A DNA stretch of 64,000 nucleotides, from positions 1 to 64,000 of the forward strand of contig DUMA01000024.1 of the NCBI GenBank assembly GCA_012840135.1, read 5' to 3'. Under the pieces are notes generated by a model, which was not told the DNA's origin, searched no databases, and saw nothing but the letters and a program-made list of their open reading frames with translations. Each line of letters opens with the position of its first letter. Within the stretch, counting starts at the first letter, position 1. The position numbers were made by a program, and so were the translations under genes. This stretch comes from Thermoanaerobacterales bacterium. Lineage in GTDB: Bacteria; Bacillota; Thermosediminibacteria; Thermosediminibacterales; Tepidanaerobacteraceae. Below, in pieces: positions 1 through 64,000 of this stretch.

Positions 1-156
1 CTGGCAGAAGAAAGACCCACCCCCATGAAGAGGATAGGCATAGCCGACGAGTTCGGCCAGTCGGGCAACCCCGATGAACTCCTCAAAATCTATCATCTAA
101 CTGCGGAGGATATAGCAGAGGCGGCAAAGGAACTGATTTCAAAGATCAGAAGTTAA
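1..156 (+). CDS. Transketolase C-terminal subunit (3' end only)
   Basis: Only the last 51 codons are present; the gene starts left of the window. The tail reads through a PTPMKRIG stretch followed by an FGQSG segment and a helical end, which is the usual C-terminus of split (two-subunit) transketolases of Firmicutes and archaea. The family transfers two-carbon ketol units in the non-oxidative pentose phosphate pathway. The assignment rests on this short tail, so it is a family-level call. It is followed by a strong hairpin terminator and converges on the Gate-domain gene. Confidence 0.75.
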   Translation: MAEERPTPMKRIGIADEFGQSGNPDELLKIYHLTAEDIAEAAKELISKIRS

Positions 157-194
157 AGGCCAGAATGGAATGATATGCAAGTTTACTGAGCAAA

Positions 195-230
195 AGTTAA
201 AACCCCGGTGAACCGGGGCTTTAACTTTTT
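195..230. terminator. Bidirectional Rho-independent terminator
   Basis: The arms AGTTAAAACCCCGG and CCGGGGCTTTAACT form a GC-rich stem with a short loop, followed by T5 on the plus strand and preceded by an A-rich run that serves the minus strand. It lies between the convergent transketolase and Gate-domain genes and probably ends both transcripts. Confidence 0.85.
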
Positions 231-241
231 GCTGTTTGACT

Positions 242-1327
242 TTATACCACCAGCGGCGTGAGTATCCAGGCCATGGCAAAGGCCGACAAAACCCTTATAA
301 TGATGCCCAGGACTGCTGCCTGCATAGCTTCGCTGGCTGTCAGGTCTGAATTTTGAGACCAAACTGCCGGAATCTGCGCCAGCGGGATCTGCAGCGGCAA
401 GCCGGAGGCTGCGAGAATAAAGGAACCTATGGCCAGCCGTGGAGGAATCTTACTTATGTTTTCCACCAGCGTATTCATGGCAAGGGTAGGGGCCACGAGA
501 ATTGATTGCATGCCGGTGGTGGGATCGATGGATAGAGCTTGCAACGCCGCAGACATAGCCGATTCGATAGGCTTCCAGATACCTATGAAATCCAGTGCTC
601 CCATTAGTGCAAATACTACTGCAGCAGCGGGGATCAGCAGAAGAAACAAAAGTTCTGCACCTTCCCGAGCACCGTTGAACACGGTGGGGATGGCAGGTGT
701 CGTGGGTGTAAAGCGGGGCATTTCGCTGATATCCTTATATTTTACATCTCTGAAAAAGGTTTTACTTAAGATCCATGGTACCGCTATTACAGGTAAAAAC
801 AGACCGACTACGATAATCGGGAAAGCCCAGATCCCACCTTTTGTAAATGCAAGAAGGCCCAGCATAAAGGTTGAAAAGGACTGCTCAGACTGGCACATGG
901 TGACTATGGCTATCTTTTGTTCGTCTTTGGTGGCACCGGCTTTTTTAAGCGAAGGTGCAGTTATCCTGCCCGCAGCGTTGATATCACCTAGGATGTTATA
1001 GATGGCAGGAACTATTACCAGCGGGGTGATTTTTATTAAGCGGGCAAGGGGGGTGAATACCCTCACCAGGGCGTCGGTAAACCCCAGGCGTTCCAGGATG
1101 CGGCCTGTCATGACGGAAAGTATTATGGCACTGCCCAGTGTCCCGGTGAGATAAACTTTAACTACGGTAGGCACTACTTTTCCAAGCATAGCATCAAATA
1201 TACCGCCGATAAGAGATGGTTTTACGAAAAGAACTACCAGTGAAAGAAATAACAAGGTTAAACCGACATATTCTATAGTTTCCATCTTTCTTTCGCTGAC
1301 TGCGATTTCTTTTTCCTTGACTGCCAT
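242..1327 (-). CDS. Nucleoside-recognition (Gate) domain membrane protein
   Basis: A 361-residue polytopic membrane protein with a charged N-terminus (about 15 residues) and around eight hydrophobic segments. Residues near 60-180 carry a loop with NILGDINAAGR and a QSEQSF motif, resembling Gate/nucleoside-recognition proteins (SpmA/SpmB and YjiH relatives), which are thought to form transport-like pores. The substrate is unknown. The ATG has a good AGGAGG site. It lies downstream of the NIF3-like gene in the same direction with a gap of about 107 bp and may be co-transcribed with it. The terminator at 195-230 ends it. Confidence 0.6.
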   Translation of the reverse strand: MAVKEKEIAVSERKMETIEYVGLTLLFLSLVVLFVKPSLIGGIFDAMLGKVVPTVVKVYLTGTLGSAIILSVMTGRILERLGFTDALVRVFTPLARLIKITPLVIVPAIYNILGDINAAGRITAPSLKKAGATKDEQKIAIVTMCQSEQSFSTFMLGLLAFTKGGIWAFPIIVVGLFLPVIAVPWILSKTFFRDVKYKDISEMPRFTPTTPAIPTVFNGAREGAELLFLLLIPAAAVVFALMGALDFIGIWKPIESAMSAALQALSIDPTTGMQSILVAPTLAMNTLVENISKIPPRLAIGSFILAASGLPLQIPLAQIPAVWSQNSDLTASEAMQAAVLGIIIRVLSAFAMAWILTPLVV

Positions 1328-1434
1328 TTTTAAATGACCTCCTTGTTAAAAATTAAAAATTCCAGAAAAAAACCTATAAATTAGTTAAGTAAATCACCTC
1401 CCCGAAAGCCTGCAGTATGCTGGCGTTATTCAGA

Positions 1435-2439
1435 TTAATGATTAATCAGGTAATTTTCCGTTATATATTTTGCATATTCCTGAATATCCCTCGACCCAAA
1501 ACATGCCAGAGGAGTCGACGTGATTCTCTCCCGGAATATATATATCTCCACGTCTTCGGGCAGATAGTGTCTCAGAGCATACGCCAGAGGCAGGCCGTTT
1601 TCGAAAATTTCCAGAGCATGGGAGTTGCCGCATATAAAATTGAGATTTAGTTCCTGCGCCTTTTTCACAAGTTCGCTGTCCTTCTTCACACGACTGATGG
1701 TAGCCAGCACTGTATCTATTTCGGGATGTTCGCTTTTGGCTTTTGCCAGATGCTCTGGGGTGAAGCCCGTATGAGGGAAAATATGGAGGATGGTATTTAC
1801 GGGGCTGTCGGGTGTCCCAAGATAAATTTCCCCGCCCACCGCCGTGGCGGAATCCATTATATCCCTGCAACCCAGGAGAGATTTTTCCATTTTCATGATT
1901 TCCGCTTCCTTTTCCATGTCCATCATCCGGTTGAGACGAGAGAGCATGTCCCCAAGTGTCTTAACATCGTCCAGGGCTTTGCCAACATACATGATATTTC
2001 CAGGGATACCACCGTATCTTATGTCAACCCTGAAAGCTTTATGGCCGTGGATGTAGGCGATACCAGGATGCAGACCGTGAAAAGCCTCGTGAAGCTCGAG
2101 GACGGATATATTGTAAAGTCCAAGATAATACTTTAAGGTGACGCCTCCGGAATTGGCTGCATCGGCTATGGGGTGGTGGGCAACTATTACGTCAACTCCG
2201 GTTGCTCCTGCCAGTTCGATATTTCCCTCGGTAAGGGTCATGGTGACAGCAACTTTGCGGACCTCAGCTTCGGGATCGCCAAAGACCAGGCCCGGAATTT
2301 CCACCACCGATTTTCCGGGTATGTTGGATGATTTCATCACGACGAAAGGGTTCTTGCCGGTGAAAATATCCGAAGTGTCTGTTACTACCCTCCCTCCCGT
2401 AATTTGGTCCAGCACTTTAACTATGTCTTTTACCTTCAA
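1435..2439 (-). CDS. NIF3 / DUF34-family dinuclear-metal protein
   Basis: A 334-residue protein when started at TTG 2439, which has an AAAAGGAGAG ribosome site eight bases upstream. The frame stays open further 5' (an ATG at 2559), but that extension lacks a ribosome site and runs into an inverted repeat, so the TTG is preferred. The motif VDVIVAHHPI contains the paired histidines that bind metal in the NIF3 family, and further His/Asp/Glu positions recur to the C-terminus (GNSHALEIFE). The family is widespread and its members have been called GTP cyclohydrolase 1 type 2 homologues, but the true reaction is unsettled. This copy diverges from the standard YqfO type. Confidence 0.7.
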   Translation of the reverse strand: MKVKDIVKVLDQITGGRVVTDTSDIFTGKNPFVVMKSSNIPGKSVVEIPGLVFGDPEAEVRKVAVTMTLTEGNIELAGATGVDVIVAHHPIADAANSGGVTLKYYLGLYNISVLELHEAFHGLHPGIAYIHGHKAFRVDIRYGGIPGNIMYVGKALDDVKTLGDMLSRLNRMMDMEKEAEIMKMEKSLLGCRDIMDSATAVGGEIYLGTPDSPVNTILHIFPHTGFTPEHLAKAKSEHPEIDTVLATISRVKKDSELVKKAQELNLNFICGNSHALEIFENGLPLAYALRHYLPEDVEIYIFRERITSTPLACFGSRDIQEYAKYITENYLINH

Positions 2440-2548
2440 TCTGGTCCTCTCCTTTTTTAAATATAATGATGCCAGGCCCTGACATTTCTCTTTACGATCT
2501 GCCAGGTCGTACAGGATGAGAATTGGAAAGATGGATCGGACAAATAAA

Positions 2549-2650
2549 GAGGCCGCCAAATAAATACTTTACCCTGGGAAAATTCTATCATCATTCCGCC
2601 CTGGAAAATGATAAAACAGTTCCCTTTAAAAGTATTTATTTGACGGCCTC
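2549..2650. repeat. 102-bp element with 22-bp terminal inverted repeats
   Basis: The left arm (2549-2570) and the right arm (2629-2650) are inverted copies matching at 21 of 22 positions, beginning GAGGCCG and ending in the AT-rich AAATACTTT. The 58-bp interior has weaker self-complementarity (gggaa with ttccc, tatcatt with aatgata), so the whole element can fold into one long hairpin. It lies just upstream of the NIF3-like gene and could be a MITE-like insertion or a leader structure. It has no T-run and encodes no protein. Confidence 0.7.
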
Positions 2651-2796
2651 GAACTATCCTTGCGGATCTTTCTTATCCAGTCCAGTATTCAATTAAGGCA
2701 AGCTTTTAATAAAAATATACAGATAAATGATAATTTTGTCAAGAGTATATCGGAACTTTTTTAAAAAATATTGACCTCTTGTATCCGATTATGGCA

Positions 2797-3165
2797 TCAG
2801 GAGCTTTCCCTTGCCAGAAATTCTTCCACGGGCTCTGCGGTGATGACGATGGTGCCTGCCAGCTGGTTTACGGGATCGTAGTCTTTCAAAACAGTCCTGA
2901 CTTTTAATCCGAAGGTTTCCTCAAAATAAGTTTTGAATCGGACCTTGAATTCGTTGAGCAGGGCCAGGTCCATAAGTCGGGCAGTAAGGGAGTCCTTGCC
3001 GTCTATATGTTTTAATACCGATATCCTGCGATTTAAAGCCAGTATAATTATTTTGTCACCGATGATGTCTATCTTCTGCCAGTCCAGACCTCTGCCGTAC
3101 ATTTCTTCATTGGTCTGATTGTTTATCTTGATGATTTCCTGTTTGAACTCTCCTAGGTTCTTCAA
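2797..3165 (-). CDS. MpsC-family (DUF2294) protein
   Basis: About 122 residues from TTG 3165, which follows a GGGAGGGG site; an upstream in-frame ATG at 3198 has no ribosome site. The fold-like pattern (start helix with NNQTNEEMYGRG, strands DKIIILALNRRISVLKHI, helix, then LKVRTVLKDYDPVNQLAGTIVI) matches DUF2294, now MpsC, a soluble partner in a membrane-potential/bicarbonate system of Staphylococcus and a stand-alone protein in many Firmicutes. No MpsA/B partner is visible here, so its role is unknown. It is divergent from the gene at 3393. Confidence 0.65.
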   Translation of the reverse strand: MKNLGEFKQEIIKINNQTNEEMYGRGLDWQKIDIIGDKIIILALNRRISVLKHIDGKDSLTARLMDLALLNEFKVRFKTYFEETFGLKVRTVLKDYDPVNQLAGTIVITAEPVEEFLARESS

Positions 3166-3392
3166 ATTTTTCCCCTCCCGATTATTACTAAGGGTCATAC
3201 AGTAACGTCTTACAATTTTAGTAAAATTAATCTCTATAATTATATTCTATGCAATTTTTGTTATTCCTTCTTGGTGTTTTTTATTTGTTCGTTATATGAC
3301 CTTTATTTCAAGACTTGCCCTAAAAATGTAACAACTTCCGGGCTATATGAATATTATGGAATGAACGATGATTTTGGAATGGAGGGCTTACA

Positions 3393-3887
3393 ATGCAGGT
3401 GGGAATTGAACTTTTCACTCAAAGGGCCGTTTGCATAAATCACGGATATGAGTTAAGCATGAAGGCAGTCTATAACGGTGAAATACTGGAAGAAAGCAAA
3501 TCGAGAGATACTTTTGAATTTTCCGGGACCATCCTTGGGGGAAAGAGGCTGGCGGCCTTGGGTCGGGAAAGATGCTATACCTACAGGGACCTGACGGGCA
3601 TTTTCGAAGCTGAACCCGCTTGTAACTTAAACATTTTACTTATAGATCCTGACGATGACATCAGGCTCATTATAGAAAACAACATATGGCTGGACCCGGG
3701 CAGTATGGTGCAGGATCTTTCTTTAAAAATCTTTTCGGGAAACCGGGTGCGGGAGATTCCGCTAAACAGGCCGGATGTAAAGATAGACTGGCCGGGGCGC
3801 GGAAAATTTATCGTGGACATAGGAGAATTTATCAAAGTACTGCATTATGAAAGATGCAATATACAAAAAACAAATATTTTCAGATAA
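3393..3887 (+). CDS. Unrecognised 164-residue protein
   Basis: The ATG is preceded by a GGAGGG site. The protein is soluble, with no signal peptide or membrane segment, and mixes strands and acidic turns (DPDDDIRL near residue 90). It has four cysteines (CINH, ERCYTY, EPACN, ERCN) that do not form a standard zinc site. I recognise no family. It is a single gene with its own terminator and lies upstream of the carbohydrate operon, so context says little about function. Confidence 0.6.
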   Translation: MQVGIELFTQRAVCINHGYELSMKAVYNGEILEESKSRDTFEFSGTILGGKRLAALGRERCYTYRDLTGIFEAEPACNLNILLIDPDDDIRLIIENNIWLDPGSMVQDLSLKIFSGNRVREIPLNRPDVKIDWPGRGKFIVDIGEFIKVLHYERCNIQKTNIFR

Positions 3888-3925
3888 TCAAAAAATGCCG
3901 TTAATAATAACTGTTATTTCTGAAT

Positions 3926-3965
3926 AGCCCGTCCAGAAATAATTTCTGGGCGATTTTCTTTTTCG
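3926..3965 (+). terminator. Rho-independent terminator after the 164-residue protein gene
   Basis: GCCC...AGAAAT pairs with ATTTCTGGGC (with a small bulge), followed by a T-rich tract (GATTTTCTTTTT). From here to 4159 the sequence is very AT-rich and holds no gene I can support. Confidence 0.7.
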
Positions 3966-4159
3966 TTCACTTTCGGATAAAATTTGATAAGAATAAATTT
4001 TTTATGTAACATTATATTAAGTTTAAAGAATATTTTTTCCAGGTCCTTTTGTAAAAAATACAGTGATGGGATAATATGAGGCTTAATATAAAATAATATT
4101 AATACGGTAACAAGGCATATAAAAAATCAAAATATTTATAAAAGCAGGGGGATATGTTT

Positions 4160-5311
4160 ATGAATCTTGCCATATTGTCCACTTACCCTCCGAGGGAATG
4201 TGGTATAGCCTCATTTTCCAGAGATTTGAAAAATAATTTATCCCTTTGGGGGGAAAATGTTTCAATTCTGGCCATCACTGACAAAAATTCTTCATATAAC
4301 TATCCGCCGGAGGTGGTATTCGAGCTGAAAGAGGACAGGAGAGACGATTTTCAAATAGCGGCAGAGTATTTAAACTCGGCTGAAGTAGATGCTGTCTTTA
4401 TCGAGCACGAATACGGCATTTTTGGCGGTCGCGATGGGGCCTATGTTCTCGATTTTGCGTCCAATCTGGAAAAGCCTTTCATTTTGAATACACATACGGT
4501 TCTGCCCCTTCCGGGATTTCGTCAGAGGGGAATCCTTGCAAAACTCGGGGAAAAGGCTCTGGCGGTCCTGTGCATGACCCGTCGATCTTCCGAACTTTTA
4601 AGCAGAGTTTATCACATCCCTCCTGAAAAGATTTTCGTAGTTCCCCATGGAGTGCCCATTTTTAAAGAAAAACCCAGGGAAGTACTGAAAAGAGCATACG
4701 ATATAGCCGGGCGGCCTCTGGTAACCACCTTTGGGTTCATCGGTCCTGGCAAGGGTATTGAACTGGGCATAAAGGCCATATCACATTTGAAGGAGAAATA
4801 CCCGGATATAGTATATCTGGTGGCGGGGGAGACACATCCAAATCTGAAAAAAAGAATGGGCGAGGCCTACCGGGAGAGTTTGCTGGATTTGATTGAAAAG
4901 ACCGGCGTGGAAGATAACGTAAGGTTTATCAACAGGTTTATAAGCCTGGAAGAGCTGGGAGAAATACTGTACATGACTGATGTATATCTTACGCCTTATC
5001 CTCACCGCAATCAGGCAGTGAGCGGCACTCTGTCCTATGCCATTGGATGTGGAAGGGCCATTGTATCAACACCTTACGACTACTCGCTGGAAGTACTGAC
5101 TGATGGCCGAGGTTTGGTGGCATCTCAGGCAAATCCGGAAGAAATAGCCACGCTGATAGACAGGATTCTTTCAAGTCCCCAGTTGAAATCCCAGCTTGAA
5201 AAGAAAGCCCTGAAACTTGGAAAGACCATGCTCTGGCCTGAAGTGGCCAAGAAATATATAAGCATATTGCAGAGCATTCTACAGGTAAAAGCTGAGAGGA
5301 AGGTGTATTGA
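4160..5311 (+). CDS. GT4-family glycosyltransferase
   Basis: A 383-residue GT-B glycosyltransferase. The start ATG 4160 sits 8 bases after AGGGGG; the ATG six bases earlier is too close to that site. The N-terminal half has the LSTYPPRECGIASF glycine-rich opening and an IEHEYGIFGG segment. The C-terminal half has TFGFIGPGKGIELGIKA, a YLTPYPH stretch and the nucleotide-sugar binding region ending SLEVLTDGRG. GT4 enzymes transfer a sugar from a nucleotide sugar with retention of configuration; donor and acceptor cannot be read. It is the first gene of an operon and ends directly against the next start codon (TGA-ATG). The product it helps make is probably a mannose-containing glycan, judging from the GH130 domain downstream. 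Confidence 0.8.
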   Translation: MNLAILSTYPPRECGIASFSRDLKNNLSLWGENVSILAITDKNSSYNYPPEVVFELKEDRRDDFQIAAEYLNSAEVDAVFIEHEYGIFGGRDGAYVLDFASNLEKPFILNTHTVLPLPGFRQRGILAKLGEKALAVLCMTRRSSELLSRVYHIPPEKIFVVPHGVPIFKEKPREVLKRAYDIAGRPLVTTFGFIGPGKGIELGIKAISHLKEKYPDIVYLVAGETHPNLKKRMGEAYRESLLDLIEKTGVEDNVRFINRFISLEELGEILYMTDVYLTPYPHRNQAVSGTLSYAIGCGRAIVSTPYDYSLEVLTDGRGLVASQANPEEIATLIDRILSSPQLKSQLEKKALKLGKTMLWPEVAKKYISILQSILQVKAERKVY

Positions 5312-6334
5312 ATGTACCGGCATCTTTTGAACATGACCGATTCCACCGGCATTATCCAGTTTGCCGACAGGTCAAGACCCCTTAAGGAAAGCGGGTATAC
5401 GGTGGATGATAATGCCAGAGCATTGATAGTCGCCCTGGGAATGGAGACGGAGGAGAGGGAAAAACTGGTAAACATATATGCACGATTTCTGGATGAGGCC
5501 CAGGATTCAAAAGGAATGTGGCAGAACCTGAAAGTAAACGGCAAATTCTTACCCGTTATAAACTCCGAAGACAGTATAGGCAGAGGTGTTCTGGCGGCCA
5601 GCTTCGCTCTGGACTGCGGCATACCGGAAACCGAAAAAATGGCCAGAATAATGCTGAAAAGGGCACTTCCCCGGGCAATGCAGCTTAATTCACCAAGAGC
5701 CATAGCTTATACTCTGCTGGGAGTGGTGAACCTGATAAACTATCGATGGGAGCCATTTCTTTTGAAAAAAGCAAAAAATATGGCACGGAAGCTAATAAAA
5801 CTGTATGCGATAAACCGCACCCAGAATTGGCTATGGTTTGAAGATAAACTTACTTACTGCAATGCTCTGTTGCCCCATTCCCTTTTTAGCTTCTATAGGG
5901 TCAGCGGAGATAGCGTTGCCTTAAAGGTGGCCAGGGACACACTGAATTTTCTAACGGATTCTCTGTTTAAAAAAGGTTATCTTAATATCGTGGGCAACCG
6001 CGGCTGGTGGCAGAAGCAAAGTTTTATCCCGCCTTTCGACCAGCAGCCCGTGGATGCGGCATCTATAGTGCTGGCATGTCTCGAAGCCTTTATCGTCACT
6101 GGACAAATGGAATATATTTCAAAAGCGCAAACTGCATATGAATGGTACTGGGGGAAGAATATCAATGGCATACCTCTGTATAATGAAAAAACACAGGGCT
6201 GCCATGATGCCCTGGTTCCTGACGGAGTAAACCTGAACCAGGGAGCAGAAGCGGTAATATCCTTCCTCATGGCACACCAGGTCTTAAACGATGTTATCGA
6301 GAAAAAAAGGCAAAGGTTAATCCCTGCAGTTTAA
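5312..6334 (+). CDS. (alpha/alpha)6-barrel-like protein linked to glycan metabolism
   Basis: A 340-residue soluble protein starting at the ATG immediately after the stop of the GT4 gene. It has repeated helical hairpins and the conserved GYTVDDNARALI motif near residue 27, then NSEDSIGRG and QPVDAASIVLACLEA. This pattern is typical of six-hairpin glycosidase-like proteins that accompany or are fused to GT4 enzymes in bacterial glycan clusters. Catalytic acids are not certain; the Asp pair in VDDN is the best candidate. Its direct coupling to a glycosyltransferase and a phosphorylase suggests it trims or senses the same glycan. Confidence 0.6.
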   Translation: MYRHLLNMTDSTGIIQFADRSRPLKESGYTVDDNARALIVALGMETEEREKLVNIYARFLDEAQDSKGMWQNLKVNGKFLPVINSEDSIGRGVLAASFALDCGIPETEKMARIMLKRALPRAMQLNSPRAIAYTLLGVVNLINYRWEPFLLKKAKNMARKLIKLYAINRTQNWLWFEDKLTYCNALLPHSLFSFYRVSGDSVALKVARDTLNFLTDSLFKKGYLNIVGNRGWWQKQSFIPPFDQQPVDAASIVLACLEAFIVTGQMEYISKAQTAYEWYWGKNINGIPLYNEKTQGCHDALVPDGVNLNQGAEAVISFLMAHQVLNDVIEKKRQRLIPAV

Positions 6335-6346
6335 GGAGGGTTCCCC

Positions 6347-9300
6347 GTGGAAGAATACGCAAGTGTTAATCTGGGAAACCTTTTCAACGAAACTATAAGC
6401 AAAGCAAGACATCAGGTGGAACAAATTGAAAAGGCGGATGTTATTATAGGCATCCCCTTTTATAATGATGAAGAAGAAACCTTGCGTAAAGTCGTAAGTA
6501 TTGCTCTGGACAGCCTTCAAACCCAGCAGCTGCAAAAATTGGTGGTATGTGCCGGAGACCCGGCAGGGGGCCTGGCACTTAATAAGTTAATGGAGGAATA
6601 CAAAGATGTTCCCGTTGCAACTTTTTTGATGCCCCGAGGAATAAATGGTAAAGGTTGGAGTATCAGGGCCATATTTGAACTGGCACGCCTCTACGAAGCC
6701 GATGTAATACTCCTGGAAGCGGGCCTTGACAGCCGGGAGAACATGGGGTTAAAGCCCGAATGGATCGACAGGCTCGCAAGGCCCATTCTGGATGAATACG
6801 ATATGGCAATAGCAAGTTTCAGGCGCCATCCTTTTGAGGACATGGCGGGAGCCATGATGGTATCTCCTTTTATTTCCGCCCTTTACGGCATTAAACTTTC
6901 CGACCCCATCAGCGGCGTTTTTTCCATTTCTCACGACCTGGTGGAGGATTTTTGTGCGGAATTTGATCAGTGCAGGGAAGTGGTGGGAGGTTACGGCATA
7001 GATCCGTGGCTTGTAACCACGGCCTTGAGATGGGGAAAAAGGATCTGTGAGGTCCAGCTGGGGCCAAAGTTAACGCGGGCCACTTCCAGCGAGAAAAAAA
7101 TGGTTTTCAAGCAGATTGCGGGCACTCTGTTCGAATGTATCAACAGGGATGAGGAAATATGGCTGAAGCAAAAACCTGCCGTTAGAACTCCCGACGTTAT
7201 TGGGAGGGAGAGCGCGGAGCCGCCAACGGAAATCATATGCAATTTTATGGATTTTCTGGAATCGTTCAGAGAAGGTTTTTTCAATTACCGGGATTTTCTG
7301 TGCGGAATTTTAAGCCGTGAGTCCATAGAATTACTGGAAGGGTTTCTTAACAATTCTCTGTACAAAATAGAGTCTTCGGCATGGGCAAAAATGGCATATG
7401 AATTTCTACTGGCCTACAATTTTCGCAGGGATGTAGAAAAAGAAAAAATCCTGGAATGTGCTGCAACAGTCTTTGATGGAGTGAGCGCATGTTTTCTAAA
7501 GGAAATGACAGCTCTTGAGAAAGTTGTAGCCAGGAGCGGTCTGGATGAGGAAAGGGTCATGGCCGCAAGGGCTCGGGATATATTTGATGAACATAGGCGC
7601 GCTTTTATGGATGGCAGGGCGGAGTTTACTGAAAGATGGGTTCAAAAAGCAGAAAAGACAAGGCCTGTACTTACGCCGCTGGACTATCTTGAATTCATAC
7701 CCGGCGTCCCCATCATCCTTCCCAAAAAACTCAAAGGTGCCGATAAAAGGGAGGTATTCACCGGCAATATTTTTAAGAGATTGCAAAAGAAATACGAAGT
7801 TTCTTTCAAGAATTTCCTGCAAATGATAAATATTGACAGCAATGCTCCTTCGGGGGAAATTGCCAGAAACTATGCAAAATTCATGGCACAATTAGAAAAA
7901 ACCGTCGATAGTTTATATCCCGGAGACCTGTACACCGAAGAGGGCACCATGAACATGATAACGAAACTTTTTGACATTTTCCCCCACAAGAGAATTACTG
8001 TGGTCAAGTGGGAAATTTTGAGAAAACTTCTGTACGAGTTTCCGCCGAGAAATCTTATAATAAGAATGGGCTTTAGAAACATGAGGCAGCTCCTGGACAA
8101 CATGGAAGTCAGGGATATTCTGACACTGGCCCAGTTTACCGAAGATAAGGATTATTTTGATCGCATTTTCCACTGGTTGAAGGATAATCTAAGGCCCGAC
8201 AGCTTCGAGGAAGTGGAACTTTCTGGTATGGTAGTGAGCAGGAATAAATTCCCTGCATTGAACGAGTTGAGAGAGATATCGGACCTCAACCGCCTGACAG
8301 CCCGGATAGCCGTGATGAACCTGGGGAAGGGTATGGGCGGCGATTATCCAAAGCTCCGGTATTTTACAAGGATTGCCAAAAGCATAGTGGAGGCGGAGCA
8401 CTTTTCGGAACTGTGGAAGACCTATGCCCGGGAAAGGAAAGAAGTGGGAAGGAAATTTGTAAATTCCATTTTGGGGCATTACGGGAAAGCCATGTTTTCT
8501 GCCCATCATATCTTTGAAAACTGGCACCACCGGCAATTGACTGCAAGGTTGAAAAAACTGGCCTCCAGTCTGGCAGAAGAAAACAGGCCAGAAGATGCCA
8601 GCAGGATAGCAGCTATGGCGGCGGGCTACGGCCTCAGTCTGGTGCTGGAAGATGGCACATTCCTCCCGTGTTCGGCATGGACCTGGGCAGGTTATAGTTT
8701 TAAAGGCGGAGAAGGGGTACCCACCCCTCTATCTTTGCATATAGAGCGGGACTGGTTCAATCATGACCTGCTGGAAGAACTTTATAAGGAAATGGGATAT
8801 AACCCTGCGGAAATTATGGAACAGGTTTTTCAGCTAATAAGCCAGGGCAGGGAGAGCAGCGACCTGAGCGTGGTGCTTCTTGGCGTAAAGCCGCCGCGGG
8901 AAGAAATAGTGATACAGGAGCTGGAAAACTGGCCCAAAGCCCGCATGTTAAAGAGGTTTTCCCGCAATCCCATATTAAGTCCCATCAAGGATCACTGGTG
9001 GGAAAGCAAATACGTGCTCAACACCGCAGCTTTAAGGGTCAAAGATCGGGTCTACCTGCTCTATCGGGCTTTTGGGCAGGATGAAGTTTCCAGGATAGGT
9101 CTTGCCATATCGGATGGATATAATATAATTGAAAGATTGGATAAGCCGGTTTTTGTTCCCGAAACGGAGCAGGAGAGGAAAGGATGCGAAGACCCCAGAG
9201 TTGTAATAATCGAGGACGAGATTTTCATGCTGTATACCGCTTACGACGGTGTAGTAGCCCAGATAGCAGCAGCATCCATACCGGTGAAAGACTTCTTGAA

Positions 9301-9907
9301 CAGGGATTTCGACAGATGGAAGCGGAGAGGACTGGCCTTCCCGGGCCTGTGGGATAAGGATGCTTTCCTGTTTCCGGAAAAGATTGAGGGAAAATATGTC
9401 ATATATCACCGCATAGAGCCGAGCATATGGATATCCTATTCCAATGAGCTGGTATTCCCGTGGCCCAAAAATGGCCATAAGATAATAATGGGCCCCCGGT
9501 CTGGCCTGATGTGGGATTCATTGAAAATCGGAGCCGGTGCCCAGCCTATAAAGACGAAATACGGCTGGCTTTTAATATACCATGGCGTTGACAGAGAAAT
9601 GCTGTACAGGCTGGGAGTAATCCTTGTGGACTTGAAAGATCCGGGACGGTTGCTTTACCGTTCACCAAACCCCATACTATCTCCCGAAACCGATTGCGAG
9701 ATAGGGAAAAAGGGTGAATGCTGGGTGCCTAACGTGGTGTTCACTTGTGGTGCAGTGCCGGCTCTGGATAAAGAAGTGTTGGATGATGACGATGAAATCC
9801 TGGTGTATTACGGTGCGGCAGACACCAACATATGTCTGGCTACCGGAAAGGTAGAAGATTTGATACCCGAAGAAGTGAGGCAGCGGTTGGCAAGATATAA
9901 TTATTGA
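6347..9907 (+). CDS. Bifunctional GT2-like glycosyltransferase / GH130 glycoside phosphorylase fusion
   Basis: A 1186-residue protein starting at GTG 6347 behind AAGGAGGG. Residues about 25-270 resemble a GT2/GT81-like nucleotide-sugar transferase related to mannosyl- and glucosylglycerate synthases (IIGIPFYNDEEE opening, MPRGINGKGW, a later GGYGIDPW). Residues about 300-860 are helix-rich and unassigned. Residues about 870-1170 form a GH130 five-bladed propeller: FSRNPILSP opening, GCEDPRV with the general-acid Asp, YHGVD, and a final YYGAAD. GH130 enzymes phosphorolyse or hydrolyse beta-mannosides. A synthase and a phosphorylase on one chain suggests a polymer or oligomer that is both built and recovered. 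The protein is cytoplasmic (no signal peptide). Confidence 0.75.
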   Translation: MEEYASVNLGNLFNETISKARHQVEQIEKADVIIGIPFYNDEEETLRKVVSIALDSLQTQQLQKLVVCAGDPAGGLALNKLMEEYKDVPVATFLMPRGINGKGWSIRAIFELARLYEADVILLEAGLDSRENMGLKPEWIDRLARPILDEYDMAIASFRRHPFEDMAGAMMVSPFISALYGIKLSDPISGVFSISHDLVEDFCAEFDQCREVVGGYGIDPWLVTTALRWGKRICEVQLGPKLTRATSSEKKMVFKQIAGTLFECINRDEEIWLKQKPAVRTPDVIGRESAEPPTEIICNFMDFLESFREGFFNYRDFLCGILSRESIELLEGFLNNSLYKIESSAWAKMAYEFLLAYNFRRDVEKEKILECAATVFDGVSACFLKEMTALEKVVARSGLDEERVMAARARDIFDEHRRAFMDGRAEFTERWVQKAEKTRPVLTPLDYLEFIPGVPIILPKKLKGADKREVFTGNIFKRLQKKYEVSFKNFLQMINIDSNAPSGEIARNYAKFMAQLEKTVDSLYPGDLYTEEGTMNMITKLFDIFPHKRITVVKWEILRKLLYEFPPRNLIIRMGFRNMRQLLDNMEVRDILTLAQFTEDKDYFDRIFHWLKDNLRPDSFEEVELSGMVVSRNKFPALNELREISDLNRLTARIAVMNLGKGMGGDYPKLRYFTRIAKSIVEAEHFSELWKTYARERKEVGRKFVNSILGHYGKAMFSAHHIFENWHHRQLTARLKKLASSLAEENRPEDASRIAAMAAGYGLSLVLEDGTFLPCSAWTWAGYSFKGGEGVPTPLSLHIERDWFNHDLLEELYKEMGYNPAEIMEQVFQLISQGRESSDLSVVLLGVKPPREEIVIQELENWPKARMLKRFSRNPILSPIKDHWWESKYVLNTAALRVKDRVYLLYRAFGQDEVSRIGLAISDGYNIIERLDKPVFVPETEQERKGCEDPRVVIIEDEIFMLYTAYDGVVAQIAAASIPVKDFLNRDFDRWKRRGLAFPGLWDKDAFLFPEKIEGKYVIYHRIEPSIWISYSNELVFPWPKNGHKIIMGPRSGLMWDSLKIGAGAQPIKTKYGWLLIYHGVDREMLYRLGVILVDLKDPGRLLYRSPNPILSPETDCEIGKKGECWVPNVVFTCGAVPALDKEVLDDDDEILVYYGAADTNICLATGKVEDLIPEEVRQRLARYNY

Positions 9908-9945
9908 TGATTAGTTAAACTATAAGGTGAAATCCTATATTTTGC

Positions 9946-9976
9946 GAGGGCGGGATGCTAAAATCCGCCCTTTTTG
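9946..9976 (+). terminator. Terminator of the glycosyltransferase/GH130 operon
   Basis: GGGCGGGA pairs with TCCGCCC, followed by TTTTTGG. It lies 39 bases after the stop of the fusion gene. Confidence 0.8.
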
Positions 9977-10078
9977 GTTTATTATGGGATATATGCAATT
10001 TCTGGCGAAGTCGTGCCGATTATTTGTCTGAAGAATTAGCTTTTTTCTCCAGAAAGCGGCATATGCAGGATACCGGTG

Positions 10079-10107
10079 TTGAGGCAGGGGTTTTTTGATG
10101 GTATACT
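10079..10107 (+). promoter_or_regulatory. Sigma-A-type promoter for the ftsEX operon
   Basis: TTGAGG (10079-10084), a 17-bp spacer, and TATACT (10102-10107). It lies about 115 bp before the ftsE start. The remaining sequence between 9976 and 10223 shows no gene. Confidence 0.6.
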
Positions 10108-10222
10108 ATAAAATGCTGGCGAACTATGATAATTTCCATATTTTTATAGTTTTTTATGAAGGAATTTTAAGATTGACGTCGAAGTTTAAAAGATAGGTGT
10201 TAATTCGCTGGGAGTGATTTTC

Positions 10223-10909
10223 ATGATAGAAATGTTCGGGGTTTCTAAAGTATATCCGGGCGGCCTGGACGCCTTGAAGGATATAAATTTGAAGATTTCA
10301 AGAGGAGAATTTGTATTTATAGTAGGCCCCAGCGGAGCAGGGAAATCAACATTTATCAAATTGTTGTTCCGCGAAGAATTGCCCACAAGGGGACAGATTT
10401 TTTTCAACGGCAAGAACATCACCAGGATGAGAAACAGGGATATTCCGTTTCTCAGACGGCGTATCGGTATTGTATTTCAGGATTTCAGGCTCCTGCCGGA
10501 AAAGACCGCCTATGAGAATGTGGCTTTTGCCATGGAAGTGGTAGAAGCATCAAGCAGGGAAATCAGAAGGAAAGTGCCCCAGGTGCTGGAGAGGGTAGGT
10601 CTATCCCACAAGGCCGACGCAAAGCCATCCGAACTCTCGGGAGGGGAGCAGCAGAGGGTTGCACTGGCGCGGGCGCTGGTGAACGAGCCTGATGTGCTGG
10701 TAGCCGACGAACCGACGGGCAACCTTGATCCCGATACATCGTGGGAGATCATGAAGTTATTGAGCGATATCAACAAGAGGGGGACTACGGTAGTGGTGGC
10801 CACCCATGCCAGGGAGCTGGTCAATGCCATGCGAAAAAGAGTTTTGCAGCTGGATAAGGGCAGGCTGGTAAGGGACGAAGAGAGAGGTGTATACAGCAAT
10901 GAGGCTTAG
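10223..10909 (+). CDS. ftsE: Cell division ATP-binding protein FtsE
   Basis: A 228-residue ABC ATPase. ATG 10223 (MIEMFGVSKVYPGG) has GGGAG upstream; a GTG nine bases earlier is less likely. Walker A is GPSGAGKST, the signature is LSGGEQQRVALARAL, and Walker B is VLVADEPTGNLDPD. FtsE works with the membrane protein FtsX to transmit ATP-driven signals across the membrane to cell-wall hydrolases. Here it overlaps ftsX by 11 bp and is followed by an M23-type protein, an S41 protease and a PDZ protein, the usual clostridial order. Confidence 0.93.
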   Translation: MIEMFGVSKVYPGGLDALKDINLKISRGEFVFIVGPSGAGKSTFIKLLFREELPTRGQIFFNGKNITRMRNRDIPFLRRRIGIVFQDFRLLPEKTAYENVAFAMEVVEASSREIRRKVPQVLERVGLSHKADAKPSELSGGEQQRVALARALVNEPDVLVADEPTGNLDPDTSWEIMKLLSDINKRGTTVVVATHARELVNAMRKRVLQLDKGRLVRDEERGVYSNEA

Positions 10910-11771
10910 GACGTTCAACTATTTTTTCAAAGAGGCCTTTATCAGCCTTATCAGAAACCGGTGGATGAGTCTGGCTTCCATAGGAGCAGTAGCCTCCGCC
11001 CTTATCATCCTGGGTTCCTTTCTGTTGATATCTGTAAACTTTGATCACATTTTGAAAGATGTGGAATCTCAGGTTGAAATAACGGCGTACCTTGAGGACA
11101 CGGTGGACAGCATTGGCATCACTCGCCTGAATTCACAGATATCTTCGATAAGCGGTGTAAAAGAGGTTAAGTTTATTTCAAAGGAGGCTGCTCTGGAAGA
11201 ATTTAAGCAGCAGGTGGGGAAAGACTTGCTGGAGGGAATCGACAATCCCCTGCCCAATTCTTTCAGAATAAAAGTCGATAACCCTCAGAATGTGGCCAGC
11301 GTGGCCGGCGAAATCCAAAATCTGAAGGGTGTGGAAGAGGTAAAATACGGAAAGGGAGTGGTAGAAAAACTGTTTAACATCATTTACTGGATAAGGCTCC
11401 TGGGTCTTGTAATTATGGTGGTTTTTGCGGCGGTATCCATCTTCATCATTTCAAACACCATAAGGCTAACGGTCTTTGCCAGGCGCAGGGAAATAAACAT
11501 AATGAAATATATCGGTGCCACCGACTGGTTTGTGCGTTGGCCTTTTCTCATAGAAGGCATGGTGCTGGGCTTCATCGGCTCGGCGATAGCTATAGGCATC
11601 CTTGCCGGCGGGTATGTTTATCTTTACAATATCGTAAAGCTTAATATTCCGATGATATCACTCATTCCGATGGAGGAGTTTTATAATTACGCCCTGGGCT
11701 TTCTGGCCATTGGCATGTTTATAGGGGCTTTTGGCAGCAGCTTTTCCATAAGGCGCTTCCTGCATGTATAA
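10899..11771 (+). CDS. ftsX: Cell division membrane protein FtsX
   Basis: A 290-residue protein from ATG 10899, placed nine bases after AGAGAGGTG inside the end of ftsE. One N-terminal membrane segment follows NRWMSLASIGAVASA, then an extracellular domain of about 120 residues (residues 50-165), then three more membrane segments ending in RRFLHV, with an IMKYIGATDWFVRWPF loop typical of FtsX. The outer loop of FtsX binds and activates peptidoglycan hydrolases or their activators. The next gene encodes a coiled-coil LytM-domain protein, the likely partner. Confidence 0.92.
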   Translation: MRLRTFNYFFKEAFISLIRNRWMSLASIGAVASALIILGSFLLISVNFDHILKDVESQVEITAYLEDTVDSIGITRLNSQISSISGVKEVKFISKEAALEEFKQQVGKDLLEGIDNPLPNSFRIKVDNPQNVASVAGEIQNLKGVEEVKYGKGVVEKLFNIIYWIRLLGLVIMVVFAAVSIFIISNTIRLTVFARRREINIMKYIGATDWFVRWPFLIEGMVLGFIGSAIAIGILAGGYVYLYNIVKLNIPMISLIPMEEFYNYALGFLAIGMFIGAFGSSFSIRRFLHV

Positions 11772-11810
11772 TGTGCGATGACCGCAGAGTTTTTGGAAAG
11801 GAGGATCGAT

Positions 11811-12953
11811 TTGAGAGGGAAAAAGCGTAGATTGATAACGGCGCTGATGGTATTAATATTTATTTGTGCCAATGCAATACCGGCTTTGGCCATAGACCTG
11901 CAGGATTTGAAGAAACAGCAGAGCATTATTAAGGCAAAACTTACCAATATCCGAAATAACCTCAAAGTAGTAACCGAAAAAAAGAGGGATGTGGCTTCAG
12001 AACTGGCCATCATCGAAAATGATTTGAAAAAGGCCCAAAACGAACTGTCTGCTGCCGAAGCCAGGCTCAGGGATACCCAGCAGAAACTGGTCAACACCCA
12101 GCAACAGCTGGAAATTGCCCAGGCTCAGGTTGAAGATCAGAGGGAGACTCTAAACACGCGCATGAAAGCTATGTATATGACAGGGCCGGTGGATTACATA
12201 GAAGTTCTGCTGGAATCCTCCAGTTTTTCCGATTTCCTGACAAGACTTGATATGGTAAAAAGAGTAATCGACTCCGATAAAAATTTGCTGGCGGAGTTCA
12301 GAGCGAAAAAAGAATTGGTGGAACAGAAGAAAGCCGAACTGGAGGAGCAGAAAAAGCAGATAGAGGAGCATAAAAGGACCATAAGCCTGAAGAGAGCTAC
12401 CATAGCTTCCCGGCAGGCCGATAGGCAGAGGCTTTATGCGGAACTGGAGGAGCAGAGAAAAGAATATGAGCGCCAGGAGGACAAGCTCCAGGAAGACGCT
12501 CAACGCCTGGCCAAGATGATTCAGGAACTCCAGGCCAAGAGCAAGAGAGCGTACATGGGGACCGGAGTATTTCGCTGGCCTGTGCCAAGCTCCACCCAGG
12601 TAACTTCCGATTATGGTTGGAGGGTCCATCCCATATTCAAGAGCAGGAGATTTCACGAGGGCATAGATATTGCCGCACCTACGGGTTCCACCGTAGTGGC
12701 TGCCGATGACGGAGTGGTGATTTATACCGGGTGGTACGGCGGTTATGGCAATACCATAATAATCGATCACGGAGGCAAAATATCTTCGCGATATTCCCAC
12801 CTTTCCAAGATACTGGTAAAAGATGGCGATAAAGTCAAGAAGGGCGACAAAATAGGTCTGGTAGGCAGCACGGGATGGTCGACGGGACCACACCTTGATT
12901 TTGGGGTGATAAAAGACGGTCAGCATGTCAACCCTTGGAATTGGTTAAAATAA
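11811..12953 (+). CDS. EnvC-like coiled-coil protein with M23/LytM domain
   Basis: About 380 residues from TTG 11811, directly behind AAAGGAGG. A signal peptide (IFICANAIPALA) is followed by a long coiled coil (about residues 25-245, rich in Lys/Glu/Gln) and a C-terminal LytM domain. The domain keeps the first zinc motif (HEGIDIAAP) and a HGGK/YSHL region, but the last motif is GPHLDFGV, where most M23 peptidases have HLHF, so one zinc ligand is changed to Asp. That fits either an altered zinc site or an EnvC-like non-catalytic activator. Its place after ftsEX supports control by FtsX. Confidence 0.85.
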   Translation: MRGKKRRLITALMVLIFICANAIPALAIDLQDLKKQQSIIKAKLTNIRNNLKVVTEKKRDVASELAIIENDLKKAQNELSAAEARLRDTQQKLVNTQQQLEIAQAQVEDQRETLNTRMKAMYMTGPVDYIEVLLESSSFSDFLTRLDMVKRVIDSDKNLLAEFRAKKELVEQKKAELEEQKKQIEEHKRTISLKRATIASRQADRQRLYAELEEQRKEYERQEDKLQEDAQRLAKMIQELQAKSKRAYMGTGVFRWPVPSSTQVTSDYGWRVHPIFKSRRFHEGIDIAAPTGSTVVAADDGVVIYTGWYGGYGNTIIIDHGGKISSRYSHLSKILVKDGDKVKKGDKIGLVGSTGWSTGPHLDFGVIKDGQHVNPWNWLK

Positions 12954-12963
12954 GTGATATAAT
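12935..12963 (+). promoter_or_regulatory. Internal sigma-A-type promoter for the S41 protease gene
   Basis: TTGGAA (12935-12940), a 17-bp spacer and a consensus TATAAT (12958-12963). It overlaps the 3' end of the LytM-domain gene and lies 35 bp before the protease start, so the protease and PDZ genes can be expressed apart from ftsEX. Confidence 0.65.
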
Positions 12964-12997
12964 AGTTAAAAAAGATTTCCGACAGGGTGGGAGATCA

Positions 12998-14257
12998 ATG
13001 CTGACAGTTAGGTGGAAAAATGTTATAAAAGTAGCGGTACTGTGTTTGGCGGTATCGCTGCTTTCATTTATACTGGGGGCCAGGGTAGCAAAAAGCCCCT
13101 TTTATGTTTCCGGTAAACACCTCAAAGAAACGACCTTTTTTGGAAATGAACAGGAGGCTGCTGGAGAAGCAGATGACCTGGAAAAGCTAAAGCCCGTAGC
13201 TGATGTAATGAAAATCATCAAGACAAAATATGTAAAAGATGTTAGCGATTCATCTCTTGTAGAAGGTGCCATTAAAGGCATGGTCCAATCTCTGAAAGAT
13301 CCCTATTCCGTCTATATGAGCCCTGCCGAGTTTGAAGATTTTATGATATCAGTGAACGGATCCTTTGAAGGGGTAGGCATTTCCCTGGGTTCCGATGAAA
13401 AAACAGGTGCGGTGATAGTGATAGCCCCCATAGATGGAACGCCGGCTCAAAAGGCAGGCATTCTCCCGAAAGACCGGATCATAAGAGTAAATGACGTAAG
13501 TATGGAAGGAAAAAGCGTAGATGATGCGGTAAAACTCCTGAGGGGGCCCAAGGGCACAAAAGTGACCCTGTACATAGAGCGGCCTGGAATGAAGAACCTG
13601 CTGAAATTTGATCTGGTAAGGGATAATATAAAATTGAAAACCGTAGCTCATGAAATGCTGGATAAAAATATCGGTTATATAAAAATCACATCTTTTGATT
13701 CCTATACATCCGGCGAATTTGACAGTGCCATTGCTGACCTGAAAAAGAAAGGCATGAAGGGACTTATACTGGACCTTCGAAACAATCCAGGAGGTTCACT
13801 GTATGAGTCTGTAAGGGTGGCGGACCGAATACTGGGAGAAGGTCTTGTGGTATACACCGAGGACAGGAATAAACACAGGCTGGAAGAATATTATTCGGAT
13901 GAGAGCAAATTATCCATTCCACTGGTAGTGCTGGTGAATGAAAACAGCGCCAGTGCTTCGGAAATACTGGCTGGTACCATTCAGGATCATAAGGCGGGGA
14001 TACTGGTCGGGACAAAAACTTTTGGTAAAGGGTCGGTCCAGGAACTGGAGCCCTTTGAAAATGGAGCGGGTCTGAAGATAACCATCGCCAGGTACTTTAT
14101 GCCGAGCGGAAGAAGCATAGATGGTGTGGGAATTCAGCCAAATGTAAAGGCGGAGTTGAACAAAGGTTTAAATCCACTTTCGGTTCCAAAAGAACAGGAT
14201 AACCAGCTGGCAAAAGCCATGGAAGTATTGAGGGCTTCCATAACTGCCGGCAGATAG
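12998..14257 (+). CDS. S41-family C-terminal processing protease
   Basis: About 419 residues from ATG 12998 after GGGTGGGAG. A membrane anchor (VAVLCLAVSLLSFILG) is followed by a CtpA N-terminal helical region, a PDZ domain (about residues 110-190, GVGISLGSDEKTG) and the S41 catalytic core. The catalytic Ser lies in ENSASASE and the Lys in GTKTFGKGSVQ, with an RNNPGGSL substrate loop. The mature enzyme faces outside and cleaves proteins from their C-termini. In this operon the probable substrates are cell-wall hydrolases or their regulators, which is an inference from context. Confidence 0.9.
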   Translation: MLTVRWKNVIKVAVLCLAVSLLSFILGARVAKSPFYVSGKHLKETTFFGNEQEAAGEADDLEKLKPVADVMKIIKTKYVKDVSDSSLVEGAIKGMVQSLKDPYSVYMSPAEFEDFMISVNGSFEGVGISLGSDEKTGAVIVIAPIDGTPAQKAGILPKDRIIRVNDVSMEGKSVDDAVKLLRGPKGTKVTLYIERPGMKNLLKFDLVRDNIKLKTVAHEMLDKNIGYIKITSFDSYTSGEFDSAIADLKKKGMKGLILDLRNNPGGSLYESVRVADRILGEGLVVYTEDRNKHRLEEYYSDESKLSIPLVVLVNENSASASEILAGTIQDHKAGILVGTKTFGKGSVQELEPFENGAGLKITIARYFMPSGRSIDGVGIQPNVKAELNKGLNPLSVPKEQDNQLAKAMEVLRASITAGR

Positions 14258-14268
14258 GGGCGGTGCGC

Positions 14269-15516
14269 ATGTTTCCTTTTTTTAAAATCATATACCTGAT
14301 ACTGCAGGGATTGCCCCAGGCCATACTCAATCCTTTTTTCTGGATAGTGGTCCTTATTGTCTGGACCCAGTACAATAAAACTGCCGAAATGGAAAAGAGA
14401 ATGTTCGGTACCGTAAAGATAAAGCCTCAGGAAAAAGTGCTTTATGCTATTTTTTACGGGTGTCTCGGCGGCCTTGCAGGGAGCCTGGTGGTGATGCTGT
14501 TGGGGGTCAGCATAACCGAAGCAGGCCTGGTGTATGTTTGGCCACTGGCACTGCTTTTGATGCTGGTTCATCCACATTTCATGTGTTTTTCATATGCTGG
14601 TGGTTTGATATCGCTTTTTTCACTTGTTTTCGGTTTTCCCAGGGTGGATGTGGCGGGTCTTATGGCCCTGGTGGCGGTACTCCATCTGGTGGAAAGTACC
14701 CTCATATTTTTTGCGGGATATATCAATGCAACACCGGTTTTTATAAAAAATGAAAAGTACGGTATTATAGGCGGTTTTTCGCTGCAGGAATTCTGGCCCG
14801 TCCCTATAATGCTTTTGATGGTCATCACAGCACAGCTGCCCCAGCAGACCCTGATTCAAATGCCCGATTGGTGGCCTCTTATAAGACCGTTTCCGGATGT
14901 ATTGAAGAATCCAAATGTTATTTTCATGATGATTCCTGTGGTGGCGGCTCTGGGATACGGCGATGTGGCGCTGACCGGGATACCTAAAAAAAGGTGCCGT
15001 TCTTCAGCTTTAAACCTTCTGGCCTTCAGCGGAATTTTGCTTGCTTTATCTGTGCTGGCGTCGAGAGCCAGGATCTTTGCCTTTATTGCTGCTGTCTTTG
15101 CGCCGGTAGCCCATGAATTTCTTATCATTTACGGCAAAAAATCGGAAAAGAGCAACAAACCCCTGTTTGTTCATCCGCCGCAGGGCGAGAGAATTCTGGA
15201 TGTAATCAAAGGTTCGCCTGCTGAAAGGATGGGCCTTGGCCCGGGAGACATAATCCTTTCGATAAATGGAAGGGATATAAAAAGCCGGGAAGACCTGGAG
15301 GAAATACTTTCGCAGTACCCCGCATATATCTGGATGACGGTGAAAAAGGTCGACGGAAGGATAAAAAATGCCGAGATGAACGCATATCCCGGCGGTATAA
15401 ATTCTATCGGAGCGATTCTGGTACCCGAAAATGAAGATGTTGCCTGTATTGTCATGGAGGAAGCGGGCTTATTTGAATGGATAAAGCGGCTCTTACGCAA
15501 CCGTGCAAAACGCTGA
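14269..15516 (+). CDS. Polytopic membrane protein with C-terminal PDZ domain
   Basis: About 415 residues from ATG 14269 (an in-frame GTG lies at 14263; the AGGGGCGG site fits the ATG better). Around eight or nine hydrophobic segments fill residues 1-290. A PDZ domain follows (GERILDVIKGSPAERMGLGP region, ING core) and a short tail. The topology resembles MinJ-like division/topology factors in Firmicutes, but homology is not claimed. It closes the ftsEX-linked operon and ends one base before the convergent racemase-like gene. Confidence 0.75.
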   Translation: MFPFFKIIYLILQGLPQAILNPFFWIVVLIVWTQYNKTAEMEKRMFGTVKIKPQEKVLYAIFYGCLGGLAGSLVVMLLGVSITEAGLVYVWPLALLLMLVHPHFMCFSYAGGLISLFSLVFGFPRVDVAGLMALVAVLHLVESTLIFFAGYINATPVFIKNEKYGIIGGFSLQEFWPVPIMLLMVITAQLPQQTLIQMPDWWPLIRPFPDVLKNPNVIFMMIPVVAALGYGDVALTGIPKKRCRSSALNLLAFSGILLALSVLASRARIFAFIAAVFAPVAHEFLIIYGKKSEKSNKPLFVHPPQGERILDVIKGSPAERMGLGPGDIILSINGRDIKSREDLEEILSQYPAYIWMTVKKVDGRIKNAEMNAYPGGINSIGAILVPENEDVACIVMEEAGLFEWIKRLLRNRAKR

Positions 15517-15517
15517 C

Positions 15518-16174
15518 TCATCTGCACTCAAGAATACGAAGCATTTCCTCGGCCGGGTCAATAATAGGAAACCCTACTTTTTGCTGAAGTTTTTCCTTAA
15601 GGTACGGAAGGTGAGTGCAGCCCAGCACCAGACAATCGGCTTTCCATTGTGTAGAAATAAGACCTATCAGATTGAACCTTTCGATGATAACCTCCGGATG
15701 CTGTCCAGCTTCAATGGCTTTAATTACCGGAAGCATTGAAATTCCGGTTATCTCAATAGAGGGATTATTTTCATAAAAAATTTTTTCGATGCCTGACAGG
15801 CACTGTCCATTGGCGGCCCATAGCATGATCTTATTAAATCGTAAAGCGAGGCTTCCGTATATGTCCAAAGGAGTTACCACCTGACTCTGGAAACAGGACT
15901 TTTTTATAGAATCAATATCTATGGCCGAAGAAAGGGAATTGCAATAGATCATGGTCTTGAATATAAAATTTTGCTCGAAGCTTAGGATTATATTCTTAAC
16001 TTTTTCAGTAAGGGCTGCTGGGTTCAAAAACTGCAGCAGATTTTGTTCCTCCGGACCGGAAGCAGTGGGAACGCCGACCGCTTCATAACCTTTCCCGGTC
16101 ACGAAATCCACTCCCATCTGAGTATCCACAGGCGTGCCTGCGATGACACCGATCTTTTGCTTTTTTTGATTCAA
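15518..16174 (-). CDS. Aspartate/glutamate racemase-family protein
   Basis: A 218-residue protein from TTG 16174, behind AAAGGTGATG. Two catalytic cysteines are visible: IYCNSLS near residue 80 and LGCTHLP near residue 185, the two-Cys arrangement of cofactor-independent Asp/Glu/hydantoin racemases. The N-terminal IGVIAGTPVDTQMG is the usual family opening. Substrate cannot be fixed; it is not MurI-like enough to name. It follows the metNIQ operon after a strong terminator and converges with the PDZ-protein gene. Confidence 0.75.
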   Translation of the reverse strand: MNQKKQKIGVIAGTPVDTQMGVDFVTGKGYEAVGVPTASGPEEQNLLQFLNPAALTEKVKNIILSFEQNFIFKTMIYCNSLSSAIDIDSIKKSCFQSQVVTPLDIYGSLALRFNKIMLWAANGQCLSGIEKIFYENNPSIEITGISMLPVIKAIEAGQHPEVIIERFNLIGLISTQWKADCLVLGCTHLPYLKEKLQQKVGFPIIDPAEEMLRILECR

Positions 16175-16212
16175 TTTACATCACCTTTGAAAAGACTTGA
16201 TTGAGAGTATGT

Positions 16213-16253
16213 AAATAAAAGTCAGAGGCGAGAAATCCATTCTCACCTCCGAC
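16213..16253 (-). terminator. Terminator of the metNIQ operon
   Basis: On the minus strand a 14-bp stem with two G-T wobbles (GTCGGAGGTGAGAA with TTCTCGCCTCTGAC, 4-nt loop) is followed by TTTTATTT. It lies just downstream of metQ. Confidence 0.88.
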
Positions 16254-16262
16254 TTATGTGTT

Positions 16263-17117
16263 TTAAAATGCCGGAACTACCGCTCCCTGGTATTTATCCT
16301 CTATGAACTTTTTAACCTCGGGGGAGTTCAAAGCCTCTGCCAGTTTTTTGAGCTCAGGCCTGTTTTCGTCTCCCTTGCGCACGGCCAGTATGTTCACATA
16401 CGGCGAATCGGCGGATTCGATGGCCAGGGCGTCTTTGGTGGGCACCAGCTTTGCCTCCAGGGCATAGTTGGTGTTTATCACAGCGGCGTCCACATCCTGC
16501 AGCACCCTGGGCAGCATGGCAGCTTCTAACTCCTGAATCTTGAGCTTCTTGGGATTGTCGGCTATATCATTGACTGTGGCTGTAATGCCGGCACCATCCT
16601 TTAATTTCAGTACCCCGGCTTTCTGCAGCAGCAACAAAGCCCTGCCGCCGTTGGTGGGATCATTGGGGATGGCTACGGTGGCGCCTTCTTTTAAGTCGTT
16701 CAAGTTTTTGATCTTTGTCGAATAAACTCCCATGGGCTCAATATGGACTTTTGCAATATATGTCAGGTCAAGGTTGTGGTCTTTCGAGAATTTTTCAAGG
16801 TAAGGAATATGCTGGAAATAATTAGCATCAAGTTGCTTGTCGGCAAGCTGCAGGTTTGGCTGGTTGTAGTCTGTGAACTCCACGATCTCCAGATTGATGC
16901 CTTCTTTTTCAAGAATGGGCTTTACTACATTCAGTATTTCGGCGTGGGGAACCGGAGAAGCGCCCACTTTTATGGTTACGGGTTTTGCTTCCTGCGAGCT
17001 GGTATTCTGAGATTGTTCACTGGAAGTGGAGGAAGCTGAATTCTGCTTTGCACCGCATCCTGCAATTATTGCCAGCAAAAGACCGAGGACAAGAACAAAT
17101 ACTAAAGTTTTCTTCAT
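16263..17117 (-). CDS. metQ: Methionine ABC transporter substrate-binding lipoprotein
   Basis: A 284-residue protein from ATG 17117 with AAAGGAG upstream; the longer open frame extends into the structured RNA and is not needed. The signal ends in the lipobox IIAGC. The mature part shows the NlpA/MetQ motifs VGASPVPHAEIL, VEFTDYNQPN, ANYFQHIPYL and the closing segment FIEDKYQGAVVPAF. It binds methionine outside the cell and feeds MetNI. The gene is separated from metI by about 310 bp that hold a structured element. Confidence 0.92.
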   Translation of the reverse strand: MKKTLVFVLVLGLLLAIIAGCGAKQNSASSTSSEQSQNTSSQEAKPVTIKVGASPVPHAEILNVVKPILEKEGINLEIVEFTDYNQPNLQLADKQLDANYFQHIPYLEKFSKDHNLDLTYIAKVHIEPMGVYSTKIKNLNDLKEGATVAIPNDPTNGGRALLLLQKAGVLKLKDGAGITATVNDIADNPKKLKIQELEAAMLPRVLQDVDAAVINTNYALEAKLVPTKDALAIESADSPYVNILAVRKGDENRPELKKLAEALNSPEVKKFIEDKYQGAVVPAF

Positions 17118-17164
17118 TTTTACATCTCCTTTACATTTTGATTGAAATAGTGTTAGAAAACCAT

Positions 17165-17408
17165 TTTCCTGCCGGAGATGACCCGGCACCTCCGCTCATC
17201 CTGCTGCTCTAGAGTTTAGTCCTGCGCTTCGTGGAGGTTCGCCAGCAATTCGGCGTCCTGCCTCAATGTCGGCCAGTGGGCATCCATGCCCGCTGCCTCC
17301 ACCGGGTACCCACCGAAGGTGGGTGTTGTTCTAAACTCAAGAGCGGCAACGGCTTCGCTAAACGGTGCAATTGGACATCTCCGGCAGCGGATTTAGTTTC
17401 TTGCACCG
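17165..17408 (-). ncRNA. Compact structured RNA element between metI and metQ (HEARO/omega-RNA-like candidate)
   Basis: The minus-strand transcript can form a nested fold: P1 is a perfect 12-bp pairing (17169-17180 with 17376-17387), P2 pairs GAGTTTAG 17212-17219 with 17331-17338, P3 pairs 17231-17237 with 17296-17302, and hairpins lie at 17278-17291 and 17308-17324 (ACCCACC-GAA-GGTGGGT). CGGTGCAA 17363-17370 can pair with 17401-17408 across P1, giving a pseudoknot. The region is GC-richer than its flanks and has no convincing ORF. Size, pseudoknot and wording resemble HEARO RNAs (the omega-RNAs of IscB/IsrB nucleases), but that family call is from memory and untested. Confidence 0.6.
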
Positions 17409-17430
17409 GAGTCAAACTTTTCAATGTAAA

Positions 17431-18084
17431 TCAGCGGTTTCTGGAAAACTGTCTTACTGCAAAATCACCCAGCATCTGGGTTAGCTGTACCATGACTACA
17501 AGTATTATTACGGTATACAGCATGATATCCGGCATGAAACGCTGGTAACCGTATCTCACCGCCAGGTCTCCTAGACCACCTCCTCCTATGACGCCTGCCA
17601 TGGTGGAATATCCTACCAGGTTGATGGTGGTTATGGTGATTCCCGAAACAATGGATGGCAGTGCCTCCGGGACGAGTACCTTCGTAATTATTTGAAAGGG
17701 AGAAGCCCCCATGGCCTGAGCCGCTTCGATGATTCCCCTGCCGACCTCCCGCAGGGAGGTCTCCGTAAGCCGGCCCATAAAAGGTATGGCGGCTATGGAC
17801 AGGGGAACTATGGCGGCTGTAGTTCCGATGGAAGTCCCCACTAAAAATCTAGTAAAAGGAATTAGCGCAATGAGAAGAATTATAAATGGCACTGACCGGA
17901 ATATATTTACTATTGTTCCCAGCACCTTGTTCAATGGTCCGTTTTGCAGTATATGCCCTTTATCCGTGATAAGCAGCAGTATGCCGAGAGGTATACCGAA
18001 AGCTGTGGCGATAAATACCGATATCAGCACCATGTAAATGGTCTGCCATGATGATAAGAGAAGGAGACTTATGGTTTCAGACAT
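17431..18084 (-). CDS. metI: Methionine ABC transporter permease
   Basis: A 217-residue membrane protein with five or six hydrophobic segments and the permease loop RFLVGTSIGTTAAIVPL / EAAQAMGASPFQI, the EAA-type contact with the ATPase. It overlaps the end of metN by 8 bp. It forms the channel of the MetNIQ importer. Confidence 0.93.
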   Translation of the reverse strand: MSETISLLLLSSWQTIYMVLISVFIATAFGIPLGILLLITDKGHILQNGPLNKVLGTIVNIFRSVPFIILLIALIPFTRFLVGTSIGTTAAIVPLSIAAIPFMGRLTETSLREVGRGIIEAAQAMGASPFQIITKVLVPEALPSIVSGITITTINLVGYSTMAGVIGGGGLGDLAVRYGYQRFMPDIMLYTVIILVVMVQLTQMLGDFAVRQFSRNR

Positions 18085-19111
18085 TTTCCAGCACCTCCAC
18101 TTTTAGCCCCAGAGCTTTTAAATATTCAATAGCGCTGACGGCGCCTCCATTTTTTCCGCGAAGCTCCACCACCAGCATGCCGTAAGGAGTATCCTGGATG
18201 TGATCGATATTGCCGTACAGAATATTGGCATCCACATCAAACTTTTTGACGATGGTGGATATGACAGGCTCGGCGGTAACTTCACCGAAAAAGCCTATCT
18301 TGACAATCCTGCCCTCCAGATGACTGTGGTCTAAATTGCGGATTCTTTCCTTTAATTCCTCGGGCAGTTCCGACAGGGTGACCGATTTCAAAAAGTTTTT
18401 TGCAGTTTCGGTCTTAGGATTAGAAAATATCTCCAGGAGGGAGCCCTGTTCAACAACTCTGCTCTGTTCGATGACCGCCACACTATGACAAATCTGCTTG
18501 ATAACATTCATCTCGTGGGTTATGAGCACTATTGTAATGCCAAGTTTCTTATTGATATCTTTTAAAAGATTTAAAATAGAAAGGGTAGTCTGCGGATCTA
18601 GGGCCGATGTGGCTTCATCGCAAAGCAGCACCTTCGGATCATTGGCCAATGCCCTGGCAATCCCCACCCTCTGCTTTTGTCCTCCGGAAAGCTGAGAAGG
18701 AAAACTGTTCGCCTTATCTGAAAGCCCCACCAGCTCCAGCAGCTTCTCCACCTTTTTGTTGATGGTTTTTTTATCAACACCTGCTATCTCCAGAGGGAAG
18801 GCTACATTGCTCCTTACATTTCTGGAATTTAAGAGGTTGAAATGCTGAAAGATCATGCCTATCTTTTTTCGCATTTCTTTTAATTCATTGGGGGAGAGGG
18901 AAGTCATTTCCACACCGTCTATTTCCACCGAACCGGAAGTGGGCCTTTCCAGCATATTGATACACCTAAGCAGCGTGCTCTTGCCAGCACCGCTGAGACC
19001 TATCACGCCGAAGATTTCTCCCTTTTTAATGTGAAGGTTAACACCATCGAGGGCCTTCACATCGCCTGAATCAGAATGATATACTTTCGTGAGGTTTTTT
19101 ATAAAAATCAT
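18077..19111 (-). CDS. metN: Methionine ABC transporter ATP-binding protein
   Basis: A 344-residue ABC ATPase. Walker A GLSGAGKST, signature LSGGQKQRVGIARAL, Walker B VLLCDEATSALDPQ. Residues about 265-340 form the NIL domain that binds methionine and inhibits transport when the cell is replete (ILYGNIDHIQDTPYG). It is the first gene of metNIQ and sits directly behind a SAM-I riboswitch, so transcription should fall when S-adenosylmethionine is abundant. Confidence 0.95.
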   Translation of the reverse strand: MIFIKNLTKVYHSDSGDVKALDGVNLHIKKGEIFGVIGLSGAGKSTLLRCINMLERPTSGSVEIDGVEMTSLSPNELKEMRKKIGMIFQHFNLLNSRNVRSNVAFPLEIAGVDKKTINKKVEKLLELVGLSDKANSFPSQLSGGQKQRVGIARALANDPKVLLCDEATSALDPQTTLSILNLLKDINKKLGITIVLITHEMNVIKQICHSVAVIEQSRVVEQGSLLEIFSNPKTETAKNFLKSVTLSELPEELKERIRNLDHSHLEGRIVKIGFFGEVTAEPVISTIVKKFDVDANILYGNIDHIQDTPYGMLVVELRGKNGGAVSAIEYLKALGLKVEVLENV

Positions 19112-19138
19112 ATTGTTAACCCCCGTTTAATAGAAAAT

Positions 19139-19294
19139 AAAAAACCCCTTCTGACGACAAGAAGAGGAATCGCAAACCCTCTCATCTGTCAGAACATACA
19201 GTTCTGCAGGAATTAGCACCGATGCAGCGGGAAATTTTTGCTGCCGGTTGCCGGGCGTCATTGGGCCAGTCCCTCAGCCTGCTCTCGATAAGAG
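19139..19294 (-). promoter_or_regulatory. SAM-I (S-box) riboswitch with terminator
   Basis: Read on the minus strand, the leader has the S-box landmarks in order: CTTATCGAGAG, GCTGAGGGACTGGCCC, ATGACGCCCGGCAACC, and GGTGCTAATTCC, then a final stem whose 3' part can form an alternative terminator (CCTCTTCT with AGAAGGGG, then T6). Binding of S-adenosylmethionine favours termination. It controls metNIQ. Confidence 0.95.
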
Positions 19295-19471
19295 TTTTTC
19301 ATATTCATTTTTATCATTTAAAATATTAGCATGCGGTATAATTTTTGTCAACAATTTTTTTGGATTGTGTAGTTATTTTGTGATAATGTCATCTAAAATT
19401 TCTATTGATTATTGTCAAAAAGTACTGTAAGATGTACGGCAAATTGATATATTTACCGGGAGGGGCTGATT

Positions 19472-20224
19472 TTGAGGATTGTTCGATTCAAATACAATGA
19501 TGTGATTAAATACGGCATATTGGAGATGGATCGAATTTTAGAAATCAAGGGGGATGTTTTTGGCGGTTTTACAGCTGGGAATAATCATTATAACTTATCG
19601 GAAGTAAAATTGCTTGCTCCCGCATCTCCGTCAAAAATCGTGTGCGTGGGAAAAAACTACAGGGAACATGCTCTGGAAATGGGAGAAGGTATTCCTGATG
19701 AACCGGTCCTGTTTTTGAAACCTCCGACGGCAGTAATAAACCCCGGCGAAAGCATCGTATATCCCGACATGTCCAAAAGGGTGGATTATGAAGGCGAGCT
19801 GGCAGTGGTTATAAAATCGCCATGCAAAGATGTGACGCATGAGGATGTTCCCAGGTATATTCTTGGATACACCTGCGGCAATGATGTCACCGCCAGGGAC
19901 TTGCAGAAAAAGGACGGGCAGTGGACTCGGGGCAAATCCTTTGATACGTTCTGTCCCCTGGGGCCATGGATTGAAACCGATGTTAAGCCCAACGACCTTA
20001 AGATACAGACATATTTAAACGGTGAACTGAAACAGAGTTCTTCCACGGCGATGATGATAACTCCTGTTTTCGAACTCATAAGCTTTATATCCCGGGTTAT
20101 GACCCTTTTGCCGGGCGATGTGGTTATGACGGGCACTCCGAGCGGCATCGGGCCCATGCAAAAAGGGGATACCGTGGAGGTTGTCATAGAAGGAATCGGT
20201 AAACTGGAAAATTACGTATTATAG
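19472..20224 (+). CDS. Fumarylacetoacetate hydrolase-family protein
   Basis: A 250-residue protein from TTG 19472 behind GGGAGGGG. A short N-terminal domain is followed by the FAH core: [14 protein letters not shown], the metal ligands in [19 protein letters not shown] and a closing GTPSGIG. Family members hydrolyse or decarboxylate 2-oxo acids and acylpyruvates with Mg2+. The exact substrate is not readable; acylpyruvase or oxaloacetate-acting types are possible. It is monocistronic with a terminator straight after its stop. Confidence 0.85.
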
Positions 20225-20246
20225 CCCGATTAATTTCGGGTTTTTT
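20225..20246 (+). terminator. Terminator after the FAH-family gene
   Basis: CCCGA pairs with TCGGG around an AATT-type loop, followed by six T. It begins at the stop codon. Confidence 0.75.
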
Positions 20247-20357
20247 GTATAATAAAGAGAAAATCCGGAAAAACTATTTATGAGAACATCAATATAAAAA
20301 ATAAAAGTTAAAAAATAATTTTTTCGAAAATTATACGATATTTTTAACTTTATATAC

Positions 20358-20386
20358 TTGAACATAAGTTTACAGTATGTTATAAT
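20358..20386 (+). promoter_or_regulatory. Sigma-A-type promoter for the 65-residue protein gene
   Basis: TTGAAC (20358-20363), a 17-bp spacer and a consensus TATAAT (20381-20386), about 90 bp before the start codon. Confidence 0.75.
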
Positions 20387-20474
20387 GTTTGTGAAAGAAC
20401 TAACAGTCTTTGCAAATACCGCACTAATTTTTTATTACCATACATAAAAAATATGCAAAAAAGGAGGGAAAAAA

Positions 20475-20672
20475 ATGACAAGAAACGAGTACTTAGATCG
20501 CGAAAGAGATATGCTGCTAAAAGCCTATACCACCGCATCTGAAGAAGAAAAGCGGGAGATCATGCTGAAAATAATGAGCATAGATACTCAATCGGGTGAC
20601 AAAGATACCTATGGAAGAAAATCCAATGGATTTTTTACCCGCCGCAGAAACAAGATCATCTACATGAACTGA
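20475..20672 (+). CDS. Unrecognised 65-residue basic protein
   Basis: The ATG follows a strong AAGGAGGG site. The protein is helical and charged in its first 40 residues (REREDM-type pattern, SEEEKREIMLKIM) and ends in a basic segment (FFTRRRNKIIY). There is no membrane segment. Its own promoter and terminator show that it is a real transcription unit. I recognise no family. Confidence 0.7.
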   Translation: MTRNEYLDRERDMLLKAYTTASEEEKREIMLKIMSIDTQSGDKDTYGRKSNGFFTRRRNKIIYMN

Positions 20673-20697
20673 AAACCGGGACTTCCCGGTTTTTTTA
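20673..20697 (+). terminator. Terminator after the 65-residue protein gene
   Basis: AAACCGGG-ACTT-CCCGGTTT followed by a run of T, three bases after the stop codon. Confidence 0.85.
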
Positions 20698-20795
20698 ATG
20701 TAACAACAACGGCAATGCGGCAGCGGGGGCAGGTTTGTATTTTAAAATAAGTGAAAAATTCAAGCCTGACCCCTATTTTCTTTTCTATTTTCATG

Positions 20796-20847
20796 CGAAC
20801 ATATTTTCGCAAAGTCTCTTTTCACGTATATCATTATATGATATAAT
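20796..20847 (+). promoter_or_regulatory. SOS (LexA) box and promoter of uvrB
   Basis: CGAACATATTTTCG at 20796-20809 differs at one position from the Bacillus-type SOS box CGAACATATGTTCG. A promoter follows: TTTTCA (20819-20824), a 17-bp spacer and TATAAT (20842-20847). LexA binding here would block polymerase, giving DNA-damage induction. Confidence 0.75.
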
Positions 20848-20897
20848 AGTTTGACGATAACTTTAATCGCAAATAGAAATGAAAAGAAGGTGTTTTT

Positions 20898-22919
20898 ATG
20901 GGGACTTTTCAGGTGATCTCCGAGTATGTTCCGCGGGGCGACCAGCCGAAGGCCATAAAAGAACTGGCTGACGGAATAAGAAAGGGGTACAAGTTCCAGA
21001 CCCTCCTGGGGGCTACCGGGACCGGCAAAACTTTTACCATAGCAAACCTGATACAGGAGGTCCAGAAGCCGACTCTGGTAATAGCCCACAACAAGACCCT
21101 GGCGGGACAGCTTTGCAGCGAACTTAAGGAGTTTCTGCCCAACAATGCGGTGGAATACTTTGTGAGCTATTATGATTATTATCAGCCTGAGGCATATATA
21201 CCCCAGACCGACACCTATATAGAAAAAGATTCTTCCATAAACGATGAAATCGATAAATTAAGGCACTCGGCCACTGCTGCCCTTTTCGAACGCAGGGATG
21301 TGGTCATAGTTGCCAGCGTTTCATGCATATACAGCCTGGGTTCTCCCGTGGATTACGAAAACCAGGTCATATCTCTCAGGAAAGGCATGGAGAGAGAGAG
21401 GGACGAGGTGGTCCGAAAACTCATCGATATCCAGTACAGCCGCAACGAGTACGATTTCCAGCGGGGGACCTTCCGGATGCGCGGGGATGTGCTGGAAATA
21501 TACCCTGCATCCTTTACCGAGAGGGCTATACGGGTAGAGTTTTTCGGGGACACCATTGATAGGATTACTGAAGTGGATACCTTAACCGGTGAAATAATGG
21601 GGGAAAGGAGCCATGTCAGCATTTTCCCGGCATCCCATTATGCGACGCCTAAGGAAAAGATAGAAGAAGCTATAAAGTCCATCCAAGAAGAATTGAAGCA
21701 GAGACTGGCAGAACTCAGAGAAAAGAACAAAGTGCTGGAGGCAGCCCGCCTGGAACAGAGGACCAATTATGACATAGAAATGCTCCGGGAGATGGGTTAC
21801 TGCAAGGGCATAGAAAACTACTCCAGACATCTTACGGGAAGGAAGCCGGGAGAAGCTCCATTTACCCTTCTGGATTATTTTCCCAAGGATTATCTCATAA
21901 TAATTGATGAATCCCATGTTACCCTGCCGCAGCTCCATGCCATGTGGGCCGGGGATAGATCCCGGAAGGAGGCTCTGGTGGAGCACGGCTTCAGGTTGCC
22001 GTCGGCCTTTGATAACAGGCCTCTCATCTTTGAGGAATTCGAACAGCGTATAAATCAGGTAGTCTTCCTATCAGCAACTCCGGGGCCATATGAACTGGAA
22101 AAGAGCTCCAGGGTCGTAGAGCAGATCATCAGGCCTACGGGTCTGGTGGACCCTGAAGTGGAGGTAAGACCGGTAAAGGGTCAGATCGACGACCTCATTT
22201 CCGAGATAAAGAAGAGAGCTCAAAAGGACCAGAGGGTACTGGTGACCACCCTTACAAAGAAAATGGCCGAAGATCTCACCGATTACCTTAAGGAGTCCGG
22301 CATCAGGGTGAGATACCTGCACTCGGAAATCCATACGCTGGAGCGGCTGCAGATACTGAGGGACCTAAGATTGGGAAAGTTCGACTGTCTGGTGGGCATA
22401 AACCTTTTAAGAGAAGGTCTCGATCTGCCGGAGGTGTCTTTGGTAGCCATACTCGATGCGGATAAGGAAGGTTTCTTGAGGTCAGAAACATCCCTTATAC
22501 AGACCATAGGCAGGGCGGCCCGCAATGTGGAAGGTAAGGTCATCATGTACGCCGATACCATAACCGAATCCATGGCCAGAGCCATAAGCGAGACCAACCG
22601 GCGCCGCAAGATTCAGATGGATTACAACAGAAAACATGGTATAGTCCCCCAGACCGTCAAAAAAGCGGTGAGAGATATCATTGAAGCCACAAAAGTGGCG
22701 GAAGACGGCACCGAATATCTGCCGGACAAAGATGTGGCCAGGTTGAGCAAAAAGGAATTGAAAAACTATATTGAAAAACTTGAGAAGGATATGAAGGAAG
22801 CAGCAAAAAATCTCGAATTCGAAAAGGCCGCAAGGCTGAGGGACCTCATATTCGAGCTGCAGGCAGAAGCTTTCAGTGTGGTGCGGAAAGTGGAAGTTGG
22901 AGGGCGGAAATCGGACTAA
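20898..22919 (+). CDS. uvrB: Excinuclease ABC subunit B
   Basis: A 673-residue protein of normal family length. Walker [11 protein letters not shown] is near residue 40, the beta-hairpin region follows ([12 protein letters not shown]), the DESH helicase box and helicase motifs come next ([23 protein letters not shown]), and a UVR domain for UvrC/UvrA contact closes the protein ([15 protein letters not shown]). UvrB verifies damage handed over by UvrA during nucleotide excision repair. The gene is next to uvrA and carries the SOS box. Confidence 0.97.
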
Positions 22920-23030
22920 AAGCGAGCTCTGGGACCAGAGGTCAGATTGAGTTGGATTAACCAAGAAGGCAAATCCTTGATATGATAAAGTATGCGTGAA
23001 AAAAGAAAACTGTTTTTGGAGTGATAATCG

Positions 23031-25952
23031 GTGTCTGCAGATAAAATCATTGTAAAAGGTGCTCGAGAACATAACTTAAAGAATATAGATGTGGAGATTC
23101 CCAGGGATAGGCTGGTAGTTATTACAGGCCTGTCCGGTTCTGGGAAATCCACGCTGGCCTTTGATACCATCTACGCCGAAGGTCAGAGGCGGTATGTGGA
23201 ATCACTTTCGGCTTATGCGCGCCAGTTTCTTGGCCAGATGGACAAACCAGATGTAGATTACATTGAGGGACTTTCTCCGGCCATTTCCATAGACCAGAAG
23301 ACAACCAGCAAAAATCCCAGGTCAACGGTAGGAACCGTGACGGAAATATATGATTACCTCAGGCTGCTTTTTGCCAGGATAGGAAAGCCCCACTGCCCTA
23401 GATGCGGCAGGGAGATTACCCAGCAGACCATAGACCAGATGGTGGATGCCGTTATGGAACTGCCAGCAGGTACCAGAATTCAGGTGATGGCTCCGGTGGT
23501 GCGGGGAAGGAAGGGTGAGTACCAGAAACTTTTTGACCAGATAAAAAAGAGCGGTTTTGTCAGAATACGGGTGGACGGGGAGATAAAGGAGGCCGGCGAG
23601 GAAATCAAACTGGACAAATATAAGAAGCACAATATTGAAATCGTGGTGGACAGGATTGTGTTAAAGCCTGGAATAGAATCAAGGCTGGCCGATTCCATAG
23701 AGACGGCCCTAGCCCAGGCAGAAGGTCTGGTGATAATAGATGTCATCGATGATCAGGAAATGTTGTTTTCCCAGAATTTTGCCTGTGCGGACTGCGGTGT
23801 GAGCCTTGAGGAACTCACTCCCCGCATGTTTTCATTCAACAGTCCCTATGGTGCCTGTCCGGTATGCAGCGGCCTGGGGATCAATATGGAAATAGATCCT
23901 GATCTGGTCATTCCCGACCGTTCCAAATCAATCTCGGAGGGCGCCGTTGAACCGTGGAACAGTTCGCCCGATGGATATTATTATCAGATGCTGAAGGCTG
24001 TATTGAATCATTACGGGTACGATGTGGACACTCCCATAAAGGATATGCCGCCGGAAGTGGTAGATGTACTTCTCTACGGTTCCCGAGAACCTATAGAGTT
24101 TTACTATGAAAGCCGCTTTGGAGACAACACCAGGCATTTCAGGGGATATTTTGAAGGTGTTGTGAATAATTTGAAGAGGCGGTATCAGGAAACAGGCTCG
24201 GAATGGTCCCGGGAGGAGATCGAAGACTACATGAGCACAAAGCCATGCCCGGCCTGCAAGGGTGCGAGGCTAAAGCCCGAAAGCCTTGCAGTGACGGTGG
24301 GAGGCAAGTCCATAGCGGAAGTTACGGCCTTATCCATCCGGGAGGCCATGAGTTTTTTTGAAAATCTTCCCCTCACCAGGAGGGAGGAAATGATAGCCCA
24401 TCAGGTATTAAAAGAAATTAAGAACCGCCTTCAATTTCTGGTAGATGTGGGCCTTGATTATCTTACTCTGGATCGGTCATCGGGTACCCTTTCCGGCGGC
24501 GAATCCCAGAGGATAAGGCTGGCCACTCAGATCGGTTCCCGGCTGGTGGGAGTGCTGTACATCCTGGACGAGCCCAGTATAGGACTTCACCAACGGGACA
24601 ACGAAAGGTTGCTGAAGACCCTAAAGGAACTGAGGGACCTCGGGAATACGGTACTGGTGGTGGAGCATGATGAGGATACCATGAGAGCGGCGGATTACAT
24701 TATAGATATCGGCCCCGGAGCGGGAGAGCACGGCGGCCGTGTGGTGGCGGCAGGACCGTTGTCAGCCATAGTGGAGTGCGACACTTCCATAACCGGGCAG
24801 TATCTCAGCGGCAAAAAAAGAATTCCGGTGCCAGCCATAAGGAGAAAGCCGGGCGATAAATGGCTGGAGCTGAAAGGATGCCGGGAGCACAATCTAAAGA
24901 ATATCAATGTGAGATTTCCGCTGGGGCTTTTCATATGCGTGACAGGCGTGTCGGGATCGGGGAAGAGCACATTAATCAATGAAATACTTTACAAAGCGCT
25001 TAAATATAAACTGTATAACTCGCGGTCAAATCCAGGTGATTTTGACGAAATTCTGGGGGTGGAACATGTAGAAAAGGTGATAGACATAGACCAGTCTCCT
25101 ATAGGGAGGACCCCGAGGTCTAACCCGGCCACTTATACAAATGTCTTTAACGACATCCGAGAAGTATTCGCCATGACCCCGGAGGCCCGCATGAGGGGAT
25201 ACAAGCCCGGGCGCTTCAGCTTCAACGTAAAGGGAGGCAGATGCGAGGCATGTAAGGGAGACGGCATCATCAAAATCGAGATGCACTTTCTGGCAGATAT
25301 ATATGTGCCCTGCGAGGTATGCAAGGGAAAGCGTTACAACAGGGAAACTCTGGAGGTAAAATACAAGGGCAAGAATATATCCGAGGTGCTCGACATGACA
25401 GTCGAAGAAGCCCTGGAATTTTTCCAAAACATTCCAAAAATAAAGCGCAAGCTGGAAACCTTAAAAGATGTGGGGCTGGGTTACATCAAGCTGGGACAAT
25501 CCTCCACCACGTTATCGGGTGGGGAAGCCCAGAGGGTGAAGCTGGCTACCGAACTCTCCAGGAAAAGCAACGGTGGCACAGTATATATTCTTGACGAGCC
25601 TACTACCGGTTTGCACCCTGCGGATATACAAAACCTCTTGAATGTGCTGCACCGGCTGGTGGAGGGCGGCAGCACCGTGATAGTCATAGAGCACAACCTG
25701 GATGTCATCAAGACAGCCGACTACATCATAGATTTAGGCCCCGAGGGAGGGGACAGAGGCGGAGAAGTGGTAGCCACCGGTACCCCGGAAGAGGTGGCGG
25801 AGAACCATGATTCTTATACGGGACAGTTTTTAAAAAAAGTACTGGAGGTAAAGGCTGCAGGGTCAAAAATTAAGGAATCCAAAACCGCAGAATCCAAAGC
25901 TGTAAAGGCTCCGAAAAACTCCCGGAAAAAGAAACAGATGGCAGTAGAATAA
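23031..25952 (+). CDS. uvrA: Excinuclease ABC subunit A
   Basis: A 973-residue protein from GTG 23031 with GGAG upstream. It has two ABC ATPase modules (Walker [10 protein letters not shown] near residue 33 and GVSGSGKST near 645; signatures LSGGESQR and LSGGEAQR) and zinc modules with paired cysteines (CPRC, CADC, CPVC, CPAC, CEAC, CEVC). The last 30 residues are a Lys/Ala/Ser-rich tail beyond the usual end. UvrA finds DNA lesions and loads UvrB. It lies 111 bp after uvrB, same strand. Confidence 0.97.
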
Positions 25953-25988
25953 AAATAAATCTTTTTCCCGATAAAAGGGGGAAGGACT

Positions 25989-27419
25989 ATGGACTACAAA
26001 TTTCTTTTTGAATCCATGCTTACCCACTTAAGACAGGGCATCCTGGTTGTGGATCCCGATGCCAATGTAATATTCTACAATGAACCTGTGACACATATAG
26101 CGGGGATTGATGCCGAAGATGCCATAGGCAAAAATATTCTGGAAATATTCCCGAGTTTAACTCCGGATACAAGCACATTTTATTATGTATTGAGGACAGG
26201 AAAGCCGCTGATTGATTATGTTCAAACATATTTTAATTATCGCGGAGAGCAGGTTACGACACTGACCTCTACCATGCCGCTGATAAAAGACGGAAGGATC
26301 ATAGGAGCGTTTGAACTTTACAGAGATGTGGCCACGATCGGTGAATTGTCCGAAAAGATTATTTCGCTGCAAAGGGAATTATTCAGGAAGGCTTCAAGTC
26401 AAAAGGTCTACATTGAAAATCAGGCCCAATATACATTAGATGATATTATCGGCGAAAGCGCTGCCATAAAAGAGCTCAAAGATAAAGCAAAAAAGATAGC
26501 GGAGAGCAATTCTCCTGTCCTGGTCTACGGAGAAACTGGGACCGGCAAGGAACTCCTGGTCCAGGCCATTCATAACGCAAGTTTTACAAGGAAGAACAAA
26601 CCTTTTATAGCACAGAACTGTGCGGCTTTGCCGAAAACGCTTCTGGAAGGTATACTTTTTGGAACTACCGCAGGTAGCTTCACCGGTGCAAAAGACCGAC
26701 CCGGTCTATTTGAGCTGGCAGATGGAGGGACGTTATTTTTAGACGAAATAAATTCAATGGATATCGAGCTCCAGGCAAAATTGTTGAGGGTACTTCAGGA
26801 TGGAGTAGTAAGGCGACTGGGAGGGGTAAAAACTATCGTAGTTGATGTAAGAGTAATTGCTTCAACCAATGAACACCCATTAAAATCCGTTGAAAAAAGA
26901 CTTTTAAGAGAGGATTTATATTACAGATTAAATGTTATTTCTTTGACAATTCCTCCCCTGAGAGAGAGAAAAGAAGATATACCTGTACTGACGGAGCATT
27001 TTATAAAATTTTATAACAGGCAATTATGTAAAAATGTTAAAGGAATTACCCGGGAAGCAATGGACTTGCTCATGAATTACTCATGGCCTGGAAATGTAAG
27101 GGAATTAAAATCGAGGATCGAAAGCATAATGAATTTTATGGATGGAGATATAATTACCGTAAAAGAGATTGCTACAAAAAATTCCAATTATTTTACGGCT
27201 TACGAAGGAATGGAATTTCAGCTTCAGAATAAAAACTCATTCGGTGTGCCTCCCCTGGAAGAGACAATGGAGAATTTTGAAAAGAACCTCATTCAAAAAG
27301 CCATAAGTAAAGCTAACGGCAATTATGCCGAGGCGGCGAGACTCCTTAAGATTCCGAGGCAGACCCTTCACAATAAAATAAAAAAATACGGCATTACAAA
27401 AAAATTTATAACAGAATAG
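25989..27419 (+). CDS. Sigma-54-dependent activator (PAS-AAA-Fis), RocR-like
   Basis: A 476-residue protein starting at an ATG after GGGGGAAGG. Residues about 5-120 form a PAS sensor domain (GILVVDPDANVIFYNEP). Residues about 155-385 form the AAA domain with Walker A GETGTGKE, the sigma-54 contact loop as GSFTGA, Walker B GGTLFLDEI and an arginine finger region (VREL). The end carries a Fis-type helix-turn-helix (NYAEAARLLKIPRQTL). Such proteins bind upstream sites and drive RNA polymerase with sigma-54. It lies 36 bp after uvrA but belongs by context to the peptide operon: sigma-54 promoters are found before the S9 peptidase and the glycyl radical enzyme. The PAS ligand is unknown. Confidence 0.9.
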   Translation: MDYKFLFESMLTHLRQGILVVDPDANVIFYNEPVTHIAGIDAEDAIGKNILEIFPSLTPDTSTFYYVLRTGKPLIDYVQTYFNYRGEQVTTLTSTMPLIKDGRIIGAFELYRDVATIGELSEKIISLQRELFRKASSQKVYIENQAQYTLDDIIGESAAIKELKDKAKKIAESNSPVLVYGETGTGKELLVQAIHNASFTRKNKPFIAQNCAALPKTLLEGILFGTTAGSFTGAKDRPGLFELADGGTLFLDEINSMDIELQAKLLRVLQDGVVRRLGGVKTIVVDVRVIASTNEHPLKSVEKRLLREDLYYRLNVISLTIPPLRERKEDIPVLTEHFIKFYNRQLCKNVKGITREAMDLLMNYSWPGNVRELKSRIESIMNFMDGDIITVKEIATKNSNYFTAYEGMEFQLQNKNSFGVPPLEETMENFEKNLIQKAISKANGNYAEAARLLKIPRQTLHNKIKKYGITKKFITE

Positions 27420-27457
27420 ACGTAACACATTTAAGAAAAGTGTCTCAAAAATGGGTC

Positions 27458-27490
27458 GGCGTGTAATTAAATGATACACCTTTTTATTTT
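27458..27490 (+). terminator. Possible terminator after the sigma-54 activator gene
   Basis: GTGTA (27461-27465) pairs with TACAC (27475-27479), with one extra G-C pair past a bulge, followed by TTTTTATTTTT. The stem is short. The rest up to 27667 holds no gene I can support. Confidence 0.5.
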
Positions 27491-27667
27491 TGACTTTCAA
27501 CTAATACTCTTCTTTGTTTTATGGGGCTTTAAATATGAAAAATAGCAGGGTATTGGAAAATAAATAAATATAGATTAGGTTATCAAGGTCCATCGAAAAA
27601 GGGGTAAGATATAAAATTGCGTTTTTCAAGGGTACTAATTATTTTAGGTGATGGGAGGAGTTCAAAA

Positions 27668-28771
27668 ATGCTTTTAGAAAAACAAATCGATAAACTAGTC
27701 AGTCTAATGAAAGAAAACAAAACAGATATACTGGTAGTAGGGCCTTCACCGGATCTCGAATACCTGACTGGACTTCATCCTCTGATTGATGAAAGATTCA
27801 AAGCACTGTTCATTTTATCGGACGGGAGATATTTTTATGTTTCTCCTGAACTGTGCTATGAAGAGACCAGGGAAGTGCTCGGCGAAAATGTAGATATATT
27901 CACATGGAGCGATTCCGAAGGTTTTCTTGAAGCATTCGGCAAAATAAATAAAAATTATGATTTAAATGGCAAAACTATAGGAGTAAACGATGGAATAAGG
28001 GCTGTAGATTTAATCGAAATGAGAGATATTTTAAATATAAATTTTAAAAACGGTTGCCGCATAATGGAAAAAATGAGGATCATAAAGTCGGAGGAAGAGA
28101 TGGAAAACCTGAGAAGAGCTGCTCAAATCGCCGATAAGGCGGCAGCTCAAATCATAACACATATCCGACCTGGGATTACGGAAAGAGAAATAAAGGGTAA
28201 GCTGGAGGAGCTCCTTTTGGAAAGTGGCGGCCAGGAACTGGCTTTTGAAACCATTGTGGCGTCGGGGGCCAACAGTTCCAAGCCCCATTATAACGGGAGC
28301 GGCAGGGCAATCGAAAAAAAAGATGTAATAATAATGGATTTCGGATGCAGATATAACGGATATTGTTCGGACATTTCAAGGACCGTTTTTGTGGGTGAAC
28401 CGACGGATGAGCAGAAGAAAATTTACGGCATTGTAGTTGAAGCGAACAGCAAAGCGGAAGCCTGTGCAAGGCAGGGCGCTACGGCGGAAGAAGTGGACCT
28501 GGCTGCAAGAAATGTAATAAGAGAAGCGGGCTTCGGGCAGTATTTTTTCAATAGGACGGGCCACGGCATAGGAGTGGGTGTACATGAAGCGCCTTACATT
28601 ATGGAAGGCAACAAACAGGTACTGGAAAACGGCATGGCTTTCAGCGTGGAACCGGGAATTTATATACCCGGCAGATTCGGGATGAGGGTAGAGGATATAG
28701 TCCTGATAAATGACGGCAGGGGCGAGGTGCTCAATAATGCTTCGAAAGAGATGATAATAATATGCTCATAA
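27668..28771 (+). CDS. M24-family Xaa-Pro aminopeptidase/dipeptidase (first copy)
   Basis: About 367 residues from ATG 27668 behind GGGAGG; the frame extends further upstream without a ribosome site. A creatinase-like N-terminal domain precedes the pita-bread catalytic domain. The five metal ligands are visible: Asp in IIMDFGC, Asp in CSDISRT, His in GHGIGVGVHE, Glu in SVEPGIY and Glu in RVEDIV. M24B enzymes remove residues before proline or split Xaa-Pro dipeptides. The gene has its own terminator, separate from the S9-Opp operon. It is a paralogue of the gene at 31593. Confidence 0.88.
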   Translation: MLLEKQIDKLVSLMKENKTDILVVGPSPDLEYLTGLHPLIDERFKALFILSDGRYFYVSPELCYEETREVLGENVDIFTWSDSEGFLEAFGKINKNYDLNGKTIGVNDGIRAVDLIEMRDILNINFKNGCRIMEKMRIIKSEEEMENLRRAAQIADKAAAQIITHIRPGITEREIKGKLEELLLESGGQELAFETIVASGANSSKPHYNGSGRAIEKKDVIIMDFGCRYNGYCSDISRTVFVGEPTDEQKKIYGIVVEANSKAEACARQGATAEEVDLAARNVIREAGFGQYFFNRTGHGIGVGVHEAPYIMEGNKQVLENGMAFSVEPGIYIPGRFGMRVEDIVLINDGRGEVLNNASKEMIIICS

Positions 28772-28784
28772 AAAGATTTTCAAG

Positions 28785-28812
28785 GATGTCCTGAAACAGG
28801 ACATCTTTTATT
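28785..28812 (+). terminator. Terminator after the first M24 peptidase gene
   Basis: GATGTCCTG-AAA-CAGGACATC is a perfect 9-bp stem followed by TTTTATTATT. Confidence 0.9.
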
Positions 28813-28859
28813 ATTGTGAATAAAATAAAGTTCAGAGGATACAAGCTTTAAGGTTTTTA

Positions 28860-28921
28860 TTTAATGCATAACACTGGTTATAATTTTAGGATTGATTTAA
28901 TGCAGAATACTGGTTATAATT
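28860..28921 (+). promoter_or_regulatory. Two 26-bp direct repeats, candidate enhancer sites for the sigma-54 activator
   Basis: Copies at 28860-28885 and 28896-28921 match at 24 of 26 positions and are spaced 36 bp start to start. The first copy contains the dyad ATAAC-ACTG-GTTAT; in the second the left half is degenerate. They lie about 190-250 bp before the -24 element at 29113, the usual distance for upstream activator sites. The stretch 28922-29112 holds nothing else I recognise. Confidence 0.6.
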
Positions 28922-29112
28922 GAAAGCATTAAAAACGTTTCGGCTACTGCCTAGAGCAGGTACATAATTTAAGAAGATGTCTTAAAAGTGGGCTTGATAT
29001 GTCTTTGAAATGGGACGTTTTATTAACAGTATTTACGCCATGCTGCCATATTGATGCTTATTTATAGAGATAAAGACAAACTGAGAACTTAATCTGAAGT
29101 TTAAAACACGTT

Positions 29113-29128
29113 TGGCATAATATTTGCG
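29113..29128 (+). promoter_or_regulatory. Sigma-54 promoter for the S9 peptidase-Opp operon
   Basis: TGGCATA, four bases, then TTGCG matches the -24/-12 pattern TGGCACG-N4-TTGCW, with the invariant GG and GC at the right distance. It lies about 80 bp before the S9 peptidase start. A PAS-AAA-Fis activator is encoded 3 kb upstream. Confidence 0.75.
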
Positions 29129-29210
29129 AAATATTTAACATTAATTGAGCTGTATTATACAAAGACATATAAAACAATAAACACATTTTTAAGAAAGGCG
29201 ATGCGTAAAA

Positions 29211-31547
29211 ATGTCAATTGAGGACAATTATTTAGACCATTATAATTCAAAATCAACGGTGACATGGCAGGACTACGCTCGGGCGGACATGTTCTTGCCG
29301 AAAGGTGCCTGCAAGTTGATGTTTGGCTTATATGTCAAGCCAAACTGGATAGATAAAAGCGATTGCTTTTGGTACAGAATTGATACCCGTCGAGGAAACA
29401 AATTCATGTTTGTAAATCCGGAAGCAGACATTCACGAAGAGGCTTTTGACCATGAACGGCTTGCAGCCGAGCTTTCGCGGTCAACGGGCGTTCCGTATAC
29501 ACAATGGAATCTTCCTTTTGAGCGCTTTGATTACTCTGACGGCAGGGAATCTATCGCCTTTGACCTGGGGGATATGCGCTGGAAATGCAATCTTAAAACC
29601 TATGAATTAACGGCCGAGCATGTAGAGATAAAGAGCAGTGGCAATGGGGTAAAATCGCCGGATGGTCGATGGGATGCGTTCATTAAAGATTATAACCTGT
29701 ATGTGCGTTCTGAAATCATCGGTGAAGAAATTCAGCTAACCAGCGACGGGCAACCAAAATGCCATTACGGATTGCCGCTTCAGTCTCCACTGGTTTCAGC
29801 GGGCCTCAGAGAGCCTCAGGAGCCTGCCATCATCTGGTCGCCCGATTCTACGAAATTATTAACATATAAAATAGATCACCGCGATGCGAATGAACTTCAG
29901 TTAATCCAATCCGTTCCGAAGGATGGCAGCAAGAGGCCTAAGTGTCATCCGTATGTCTATCCGCTTCCCGGGGATGAAAACCTGCCAAAGGTGGAGCCTG
30001 TTATCATTGACGTCGAAAAGCGGGAACAGATAAGGGTCGAAATGGAGCCCATCTCATTGTTTTACTATGAAGGGCCTTACTTTTGGGTACACTGGGCAAA
30101 AGGCAAACCTGGGCGAATCTACCTTTTAAAACCCGAACGGGGTTTTACAGCCCTTAAACTTTATGTGCTGGACCCCGAGACCGGGGCAGGCAAATTGCTT
30201 GCTACACTTTCTGAACCGGTGCTCCCCTGGGCCTGGGGCGGACCTCCGACTATTTGTGAGATGAATCGGAACGAAGAAAACTCAATGTCCATAGATGAAC
30301 ATGCAAGATGGATAGCTGATGATGGAAGGGAGTTTATTTGGATTTCTCAGCAGGACGGCTGGGCGCACTTGTATTTGTATGATGGATTGACTGGAAAACT
30401 AAAAAGACAGATTACGTCGGGGTCATGGGTAGTCCGCGAAATTAAATACGTGGACGAGAAAGAAGGGGTTATTTATTTCACTGCCGGAGGGCGAGAGCCA
30501 GAACGGGATCCATACTATCGACATCTGTATCGGGTTAAGATGGACGGCAGCAATTTGCAGCTGCTTACACCCGAGGACGCAGAACATGAAGTTACTTTTT
30601 CACCTACGGGGAAATATTTTGTAGACACATACTCCAGAGTTGATCTGCCTCCGGTTACTGTATTGCGAAATGCTGACGGCAAGCTGGTGCGAAAGCTCGA
30701 AGAGGCTGATATAGAACTCCTACTTGCCACCGGCTGGAAATTTCCCGAAAGGTTCTGCGCAAAGGCGAGGGACGGGGTCACGGATATTTATGGCGTCATT
30801 ATAAGACCGTCTAATTTTGACCCCAGCAAGAAATACCCTGTTATTGAAGGCAATTATTCGGGTCCGCATACCATCCGGGTACCAAAGGCATTCGCCGGAG
30901 GCCATGCGAAAACACAGTTTTGGCACGATCAGGCTCTTGCAGAGCTGGGGTTTATAGTGGTCTCTGTTGACGGTCTGGGAATGGCATTTCGTTCCAAGGC
31001 TTTTCAGGACTTTTCATATAAGAACCTGGGCGATGCAGGTCTTGAAGATCATATAGCGGCATTTCGCCAGCTGGCGGCCCGCTATCCGTACATGGACCTT
31101 AATCGAGTAGGGATCTACGGTTATTCAGCCGGTGGGTACGCCGCCGCCCATGCGATCCTTGCCCATCCCGATTTTTACAAAGTTGCAGTAGCCTGGGCCG
31201 GCAATCACGACCATAGAATAGACAAGGCAAGCTGGGTGGAACGGTACATGGGCTTTCCGGTAGGAGGCCACTATGAAGAACAGGCAAATCCAAGCATTGC
31301 TCACAATTTGAAGGGCAAGCTTTTCCTGATGCACGGCGAAATGGACGAAAATGTTCCTCCGGCGGCAACGCTTCAACTGGTAGATGCCTTGATTAAGGCC
31401 AATAAAGATTTCGATTTCCTGATTCTCCCGAATGGTGTTCACGGTTCCGGGAATCATCCGTATGTAACTCGCAAAAGGTGGGATTATTTTGTTCAGCATT
31501 TGCTGGGAGCGACGCCGCCGCACGGCTACATCATAAAAAACTGTTGA
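29211..31547 (+). CDS. S9-family prolyl peptidase, DPP-IV-like
   Basis: A 778-residue protein. Residues about 60-500 form a DPP-IV-type beta-propeller with WSPDSTKLLTYK and WISQQDGWAHLYLYDG blades. The C-terminal alpha/beta-hydrolase domain has the nucleophile Ser in GYSAGG (about residue 644), Asp in MHGEMDENVPP and His in the VHGSGNH region. There is no signal peptide, so it acts in the cytoplasm on imported peptides. DPP-IV enzymes release Xaa-Pro dipeptides from N-termini; the neighbouring M24 enzymes could then split Xaa-Pro. Its promoter is of the sigma-54 type. Confidence 0.88.
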   Translation: MSIEDNYLDHYNSKSTVTWQDYARADMFLPKGACKLMFGLYVKPNWIDKSDCFWYRIDTRRGNKFMFVNPEADIHEEAFDHERLAAELSRSTGVPYTQWNLPFERFDYSDGRESIAFDLGDMRWKCNLKTYELTAEHVEIKSSGNGVKSPDGRWDAFIKDYNLYVRSEIIGEEIQLTSDGQPKCHYGLPLQSPLVSAGLREPQEPAIIWSPDSTKLLTYKIDHRDANELQLIQSVPKDGSKRPKCHPYVYPLPGDENLPKVEPVIIDVEKREQIRVEMEPISLFYYEGPYFWVHWAKGKPGRIYLLKPERGFTALKLYVLDPETGAGKLLATLSEPVLPWAWGGPPTICEMNRNEENSMSIDEHARWIADDGREFIWISQQDGWAHLYLYDGLTGKLKRQITSGSWVVREIKYVDEKEGVIYFTAGGREPERDPYYRHLYRVKMDGSNLQLLTPEDAEHEVTFSPTGKYFVDTYSRVDLPPVTVLRNADGKLVRKLEEADIELLLATGWKFPERFCAKARDGVTDIYGVIIRPSNFDPSKKYPVIEGNYSGPHTIRVPKAFAGGHAKTQFWHDQALAELGFIVVSVDGLGMAFRSKAFQDFSYKNLGDAGLEDHIAAFRQLAARYPYMDLNRVGIYGYSAGGYAAAHAILAHPDFYKVAVAWAGNHDHRIDKASWVERYMGFPVGGHYEEQANPSIAHNLKGKLFLMHGEMDENVPPAATLQLVDALIKANKDFDFLILPNGVHGSGNHPYVTRKRWDYFVQHLLGATPPHGYIIKNC

Positions 31548-31592
31548 TAAGCTAGAGTTATACAAAGTATAATTTAAGGAGCGTGTAACATT

Positions 31593-32666
31593 ATGAAGCG
31601 TATAGAAAAATTGCTGGATGTTATGGAAAAAGAGAATTTGGATGGGATGTTTCTGGTTAAGGATGCCAACATACGTTATTTGAGCGGCTTTACCGGTTCC
31701 GAATCATATGTGGTAATATCTGAAAAAGGAAGAGCTTTTATAACGGATTCCAGGTACACCGAGCAGGCTGAGCAGGAATGTCCTGGATTCGAAGTAATCA
31801 AATGGCGATCGCCTAATCCTGATTTGCCGGAGACGATCAAGTCAGTGTGCGCTAGGTTCGGCATCAAAAGATTGGGTTTTGAGAAAAACTGCGTCAGCTT
31901 GGATCTGTACGAAAAATTGAAGAATGGTTTGGGCGATGTAGAGCTTGCGGGTACCATAGGATTGGTTGAGAAGGTAAGGAGTGTAAAGGACAGCGATGAA
32001 ATTGAATGCATTAAGAAAGCAGCAGAGATTACAGATGAAGCATTCGATGAAATTTTAAAATATATAAAACCCGGAGTGACCGAGAGGGATATCGAAAGGG
32101 AGCTTGCGTACGTTATACGAAAAAAAGGAGCCGATGATATAGGGTTTTCAATTATCGTTGCATCGGGAAAAAATAGTTCAAAGCCTCATGCAATTCCTTC
32201 CAACAAGTCCGTGGAAGCAGGAGATTTCATAACTATTGATGTAGGTTCCATGTATAATGGGTACAGGTCGGACATGACCCGTACCGTGGTTTTGGGTAAG
32301 GCAAGTGATAAACAAATAAGCATTTACAACATCGTCAAAAAGTCGCAGGAGGAGTCCATAAAGATTATAAAAGCAGGGGCAGAATGCAAAGTGGTAGATA
32401 AGCTGGCAAGAGATGTTATCATAGAAGCAGGAATCAAGGAGGTGTTTGAATATGGATTAGGACATGGTGTAGGTCTGGAAATTCATGAAGAGCCGTCTAT
32501 GTCAGCTAAATCCACTTCGACTCTTGAAGAAGGTAATGTAGTAACTGTAGAACCGGGCATATATATACCCGGATGGGGGGGTGTCAGAATCGAGGATACA
32601 GTCGTAGTAACAAAAGATGGATGTGAAATCATTACAAAGTCGCCAAAGCATCTAATCATAATTTAG
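31593..32666 (+). CDS. M24-family Xaa-Pro peptidase (second copy)
   Basis: A 357-residue protein with an AAGGAG site before its ATG, 45 bp after the S9 peptidase. The metal ligands are complete: [31 protein letters not shown] and RIEDTV. It shares domain layout with the first M24 copy but the two are clearly divergent, so a split of labour (aminopeptidase versus prolidase) is possible. It is the last peptidase before the peptide-binding protein gene, 32 bp further on. Confidence 0.88.
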
Positions 32667-32698
32667 AAATTAATTAACAACAAGGAGGATCAGCATTA

Positions 32699-34354
32699 AT
32701 GAAAAAGAAATTTGTATCAATTATAGCATTATTGCTGGTTATACTGATAGCTAGCACCACATTCGTAGGTTGCGGGAGCAAAAATTCTGAGGAAAAAGGC
32801 AATGCGGAATCTGCTGGAAAATCTCAAGTATTGACTTTTGCGCAGACGGCTGAAATACCCAGCCTTGATCCACAGCTTCAAAACTCAATGCAATCATTTG
32901 AGGTAACAAATGCAATTTTTGAGGGTCTTGTGAGACTGCATGATGGCAAGGTTCAGCCGGGCATGGCGGAAAAGTGGGATATCTCAAGCGATGGAAAGAC
33001 CTATACTTTCCATCTTAGGGATGCAAAATGGTCTGACGGACAACCAGTGACAGCCTACGATTTTGAATACGGCATTAGAAGACTGCTCGATCCAAAAACA
33101 GGTTCAGCTTACGCATTTGCAGGATATGGCATTTTAAACGGTTATGAATACAACACTGGAAAAGTAACTGATGTGAGCAAGCTGGGAGTAAAGGCTCTTG
33201 ATGAAAAGACTCTGGAAATAAAGCTGGCCAATCCTGCGGCTTATTTCTTGGGCTATCTTAGCCTTCCGTGCTTCATGCCAACCAGGGAAGATATCGTTGA
33301 GAAATATGGCAACAACTTTGCACTTGAAGCCGAAAACAATGTTTATAATGGACCATTTATTTTGAAGGAATGGAAGCATGAATCAGGTGTAACTCTGGAA
33401 AAAAATCCGGATTACTGGAACAAAGATGCTATAAAGCTGGACAAAGTAAATATACTGCAGATTACTGACCCAAATACAGCCCTTAGCATGTATGAGAATG
33501 GAGAGCTTGACTTCGTTTCTATACCGAATACATTGTGGGATAAATATAAAGATAATCCCAAAACCAAGCTCATCATGAATGGAGCAATTGATTGGCTGAG
33601 GCTGAATCTTAATGCCCCGGGAAAACCATGGCTGGCAAACAAAGATTTCAGAAAAGCCTTAAACTATGCAATCAATAGGGAAGAATACGTTAATACTGCC
33701 ACTAAGGGTCTTTATCTCCCGTATACAAGGCTAGTGCTTCCGATGGTTGTAGGTGCAAAAGGAGGAAAATATACTGAAGAAAGCCCCATTGACATTTATC
33801 CTACTACCGGTGATAGCGCAAAAGCAAAGGAATATCTTGCCAAAGCAATGGCTGCTCTTAATATCAAGGATCCTAAAGATATAACTTTGGAATTGAAGTT
33901 TTCCGATTCGGCTGCCGATAAAGCACTTGCAGAAGTGCTGCAGGATCAATTGACAAGAAATCTTGGCATTACAGTTACTATAAAGCTGGTTACCTATAAA
34001 CAGAAATTGGCTGATGATACAGCCAAACAGTATGATGCCGTATACAATGGATGGATGCCTGACTATGACGACCCGATGACATATCTTGAGCTGTTTGAAA
34101 GCAATAACAGCCAGAACTCCACCGGCTGGAGTAATGCAGAGTATGACAAGCTGATAGAAGCTGCGAGAACCGAAGTTGATCCGGTCAAGAGACAGCAGTA
34201 TTTCTGGGATGCTGAAAAGATACTCGTTGATGAGGCTCCATTTGTACCTCTGCAGTGCAGAAGGCTTGGGTATCTTGAAAAGGATAATTTGAAAGGCATG
34301 TCAAGATACTTTGTCGGTTCTGATATAGATTTCGTGTTTGCATATTTTGAATAA
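32699..34354 (+). CDS. oppA: Oligopeptide ABC transporter substrate-binding lipoprotein
   Basis: A 551-residue SBP family 5 protein. A signal peptide with lipobox TTFVGC anchors it outside the membrane. Typical blocks include IPSLDPQLQNSMQSFEVTNAIFEG (described in parts: SLDPQ, AIFEGL), GMAEKWDISSDGKTYTFHLR-type core, FRKALNYAINREEY and YNGWMPDYDDPMTYLELF. The order and length fit OppA, which captures peptides for the OppBCDF machinery encoded next. A hairpin follows the gene. Confidence 0.92.
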   Translation: MKKKFVSIIALLLVILIASTTFVGCGSKNSEEKGNAESAGKSQVLTFAQTAEIPSLDPQLQNSMQSFEVTNAIFEGLVRLHDGKVQPGMAEKWDISSDGKTYTFHLRDAKWSDGQPVTAYDFEYGIRRLLDPKTGSAYAFAGYGILNGYEYNTGKVTDVSKLGVKALDEKTLEIKLANPAAYFLGYLSLPCFMPTREDIVEKYGNNFALEAENNVYNGPFILKEWKHESGVTLEKNPDYWNKDAIKLDKVNILQITDPNTALSMYENGELDFVSIPNTLWDKYKDNPKTKLIMNGAIDWLRLNLNAPGKPWLANKDFRKALNYAINREEYVNTATKGLYLPYTRLVLPMVVGAKGGKYTEESPIDIYPTTGDSAKAKEYLAKAMAALNIKDPKDITLELKFSDSAADKALAEVLQDQLTRNLGITVTIKLVTYKQKLADDTAKQYDAVYNGWMPDYDDPMTYLELFESNNSQNSTGWSNAEYDKLIEAARTEVDPVKRQQYFWDAEKILVDEAPFVPLQCRRLGYLEKDNLKGMSRYFVGSDIDFVFAYFE

Positions 34355-34364
34355 AGGTTTATTG

Positions 34365-34413
34365 GGGCGCTCTTTATCTAAGGTTTCATTTAGCCCCGGA
34401 TAAAAGAGTGCCC
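34365..34413 (+). other. Intercistronic hairpin between oppA and oppB
   Basis: GGGCGCTCTTTATC pairs imperfectly with GATAAAAGAGTGCCC around a loop of about 20 nt, with no T-run after it. Such hairpins commonly stabilise the binding-protein message or reduce read-through, giving more OppA than permease. Confidence 0.55.
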
Positions 34414-34487
34414 TTCATATATTTATAAAAGTGAATTGAGTTATTTACTGTGTTAGCATCGTTTAAACCTCGAAGGGAGGCAGGCAT

Positions 34488-35408
34488 TTGGGAAGATATA
34501 TATTGAAAAGATTTATAGTATCTTTGTTTACGGTGCTGGTGCTCGTCACTACAGTCTTTATACTCATTAGGCTAATGCCGGGGGATCCGTTTGTTAGTGA
34601 AAAGATGACTCCTGAAATAAAAGCAAATATGATGGCATATTATGGATTTGACAAGCCTCTCTACGTGCAATACTTTCACTACATCGGCAATCTCTTGCGT
34701 GGAGATTTAGGTCTTTCATTAAAATACAGCAACAGAAGTGTAAATACCATACTTGCTCAAACCTTTCCTGTTTCTGCGGATTTGGGTATAAGATCGATAA
34801 TACTTGCAACAATACTTGGCCTTTTTCTTGGAGTAATGGCAGCGCTAAATAATGGAAAGTTTTTCGATTATTTTTGTGTATTTATTGCCATAGTCGGAGT
34901 ATCTGTTCCTGATTTTATAAATGGTTCACTACTTCAATATATTTTTGGTTTGAAGCTCAAGCTGTTTCCGATAGCAAGATGGGAAGGATTTAGATATACC
35001 ATACTTCCGGTTTTTGCACTGTCGCTATATACTCTTGCAGTTATAACGAGGACAATGAGGGCCAGTATGCTGGAAGTGATAAATCAGGATTATATTATGA
35101 CTGCACAGGCGAAAGGTCTGTCACAGTGGCAGATTATCACAAGACATCAAATTCGAAATGCCATACTTCCTATAGTAACAATTTTGGGTCCCATTACTGC
35201 AGGGATTTTGACTGGGACTTTTGTGATAGAGCAAATATATGCTATACCGGGCATGGGAAGGTTTTATGTATCGGGTATTAATGACCTTGATTATAGTATG
35301 ATACTTGGCATGACGGTTTTCTACGGAGTATTTCTTGTAGCAGCCAATTTTATCGTCGATATAATCTATGGATTAGTCGACCCAAGAATAAGAATATCCG
35401 GAAAGTAA
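34488..35408 (+). CDS. oppB: Oligopeptide ABC transporter permease OppB
   Basis: A 306-residue membrane protein starting at TTG 34488 behind GGGAGG. It has six hydrophobic segments, the N-terminal MPGDPF motif of the DppB/OppB type, and the coupling helix EAA-like segment YIMTAQAKGLSQWQII. It forms half of the channel with OppC. Confidence 0.93.
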   Translation: MGRYILKRFIVSLFTVLVLVTTVFILIRLMPGDPFVSEKMTPEIKANMMAYYGFDKPLYVQYFHYIGNLLRGDLGLSLKYSNRSVNTILAQTFPVSADLGIRSIILATILGLFLGVMAALNNGKFFDYFCVFIAIVGVSVPDFINGSLLQYIFGLKLKLFPIARWEGFRYTILPVFALSLYTLAVITRTMRASMLEVINQDYIMTAQAKGLSQWQIITRHQIRNAILPIVTILGPITAGILTGTFVIEQIYAIPGMGRFYVSGINDLDYSMILGMTVFYGVFLVAANFIVDIIYGLVDPRIRISGK

Positions 35409-35421
35409 GGTGAATCAGACG

Positions 35422-36360
35422 ATGCAGGATCCAATTATTATTAACGATGATATGTTTACAGTTGTCGGTAACGATATTGAAAATTACAATACTATAACCA
35501 GGCCAAGCCTAACATACTGGCAGGATGCATGGATGAGATTGAAAAAAAATAAAGTAGCAATGCTGGGCCTTTCTATTATCGTATTGTATATTATTATGGC
35601 AATAATTGGTCCATATCTAAATTCTATGGATTATAGGACAACCGATTCAACTGCCACGGATCAGCTTCCAAGCCTTAAGCACTGGTTTGGCACGGATTCT
35701 CTGGGTCGTGACCTTTGGGTAAGACTGTGGCTGGGTGCCAGGGTTTCACTTACTATTGGATTTGCCGTTACTCTACTCAATCAGTTCATAGGTATCATTA
35801 TAGGTGGCATATCAGGCTATTTTGGCGGGACATTGGATATGATTATCATGAGAATTATTGATGTACTTTATGGAATACCCTCATTGATTGTGGCAATACT
35901 TGTCATGATGGTCAGAGGCGGTTCCGGTATGACCAGTCTAATAATAGCCATGGTAATTATAGGCTGGATAGGAAGTGCACGTTTTGTAAGAGGGCAGGTA
36001 CTTCAATTAAAGAATCAGGAATTTGTACTGGCATCAAAAGTGCTGGGCGCAAGTAGCATGAGAATCATTATGAAGCACCTCATACCCAATATGATGGGGC
36101 TTCTAATTACAAATATAACAATGGCGATTCCCGGAGCGATATTTGGAGAAGCTTTTTTGAGTTATATCGGCATAGGAATCCAGCCTCCGGACACAAGCTG
36201 GGGGCAGCTTGCACAGGCGGGTTCACAAACTTTCAGAGTATACCCGTGGGAAATGTTCCTGCCTTCGTTTTTCATCAGCACTACGATGCTTTCCCTGAAT
36301 TTGCTTGGTGATGGTTTGAGAGACGCATTAGATCCCAAAATGCGCGGGACATCAAGATGA
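35422..36360 (+). CDS. oppC: Oligopeptide ABC transporter permease OppC
   Basis: About 312 residues from ATG 35422 (AAGGTG nine bases upstream); a GTG at 35410 is the alternative. It has the OppC opening YWQDAWMRLKKNKVAMLGL, the FGTDSLGRDLW motif and the coupling segment EFVLASKVLGASSMRII. Six membrane segments. Translationally close to oppB. Confidence 0.93.
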   Translation: MQDPIIINDDMFTVVGNDIENYNTITRPSLTYWQDAWMRLKKNKVAMLGLSIIVLYIIMAIIGPYLNSMDYRTTDSTATDQLPSLKHWFGTDSLGRDLWVRLWLGARVSLTIGFAVTLLNQFIGIIIGGISGYFGGTLDMIIMRIIDVLYGIPSLIVAILVMMVRGGSGMTSLIIAMVIIGWIGSARFVRGQVLQLKNQEFVLASKVLGASSMRIIMKHLIPNMMGLLITNITMAIPGAIFGEAFLSYIGIGIQPPDTSWGQLAQAGSQTFRVYPWEMFLPSFFISTTMLSLNLLGDGLRDALDPKMRGTSR

Positions 36361-36393
36361 ATAATGGTGCAGACTTGAAGCAGGGGGTAAAAA

Positions 36394-37419
36394 ATGGGCA
36401 GATTATTGGATGTGAGAAACCTTAAAGTAAATTTTAAGACTTATGGTGGCCAGGTAAATGCTGTAAGGGGAGTATCGTTTTATTTGGATGAGGGAGAATG
36501 CGTAGCTATTGTCGGCGAATCGGGCTGCGGCAAGAGCGTAACTTCAAAAGCCATAATGAAACTTGTTCCTTCGCCGCCCGGTGAGATAACAGGTGGTGAG
36601 ATAATATTTAAAAATACCGATTTGCTAAAATTGAGCAAAAAAGACATGATGGAAATAAGAGGTTCTGAAATAGGCATGATATTTCAGGATCCTATGACAT
36701 ATTTAAATCCAACAATGACTATTGGAAGACAGATACAGGAAGCTATAGAAAGACATACAAAATTAAACAAGAGACAAGCCATAGAAAAAGTAAGAGAGAT
36801 GCTTAATTTTGTCGGCATACCTAATCCCGATAAGAGGATGCGCCAGTATCCCCATGAGTTTTCAGGAGGGATGAGGCAGCGTGTCATGATAGCAATAGCC
36901 ATGGCGTGCAATCCAAAGCTTTTAATTGCAGATGAACCTACTACTGCATTGGATGTAACCATACAGGCACAGATTTTGGATTTAATGAAATCCTTTCAAA
37001 AAAAGTTCAACACTTCAATAATGTTGATTACCCATGACCTTGGTGTAGTGGCAAATATGGCAGACAGAGTACTGGTGTTTTATGCCGGCAAAATAGTTGA
37101 ATCAGGAAATGTTGATGATATTTTCTATAATCCTCAACACCCATATACGTGGGGACTTTTAAATTCTGTTCCCGGATTGCATTCGCACAAGAAAGGAAAG
37201 CTGATATCAATAGAAGGTACGCCGCCAGATTTGTTTTCGCCTCCTGACGGATGCGGTTTTGCAGCACGATGTGTTTATGCTATGAAAGTCTGCAAATCCA
37301 TATATCCTGAAATGATAGATTTAGGTGGAGGGCATCAATGCGCGTGCTGGCTTCTTCATGAAAAGGCTCAAAAGATTCGGCAGTCTTTACAGTCAGGGGG
37401 CAAGAGCGATGGGATTTGA
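36394..37419 (+). CDS. oppD: Oligopeptide ABC transporter ATPase OppD
   Basis: A 341-residue ATPase with Walker A GESGCGKS, signature FSGGMRQRVMIAIA, Walker B LLIADEPTTALDV, and the C-terminal oligopeptide-type extension with cysteines (GCGFAARC, MKVC, QCAC), which in this family can hold an Fe-S cluster. It overlaps oppF by 11 bp. Confidence 0.94.
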   Translation: MGRLLDVRNLKVNFKTYGGQVNAVRGVSFYLDEGECVAIVGESGCGKSVTSKAIMKLVPSPPGEITGGEIIFKNTDLLKLSKKDMMEIRGSEIGMIFQDPMTYLNPTMTIGRQIQEAIERHTKLNKRQAIEKVREMLNFVGIPNPDKRMRQYPHEFSGGMRQRVMIAIAMACNPKLLIADEPTTALDVTIQAQILDLMKSFQKKFNTSIMLITHDLGVVANMADRVLVFYAGKIVESGNVDDIFYNPQHPYTWGLLNSVPGLHSHKKGKLISIEGTPPDLFSPPDGCGFAARCVYAMKVCKSIYPEMIDLGGGHQCACWLLHEKAQKIRQSLQSGGKSDGI

Positions 37420-38371
37420 GGGTAATTATCTGTTAGAAGTTAAAAATCTGAAAAAGTATTTTGATGTTGGATATGGTCAAACGTTGAAAGCTGTAGATAA
37501 TGTCAACTTTTTCATAAGAGAGGGTGAAACTTTAGGTCTTGTAGGCGAAAGCGGATGCGGCAAATCCACTACGGGAAGGGTGCTGGTTAGATTATATGAG
37601 CCCACAGATGGCGAAGTGCTATTTGAAGGAGAAAATGTGCATCGGCTAAAAGGGCGTGCAGCTCGGGATTTTTGTAAAAAAGCTCAAATGATATTTCAGG
37701 ATCCTTATGCTTCTCTGGATCCCAGGATGACTGTAAGGGATATAATTGGAGAGGGCATTGATATACACAATTTATATAAAGGAAAAGAAAGAGTACAGAG
37801 AATATACGAATTGCTTAATATTGTTGGGCTGAACAAAGAACATGCAGACAGGTATCCTCATGAATTTTCAGGCGGTCAGAGGCAGAGAATAGGAATCGCT
37901 AGGGCTCTTGCCATAGAGCCCAAGTTTATCGTTTGCGATGAACCCATCTCGGCGTTAGACGTATCGATTCAGGCGCAGATTATAAACCTTTTGATAACGC
38001 TGCAGCAGGAATTAAAGCTTACTTACCTGTTTATAGCGCACGATTTGCGCATGGTGAAACACATATCGGATAGAGTTGCTGTTATGTACCTGGGCAATAT
38101 TGTTGAACTTGCCGAAAGCCTTGAGTTATATGACAATCCTCTGCATCCATATACAAAAGCTCTCATTTCAGCAATACCGATTGCAGACCCTAAATTGGAA
38201 AGGAGCCGCCAGAGACTGCTCCTTGAAGGAGACGTTCCAAGTCCCATAAATCCTCCACAAGGCTGTCTGTTTAAAAAAAGATGCAGTTTTAAAAAGCCGA
38301 TATGTGAAGAAGTAAAGCCTGAATTTAAAGATGCAGGCGGTGAGCATTTTATAGCGTGCCATCTATATTAA
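37409..38371 (+). CDS. oppF: Oligopeptide ABC transporter ATPase OppF
   Basis: About 320 residues from ATG 37409 with AGGGGGC upstream; an earlier in-frame start would overlap oppD by 95 bp and is rejected. Walker [10 protein letters not shown], signature [15 protein letters not shown], Walker [14 protein letters not shown], and a C-terminal cysteine motif ([17 protein letters not shown]). It completes the OppABCDF importer. Confidence 0.93.
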
Positions 38372-38427
38372 AATTAAAGATTTAATGAGCATTTTGTCTA
38401 AAAATCTCATAATGTAAGTGTATCTGA

Positions 38428-38446
38428 TATGAGATATAGTCTCATA
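38428..38446. promoter_or_regulatory. Dyad TATGAGA-N5-TCTCATA, candidate activator site
   Basis: A perfect 7-bp inverted repeat, with an additional AATCTCAT half about 20 bp upstream. It lies about 110 bp before the -24 element at 38554. It differs from the 28860 repeats, so it may bind another regulator. The rest of 38372-38553 shows no gene. Confidence 0.4.
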
Positions 38447-38553
38447 AATGGTCATCCTTATATATTTAAAATGGTACGTTGAAAATTACTTTCAAATATA
38501 TAAAAGTGCTTTTAGTTTAGAATAATGGCGTCGATTTAAATTAATAGGCATAT

Positions 38554-38569
38554 TGGCATGAAAAATGCA
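38554..38569 (+). promoter_or_regulatory. Sigma-54 promoter for the glycyl radical enzyme operon
   Basis: TGGCATG, four A bases, then ATGCA. The GG and GC doublets are spaced as in -24/-12 promoters; the -12 box has one mismatch (ATGC for TTGC). It lies about 65 bp before the start codon. Confidence 0.65.
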
Positions 38570-38633
38570 TAAACATCAAAAAAGAAATATGTTTATGCAT
38601 TTATAATACTATAATATCAGGGAGGCGGAAACC

Positions 38634-41072
38634 ATGAGTGATTCCTTAGGGTGTGTGGCCATTGAAAAAGAAATGCAAAGGAAAAGGGCTGCCGTAAGAC
38701 CGATGAATGAAAGGATTGCAAAGCTCAGAGAAGAAAGCGTCCGGGCCGAAGTCAGAATATCCGATGAGAGGGCAAGAATAATTACCGAGTTCTACAAAAG
38801 TGGAATTGCTGCAGGCAAATCCTTTCCCGTTCAGCGCGCAATGGCCTTCAAATACCTGATGGAGCGTGTGAGCCTGCCGGTTGAAGATGGTCAGCTGATT
38901 GTAGGATTGAGAGGGACCGGACCACAGGAAGTTCCGACATATCCGGAAATGTGCACTCACAGCATGCAGGACCTGGAAATATTGAACTCCAGAGAGAACA
39001 TGCCTTATAAGGTGGACGAAAAAACCAGGGAATTGTACGAAAAGGAAGTAATCCCCGCATGGAAAGGCGCCACATTGAGGGATATCATCTTCGACAATCT
39101 TCCCGCCGAGTGGATAGAAGCTTATGAAGCGGGGATCTGGACGGAATTTATGGAACAGAGGGCACCGGGCCATACGGCCGGCGGCGAGAGAATATTCAAA
39201 AAAGGACTTTTGGAAATAAAAGATGAAATAAAGCAGAAAATGCAGGAATTGAAGCCCAGCGACCCGGAATATTTCGATAAAATGGAAGAACTTAAAGCCA
39301 TGGATATTGCGGCGGATGCGATGCTGATTTATGCCGAACGATATGCGAAAAAATTAGAAAAAATGGCTGAAGATGAAAACGACATGGAAAGAAAAAAAGA
39401 ATTAGAGGAAATGGCAAAAATATGCCGCCGTGTTCCGGCTCACGCTCCGGAAAGCTTCTGGGAAGCCCTCCAGCATTACTGGTTTGTCCATGTGGGCGTA
39501 GTCTATGAGACAAACCCGTGGGATTCTTACAACCCGGGCCGCATGGACCAGCACCTGTACCCGTTTTACGAAAAAGATGTGGCCGAGGGAAACCTTACCA
39601 GAGAAAGGGCTAAAGAGCTTCTGGAAGCCTTCTGGATAAAGATCAACAACCAGCCAGCAGTTCCGAAAGTTGGTGTAACGGCCGAAGAGAGCTTCACATA
39701 TAACGATTTTACAAAAATAAATATCGGTGGCTTAAAGGAAGACGGTTCGGATGGTGTAAATGAAGTTTCCTACCTGCTTCTGGAAGTGCTGGATGAGGTA
39801 AGGACTCTGCAGCCCAATACTGCTGTGCTGATTAGCGATAAGAATCCGGAACGCTTTCTTTTGAAGGCGTTAAAAGTTGTAGGTCCGGGCTTCGGAGAGC
39901 CGCCGTTCTTCAATTTCGACGGAGCCATCGTTAAAATGCTGAGGCAGGGCAAAAAGCTGGAAGATGCCCGCACCGCAGGGGTCAGCGGATGTGTTGAAAC
40001 GGGCGCCTTCGGAAAGGAAGCCTATATTCTTACAGGATATTTCAACCTGCCCAAAATCCTTGAAATTACACTGAACAACGGTATCGACCCGCAAAGCGGG
40101 AAGAAGTTGGGCATAGAGACGGGAGATCCGAAAAACTTCAAAACCTTTGATGAACTCTGGGAGGCTTTTATCCGGCAGATAAAGCATTTCATAGATATAA
40201 AAATGAAAGGCAATGACATCATAGAGACGCTTTTTGCAAAATACATGCCGGTACCTTTCCTTTCGCTCTGGACAGATGATTGCGTAAAGAAGGCCAGAGA
40301 TTATAACGCAGGTGGAACAAGGTACAACACCCAGTATATCCAGATGGTAGGATTGGGCACTGTGACCTATAGTTTGACCACCATAAAGTACCATGTTTTT
40401 GATAGGAAGACTATTTCGATGGACGAACTTCTTGAGGCTCTCAAACAAAACTTTGAAGAAAAATACGAGATGATGAGGCAAATCATTTTAAACAAGACGC
40501 CCAGATATGGAGAAGATGATGACTATACCGATGAAATTGCAAAGAAGATAGTCGATAGTTTAGTTGAGATGATTGAAAGCTACCCGCCATCTCCGATCAG
40601 AAAAGCATCGAAGAGGGTATACTTCCTGCCTACTACTGCCCATGTCTATTTCGGAAAAGTTACCGGAGCCACACCGGATGGAAGAAAAGCCGGTTTCCCT
40701 GTTTCAGAAGGTATTTCGCCTGTGCAGGGCAGTGACAGGAAGGGGATAGCAGCCGTTTTCAGGTCGGTTTCCAAGTGCGACTGGGATAAAACCGGCGGAG
40801 CGCTCCTCAACCAGAAACTGACACCGGATCTGCTCGAAGGCGAAGAAAATCTGAAGAAGCTCGCCCAGCTCATAAAGACCTTCTTCAATATGGGAGGACA
40901 CCATGTGCAGTTCAATGTGGTAAGCGTGGATTTACTCCGGGAGGCGCAGAAGCGTCCGAAAGATTTCCAGGATCTCATGGTCAGAGTTGCCGGGTACAGC
41001 GACTACTTTGTGAATTTACCCAAAGGCTTGCAGGAGGAAATAATTGCAAGGACCGAGCATAAGGAAGTGTAA
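38634..41072 (+). CDS. hypD: Glycyl radical enzyme, probable trans-4-hydroxy-L-proline dehydratase
   Basis: An 812-residue enzyme of the glycerol-dehydratase-like branch. The catalytic cysteine is Cys453 in SGCVE, with the Glu two residues on. The glycyl radical site is Gly787 in RVAGYSDYF. The spacing and surrounding blocks (EFMEQRAPGHT with a His, NPWDSYNPGR with an Asp, EAYILTGY with a Tyr) correspond to residues known to hold substrate in Clostridioides HypD, which removes water from trans-4-hydroxyproline to give pyrroline-5-carboxylate. A related eliminase with another substrate is possible, and no proC gene lies beside it. Its activase follows, 26 bp on. The radical is destroyed by oxygen, so the host is anaerobic. 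Confidence 0.7.
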   Translation: MSDSLGCVAIEKEMQRKRAAVRPMNERIAKLREESVRAEVRISDERARIITEFYKSGIAAGKSFPVQRAMAFKYLMERVSLPVEDGQLIVGLRGTGPQEVPTYPEMCTHSMQDLEILNSRENMPYKVDEKTRELYEKEVIPAWKGATLRDIIFDNLPAEWIEAYEAGIWTEFMEQRAPGHTAGGERIFKKGLLEIKDEIKQKMQELKPSDPEYFDKMEELKAMDIAADAMLIYAERYAKKLEKMAEDENDMERKKELEEMAKICRRVPAHAPESFWEALQHYWFVHVGVVYETNPWDSYNPGRMDQHLYPFYEKDVAEGNLTRERAKELLEAFWIKINNQPAVPKVGVTAEESFTYNDFTKINIGGLKEDGSDGVNEVSYLLLEVLDEVRTLQPNTAVLISDKNPERFLLKALKVVGPGFGEPPFFNFDGAIVKMLRQGKKLEDARTAGVSGCVETGAFGKEAYILTGYFNLPKILEITLNNGIDPQSGKKLGIETGDPKNFKTFDELWEAFIRQIKHFIDIKMKGNDIIETLFAKYMPVPFLSLWTDDCVKKARDYNAGGTRYNTQYIQMVGLGTVTYSLTTIKYHVFDRKTISMDELLEALKQNFEEKYEMMRQIILNKTPRYGEDDDYTDEIAKKIVDSLVEMIESYPPSPIRKASKRVYFLPTTAHVYFGKVTGATPDGRKAGFPVSEGISPVQGSDRKGIAAVFRSVSKCDWDKTGGALLNQKLTPDLLEGEENLKKLAQLIKTFFNMGGHHVQFNVVSVDLLREAQKRPKDFQDLMVRVAGYSDYFVNLPKGLQEEIIARTEHKEV

Positions 41073-41098
41073 TTTGATTTCACGATGGGGGCAACTAA

Positions 41099-42004
41099 AT
41101 GGTCAATAATGGATTTATATTTGACATAAAAAGATATGCTGTGCACGATGGTCCCGGAATCAGGACAACGATATTTCTTAAAGGGTGTCCACTGAGATGC
41201 TGGTGGTGTCACAACCCTGAGGGCATTTCTCAAGCGAAAGCGCTTATGTTTTTTGAATATAAATGCATGCAGTGTAAAACCTGTGCCGGTATTTGCCCGA
41301 CCGGTGCGATATCTTTTGAAAATGGCGTTCATCATATCGACCGCTTCCACTGCAATAATTGCGGCATCTGTTCCGAAGCCTGTCCCACTGAAGCTTTAAG
41401 GCATGCCGGCGAGATAATCACGATTGAAGAACTAATGAAGGAAATTGAAAAAGATGTTTTGCTATACGATAATTCAGGGGGAGGAGTGACCTTTTCCGGA
41501 GGAGAGCCGTTATCTCAGCATAAATTTTTGAGAGAAGCGTTGAGAGAATGTAAGAAGAGAGATATTCATACCGTGCTGGATACATCGGGCTATGCTTCCC
41601 CTGACGTATTTTCCACGGTCCTGGATTATGTCGACGTGTTCCTCGTTGACTTGAAGTTGGCCGATGAGGAAGAACACAAGAAATACACGGGGGTTTCAAA
41701 CAGACTGATTAAAGATAATCTGCGAATGCTGGCGGATGCGGGCAGAGGGAATGATGTCATCTTGCGCTTTCCCGTAATCCCTGGGATAACCGATACTGAG
41801 GAAAATGTTGATGGTCTTGCGGAGTTTGTTTCTTCATTGAAGGGCATACGCGAAATAGACCTGCTTCCTTTCCATGATATCAGCGAGAAGTACCGCAGAC
41901 TCGACATGGAATACAGGATGACGGTTCATCATGCTCCATCACAGGAAAAATTAAAGCAAATAAAGCAAAGATTTGAGGAAATCGGGCTGTATGTAAAGAT
42001 TTGA
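41099..42004 (+). CDS. Glycyl radical enzyme activase (radical SAM, HypE-like)
   Basis: A 301-residue protein. The radical SAM motif is KGCPLRCWWC near residue 30; two further ferredoxin-type clusters follow (CMQCKTCAGICP and CNNCGICSEACP), as in activases of dehydratase-type glycyl radical enzymes. Then come the GGVTFSGGEPL strand and an FPVIPGITD segment. It abstracts a hydrogen from the glycine of its partner using S-adenosylmethionine. Position straight after the glycyl radical enzyme fixes the partner. Confidence 0.92.
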   Translation: MVNNGFIFDIKRYAVHDGPGIRTTIFLKGCPLRCWWCHNPEGISQAKALMFFEYKCMQCKTCAGICPTGAISFENGVHHIDRFHCNNCGICSEACPTEALRHAGEIITIEELMKEIEKDVLLYDNSGGGVTFSGGEPLSQHKFLREALRECKKRDIHTVLDTSGYASPDVFSTVLDYVDVFLVDLKLADEEEHKKYTGVSNRLIKDNLRMLADAGRGNDVILRFPVIPGITDTEENVDGLAEFVSSLKGIREIDLLPFHDISEKYRRLDMEYRMTVHHAPSQEKLKQIKQRFEEIGLYVKI

Positions 42005-42077
42005 TAAAAAAAGTTGGGCAGATGGTCTTGAATTATTTTTAATGATATGCTAATATATATAATGCATTGACCGTAGT

Positions 42078-42164
42078 GCCGAAGTGGTGGAATTGGCAGA
42101 CGCGCTAGATTCAGGGTCTAGTGGGCTACGGCCTGTAGGGGTTCGAATCCCCTCTTCGGCACCA
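42078..42164 (+). tRNA. tRNA-Leu (anticodon CAG)
   Basis: The acceptor stem GCCGAAG/CTTCGGC closes an 87-nt type II tRNA with a long variable arm, T loop GGTTCGAATCC and encoded CCA. The anticodon loop reads TTCAGGG, giving CAG. A TATAAT lies at 42058-42063. It reads toward the prophage integrase, which is 16 bp downstream. Confidence 0.97.
42135..42164 (+). other. Presumed left attachment site (attL core) in the tRNA-Leu 3' end
   Basis: The integrase gene ends 16 bp past the tRNA and reads toward it, and phage-type genes fill everything to the right. Tyrosine integrases usually use the T arm and acceptor end of a tRNA, so the crossover core should be here. The matching attR lies outside the window, so its exact borders cannot be given. 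Confidence 0.5.
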
Positions 42165-42179
42165 ATAAAATAGCCAGTT

Positions 42180-43412
42180 CTAAGACTTTGCGGCGTTGCC
42201 CGAAGTCTTCTTTTTTTGCTTACCGTTGCCCGACCGTTGCCTAACAGTACATAAAACAGCCTCAAAAGTCTTCATTGCCTCTTCTTTTTTACCCGGCATG
42301 AGATGACTATAAAGGTCATAGGTATATGATGGCTTTGCATGGCCTAAAATCTCCTGAACGGTATTTATATCAACACCATTAGCGAGAAGTATTGAAGCAA
42401 AGGTATGCCTCATCCCATGTAAAGTAACATTCATATTGAGTTTTTTAGCAATCTCAGAAAATAAGCTCGATGCATAATCCAAGCTCAAGGGATCTCCATT
42501 TTTTTTACAAAATACAAGATTATTATTATGATATTCATCATCGAGTAAAGACATATATTTCATTTGCTCTTTTCTATGTCTTCTTAAAAACTTAGCAAAT
42601 TCTTTTGTCATCGGGATAGTTCGTTTACCTTTCTCCGTTTTTGTTCCTTTCTTTTGTTGGCCCTTTCCTCTATATCTAGCATAGCTTTCATTGACATATA
42701 TGACTTTATTTTTAAAATCCAGTTTGTCCCACGTCAGGGCAAGAAGTTCTCCTCTACGCATGCCCGTATGAGCGGCGCCCATATATAACGCTGCATAATC
42801 TTCATTATATTTTTTAGCTTCTTCAATAAAGGTATCCAGTTCCCACGGCTTAAGAAAATTTACTTTAGGATCGTTTTTCGCAGGCCGTTCAACATCATTG
42901 CAGGGATTAACTTTTATTGCTTTCAATGTTTTGACGGCAAAGTCCAATGCAGAATTCAATAAATCATGATGATATTGGAGACTCCTGTTTGAGAGTTTCT
43001 TTCCCCCATCGCTTCCGGTTTTCTTTTTTGCAAGATATTCTTGGATATGGAATGGTTTTAAACTTTGCACTGGAATGTTTGAAAAATAAGGAAGTAAATG
43101 AGCATCAATAATGTATCTGTAATTTTCACAGGTTGTCTGCTCAAGATTCACTAAACAATGCATTTCATACCACTTTTCGATTATATCTCCAACAGTTAAT
43201 TCCGAAGGCTCGACATATACTCCGTTCTCCAATTCTTGTATCATCTTGTACATTTCTTTTTCAGCTAATTGTTTATTTTTCCTGTCATTTTTATCCAATC
43301 TTACTGATTTTACAATTCTCTTACGTTCACCCGTCACTGGGTCCCGGCCCATATCGATGACAATGGTCCAGGATGACTTATAGCGTTTTTCAAGATGTCC
43401 TGTAATCTGCAT
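42180..43412 (-). CDS. Phage tyrosine-type integrase
   Basis: About 410 residues from ATG 43412 behind AAAGGAGAA. An AP2-like arm-binding N-terminus (SSWTIVIDMGRDPVTGE), a SAM-like core-binding domain (residues 60-165) and the catalytic domain follow. The catalytic Arg is in GMRRGELLAL, the second motif is HGMRHTFAS and the nucleophile Tyr is in YDLYSHL. It integrates the prophage into tRNA-Leu. It is the last gene of the leftward lysogeny operon. Confidence 0.93.
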   Translation of the reverse strand: MQITGHLEKRYKSSWTIVIDMGRDPVTGERKRIVKSVRLDKNDRKNKQLAEKEMYKMIQELENGVYVEPSELTVGDIIEKWYEMHCLVNLEQTTCENYRYIIDAHLLPYFSNIPVQSLKPFHIQEYLAKKKTGSDGGKKLSNRSLQYHHDLLNSALDFAVKTLKAIKVNPCNDVERPAKNDPKVNFLKPWELDTFIEEAKKYNEDYAALYMGAAHTGMRRGELLALTWDKLDFKNKVIYVNESYARYRGKGQQKKGTKTEKGKRTIPMTKEFAKFLRRHRKEQMKYMSLLDDEYHNNNLVFCKKNGDPLSLDYASSLFSEIAKKLNMNVTLHGMRHTFASILLANGVDINTVQEILGHAKPSYTYDLYSHLMPGKKEEAMKTFEAVLCTVRQRSGNGKQKKKTSGNAAKS

Positions 43413-43507
43413 AATAATTCTCCTTTCTTGAGTTTTTAAAATACTGCCGACGAAATTCATCGGTAGAAATCAATTTGACTTCGTCTGGATGTTAAAATCT
43501 GTATTTT

Positions 43508-44557
43508 TCAAAACGGGACTTCGTAATTTTTATCCTCCTTTCCTGCTGCAATTTGTTTTTTAGCGTTAGTAACTTCTAATTCTTCCCAATCACATAAAAG
43601 TCCATTAATAAAAAAAGTAGTTCGATTTCCACACTTTTCACAATACCTAGCATTTCCTGCTGCTATTGTATTGCAACTTTCCCTAAAATCACTATAATCC
43701 CGCATCTTATCATAATGCCAATCATCTGCGCATTTATTAATTAAATATGTACCGCATATTCGACAATACAAAGCATCTGGAGAAATTTCATCGTTTCCGC
43801 ATTTGGGGCAGATTATAGCACGACCATTTTTATCTAGTTGATAACCATCTTTATATTTCATCTCTCCCTCTCCCCATTTCAGTTTATTTCCACAAATCGG
43901 ACAATAAACAGCTTCTTTAGATATAAAACCATAGCCGCATATTGGGCAACATTTTTGATTGATAAAATCAAAGAAATTTTGATAAATAATAGAGTTTTCA
44001 TCAATATAAACTTTATTCATCCTTAGATCAAATAATTGAGACGCTCTTGTTTTAGCCGCATGTGTTGATAATCCACAATGTTTTTTAATCAATTCATAAT
44101 TTGTCCATTTTAATGTTAAGAGCACAGAATAAGGGCTAAGAATTTCAGAAGCAAAAATATTTGCTTCTTTTTCAAGCATTTCATATTCCCTTTTGTTTAA
44201 ACCTCCCCTTGATAAAATTGTATGATTGAATTCTTCTAGATGTTTTAAATAAATATGACCTATTTCATGCATTAAAGTAAACCGTATTCTACCATTTGAA
44301 CGTATTTTATCGTTATATGAAATTGAATATAAACCTTTTTTATATATCGTAAAAGCATCTTCACTTTCATATGCTTCAATAATATCTTTTATTTTAATTT
44401 TATGTTTTCTTGCATAAAACTCATAAGTACGCAAAGTCCATTTCTTTTTATTAATAATTTTAAGAGGTTCAACAGGTAATTTTTTTATATCGAATTCAAC
44501 AATAAAATCAGCTATTTTATCGCGAACATAATTATAACGATAATCAATTTTTCCCAT
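43508..44557 (-). CDS. ImmA/IrrE-family metalloprotease with C-terminal zinc ribbons
   Basis: About 349 residues from ATG 44557, overlapping the repressor gene by 14 bp. The protease domain has the zinc motif MHEIGH near residue 100. Residues about 205-320 carry repeated CxxC pairs (CPICG twice, CPKCG, CRICG, CEKCG), making two or three zinc ribbons. ImmA-type proteases cleave the phage or ICE repressor encoded beside them and so induce excision. The zinc-ribbon tail is an unusual addition. Confidence 0.8.
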   Translation of the reverse strand: MGKIDYRYNYVRDKIADFIVEFDIKKLPVEPLKIINKKKWTLRTYEFYARKHKIKIKDIIEAYESEDAFTIYKKGLYSISYNDKIRSNGRIRFTLMHEIGHIYLKHLEEFNHTILSRGGLNKREYEMLEKEANIFASEILSPYSVLLTLKWTNYELIKKHCGLSTHAAKTRASQLFDLRMNKVYIDENSIIYQNFFDFINQKCCPICGYGFISKEAVYCPICGNKLKWGEGEMKYKDGYQLDKNGRAIICPKCGNDEISPDALYCRICGTYLINKCADDWHYDKMRDYSDFRESCNTIAAGNARYCEKCGNRTTFFINGLLCDWEELEVTNAKKQIAAGKEDKNYEVPF

Positions 44558-44870
44558 TTTTATCTTTTTCAGCCTCTTCAGCCATGGACTCTGCGAGCTT
44601 AAATAATAATTCTCGTTTTTTAGACGAAAGATTTTTAAAAGCACGAGCTATAGCACGTGTTTCAGCATCCTCTTTTTCTTCAAGACCTAGGAGATAATCA
44701 GTGGTTACATTGAAATATTCTGCGATTTTATTTAAAACCGCATAACTAGGATTTCTTGCGCCGGTTTCATACATGCCTATCATTGAAGTCGTAACTCCAA
44801 TAATTTTACCCAATTCTTCTTGCGTCATTTTCCTATTTAACCTCAACTCTTTTATTTTCTTTCCTACCAT
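44544..44870 (-). CDS. XRE-family phage repressor (CI-like)
   Basis: A 108-residue protein with GGAGG before its ATG. Residues 5-60 form a Xre helix-turn-helix (MTQEELGKIIGVTTSMIGMYETG). The C-terminus is a short charged helix. It is the likely lysogeny repressor, with the ImmA-type protease as its antagonist. It is divergent from the Cro-like gene across an operator-rich gap. Confidence 0.85.
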   Translation of the reverse strand: MVGKKIKELRLNRKMTQEELGKIIGVTTSMIGMYETGARNPSYAVLNKIAEYFNVTTDYLLGLEEKEDAETRAIARAFKNLSSKKRELLFKLAESMAEEAEKDKNGKN

Positions 44871-44892
44871 ACATTTTCGCCTCCTTACAACT

Positions 44893-45045
44893 TTGATTTT
44901 ATTATAACCAATAGTTATAATAAAATCAACTCAACTAATAGTGATAAAACAAGCAATCAAGAGTAAATAAAAGAAAATAGCTGATAAATTCTCACTATCA
45001 GTTACAATAGCTCTTGATAAATACAACTGATAGTGTTAATATAAT
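44893..45045. promoter_or_regulatory. Phage immunity region: divergent promoters and four operators
   Basis: Four sites share the core AACTRATAGTG: 44906-44916, 44933-44943, 44993-45003 (inverted) and 45025-45035. The first lies in a perfect 16-bp dyad (44893-44908 with 44914-44929). Minus-strand promoter: TTGATT, 17 bp, TATAAT, with the first operator in the spacer. Plus-strand promoter: TTGATA (45014-45019) and TAATAT (45037-45042), with the fourth operator in the spacer. A fifth copy lies inside the next gene at 45263-45273. Confidence 0.75.
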
Positions 45046-45065
45046 ATTTGAAAGGAGGGAATATA

Positions 45066-45359
45066 ATGGCAAACCACATAACAAAATTAAGAAAAAATGC
45101 GGGTTTTAAAACTGCTAAAATTGCGGCTAAAGCGCTTAACATCAGCGATGGCATGATGTATCAAATGGAAGGCGGTCATAAAAAACCAAGTCCGGAACTT
45201 GCTATAAAAATGTCTAGCTTATTCAAATGTACTTTAGAAGATATTTTTTTACCGTTTAATACAACTAATAGTTGCAAAAAAGATAGTTTGGATCAGTATC
45301 TAAATAAATTTATTGAAATAAAATCATTATCCAAAGAAAGGAGGACAAGCAATGGGTGA
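45066..45359 (+). CDS. Cro-like XRE-family regulator
   Basis: About 97 residues from ATG 45066 after AAAGGAGGG. A helix-turn-helix is present (TAKIAAKALNISDGMMYQMEGGHKKPS). It is the first rightward gene and is likely to oppose the repressor. It contains an internal operator-like site (45263-45273) and overlaps the next gene by 8 bp. Confidence 0.8.
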   Translation: MANHITKLRKNAGFKTAKIAAKALNISDGMMYQMEGGHKKPSPELAIKMSSLFKCTLEDIFLPFNTTNSCKKDSLDQYLNKFIEIKSLSKERRTSNG

Positions 45360-46140
45360 AGTTGTCAGATTGCAAATACAAAACCAAGAACACAAATTAA
45401 CAATCAAAGAATATCAAGGTCAAAGAGTGGTGACCTTTAAGGAAATCGATGAGGTTCATGAAAGACCGGAAGGCACAGCAAAAAGAAATTTCAGAAAGAA
45501 CAGAAACAAGTTTATAGAAAATGAGGATTTTTTTGAGCTAGACCAACCGGACGAAATTCGTTCCCTTGGTTTTGAAAGACCGCAAGGCGGAACTCCTGAA
45601 AAAGTAATTCTTATTACCGAATCCGGCTATCTTATGCTGGTGAAATCCTTTACCGATGACTTGGCTTGGCAGGTCCAGCGGCAATTAGTCAACAATTATT
45701 TCCGGGTAAAAGAAGTGAAATCTAAACCCAAAACTGACCTTAAAAGCATTGAACTTGAAGCCCGGCTCAAAAACGCCAGAGCCAGAGAAGCCAATATCCT
45801 TCTTAAAATAGCGGACAAGCCTGAAGTGCCGACTGAATTTAAACAAGTTTTATACTCACATGCAAGCCAGATAATTGCTGGTCATCCTTTACTCCCGTTA
45901 CCGGAGACTGAAAAAACTTATACCGCGGAAGAGATAGCAAAAGAATTAGGTATATCTGCCAATATGGTCGGCAGGATCGCAAATAAACACGGTATCAAGA
46001 CTCCTGAATACGGTATATATGTATGGGACAAGTCTCCGCACTCACCAAAACAAGTGCAAGCCTGGCGGTATAACGAAGCCGGCAGAGAAAGAATAAAAGA
46101 ACTTTGTACGAAGACGAAAGAAGGTGATTCATGTTGTTAA
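45352..46140 (+). CDS. ORF6N-domain phage antirepressor (first)
   Basis: A 262-residue protein. The N-terminal ORF6N domain (residues 12-120) has TFKEIDEVHERPEGTAKRNF, NEDFFEL and a YLMLVKSF-AWQVQRQLVNNYF end. The C-terminal part has a helix-turn-helix (TAEEIAKELGISANMVGRIA) resembling KilAC-type domains. Such proteins antagonise phage repressors. Confidence 0.82.
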   Translation: MGEVVRLQIQNQEHKLTIKEYQGQRVVTFKEIDEVHERPEGTAKRNFRKNRNKFIENEDFFELDQPDEIRSLGFERPQGGTPEKVILITESGYLMLVKSFTDDLAWQVQRQLVNNYFRVKEVKSKPKTDLKSIELEARLKNARAREANILLKIADKPEVPTEFKQVLYSHASQIIAGHPLLPLPETEKTYTAEEIAKELGISANMVGRIANKHGIKTPEYGIYVWDKSPHSPKQVQAWRYNEAGRERIKELCTKTKEGDSCC

Positions 46141-46340
46141 AAATAACTACTCAATTCATACCCGAGGGCTACGTAACAAACTATGTGGGCACTGATGAGA
46201 AAGAAGCGAAAATTGATATTCAATTTGATGTAAAACACCAGACAAGACTTGTCATATTAGCATTAGAAAGCATACTTGGATACCTCAAAGAACAACCGGA
46301 AGAAGCGGAAGAAGCGGAAGAAGCGGAGGCGAATGCATGA
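46131..46340 (+). CDS. Small phage protein with EEA-repeat tail
   Basis: A 69-residue protein with GAAGGTG before its ATG, overlapping the previous gene by 10 bp and the next by 4 bp. The C-terminus is made of three 9-bp repeats encoding Glu-Glu-Ala. Function unknown. Confidence 0.65.
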   Translation: MLLKITTQFIPEGYVTNYVGTDEKEAKIDIQFDVKHQTRLVILALESILGYLKEQPEEAEEAEEAEANA

Positions 46341-46528
46341 AAGCTGCATTGACAATAAAAGAAGCAGCCGAATATCTCAGCTGCAGTCAATGGTCGATGT
46401 ATGAACTTATCTATAGAAAGAAAGTAAAGCATTTCAGGATAGGGCGAAGGATACTAATCCCGATAAAAGAACTCGACGAGTTCATAAATGCAGGCGGGAC
46501 AGAAAAATTGGGAGGTATAGAACAATGA
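46337..46528 (+). CDS. Excisionase-family DNA-binding protein
   Basis: A 63-residue winged-helix protein of the HTH_17/MerR-like type: LTIKEAAEYLSCSQWSMYELI, then KVKHFRIGRRILIP and KELDEFI. It could act as the directionality factor for the integrase or as a regulator. It starts in an ATGA overlap. Confidence 0.8.
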   Translation: MKAALTIKEAAEYLSCSQWSMYELIYRKKVKHFRIGRRILIPIKELDEFINAGGTEKLGGIEQ

Positions 46529-47034
46529 AACAAAGGCAGATAACCAAAGATCAATTTGAAAAATTTCTCAAGGCCAATAACCTCACGATAAAAATTATCC
46601 CGGTCTGGGAAGGTGCCACAGACAGATACAAAATGGAAGTCTATTACAAAGGGCACCTGATCGCCGATGGTAACGAGTTTTACAAAAAAGAACCGAATTA
46701 TACTTGGGCCTATGAATACATCATGGATCTCACCGGTAGCTATGAATGGGAAAAATATGTTGATGTTGAAAGGTTCAAGACAATTGAGGAAATCGAAGAA
46801 ATTGAAGAAATTGAGGAAGATATGAGAAGGATGGAAGAAATAAAAGTTAATCTTACAAAGGACGAAGTACTTAACTTATTAACTGCTGCACAATGTTTAA
46901 GCGAACGCAAGCAAAAAACATTAAAGTTATATCAAGATATCAACCTTAGTGAAAATTTTCAAAATTCAACTATAGAAGAAATAAAATTGCTTGACTCCGC
47001 ATATAAAAAGCTGTTTCAGGCACTACTTTACTAA
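46525..47034 (+). CDS. Phage early protein, unknown, with EIEE repeats
   Basis: A 169-residue protein with GGAGG before its ATG. Residues 1-80 form a mixed domain (KFLKANNLTIKIIPVWEG); residues 85-100 repeat Glu-Ile-Glu-Glu; the rest is helical (LTKDEVLNLLTAAQCL). Unknown function. Confidence 0.65.
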   Translation: MKQRQITKDQFEKFLKANNLTIKIIPVWEGATDRYKMEVYYKGHLIADGNEFYKKEPNYTWAYEYIMDLTGSYEWEKYVDVERFKTIEEIEEIEEIEEDMRRMEEIKVNLTKDEVLNLLTAAQCLSERKQKTLKLYQDINLSENFQNSTIEEIKLLDSAYKKLFQALLY

Positions 47035-47081
47035 TACCCAAAATTTTTGAATAAAAAGTGGACAAGGGGGAGGTGAGGAGA

Positions 47082-47246
47082 GTGGAAAAATATCAAGTTG
47101 AATTTAAGCAACAAATAAAAATAGCGGAAAAGATTATACGACTACTGGAAGATGAAAATGTTAAAATTGCTGATGTGCCTAAAATATGTGAAAAAGTAAT
47201 TTCACTTTCTGGTAAATCGCCAGTTAAATGGACCGAAATGGATTAA
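47082..47246 (+). CDS. Small phage protein, unknown
   Basis: About 54 residues from GTG 47082, preceded by GGGGGAGG; an upstream in-frame GTG at 47058 lies before that site. Helical and charged (KQQIKIAEKIIRLLEDE). Its last bases overlap a minus-strand gene by 4 bp. Confidence 0.55.
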   Translation: MEKYQVEFKQQIKIAEKIIRLLEDENVKIADVPKICEKVISLSGKSPVKWTEMD

Positions 47247-47443
47247 CGTTTATACTTTTGTGTTAAATTAGGATTTTCAATGTCCGGAACACCTCTAACA
47301 AGATGGTATATATCGCTTAAATATGCTCTTATCTTTGACATATTTTCTACAGGTCTATCCGGTTCTAAGGTTATTAAATCTTTTTGAATAAGGGTAATAA
47401 CTAAATCTTTAGCAATATCTATACTCTGTTTTTCATCGGGCAT
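47243..47443 (-). CDS. Small minus-strand phage protein, unknown
   Basis: A 66-residue protein with GGAGG before its ATG. Two helical segments around a PDRPVENMSK turn. It is oriented against its neighbours, as lone regulatory or moron genes often are. The interval 47444-47613 upstream shows no convincing gene. Confidence 0.6.
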   Translation of the reverse strand: MPDEKQSIDIAKDLVITLIQKDLITLEPDRPVENMSKIRAYLSDIYHLVRGVPDIENPNLTQKYKR

Positions 47444-47613
47444 TTTTCATACCTCCAGGTTGTTTCATTACAAATTTCTTCCAGTAGTCGCATTTAAAAT
47501 ATGATACTCGTTTTGGTTCTTAAGCGATTAATTTCTTGTTCAACTTCCTTTAATTTTTGAATCTCTTTTCATCTCCTCCAAGGAACATTTTACCACAGAA
47601 AGGGGACGAGTTT

Positions 47614-48414
47614 ATGAATAATTTAATCCCTATCGAATACGAAAAAAAAAGAGTATTAACAACCCAGCAACTGGCTGAGGTTTATGAAACCGACGCCAAC
47701 AATATCAGCAAGAATTTCTCCAACAACAAAGATCGTTTTGTTGAAGGACGAGATTATTATTTTCTTCAAGGCGAGGAATTAAAGGAATTTAAAAGGTTGT
47801 TGAATGATATTCCAGAACCTATTAAATTCGCTCCACAGTTGTATCTTTGGACCGAGCGTGGGGCATCCCGTCATTGTAAAATTCTCGATACTGATCGAGC
47901 ATGGCAGCAGTTCGATATTCTTCAGGAAACATATTTCCGAGTAAAAGAACAACATATAGCCCTCAGTCAACTCAGCCCGGAGCTCCAGATGTTCAAAAGA
48001 ATATTCGATGCAGTAGCAAATGCGGAATTAAAACTAAAAGAAGTTGAAGGAAAGGTCCATGAAGTAGGCAAAATCGCAACGGCAGCCCAGGAAACAGTCC
48101 AAAGCATAAAAGAAACAATCATTCACACCGATAAAGACTGGCGAGACTGGGTTAATTCACAGATTACAAAAATATGTTTCAAGAGCAAAGATTATAAAGA
48201 AAAATGGAATGAAACTTATAGATTACTAGAGGAAAGGGCGAAATGCCGGCTTGGGGTAAGGCTGGACAACTTAAAGGAAAGACTTATGCAGGCCGGGGCC
48301 CGAACCACCGAAATAAAAAACACAAATTACTTGGATGTAATAGAGGAAGATGTCCGGCTTAAAGAAATCTACACGGCCATCATAAAGGAAATGGCCATAA
48401 AATACATAGCTTAG
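47614..48414 (+). CDS. ORF6N-domain phage antirepressor (second)
   Basis: About 266 residues from ATG 47614 after AAAGGGGA. The ORF6N domain is clear (RVLTTQQLAEVYETDANNI, FVEGRDYYFL, LYLWTERGASRHCKILDTDRAWQ). A coiled coil follows, then a helical C-terminus (EKWNETYRLLEERAKCRLGVRL) like the KilA-C/ORF6C type. It is the second antirepressor-like protein in this phage. Confidence 0.82.
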   Translation: MNNLIPIEYEKKRVLTTQQLAEVYETDANNISKNFSNNKDRFVEGRDYYFLQGEELKEFKRLLNDIPEPIKFAPQLYLWTERGASRHCKILDTDRAWQQFDILQETYFRVKEQHIALSQLSPELQMFKRIFDAVANAELKLKEVEGKVHEVGKIATAAQETVQSIKETIIHTDKDWRDWVNSQITKICFKSKDYKEKWNETYRLLEERAKCRLGVRLDNLKERLMQAGARTTEIKNTNYLDVIEEDVRLKEIYTAIIKEMAIKYIA

Positions 48415-48428
48415 GGTAGGTGATAATA

Positions 48429-48653
48429 TTGAAAAATCCTAAGAAAATTGACTTCGCAAATATAGAAGTAAATTTATGTGTCACTCCCGAAAACAAAAGC
48501 ATAGTAAAAAAAGCCATGGAACAGTTTGCTATTGTTGGTGCCATTGGGCCGTATGAGCATAAAGAAATTATCAATAGAATCAATGAAGTCAAAGACAAGG
48601 AGGTGATTGAGAAATGGCCACAGCAAATTGCACGGCATGCGGTAGACAGATAA
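48429..48653 (+). CDS. Small phage protein, unknown
   Basis: About 74 residues from TTG 48429, eight bases after GGTAGG (a GTG at 48420 overlaps that site). It overlaps the following gene by 40 bp in another frame. No family recognised. Confidence 0.5.
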   Translation: MKNPKKIDFANIEVNLCVTPENKSIVKKAMEQFAIVGAIGPYEHKEIINRINEVKDKEVIEKWPQQIARHAVDR

Positions 48654-49090
48654 AAGATCCAATATCAATCAAGCGAGGCATGGGACCTATTTGTTACGCG
48701 AGATACATGGCCGAACTGGATAAGAAAGAGCAGGAAGAAGAAAAACAGCTTGAGCTGCTGCCCTTCGATGATGATATTATTTGCCGGCGCACTCTAAACG
48801 GCCCACAGTTCAATATACCTCAAAGATTTGTAAAGCACTCTCCTTCCGGCATGGAATGGGGATATGGTGGCAGCGGCCCTGCAGATTTTGCGCTGAACAT
48901 ACTCGCATTGTTCGTGGGTCTCGAAAAAGCAGAAGAATTATATCAGGAGTTTAAAAGCCGGTTTGTAGCTACTTTACCATTCGAGGGCGGGGTTATTAAA
49001 AAAACAGACATAATGAATTGGCTGAAAGAAAAAGGAATAAAGAGGGGAGATGATTGGCTTGAAGATATTCGTTGTCATGTGCAAGGCTAG
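48614..49090 (+). CDS. Phage protein with DUF6011-like zinc knuckle and DUF6166-like domain
   Basis: A 158-residue protein after AAGGAGGTG. The N-terminus has CTACGRQIKDPIS and GPICYARY, a short zinc-binding motif of the DUF6011 type. Residues about 55-150 resemble DUF6166 (PSGMEWGYGGSGPADFALNIL). Function unknown, found in phage early regions. Confidence 0.7.
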   Translation: MATANCTACGRQIKDPISIKRGMGPICYARYMAELDKKEQEEEKQLELLPFDDDIICRRTLNGPQFNIPQRFVKHSPSGMEWGYGGSGPADFALNILALFVGLEKAEELYQEFKSRFVATLPFEGGVIKKTDIMNWLKEKGIKRGDDWLEDIRCHVQG

Positions 49091-49163
49091 GGAAATCAAG
49101 ACGAAGCTCCTGCAGATTGAAAAAGAATTGGCAAAAGAAAAAAGCCCTTTTCAGGGCACATGA
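49059..49163 (+). CDS. Possible 34-residue phage peptide
   Basis: An open frame from TTG 49059 (GGGGA upstream) overlaps the end of the previous gene and encodes a charged helix with IKTKLLQIEKELAKEK. The coding signal is weak; the start could also be ATG 49077. Confidence 0.35.
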   Translation: MKIFVVMCKAREIKTKLLQIEKELAKEKSPFQGT

Positions 49164-49215
49164 GCAATTTCAGTATAACATGCATGAGCAGAAAAATCAA
49201 GGAGGATAAACCTAG

Positions 49216-50208
49216 ATGCCTATATTCGGAATAACAGATTTTCGAAGGCTGCCCAGGCTGGGGAAAATCAAGCTGGGTAAAAAGCTGAAAAATGAAAAAG
49301 GCGCAGAACATCCGGTCCAGACAAGATATTTCGTTTGCCCGGAAATAATACAGCAAAAATATGGGCCGGAACCCACGGAGCTTGATATCATGTTTCCGCT
49401 TAACGATATCGAAGTAATATTCCCGCAATACATGAAGCTTTACGGGAAAACCGGCCTGAAATGCCGGGGGGATGGCCGGAATGCTTTGGTCATGTCCGGA
49501 GGGATCCTGAAAGAAAAGACATGTACCCCGGGAGCTCCGGAATGTGCTGGCTGCAAACCACTGGGAACGTTAAATGTTCTTCTATACAAGGTGCCAGGGT
49601 GGGGTGTATGGCAGATTTGGACAAGCTCATGGAATAGCATCGTAAACCTGAACAGTTCCATAGAGATGATCAAAGTCATGACCGGAGGCCGGATCTCTTT
49701 CATCCCTCTTAAGCTGAAGCTCCAGGAACATAATGCGACAGTTATAAAACCCGATGGCACACAATTTCCGAAAAAAGTATATGTGATGACGCTAAACATA
49801 GATCAAACCATGGGCCAGTTTTATAGTCAATATTCCCTGGAGGCAAATCACATAAGAGCACTTCAAAGTCCGGCTTATAGCCGCCTTTCGCAGATGAACG
49901 ATATTATAGCGGATATGACAAACAAGGAACTTGAGAAGCGGCAGACGGAAATGGCAATACAGCTGGATGATGAGGATGAGGAAGTCTGGGAAGATGAACA
50001 AGAGAATACGGAGGGTCAAAAGAATCCAGAGGCTACAGGAGATCCGGAAAATAAAACAATTGATAGTGAGCCTGAATCCAATAAAAATAATGCCTGTTCA
50101 GAATGCGGCCAAATAATTACAAAAGACGAAAAAGAATATAGCGAGAAACATTTTAAAAAAGTTCTGTGTAGATCATGCCAGAAAAAATATAGAAAAGGCA
50201 GGGGGTGA
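49216..50208 (+). CDS. Phage Gp3-like (recombination directionality factor-like) protein
   Basis: A 330-residue protein after AAGGAGG. The opening MPIFGITDFRRLPRLGKIKLG and the central PLKLKLQEHNATV resemble the phiC31 Gp3-like family common in clostridial phages and often labelled hydrolase or metal-binding protein. A middle cluster has four cysteines (CRGDG, CTPGAPECAGC). An acidic linker follows, then a zinc ribbon (CSECGQI, CRSCQ). As the integrase here is of the tyrosine type, its role may differ from phiC31 Gp3. Confidence 0.6.
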   Translation: MPIFGITDFRRLPRLGKIKLGKKLKNEKGAEHPVQTRYFVCPEIIQQKYGPEPTELDIMFPLNDIEVIFPQYMKLYGKTGLKCRGDGRNALVMSGGILKEKTCTPGAPECAGCKPLGTLNVLLYKVPGWGVWQIWTSSWNSIVNLNSSIEMIKVMTGGRISFIPLKLKLQEHNATVIKPDGTQFPKKVYVMTLNIDQTMGQFYSQYSLEANHIRALQSPAYSRLSQMNDIIADMTNKELEKRQTEMAIQLDDEDEEVWEDEQENTEGQKNPEATGDPENKTIDSEPESNKNNACSECGQIITKDEKEYSEKHFKKVLCRSCQKKYRKGRG

Positions 50209-50214
50209 TTTGGA

Positions 50215-50394
50215 TTGAAAATCAGAGTAGCTTATTCGGAACTGAAGTCAGGTCCGGGCTTTAACAACAAAAAGGCTGAGGCCGAGCTTGAAGTTGATGT
50301 AACAGGGAATATTGATAATGCCTTTCAAAAAGCCTGGGAAAAGGTCCGTGCTGAAGTCGAACGGCAACTGGAAGATTATCAGCCACCATTTTGA
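50215..50394 (+). CDS. Small phage protein, unknown
   Basis: A 59-residue protein from TTG 50215 after GGGGGTGA. It begins KIRVAYSELKSGPGFNNKKAE and ends in a helix with EVERQLEDYQPPF. Tight spacing on both sides supports a real gene. No function known. Confidence 0.65.
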   Translation: MKIRVAYSELKSGPGFNNKKAEAELEVDVTGNIDNAFQKAWEKVRAEVERQLEDYQPPF

Positions 50395-50418
50395 TGCCAG
50401 AGAAGGGAGAGAGAAGCT

Positions 50419-50781
50419 GTGGGATTAAATTTAGGTGAAATGGCTCAAGGCGCTTTCATGGAACAATTCAACATCGAACTTAAAAAGGTGCTTGCCAACA
50501 TTGCAGACCCAAACACAGACCCAAAGAAGGCAAGAAAAATTACTCTTACGGCCACACTCAAGGCTGATGAAAACCGTGATGTAGTGGACTTTGAAGTTCA
50601 ATCTAAAGCCTCGCTTATTCCGGCCAAACCTATTGCGACAAAGATTATCATTGACCGGGATAAAGATGGTTCTGTTGTTGCGGCTGAATTGAAATCCGGT
50701 GTAAAAGGGCAAACCTTCTTGGATGATGATGGGCAGGTTAAGGATGATACCGGCAAGGTCGTCAATTTTAGCAAAAAATAA
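50419..50781 (+). CDS. Phage replication-terminator-like protein
   Basis: A 120-residue protein from GTG 50419 after GGGAGAGAG. An N-terminal helix (GAFMEQFNIELKKVLANI) precedes a beta-rich body (KITLTATLKADE). Proteins with this layout in clostridial prophages are labelled replication terminator; the label is by similarity only. Confidence 0.6.
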   Translation: MGLNLGEMAQGAFMEQFNIELKKVLANIADPNTDPKKARKITLTATLKADENRDVVDFEVQSKASLIPAKPIATKIIIDRDKDGSVVAAELKSGVKGQTFLDDDGQVKDDTGKVVNFSKK

Positions 50782-50800
50782 TTGAAAGGAGATAAAGAAA

Positions 50801-51511
50801 ATGATCAAAGAAGCTTTGGAATATCTGGTTAATTTGGGGCAGGTAAAGACAATTGAGGTCAATGGGCAGACTTACGCAACGCAGAATTTGAACAGAATTA
50901 AATTGCCCAAAGCTACGCCTCTGGACATCAACAGCCTTACAGGATTGGTAGATTACATTAAATCCGGCTTCGATGCCGATGCTTTTAATGGAACACTGAT
51001 ACACATTGTTGACCATTCTACGGTCAAGCTAATTTCAAACATACTGAATGACAGCGACAGAGAAACATACGTTACTGCCCACGCTTTTCAACCTCAGTTT
51101 CGGTTTGGGTATTTCTACGATACCGAAAGCTTTATAATCCTCCTGCAGTCTTGTTTTGTGCAGAATGAAGACGCACTGAGGATCTTTAAACTTGTGGGCA
51201 ATATAAAAGATTCTGTGATCCGGACCTATGGAGACGACGGTATAACTCAGTCCGTCACAGCCAAAGTCGGAATTGCACAGGTGGAGGAAGTTCCTGTGCC
51301 TAACCCGGTGAAATTGGCACCTTATAGGACTTTTGTCGAAGTGGAACAACCGGAGAGTAAGTTTGTATTCAGAATGCGTAAAGGAGAGGACGGCCCTGAG
51401 GCCGCACTCTTTGAGGCAGACGGCGGCGCATGGAAAATTGAGGCCATGCAGAGGATAAAGATATTCTTAGAAGAAAAATTAGAGGATTCGGGAATAAAGG
51501 TTATAGCTTAA
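50801..51511 (+). CDS. Phage protein, DUF2303-like
   Basis: A 236-residue protein after GGAGATAAAG. The body has HAFQPQFRFGYFYDTESFIILL, GDDGITQSVTAKVG and LAPYRTFVEVEQPESKF, which reads like YfdQ/DUF2303 proteins of phage early operons. Function unknown. Downstream of it (51512-51575) is a GC-rich inverted repeat (GATAGC with GCTATC) without a T-run. Confidence 0.55.
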   Translation: MIKEALEYLVNLGQVKTIEVNGQTYATQNLNRIKLPKATPLDINSLTGLVDYIKSGFDADAFNGTLIHIVDHSTVKLISNILNDSDRETYVTAHAFQPQFRFGYFYDTESFIILLQSCFVQNEDALRIFKLVGNIKDSVIRTYGDDGITQSVTAKVGIAQVEEVPVPNPVKLAPYRTFVEVEQPESKFVFRMRKGEDGPEAALFEADGGAWKIEAMQRIKIFLEEKLEDSGIKVIA

Positions 51512-51575
51512 CAAGATAGCGGCGGGCGGGCTATCCCCCCCTGGCCTGCCTGCCATCCCCTGAGAAGGTGATTAA

Positions 51576-52406
51576 ATGCATATTCCTGAGTATAAAAGGC
51601 CGGAAGGTGAATTCGCATATTTAGTTCGTCGTGAATTTATACCAGTTAAACAGCCGCCTATCGAGCAGATATCACTATTTCCAACAATTGAAGACGATAT
51701 ATACCAAAATATACAGCAATTGCTTAAAAAATTCAAAAAGCACAAGGCACGTATTAAAAATATAGCAAATAAATACAACATAGACGAGAAAGCGGCTAAG
51801 AAGTATTATGAAGCGGCTCTTCAGAAGTTCATACATAAGCTTAATTATGAGCATTATTTGCGGAATAAAGAATATCTAGAATGGATGTATACTCCCGAAG
51901 CGCAAACATATTTCCGGCAGTATATTCAGGAATGCGACGAGCGGGTTCGAAGATATGAACAGGAATTTAAACAGAGAATCACTCAGGGGAAAGAGCATGT
52001 GGTTAGCATCATAATCAATGATCCTGAACTGAGTAAGTTATTGGACAATCCTGCTTTTTCGAAGATAAATTACCACGGGCCGTTTTCAAGTCTGCTTAAT
52101 ATACCCGGTATAACAGAGCACGACACAAAAATCCTTCTAGCCCGGGGGTATATACAAATCGAGCAGGGTGATCCGGACACAATCCTTAAATATAATTTTC
52201 CAGCGAAGAAAGAAGAAAATACCAATCGTTTTGTATGCATAGAGTGCGGCATTGAACTTGACTACAACGACATCGGGCTAAATAAAAAGCTAGGAGCAAA
52301 GGACGAACGGTTTTATAAATGCCCCAGATGCCTGGGGATGACAGAAGAGGAAGAAGAAAGCACGATAAGGTTTTATAGATCTAGTGGCTGTAATATGTTT
52401 ATTTAA
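51576..52406 (+). CDS. Unknown phage protein with C-terminal zinc ribbon
   Basis: A 276-residue protein after GAAGGTGA. Residues 45-150 are strongly helical and basic. The end has CIECG and CPRC pairs spaced as a zinc ribbon. No family recognised. Confidence 0.6.
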   Translation: MHIPEYKRPEGEFAYLVRREFIPVKQPPIEQISLFPTIEDDIYQNIQQLLKKFKKHKARIKNIANKYNIDEKAAKKYYEAALQKFIHKLNYEHYLRNKEYLEWMYTPEAQTYFRQYIQECDERVRRYEQEFKQRITQGKEHVVSIIINDPELSKLLDNPAFSKINYHGPFSSLLNIPGITEHDTKILLARGYIQIEQGDPDTILKYNFPAKKEENTNRFVCIECGIELDYNDIGLNKKLGAKDERFYKCPRCLGMTEEEEESTIRFYRSSGCNMFI

Positions 52407-52451
52407 TTTTGACTACTTCTTGCACATATGAGGGGATTAGGAGGGGAGCAA

Positions 52452-53420
52452 ATGGTACGGACAAAAATAGAATGGGCCGAGCAGTCATGGAACCCGGTCA
52501 TCGGTTGCACGCCGGTGTCTGAAGGATGCGATAACTGCTACGCCCGAAGGATGGCTTACAGGCTCCGGGGCCGGTGTGGGTATCCGCAGAATGAGCCATT
52601 CAAGGTAACATTACACGAGGAACGGATACTGGAACCTTATTATTGGCATAAGCCTCGTCGTATCTTTGTGTGTAGCATGTCGGACTTGTTTCATCCAGAG
52701 ATTCCAGATGAATTCATCTATCGGGTTTTACTTACTATGCAGCAAAATCCCAGACATACATTCCTTTTACTATCAAAAAGGCCAGAACGAATATTACGGT
52801 GGAATAATTTACAAAAACCATGGAACAGTGAAGAATGGCCGCAGAATATATGGGTTGGTGTTACTGCCGAAAACCAAAAGCGGGCTGATGAGCGCATACC
52901 GATATTGCTGCAAATACCAGCGGCAGTAAGGTTCGTGAGTTGCGAACCGTTGTTGGGGCCTGTTGACTTATCACCATACTTGGGCAATTTATACTTCTGT
53001 AACAATCCACGGCATGGGCAGCTTTGCCCTGATGGTATTATGTATGCCAAAGACAAACAGATAATTATATGCCGTTATTGCAAACAACCAGTCGAGATAG
53101 TGCATTTGCTTGATTGGGTGATATGTGGGGGAGAAACGGGACCGGGTGCAAGACCAATGCATCCCGATTGGGTAAGGAACTTGCGAGACCAATGTATGGA
53201 TGCAGGAGTGCCATTCTTTTTTAAGAGTTGGGGAGACTGGGCACCATGTTGGGGCGGTGGAATGCATCTGGTGTACCAGGACGGACGATGCATGCCGGGC
53301 ACGCATGAACACCCGGACGCCTGGCGTGAGAAGGTTGCCGAGCCTGTAATGATGTTGGGTAAAAAAGCCGCAGGTCGCATCTTAGATGGCCGGACATGGG
53401 ACGATTTTCCAGAGGTTTAA
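52452..53420 (+). CDS. DUF5131 (phage Gp37/Gp68-like) protein
   Basis: About 322 residues from ATG 52452 after GAGGGGAG. The N-terminus has KIEWAEQSWNPVIGC and the three-cysteine motif CTPVSEGCDNCYA; then SMSDLFHPEIP, FLLLSKRPER, WVGVTAENQ, FVSCEPLLG and WVICGGETGPGARP. These are the signature blocks of DUF5131, a TIM-barrel family with radical-SAM-like cysteines found in phages. A two-cysteine insert (CNNPRHGQLC, CRYC) lies near residue 185. Reaction unknown. Confidence 0.85.
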   Translation: MVRTKIEWAEQSWNPVIGCTPVSEGCDNCYARRMAYRLRGRCGYPQNEPFKVTLHEERILEPYYWHKPRRIFVCSMSDLFHPEIPDEFIYRVLLTMQQNPRHTFLLLSKRPERILRWNNLQKPWNSEEWPQNIWVGVTAENQKRADERIPILLQIPAAVRFVSCEPLLGPVDLSPYLGNLYFCNNPRHGQLCPDGIMYAKDKQIIICRYCKQPVEIVHLLDWVICGGETGPGARPMHPDWVRNLRDQCMDAGVPFFFKSWGDWAPCWGGGMHLVYQDGRCMPGTHEHPDAWREKVAEPVMMLGKKAAGRILDGRTWDDFPEV

Positions 53421-53437
53421 CCAAAGGAGGGATAAGC

Positions 53438-53542
53438 GTGTGGTTACATGTTATTGGGGCCTTCTATGCTGGAATATTCGTAGGATTTATCATAGCGGCT
53501 TTGTTATCGGCGGGGAGGGATAATTACGATCCCAAAATATAA
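53438..53542 (+). CDS. 34-residue membrane peptide (DUF3789-like)
   Basis: From GTG 53438 after AAAGGAGGG. One membrane segment (HVIGAFYAGIFVGFIIAALL) is followed by a short polar tail. The pattern matches the tiny DUF3789 phage proteins. Function unknown. Confidence 0.65.
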   Translation: MWLHVIGAFYAGIFVGFIIAALLSAGRDNYDPKI

Positions 53543-53593
53543 ATGCCAGAAAATCACAAACCGATTTTATAGGACTTGAGGGCGGTGAAACCA

Positions 53594-53734
53594 TTGATTA
53601 AATTTATTAAATTCTACTGGCTATGTCTAAAGACAGTATGGAAAGCCCGGAAAGAGCCCAACAACCGGGCGAAGTGGAGAAGGTTATCAAAAGAGTTTAC
53701 AAAGCTTCATCACAGCTTAGGATTGGACAAATAA
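53594..53734 (+). CDS. Small basic phage protein, unknown
   Basis: A 46-residue protein from TTG 53594 after GAGGGCGGTG: a hydrophobic start (FIKFYWLCLKTVW) followed by a basic helix (KWRRLSKEF). It ends just before the replisome-organizer start. Confidence 0.5.
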   Translation: MIKFIKFYWLCLKTVWKARKEPNNRAKWRRLSKEFTKLHHSLGLDK

Positions 53735-53754
53735 GACCCCGAGGAGGGGAGAAA

Positions 53755-54612
53755 TTGTCAGGATGGATAAAGCTACATAGACAAATAACAGAGAGTGATG
53801 TATACCAGATGCCGCCGCTTTATTTAAGAGTTTTTGAAAGGCTCATTATTGAAGCTAATCACCAAGACAATGAAATTCCATACAAAAAACATAGCCAGGA
53901 TATTGCCTGCAAAAAACTGATAAAGCGAGGTGAACGTCTAACATCTATACGTCAGATATGCCAATGGGTTGGATGGTATGAACGAGGTATTTTTAAAATG
54001 CCAAATCCAAAAACCATTAAAACTATTCTAGATTGGCTCCAACAAAATGACATGATTCAAATATATAACGATGAAGGTAACAGAAAAGAAACACATTACA
54101 GAATAGTAAATTACGAAATTTACCAAAGTGATGATGATATAAAAGTAACAGAAAAGAAACAGTCGGGAAACAGTAAGGAAACAGAAAAGAAACAGTCATT
54201 GGACACAAACAAGAATGATAAGAATGATAAGAATGAAAAGAATGATAAGAAGTTAGTTATTGACCCTTTTTTACGAGAAATACTCAATCAACTCCAACAA
54301 ATTAAAGATTACCCTTTTGATTTTGATAAAGACATAGACTTTATAAAATCTCTCCTTACTGACTTTCCGGATCTTAATCTTCAGGAAGAAATAAAAAAGT
54401 GGGCCACATACAAATTGGACAAGCCCTTTAAGAAAAAATCAAATCCGAGGTCCCAGTTTAGAAATTGGTGCAAAAAAGCCTTAGAATGGCGAAAAGAAAA
54501 ACCGGCTGTGCCGGATCCAGTCCCTCAAACCGAAAATGTCAGAATTAGAAACACATCGGAGCCCCCGGATGAAAAAACATTACAAGAATGGCTTGCGAGG
54601 TTACCGACATGA
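53755..54612 (+). CDS. Phage replisome organizer / DnaD-like initiation protein
   Basis: About 285 residues from TTG 53755 directly after GAGGAGGGG; upstream in-frame ATGs lack a site and overlap the preceding small gene. The N-terminal winged-helix domain has GWIKLHRQITESDVYQMPP and YLRVFERLIIEANH. A Lys/Asn/Asp repeat (9-bp units encoding Lys-Asn-Asp) forms a linker near residue 195, then a C-terminal helical domain follows. Such proteins bind the phage origin and help load the helicase encoded next, with which it overlaps (ATGA). Confidence 0.75.
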   Translation: MSGWIKLHRQITESDVYQMPPLYLRVFERLIIEANHQDNEIPYKKHSQDIACKKLIKRGERLTSIRQICQWVGWYERGIFKMPNPKTIKTILDWLQQNDMIQIYNDEGNRKETHYRIVNYEIYQSDDDIKVTEKKQSGNSKETEKKQSLDTNKNDKNDKNEKNDKKLVIDPFLREILNQLQQIKDYPFDFDKDIDFIKSLLTDFPDLNLQEEIKKWATYKLDKPFKKKSNPRSQFRNWCKKALEWRKEKPAVPDPVPQTENVRIRNTSEPPDEKTLQEWLARLPT

Positions 54613-55925
54613 TTGATATTGAAAAAGCAGTTCTTGCTATACTTTTGAAGCGCGGTGGAGATGACTGCATAAGCACATTAAAAAGCGAATATTTTCAGAA
54701 CCCGCAAAACAGGAGAATGTTCGATGCCATATATTACCTGTTTACAGAAAATAAACCGATAGATGCTGTGACCGTCGGCCAGGAAATAAAAAATGCAACA
54801 TATACAGTTTCGGTCTCAGAATATGCAGATTTAATGGTATGCACCAAACAAGAACTGGATGAGCTTATAAAAAAACTAAAAGAAGCTTACGCAAAGCGGA
54901 CCATAGTCCAGGCAATAAAAAAGACATATGACATACTGACGAAAGGCGGAGATGTTACAGAAGCAAGGGCAGGGTTAATAAACACCCTGGAAAATATAAA
55001 TATAACCGATGATACCGCAAAACCAAAGACAATGAAGCAAGCACTGCTTAAGACCATGGAATGGATCGAAAAACAATATATACTCCAGGAGGAAGAAAAA
55101 TTACTTACAACCCATCTTCCCGATCTCAACGATATGATAGGCGGGCTCATGCCACAGGATTTGATTCTTATTGGTGCCCGGCCTTCCGTGGGAAAAACAT
55201 CACTTGCCATGGATATAGCAAAACATGTGGCTATGAAGGGGCACAGGGTCCAGTTCGTAACCCTTGAAATGAGTGCAGAATCCCTTTGTATACGATATAT
55301 GGCTGGTGCAGCCGAAATGGATACCCAAAAAGTAAGGACCGGAAAGCTGAGTGATGAAGATTGGACAAAACTGGGGAAAGTTATAAAGCCCTTGGGGGAA
55401 CTGCAGATCATATTCGATGATGTGAGTAAAAATGTTACAGAAATAAAAGTAGCAGCTAAAGAAATCAAAGCCCAGGGTGAGCTTGACTTAATCATAATCG
55501 ACTATATACAACTATTACATCCCGAAGGCCGGCATGATACGAGAGAACAGGAAGTGGCATCCATCAGCCGAAGCCTTAAGGAGCTGGCGAAGGAACTGGA
55601 TGTGCCAGTTATAGCACTTGCCCAGTTAAGCAGGGAGGCCGAGGGGAAAAGACCTGTCCTGGGCCATTTAAGGGAATCCGGTGCCCAGGAACAAGATGCG
55701 GATCTGGTTATGTTTCTCTGGGAGCCCCCTGAAGATGAGCTAAAAAGTAAATGGCAGGCTGTAAGAAGTGCTTTAAATAACAAGGGTAACCGTTTGATTG
55801 AACTCATAGTAGCAAAACAGAGAAATGGGATGACGGGTGCTACATATTTATGCTACATCCCGGGAAGAACGATGTTTATGTGTATGCCGAAAGGTGGCGA
55901 TACCGGTGAAGAGGGTCATAAATGA
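54609..55925 (+). CDS. Replicative DNA helicase, DnaB family
   Basis: About 438 residues from ATG 54609 in an ATGA overlap with the organizer gene. The N-terminal DnaB domain (EKAVLAILLKRGGDD) is followed by the RecA-like motor: Walker A GARPSVGKTSL, H1a VTLEMSAESL, Walker B LIIIDYIQLL and LAQLSREAEGKRP, DLRESGAQEQDAD-like HLRESGAQEQDAD. It unwinds DNA at the phage fork. Confidence 0.93.
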   Translation: MIDIEKAVLAILLKRGGDDCISTLKSEYFQNPQNRRMFDAIYYLFTENKPIDAVTVGQEIKNATYTVSVSEYADLMVCTKQELDELIKKLKEAYAKRTIVQAIKKTYDILTKGGDVTEARAGLINTLENINITDDTAKPKTMKQALLKTMEWIEKQYILQEEEKLLTTHLPDLNDMIGGLMPQDLILIGARPSVGKTSLAMDIAKHVAMKGHRVQFVTLEMSAESLCIRYMAGAAEMDTQKVRTGKLSDEDWTKLGKVIKPLGELQIIFDDVSKNVTEIKVAAKEIKAQGELDLIIIDYIQLLHPEGRHDTREQEVASISRSLKELAKELDVPVIALAQLSREAEGKRPVLGHLRESGAQEQDADLVMFLWEPPEDELKSKWQAVRSALNNKGNRLIELIVAKQRNGMTGATYLCYIPGRTMFMCMPKGGDTGEEGHK

Positions 55926-55953
55926 AAATAGAAACTCTATGGAGATAAATACT

Positions 55954-56100
55954 TTGAACAAAATCATAAGAGCTATAGCCTTAGAGACGGATTATGACAA
56001 TCCGATTGAAGTTAAAGTCAGTTCATTGATAGTGCGGTATTTACAAAAGAAAAGAGAAAAGCTTTATCTGGAAGGTTTGGACCGGGGTGATAAGAAATGA
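55954..56100 (+). CDS. Small phage protein, unknown
   Basis: About 48 residues from TTG 55954, eight bases after GGAGA; ATG 55939 is an alternative. Helical, ending KKREKLYLEGLDRGDKK. It joins the next gene by an ATGA overlap. Confidence 0.5.
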   Translation: MNKIIRAIALETDYDNPIEVKVSSLIVRYLQKKREKLYLEGLDRGDKK

Positions 56101-56675
56101 GTATGGCTCATAATACATCAATCAGCAAGGTGGCTCATTGGCCATGGAGACTTCCACCAGCTGACAGGAAAGACGGAGAAGTTCGGACCTATTATTTAAC
56201 TCCGGAAGAATTAGAAAAATACAAAAGGAAGGATGAAAAGAAAATGGAGGAAAAGGTTATTTATAAAGAATCTAGTGTTAAACAAGAGGTAGCTCATCCC
56301 AAACCCTCACTAAAGGAAATACTTGAACAAAATTTTGCAACAGGGAAAAAGTCTATCGATGAAATAGCCCAGGATCTTAACATAAGGGCATCAATCGTAA
56401 AAGCTGCAGCGGCCAGATTGGGATATATCAAGAAAAAAGAAAAAGCAGTAGAAAAAATAAGCCAAAAAATAGTATTTAAAATTGGAGTATTTAACGGAAA
56501 AACTTCCGATGCAGAATTTGAATACAGATTTAGCGGAAATAAAGTAACAGTAAAGCAAGATAAGCGCCATATGATAATTCTTGAGCTAGAAAGTATCGAT
56601 GATTTCATCACGGAAATTAAAGCGGTAAAAGAAAAAATTGAGGCCATAGGGGGTGTAAGCGGTGTATCAATATAA
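56097..56675 (+). CDS. Phage protein with helix-turn-helix-like segment, unknown
   Basis: A 192-residue protein. A charged N-terminus is followed by a helix-turn-helix-like stretch (KSIDEIAQDLNIRASIVKAAAARL) and a C-terminal strand-rich part ending in a helix. It may bind DNA. No family recognised. Confidence 0.55.
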   Translation: MSMAHNTSISKVAHWPWRLPPADRKDGEVRTYYLTPEELEKYKRKDEKKMEEKVIYKESSVKQEVAHPKPSLKEILEQNFATGKKSIDEIAQDLNIRASIVKAAAARLGYIKKKEKAVEKISQKIVFKIGVFNGKTSDAEFEYRFSGNKVTVKQDKRHMIILELESIDDFITEIKAVKEKIEAIGGVSGVSI

Positions 56676-56808
56676 AAGCCTTATCCAGGAGAGGGACAAG
56701 CTTATTGAAGAATATCCGAAAACCAGGGGAGAAGAACGGATCCGTATATTGGCCAGATTAGTGGCCATCGACGAAGAACTGGAGGTTAAAAATAATGACA
56801 AAATCTGA
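56662..56808 (+). CDS. Small phage protein, unknown
   Basis: A 48-residue charged helical protein from GTG 56662 (GGGGGTG upstream), overlapping its neighbours on both sides by 14 bp. The body reads as two helices with LIEEYPKTRGEERIRILARL. Confidence 0.55.
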   Translation: MYQYKSLIQERDKLIEEYPKTRGEERIRILARLVAIDEELEVKNNDKI

Positions 56809-56980
56809 ATCATGGCAACTACAAATTGAAAAGGCTAAGATTGAACTTGCTCTGGCAGAGCAGGACCTTAAAAATGCGGAACCAGATTTTGTTGTTGCTG
56901 CGGCCCATGAAGTGACGGCAAAACAAGAGAAGCTGAATGCCCTCATAGGCCGGGCGAAAAAAGAGATGATGACAGCATGA
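56795..56980 (+). CDS. Small coiled-coil phage protein, unknown
   Basis: A 61-residue protein after GGAGG, almost all helix (KAKIELALAEQDLKNAE). It overlaps the next start by 4 bp. Confidence 0.6.
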   Translation: MTKSESWQLQIEKAKIELALAEQDLKNAEPDFVVAAAHEVTAKQEKLNALIGRAKKEMMTA

Positions 56981-57177
56981 TGGGATTATCTATCAATGAT
57001 GATGTTAGATGTGGAACATGTAAATATTGGATAAATCGTATATGTAGGTTAAACGGGCTCCAAAGGGATGAAAATGAAATGAAGAAGTGTATCGGATGGA
57101 AAAAAGTGAGTCGGAAAAACGGGAGGAGAGACTTTGACACAAGAAAAAATACAAAGTCAAATACGGCAATGGGTTAA
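56977..57177 (+). CDS. Small Cys-containing phage protein
   Basis: A 66-residue protein with a CGTCKYW ... CRLNG ... KKCIGWK pattern, four cysteines that could bind zinc. Its C-terminal 15 codons overlap the following gene in another frame. Confidence 0.55.
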   Translation: MMGLSINDDVRCGTCKYWINRICRLNGLQRDENEMKKCIGWKKVSRKNGRRDFDTRKNTKSNTAMG

Positions 57178-57403
57178 GAGATATCGGAAAGTCTATAAAA
57201 AATCATACGGCAAGAACCGAAAGAGATTAAAAGAGATAGCCCAGAAAATATCTATACTCCTGAAAGAAAAGGAGAGGTTAAAAAATGTGGGTGAGGAGGC
57301 TAGTAGAGCGGATCATGCGATATCTACGGATAATAAGAAGCAAAAACACAGAAATAATCACGATAGGAGAATACGTAGCATACAAGCAGCCGGAGGTCTA
57401 TAA
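57134..57403 (+). CDS. Small basic phage protein, paralogous to the one at 60365
   Basis: An 89-residue protein from TTG 57134 after GGGAGGAGAG. Residues 1-50 (IRQWVKRYRKVYKKSYG ... ILLKEKERLK) resemble the 59-residue protein at 60365. The last 40 residues overlap the next gene in another frame over 119 bp and have a biased, low-complexity composition, so the original stop may have been lost. Confidence 0.5.
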   Translation: MTQEKIQSQIRQWVKRYRKVYKKSYGKNRKRLKEIAQKISILLKEKERLKNVGEEASRADHAISTDNKKQKHRNNHDRRIRSIQAAGGL

Positions 57404-57608
57404 AAACCTGAAGAAATATAGGGAATATGTCAAACAAAAAAGATCTAGTGAATTTGCAAAAGAGAGAGTCAGGGATATAACAGAGCAGATATTAAAAGCG
57501 GCTGATGTGAAAAACAAAGACAAGCAGTATATTGCAATCATGACCGAGCGGCCCAAACCGGGGAGGGGCGGGCTGCTCCCAAAAGAGAAGGGGGACGTGC
57601 TATGGTAG
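57285..57608 (+). CDS. Phage protein with GEY and ERPKPGRGGLL motifs (copy 1)
   Basis: A 107-residue protein; the ATG has AGAGAGG-like sequence upstream. It shares ITIGEYV and ERPKPGRGGLL with the protein at 60770, which confirms this frame as coding. Function unknown. Confidence 0.65.
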   Translation: MWVRRLVERIMRYLRIIRSKNTEIITIGEYVAYKQPEVYKNLKKYREYVKQKRSSEFAKERVRDITEQILKAADVKNKDKQYIAIMTERPKPGRGGLLPKEKGDVLW

Positions 57609-57988
57609 AAATAATAGAAAAAATCAAAGCATTTGCTGAAATATTAAGCACTATTGATGACGAATGGTCACAATTACATCAGCAGCTTCAACAATGCGAC
57701 CTCGAATCCAGTGATCTATTACATGAAATTGAACTTAGCAAGTTTAATGCTTGTGAGGGCTATTTACTAGCCAAGAAACTTCAGGAAGTCAGGCGACGTA
57801 GAAGAGAGATTAAAAACACTCAAGAGATTTTACAATGTATTAAGGATTTTGCTGGTAATAATAAAAATCTGGCCATTGCACTTTATAAGCTGATAAAAAG
57901 CATGGAAGAAAAATTGGAAATACAGCAAAGCAGAGTTTATGTTCCAAGGGTAAGGCAAGATATAAAACTTGCGAGAGAAGCAATTTAA
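57602..57988 (+). CDS. Helical phage protein, unknown
   Basis: A 128-residue protein after GGGGGACG, overlapping its neighbour by 7 bp. Two long helical regions (DEWSQLHQQLQQCDLE, AKKLQEVRRRRREIKN). It holds the position that the late-regulator-like protein has in the second copy of this module but lacks its helix-turn-helix. Confidence 0.6.
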   Translation: MVEIIEKIKAFAEILSTIDDEWSQLHQQLQQCDLESSDLLHEIELSKFNACEGYLLAKKLQEVRRRRREIKNTQEILQCIKDFAGNNKNLAIALYKLIKSMEEKLEIQQSRVYVPRVRQDIKLAREAI

Positions 57989-58013
57989 ATAAGTTTTAAA
58001 CCGGAGGGATAAT

Positions 58014-58184
58014 ATGGGTGGAAAAAAGGAAAAGCTTTTTAATCATATTTCAGCATTTGTATATAATGTGCTAAATAAAGCTGAAAAAGAAGACAAGCTT
58101 GATTATATCAATATTGAAATCACTAATCATAATGGAAACTTGCAAATGGACTATACGATTCGGGACCGGGGGAAAGCGTATTAA
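58014..58184 (+). CDS. Small phage protein, unknown
   Basis: A 56-residue protein from ATG 58014 after CGGAGGG. An N-terminal helix (LFNHISAFVYNVLNKAEKED) precedes a two-stranded end (YINIEITNHNGNLQMDYTIRD). No name can be supported. Confidence 0.65.
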   Translation: MGGKKEKLFNHISAFVYNVLNKAEKEDKLDYINIEITNHNGNLQMDYTIRDRGKAY

Positions 58185-58220
58185 TGCAGGAGTATGAAAT
58201 AATGTGAGGAGGAAAATAAA

Positions 58221-58541
58221 TTGAATCAACCGGAATATAGAGAATTTAGATGTTGCATGTGCCCAAATATAAATAAACCAGAAACACAATGCCCAGCAGG
58301 TCCATTAAAGCCAAAAGTCACACAATGCCGATTCGTTAAAATCTATGTAGATAATAGAGGCTGGAAATACAGAGTAATGGGTGGCATTGGCGGGGATGCC
58401 TATAAAGCCAGGTACCAGAAACCAGGGAAAGCTGGATGGCATTGTATGAGAAATTTGGAGTGGAGAAAGAGCTTCGACGAAGCCCAGAGCGATCTAAATG
58501 CCATGGCAAAATTGAAAAAATGGAATGAGTGTGATCCCTAG
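58221..58541 (+). CDS. Cys-rich phage protein, unknown
   Basis: A 106-residue protein from TTG 58221 after GAGGAGG. The N-terminus holds CCMCPN, TQCPAG and TQCRF cysteines, and there is a WHCMRN later. Possibly zinc-binding. Unknown function. Confidence 0.6.
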   Translation: MNQPEYREFRCCMCPNINKPETQCPAGPLKPKVTQCRFVKIYVDNRGWKYRVMGGIGGDAYKARYQKPGKAGWHCMRNLEWRKSFDEAQSDLNAMAKLKKWNECDP

Positions 58542-58590
58542 CAATATTAATGTCGGCAGAAGAATTCAAAGATGCGGGAGATGACCTGTT

Positions 58591-58887
58591 TTGATAGAAT
58601 ACCCGAAAGAAATTCAAACAGAAAATCAAAAAGCATGGTATCTCAGACACTTTCTAGGATTTACTTATGAACAGATAGGCCAGGAACTTAAATATTCAAA
58701 ATCAGCAGTTCAAAAAGACTTTTTCCCAGAGCCAAGGAAATATCAAAGACAATCGACGGCAGTCATATACCGAAAGCAAATGGAATTTTGCCGGGAGGAA
58801 TGTAAAGAATCTCTATCAGATTGCCGTCAATGCAACCTTTATAAATTCATGGTTTCAAAGGTGCTTAAAAAGAGGGTGAGGGCTTGA
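58591..58887 (+). CDS. Phage protein with helix-turn-helix and Cys cluster
   Basis: A 98-residue protein from TTG 58591 after GGGAGATGA. Residues 12-45 read as a sigma-like helix-turn-helix (FLGFTYEQIGQELKYSKSAVQKDF). Four cysteines follow (CREEC, DCRQC). It may be a DNA-binding regulator. Confidence 0.6.
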   Translation: MIEYPKEIQTENQKAWYLRHFLGFTYEQIGQELKYSKSAVQKDFFPEPRKYQRQSTAVIYRKQMEFCREECKESLSDCRQCNLYKFMVSKVLKKRVRA

Positions 58888-59039
58888 ACAAATATGAAGT
58901 GTTGAGACTGTCAGTAATGAGGCAATATGTAGAAGGTAAAATAAACAGAATTACCTTTGATGCAAAAATAAAGATGATAAATGAGCAGGAGGAGAAGGAA
59001 AAGAAAAATGAAGCCGCTAAAAGAGATGGCTCCTCTTGA
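58884..59039 (+). CDS. Small phage protein, unknown
   Basis: A 51-residue protein from TTG 58884 (ATGA-like overlap with the previous stop, GAGGGTGAGGG upstream). Helical and charged. It overlaps the next gene by 32 bp. Confidence 0.5.
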   Translation: MNKYEVLRLSVMRQYVEGKINRITFDAKIKMINEQEEKEKKNEAAKRDGSS

Positions 59040-59256
59040 CCGCCAACGATGCAGAAAATGTGATTATCTTAATAACGATATACCAATAAGCAAAAAGAAA
59101 CCAAGATGCATTGGATCAGATAACCTACTTAATTGTGAAATATACATGAAGACAGGGCAATTGGAAACTAGAATAGATTATCTGACGGGGAAAAGTGGGC
59201 CGATGTTTATGTGTAGTAGAGAGCATGGGTGTTATGTCGATGATTTTAACGAGTAA
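59008..59256 (+). CDS. Cys-rich phage protein, unknown
   Basis: An 82-residue protein from ATG 59008 after AGGAGGAGAAGG (an earlier in-frame ATG at 58981 precedes that site). Cysteines in RCRKCDY, RCIG, NCEIY, MCSRE and GCYV suggest a zinc-stabilised fold. Confidence 0.6.
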   Translation: MKPLKEMAPLDRQRCRKCDYLNNDIPISKKKPRCIGSDNLLNCEIYMKTGQLETRIDYLTGKSGPMFMCSREHGCYVDDFNE

Positions 59257-59262
59257 AAAAGT

Positions 59263-59274
59263 TTGATGTACATC
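59263..59274. promoter_or_regulatory. Perfect 12-bp palindrome before the methyltransferase gene
   Basis: TGATGTACATCA is fully self-complementary and lies 37 bp before the methyltransferase start. It could be an operator; there is no other evidence. Confidence 0.3.
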
Positions 59275-59310
59275 ATGTAAATTATGCGACATAAAGGGGG
59301 TCAGAAATGG

Positions 59311-60006
59311 TTGAAATGTTTGGACCTTTATTGCAAAGCAGGTGGAGCGGCTAAAGGCTATCACATGGCAGGTTTTGAAGTTGTCGGAGTAGACATTGAA
59401 CCACAGCCAAATTACCCATATGAATTCATACAGGTTGATGCGCTGGAAATATTAAAAGACTTAAATTTTATAAGGCAGTTTGATTTTATACATGCAAGCC
59501 CGCCGTGTCAATTTTATACAAGGGCAAAATCATTATCTATAGCGAGAAATGGTGGTAAGTATGGAAATCATGTTGATTTAATATCACAGACAAGGGAATT
59601 GCTAAAAGCCACAGGAAAGCCATATGTTATTGAAAATGTTGCAGGGGCACCACTTATAAATCCTATAAAATTATTCGGTTCGCAGTTTAAAAATCTATAC
59701 ACGCAACGGGAAAGATGGTTTGAGAGCAATATCCCTTTAGTAGAGCCAGAAACACCAAAACAAAAAATGAAAACCCCAAGTGCCGGGAATGGCATAGGCG
59801 AAGATGGCTCAATATCAATATGCGGTAGCGGTGGAGTTAGAGGGCTTAATTCAACGCAAATACGTTTATATTGGGGATTTGCATTGGGTGGGATTGACTG
59901 GATGACAAGAGAGGAACTAGCGGAAGCAATACCGCCAGCATATACTGAATTTATAGGCAAACAAGTTATTGCTTACCTTAAAAAGAACAAAGAGAATTGC
60001 GCTTAA
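59311..60006 (+). CDS. Phage DNA cytosine-type methyltransferase
   Basis: About 231 residues from TTG 59311, which has GGGGGT upstream; ATG 59284 has no site. The SAM-binding motif opens LDLYCKAGGAAKGYHMAGF, an acidic residue follows in GVDIEPQPNYPY, and the catalytic Cys lies in ASPPCQF (PCQ motif of C5-cytosine enzymes). IENVAG supplies the ENV motif. It is short for the family and has a small target domain. No restriction enzyme is next to it, so it is an orphan that may protect phage DNA. Confidence 0.8.
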   Translation: MKCLDLYCKAGGAAKGYHMAGFEVVGVDIEPQPNYPYEFIQVDALEILKDLNFIRQFDFIHASPPCQFYTRAKSLSIARNGGKYGNHVDLISQTRELLKATGKPYVIENVAGAPLINPIKLFGSQFKNLYTQRERWFESNIPLVEPETPKQKMKTPSAGNGIGEDGSISICGSGGVRGLNSTQIRLYWGFALGGIDWMTREELAEAIPPAYTEFIGKQVIAYLKKNKENCA

Positions 60007-60033
60007 CAAAGAAAATGCGAAGGAGTGAGAAAA

Positions 60034-60375
60034 TTGAATAAGGCCGAAACTGTCGAAGATTTTATAAGGCGATTAGATGTAATGAGCGGAACGGGAAACG
60101 GCATTGGCAAAGTAACGGTTGAAAAAATTTGGAAATTCGCAGAAAAAGAAGGGTTCATAAAACAAAAAGATGATAAAACCTTAAAGCCTGATGGTGTAAT
60201 AAATGAAAACATAGAAACCCAGCTAATAGAAGCATTGGAGAAGGCAATACAGTTGATACTTGATGTATCAATTCGGAAAACAGCAGTTCCTTATGATACC
60301 ATTCATAGATGGGAAAATCTTATACAATATGCCAGAGAAAATGAAGAAAATGGGGGTAGGCTAAATGACTTTTGA
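60034..60375 (+). CDS. Phage protein, unknown
   Basis: About 113 residues from TTG 60034 after AAGGAGTGAG. A KAETVEDFIRRLDV opening and a long C-terminal helix (ETQLIEALEKAIQLILDV). No family recognised. Confidence 0.55.
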   Translation: MNKAETVEDFIRRLDVMSGTGNGIGKVTVEKIWKFAEKEGFIKQKDDKTLKPDGVINENIETQLIEALEKAIQLILDVSIRKTAVPYDTIHRWENLIQYARENEENGGRLNDF

Positions 60376-60544
60376 TGAAATTGATAATCGGATTAAAAAA
60401 CTGATTGAAAGGCATAAAAAGTTTTATCAAATATGCAAGAATGGTAAAGAAACACCAATTATTCGAAAAAAAATGATGAGTATTGCAGCAGAAATTAGTT
60501 GGCTGCTAGAGGAAAAAAGACGCTTAAGAAGTGATATTCCTTGA
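60365..60544 (+). CDS. Small phage protein, paralogous to the N-terminal part of 57134
   Basis: A 59-residue protein, ATG 60365, GGGGGTAGG upstream, overlapping its neighbours by 11 and 4 bp. It shares the layout IxxxIKKLIERHKKFY ... LLEEKRRL with the protein at 57134 but ends cleanly. Confidence 0.6.
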   Translation: MTFDEIDNRIKKLIERHKKFYQICKNGKETPIIRKKMMSIAAEISWLLEEKRRLRSDIP

Positions 60545-60759
60545 AAAATATAGAATATCAGCGGAAAATACAATGTTATCTAGTTGGGTGTAAATTTTAT
60601 TATAGATGCTTAGTTTATAGAGGCAAAGATTGTATCCGCCAGGGTGGAGATAAAATTCCTAGAATAAAGCCTTTAAAACGACGAATCTATCAAATTATAA
60701 CCTGTGGCCCGGGAGAGGAACCGGTTGTTAGAAAAGCGTCAGATCCGATATTCGGGTAA
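60541..60759 (+). CDS. Small Cys-containing phage protein, unknown
   Basis: A 72-residue protein from TTG 60541 (overlap with the previous stop). Cysteines in QCYLVGC, RCLVY and DCIRQ, then a basic segment (KPLKRRIYQI). Unknown. Confidence 0.5.
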   Translation: MKNIEYQRKIQCYLVGCKFYYRCLVYRGKDCIRQGGDKIPRIKPLKRRIYQIITCGPGEEPVVRKASDPIFG

Positions 60760-60769
60760 GGAGGTAGAA

Positions 60770-61054
60770 ATGAAATACTTAAAGTTACAACGGAAAAATT
60801 ATGGAGTAATGATTACAATAGGTGAATACATCAAAATAACGGATCCCGTAATTTATGATGAATTGATAACTTTTATGGCGATTGAAATCATACAAAAAAC
60901 TGAAGCCTGGAAACGTCTGAGCGATATAACTAATATAGTTTTGCAGACAGCAGAAGTTTATGGTGAAGATAAATTCTATGAAAAGATTATGCAGGAAAGG
61001 CCTAAACCCGGTCGGGGTGGATTGCTTCTAGGGGAAGGAGATGATGCGCTTTGA
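60770..61054 (+). CDS. Phage protein with GEY and ERPKPGRGGLL motifs (copy 2)
   Basis: A 94-residue protein from ATG 60770 after AAGGAGG. It shares MITIGEYIKI and ERPKPGRGGLL with the protein at 57285, from which it otherwise diverges. Unknown function; it precedes the late-regulator-like gene. Confidence 0.65.
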   Translation: MKYLKLQRKNYGVMITIGEYIKITDPVIYDELITFMAIEIIQKTEAWKRLSDITNIVLQTAEVYGEDKFYEKIMQERPKPGRGGLLLGEGDDAL

Positions 61055-61485
61055 GCCACAAAGAACTTTTACAGCAATATACGGATTTGCAAGCTGAAAT
61101 TAAGGATTTAGAAGACCGAATAAGAAAATTAGAAAATCAGGCCGATAAAATTGAATGTGATAGTGTGACAGGATCAGATAACAATTTTCCGTATACATTA
61201 AGAACTTTTCATATTGAAGGTTATAGTTATAAAAAACAACGAAGGTTAAGCCGATTAAAAAAACTTTTAAGCAAGAGAAAAGAAAAGTGCGAAGAGATGA
61301 AGTTAAGGATTGAAGAATTTATAAACAATATTCCGGATTCCAAGACACGAAGAGTTTTTCAATATCGTTATATCGACGGTTTATCATGGCAGATGATTGC
61401 CAGAAGAATTGGAAAACACGATGAAAGTTATCCGAGAAAAATTATTCATGATAAATATTTAGAGAATCCGAAAAATCCGAATTAG
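61051..61485 (+). CDS. Phage late-gene regulator-like protein (sigma-70 region 4-type end)
   Basis: A 144-residue protein from TTG 61051 after GGGGAAGGAGATG. Residues 1-90 are a coiled coil. The end (DSKTRRVFQYRYIDGLSWQMIARRI) is a sigma-like helix-turn-helix, as in ArpU/RinA or DUF1492 proteins that switch on packaging and structural genes. Its place just before the terminase genes fits that role. Confidence 0.7.
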   Translation: MSHKELLQQYTDLQAEIKDLEDRIRKLENQADKIECDSVTGSDNNFPYTLRTFHIEGYSYKKQRRLSRLKKLLSKRKEKCEEMKLRIEEFINNIPDSKTRRVFQYRYIDGLSWQMIARRIGKHDESYPRKIIHDKYLENPKNPN

Positions 61486-61525
61486 ATATGTTAATATGAT
61501 AGTAAGTGGTAGTATAGTTAGAATG

Positions 61526-61550
61526 AGCACCTGGAGATGGGTGCTTTTTA
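61526..61550 (+). terminator. Terminator after the late-regulator-like gene
   Basis: AGCACCT pairs with GGGTGCT around a short loop, followed by TTTTTATAT. It separates the early/middle operon from the HicAB and terminase genes. Confidence 0.75.
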
Positions 61551-61570
61551 TATACAAAAAAGACAGGCCA

Positions 61571-61981
61571 TTATGGCCTATCGTGAATACCTAAATGTTC
61601 TTTTAATGCTGATTGAAGCAGCTGAGAGAAATTAACATTCTTTTTTTCAGCTAAAGTTTTTAACCACTGCGGCATAGTTACGGTTGTTTTAACCGTTGCA
61701 GATTCTATAGCATTCCGGTATAAAGGCATATAAACTTCAACCAGCAATGGAATTTCGTTTGAATCTAATTTAAGGCTAACAATAGGTGAAGGAGAAGGGA
61801 TATCAATGCCATCTTCTTCCATACCGAACAGATGAAGTGCTAAAGCTTCTTTGGCGTTTTTAACGGCCTCATCCATATTTTTGGCATTTGACACGCAGCC
61901 GGGTAAATCGGGGAATGTAATGCCGATATTATCTTCATATTGAGTTAATATAGCTGGAAAAACATAAATATCCTTTTTCAT
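61571..61981 (-). CDS. hicB: HicB-family antitoxin
   Basis: A 136-residue protein after AAGGAGGT. The N-terminal HicB domain has FPAILTQYEDNIGITFPDLPGCVSNA and a KNAKEALALHL helix. The C-terminus (ATVKTTVTMPQWLKTLAEKKNVNFSQLLQSALKEHL) looks like a ribbon-helix-helix DNA-binding domain. It neutralises HicA and represses the operon. It is downstream of hicA by about 40 bp. Confidence 0.88.
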   Translation of the reverse strand: MKKDIYVFPAILTQYEDNIGITFPDLPGCVSNAKNMDEAVKNAKEALALHLFGMEEDGIDIPSPSPIVSLKLDSNEIPLLVEVYMPLYRNAIESATVKTTVTMPQWLKTLAEKKNVNFSQLLQSALKEHLGIHDRP

Positions 61982-62021
61982 GACGATACCTCCTTTTGGG
62001 TTTTCAGGGGAAAGCCAGGGA

Positions 62022-62213
62022 TTAGTTGAATTTAATCCCTGTTTGTGTTTCGATGCTTTTTAAGTTTTTTATTCCTAAATCCTTGACCGGATGTCTGATT
62101 GTTGTCAACCTATGGCCGTCTGTGTATTGGTAGTGGTCTCCAACTATTCTTTTTAAGTACCATCCATTTTGTTCGAGTATTTTAATTACTTCTCTTGATG
62201 AGTAAGATTTCAT
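62022..62213 (-). CDS. hicA: HicA-family mRNA interferase toxin
   Basis: A 63-residue protein after GGAAGGG. It has the family pattern SSREVIKILEQNGW, KRIVGDHYQYTDG with the catalytic His, then TTIRHPVKDLGIKNLKSI. HicA cleaves mRNA when HicB is lost. It is on the strand opposite to the phage genes, between the late regulator and terminase, a typical moron position. Confidence 0.88.
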   Translation of the reverse strand: MKSYSSREVIKILEQNGWYLKRIVGDHYQYTDGHRLTTIRHPVKDLGIKNLKSIETQTGIKFN

Positions 62214-62237
62214 TTACTTTCCCTTCCTGACGATTAT

Positions 62238-62266
62238 ATTATAACACGTCTTATTAGACGTGTCAA
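62238..62266 (-). promoter_or_regulatory. hicAB promoter with operator dyad in the spacer
   Basis: On the minus strand: TTGACA, exactly 17 bp, TATAAT, a full consensus promoter. The dyad ACACGTCT-TATT-AGACGTGT (62244-62263) fills the spacer, so a bound HicB dimer would exclude polymerase. Confidence 0.85.
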
Positions 62267-62299
62267 TAGTTTATATAAAAATATTTGTAGTTTTTATAT

Positions 62300-62440
62300 G
62301 TTTAAGGTGTACAAGCTCTGCGCACTAAGAGCGGGTCCTTCCAGAGGGGTAGGCCAAATGCGGGTCTGGCGAGGCCCGAAATTTCACCCAGTATGAAACA
62401 AAAAAATCTTGCAATTTTGCAACTTTTTTGGTGATAGAAA
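62300..62440. other. Gene-free stretch before terminase, candidate cos/packaging region
   Basis: A GC-rich block (about 62310-62395, with CTCTGCGCACTAAGAGCGGG and a CGGGTCTGGCGAGGCCCG inverted repeat) is followed by TTGCAATTTTGCAA (a repeat of the palindrome TTGCAA). It carries no convincing gene. In lambda-type phages the cos site and small-subunit binding sites lie directly before the small terminase gene. Confidence 0.35.
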
Positions 62441-62977
62441 ATGGATAAAAAAGTAAAAATCCTTGATGACAAAATTTGCCTCAGTACAGCAGCAATGTGT
62501 GAGGTATTCAACATAGATAAATCCACTCTAAAGCGCTGGGGTGATGATGGATGCCCAAAAATCGCCCGGGGGTGGTGGCCTCTGGCAGAAGTTTTACGTT
62601 GGCGGGGTTTAGTCAGTGCCGGCGGCATACAGACAGAAAAAGACGTGGAAAGGTTATCTCTTCAAGAACAAAAGCTGTATTATGAAGCTAAATACAAACA
62701 AGCTCAATCAGAGGCGGCTGAGTTTAAAAACGCAATACAGAGAGGGGAATACATCCTCAAAGATGATATTATCGCTGAACTCCAGCGATTTTTTGTTGTC
62801 CTGAAAAGGTCCATGCTGGGCTATAGTAGAAGGATAGCCACGGAGCTTGCAGGTTTCGTAGACTCAATAACTGCCAGGAGGATAGAGAAAATGATTACGG
62901 AGCTGACGCTGGATGCCCTTGAGCAAATTAGCATTGACGGAGTCTACAAGCCGTCAAAGAAAAAACGCAAGAATTGA
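62441..62977 (+). CDS. Phage terminase small subunit (Nu1-like)
   Basis: A 178-residue protein after GGTGATAG. The N-terminal winged helix (CLSTAAMCEVFNIDKSTLKRWGDDGCP, then GWWPLAEVLRW) is typical of Nu1-like small subunits that recognise the packaging site. A coiled coil follows (LQEQKLYYEAKYKQAQSEAAEFKN) and a helical C-terminus that would contact the large subunit. It overlaps the large-subunit gene. Confidence 0.82.
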   Translation: MDKKVKILDDKICLSTAAMCEVFNIDKSTLKRWGDDGCPKIARGWWPLAEVLRWRGLVSAGGIQTEKDVERLSLQEQKLYYEAKYKQAQSEAAEFKNAIQRGEYILKDDIIAELQRFFVVLKRSMLGYSRRIATELAGFVDSITARRIEKMITELTLDALEQISIDGVYKPSKKKRKN

Positions 62978-64000
62978 ATGGTCTCCCTGGTTACAAAAAG
63001 CTCTGAAGGTGTTTAAACCTCCTGAGCGGCTAACAGTTTCAGAATGGGCTGATAAATATAGAGTGCTTGATGCAAAGACATCTGCTGAACCCGGCCCCTG
63101 GAGGACGGCAAGGACGCCTTATCTTCAGGGCATAATGGATGCATTCACCGATCCTGACATAGAAGAAATAATCTTTGTAAAGCCCACACAGGTAGGCGGC
63201 ACCGAGTGCCTGAATAACATAGTCGGTTATGTCATCGCCCAGGATCCGAGCCCGACGCTGATTGTATATCCCACGCTGGAACTTGCCGAATACACATCAA
63301 AAAACAGGATCCAGCCCATGATAAATCTTTGTCCGGTTTTAAAGGAGCGGTATCAGGAAAAAGAGAGTAAAATTCTTGAACTGCAGTTTGACGGCATGTA
63401 TGTAGTGCTGTCCGGGGCAAACTCTCCGGCATCTCTGGCGTCCAGGCCAATACGATACTTGTTCATGGATGAAGTAGATAAATTTCCGGTAAATTCGGGG
63501 AAAGAAGCGGACCCTCGAAGTTTGGCACGTGAGAGAACAAAAACCTTTGCTCACAACAAAAAGATATTTCAAACCTCTACTCCTACTCGAAAGACTGGAC
63601 CTATATGGCAGGAGTGGGAGAATGCTGACGACCAGCGAAGATTTTATGTTCCATGCCCTCACTGCGGCCATTATCAAACATTACGGTTTAAGCAAATTAA
63701 GTGGCCTAAACCAGCAGATCAAGATCCCTCTCCGGAGGATGCCCGGGCCACGGCATATTATGAATGTGAGCAATGCCGTGGAATTATCACCGACGGCCAT
63801 AAACCAGGGATGCTTCGGGCGGGCAGGTGGGAGTCCGAAAGGAAAACTGGCACTAGAAAAACAGCATTCCATCTTAATGCAATTTATTCACCATGGGTAA
63901 GATTCGGTGATGTGGCTTATGAATTCCTCAAATCCAAAGACTTCCCTGAGCTTCTAATGAACTTCATAAACTCCTGGCTTGCGGAACCTTGGGAGCAGAC
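62934..64000 (+). CDS. Phage terminase large subunit, GpA family (5' part)
   Basis: An open frame runs to the window end, so the C-terminus is missing. TTG 62934 is the best start found, overlapping the small subunit by 44 bp; its ribosome site is weak. The opening WSPWLQKALKVFKPPERLTVSEWADKY, Walker A-like KPTQVGGTE, Walker B YLFMDEVDKFP and a zinc-type CPHCGHY ... CEQC insert are hallmarks of GpA-type (lambda) ATPase/nucleases that cut concatemers and drive packaging. Confidence 0.92.
   Translation, partial: MTESTSRQRKNARIEWSPWLQKALKVFKPPERLTVSEWADKYRVLDAKTSAEPGPWRTARTPYLQGIMDAFTDPDIEEIIFVKPTQVGGTECLNNIVGYVIAQDPSPTLIVYPTLELAEYTSKNRIQPMINLCPVLKERYQEKESKILELQFDGMYVVLSGANSPASLASRPIRYLFMDEVDKFPVNSGKEADPRSLARERTKTFAHNKKIFQTSTPTRKTGPIWQEWENADDQRRFYVPCPHCGHYQTLRFKQIKWPKPADQDPSPEDARATAYYECEQCRGIITDGHKPGMLRAGRWESERKTGTRKTAFHLNAIYSPWVRFGDVAYEFLKSKDFPELLMNFINSWLAEPWEQ

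Follow-up and report, generated by a model that had tools for sequence, protein, structure and literature searches.

The metI-metQ locus

The window, that is, the whole 64-kb stretch of DNA analysed, carries a metNIQ operon on its minus strand, and a compact structured feature lies between metI and metQ (Table 1). The RNA sense of the feature is that of the metNIQ mRNA. A SAM riboswitch (RF00162, 87 bits, 19179-19294, minus strand) is found upstream of metN and is the expected regulator of the operon. Downstream of metQ, the ORF at 15518-16174 (minus strand) appears by eye to be of the Asp/Glu racemase type; similar racemase-type sequence adjoins metQ in genomes G007 (L220) and G008 (L222). 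To our knowledge, adjacency of a racemase-type gene and metQ is not a recognised association.

Table 1. Coordinates of the genes, the element and its structural parts in the window
Feature	Position	Strand	Description or basis
metI	17431-18084	-	
metQ	start codon 17117	-	
Whole element, MITE-like	17140-17413	-	about 274 bp; own-genome copies, end alignment to other terminal inverted repeats (TIRs), empty gaps in relatives
5' terminal inverted repeat	17398-17413	-	GACTCCGGTGCAAGAA; family consensus GATTCCGGTGTARAAA
Other terminal repeat, degenerate	17140-17160	+	GATTGAAATAGTGTTAGAAAA; putative, diverged; compared with ends of L002, L005, L006
Outer stem, arm 1	17169-17180		CTGCCGGAGATG; 12 bp perfect with 17377-17388
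Outer stem, arm 2	17377-17388		CATCTCCGGCAG; partner of 17169-17180
Conserved core	17196-17348	-	covariance model R1, 132 bits
Basal core stem, first arm	17202-17219		pairs with 17331-17348, 89% complementary; covariation in helices 1-2
Basal core stem, second arm	17331-17348		partner of 17202-17219
Closing helix, first arm	17231-17237		GTGGAGG; pairs with CCTCCAC; fold, helix 5 covariation
Closing helix, second arm	17296-17302		CCTCCAC; fold, helix 5 covariation
Hairpin A	17275-17295	-	loop AUGGAU (an AYGGAY loop); GGA at 17285-17283
Hairpin B	17241-17273	-	loop CAGGAC, with conserved GCCGAAUU; GGA at 17258-17256
Extra CCCACCTTCGGTGGG hairpin	17308-17323	-	present in some copies and not in others (seen in the window copy, L002 and L137), alignment A1
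Crossing pairing, side one	17363-17370		CGGTGCAA; not conserved among copies
Crossing pairing, other side	17401-17408		TTGCACCG

The feature that separates metI from metQ is a genuine RNA-like structure. The feature folds better than 200 of 200 dinucleotide shuffles on both the plus strand (z = -6.0) and the minus strand (z = -4.4), and the minus strand of the whole element reaches z = -5.9. A first-pass annotation, made from the DNA letters, had described a GC-rich block with a perfect 12-bp outer stem, a nested stem and tight hairpins, and all of these are present in the window copy. Its limits of 17165-17408 fall inside the element and clip it at both ends. It had also reported no ORF; two ORFs of the program-made list do overlap the element, and neither looks coding.

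The 8-bp pairing that had been read as crossing the outer stem exists in the window copy, where one arm of an internal stem is joined by it to the element's terminal repeat, but it is not conserved. The exact pairing is absent from all other copies in which both segments are readable; in L290 these segments match through another 8-mer, and the remaining readable copies pair less well. In the minus-strand fold the crossing pairing competes with a conserved GCACC/GGTGC stem, which it would displace. Given this displacement and the absence from other copies, the pseudoknot is probably incidental, and it was rejected as a feature of the family.

A dispersed element with an empty site in relatives

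The feature belongs to a family of non-autonomous, MITE-like transposable elements that are short and non-coding. BLAST revealed it to be a dispersed repeat in the host genome, with 12 places matched by one query and 34 when a divergent copy served as query; there are at least 10 intact cores and some 30 element places. DNA related to the element occurs in 17 of 101 relatives, in some only as short matches. In G001, a genome of the same genus whose MetQ is 94% identical, metI and metQ are separated by a short gap with no element in it, and the gap is also empty in G004, G003 and Tepidanaerobacter sp. GT38, all of the same family. The simplest reading of these empty gaps is that the window copy is a lineage-specific insertion. 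The suggestion that a structured, multi-copy element had landed in the metNIQ operon is thus borne out by its dispersed copies and empty sites.

The same annotation had offered, as its second option, a new regulatory RNA acting between two transporter genes. This did not hold up, since the same element adjoins unrelated genes in both orientations and is therefore not a metNIQ-specific regulator. Among copies in tandem-gene contexts 12 are sense and 14 antisense (n=30), so that half of the copies would not be transcribed as the GGA-bearing strand. Many copies are decayed or truncated, and one retained orthologous copy carries stem-breaking changes (L006 versus L287). A domesticated cis-regulatory RNA controlling metQ within the operon is accordingly considered very unlikely. 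The sense orientation of the window copy, its position after metI and ahead of the metQ ribosome-binding site, its very stable fold and the Rfam typing of the related family RF01731 (see below) as Cis-reg speak for such a regulator. Against it stand the lack of the element at metI-metQ in all relatives checked, the copies beside unrelated genes in both orientations, and the SAM riboswitch that the operon already possesses. As a metNIQ-specific riboregulator the element was rejected on the empty site and the unrelated neighbours.

Element ends and the IS1182-like transposase

Comparison of copies shows that they end in GATTCCGGTGTARAAA-type repeats in inverted orientation; those of the window copy are degenerate, and no clear target duplication was found at its flanks. 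The TIR motif occurs at 27 sites in the host genome (G000) at up to one mismatch, and at up to two mismatches at 98 sites versus 51 for a reversed control. Ends matching those of the element copies belong to a transposase-encoding IS1182-like element of the host (G000:C5:5006-7011), which is flanked by 9-bp repeats. Its transposase has DUF772 and DDE_Tnp_1_6 domains and is split into two ORFs (L209 2670-4319, G000:C5). Decayed IS1182-like pieces are present at G000:C18:346288-346954 and in G004:C35.

The core is not confined to these ends. In G207, elements of about 263 bp carry the same core between different ends (CTGAGTTATCCCCA...TGGGGATACGCCAG); the 9-bp target duplication is perfect in nine of them and agrees at 8/9 positions in three others. 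Other ends surround the core in G036/G120/G153 (GGCTCNGGAAATGACCG) and in G246 (CAGGTGGCTTTTGCC). From these different ends in G000, G207, G036/G120/G153 and G246 it follows that the core travels with several end types. No full autonomous partner of the G207 elements was found among the TIR sites examined. Loci L314-L337 of G207 include at least 20 elements with the ends CTGAGTTATCCCC, which we take to resemble those of the IS10/IS4 group, and several near-identical copies in that genome suggest recent movement. Elements that have both terminal repeats and lack the core were also seen, namely L211 (G000:C38:64537-64606, 70 bp), L214 (G000:C8:32452-32525) and L325 (110 bp); these elements of 70-110 bp are either mobile minis or internal deletions.

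The element is like ordinary MITEs and other non-autonomous IS derivatives in being short and without an ORF, in sharing TIRs with a resident IS (IS1182-like in the host), and in its many copies, with clear target duplications in the G207 elements. It is unlike them in having a conserved, covarying RNA-like core that is found across several unrelated end types.

The first-pass annotation had compared the feature with HEARO/omega-RNA, the guide RNA of IscB/IsrB nucleases, while pointing out that no nuclease gene lies beside it, which is correct. A HEARO/omega-RNA or other guide that has lost its nuclease is highly improbable. The element shares with HEARO/omega-RNA a compact, structured and mobile nature, HEARO RNAs are sometimes orphans, and the 8-bp crossing pairing of the window copy would fit. 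The comparison failed in Infernal/Rfam searches, as neither HEARO (RF02033) nor IS605-orfB matched the window at E<=5 or the homologues at looser thresholds, and HEARO/omega-RNA was rejected for want of a covariance-model match in either. The element also differs in lacking a conserved pseudoknot and a nuclease gene beside it, and in ending in TIRs with, where clear, 9-bp target duplications. HEARO and IS605 elements are not known to have such ends. The IscB RRXRR domain (PF14239) has no match in the host genome, a weak result as the control also matched in no genome.

A conserved and covarying core

The conserved cargo of the element is a structured core of about 150 nt on the window minus strand, related to TwoAYGGAY and containing two GGA-loop hairpins. 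Nineteen diverse cores, taken in the minus-strand sense, were aligned with MAFFT (alignment A1), and covariance model R1 was built from this alignment; the window copy is the only R1 match (132 bits) within the 64-kb window. Two-sided changes occur in 22 of the 31 predicted pairs of A1. In alignment A2, whose 87 sequences were fitted to R1 and which thus leans towards the model, 29 of 31 pairs have two-sided changes and 91% of cells pair. Two-sided cells in A2 number 658 versus 179 when shuffled and 84-130 for slid structures, and its covariation score was reached by none of 500 shuffles. Covariation across the 87 sequences is thus strong. Of the 249 relatives searched with R1, 48 carry the core, in many cases with at least about 13 matches per genome.

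The loops are more constant than the stems. GGA is kept in the loop of hairpin A in approximately 81-85 of 87 copies while its stem covaries, in that of hairpin B in approximately 80-86 of 87, and both loops keep it in approximately 93% of the 87 copies or more. As an independent test of covariation, the outer stem of hairpin B gives moderate support, with 68.7% of cells paired and 44 two-sided cells versus 23 when shuffled, and misalignment is part of the cause. Comparison of G-U with A-C mismatches gives a weak strand signal (84 against 49 in total, 15 against 14 for A1), which is reversed in the outer hairpin-B helix. No sigma-70-like promoter was found inside the element by consensus scan, and no terminator within the window copy.

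The extra CCCACCTTCGGTGGG hairpin insert is also present in L127, L129, L133, L134, L144 and L146. Near-identical stretches of 23-28 nt occur in the genomes of other families, and this hairpin may be a tiny dispersed repeat of its own.

Relation to TwoAYGGAY

Compared with 4227 Rfam families, the window copy gives no significant match; the best is TwoAYGGAY (RF01731) at 19.9 bits, E 1.9, far below the gathering cut-off of 43 bits. Homologues in other clostridia, found by DNA similarity or via R1, score 65.5, 59.9, 53.1, 43.4 and 43.1 bits against the full 168-position RF01731 model, and R1 unites these with the window copy. The relationship claimed is therefore one of superfamily by intermediates, and not of Rfam membership. 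The core resembles TwoAYGGAY, a member of clan CL00106 (Csr-Rsm protein binding), in its two adjacent GGA-loop hairpins (AUGGAU and CAGGAC in the window copy), long closing stem, covarying structure and equal core length, with alignment over the full model. It is unlike TwoAYGGAY in that loop B is usually CAGGAY instead of AYGGAY, and in that it sits within a transposable element bearing TIRs.

The RNA class and the prediction of CsrA binding are already known. Weinberg et al. (PMC2864571) list TwoAYGGAY as a probable RNA that is probably not a cis-regulator. On the strength of its paired GGA hairpins, Gardner and Eldai suggested in 2014 that it acts in Clostridia by sequestering CsrA, a proposal that they labelled unvalidated (PMC4333381). 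Among open-access papers, none was found that connects MITEs in bacteria to either TwoAYGGAY or CsrA. Packaging of the class in a multi-copy transposable element with several end types thus appears to be new among open-access papers, and a near-constant presence of csrA in carriers was not found described in those that are searchable.

Association with csrA

The core has the paired A(N)GGA hairpin loops of the Csr-Rsm clan, and the host encodes CsrA (G000:C19:41710-41865, 81 bits). Among near-complete genomes (at least 90% complete, at most 5% contaminated) csrA is present in 39 of 39 that carry the core (in G026 weakly) and in 126 of 179 without it. The association gives a Fisher p of 7e-6, ignoring phylogeny; p is 1e-4 with the weak G026 counted as absent and also 1e-4 at genus level. 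The core occurs without csrA in three genomes, whose completeness is 68-84%. The co-occurrence of core and csrA, calculated without regard to phylogeny, supports the CsrA reading.

Like CsrB/CsrC and RsmX/Y/Z, the core has paired GGA-loop hairpins that would suit a CsrA dimer. Those RNAs are promoter-driven, belong to Gammaproteobacteria and carry many sites each, whereas each copy of the element core has two sites, the copies in a genome are many, the hosts are clostridial, no promoter of its own was found, and its CsrA binding is a prediction.

Interpretation

The favoured explanation, with moderate confidence, is that the feature is an element of MITE type with a TwoAYGGAY-type RNA as its cargo, that this RNA probably binds CsrA, and that the element was moved in trans by an IS1182-like transposase and is selected at the level of the family. 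An IS1182-like transposase of the host lineage would have recognised the common ends, and insertion between metI and metQ would have come after this lineage diverged from the closest species with a sequenced genome. In transcripts from the metNIQ promoter the core would lie within the operon mRNA, where its two GGA-loop hairpins, spaced by about 28 nt, may have a geometry suited to a CsrA dimer. This paired geometry points to CsrA binding as the likely activity, with copies in bulk perhaps sequestering the protein. The metNIQ mRNA could thereby become a CsrA target or a small sponge, and translation of metQ or the stability of the mRNA might be affected locally. Single copies seem to be decaying, so that the element family, and not a metNIQ-specific switch, is probably what selection acts on; the nearly equal orientations and the stem-breaking changes in the retained orthologous copy make selection on the element lineage seem the case.

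The conservation of base pairs could instead reflect DNA fold-back, and this is the main rival. On this view structure and loops serve the DNA element alone, for example in transposase recognition or as a cruciform, and TwoAYGGAY, a mobile repeat, has been mistaken for an RNA and does not function as one. It would account for the absence of orientation bias, the lack of a promoter in the consensus scan, the many decayed or truncated copies, the broken stems of L006 versus L287 and the weak G-U/A-C asymmetry. A role in transposase recognition does not predict a core kept across unrelated ends (G000, G036, G207, G246), and the near-invariance of GGA in the loops, beyond the stems, and the co-occurrence of csrA with the core also argue against it. 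So do short copies with ends and no core (C38, 70 bp; L325, 110 bp), though these may be later internal deletions. The DNA-only reading is regarded as rather unlikely.

A wider generalisation of the CsrA-binding element is put forward only tentatively. TwoAYGGAY-type RNAs may be MITE cargo across Clostridia, a mobile CsrA-binding module that is swapped between transposase systems and through which many transcripts would acquire CsrA sites and the host Csr system would be tuned or titrated.

TwoAYGGAY dates from 2010, and CsrA binding was predicted for it in 2014. Carriage in many transposable copies with different ends, together with near-constant csrA, makes the question of CsrA binding directly testable. 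It makes a second one testable as well, namely whether a selfish element is exploiting or rewiring a global regulator. What is annotated as a TwoAYGGAY "RNA" may be a copy of a transposon, and mobile elements could spread protein-binding RNA sites through bacterial operons.
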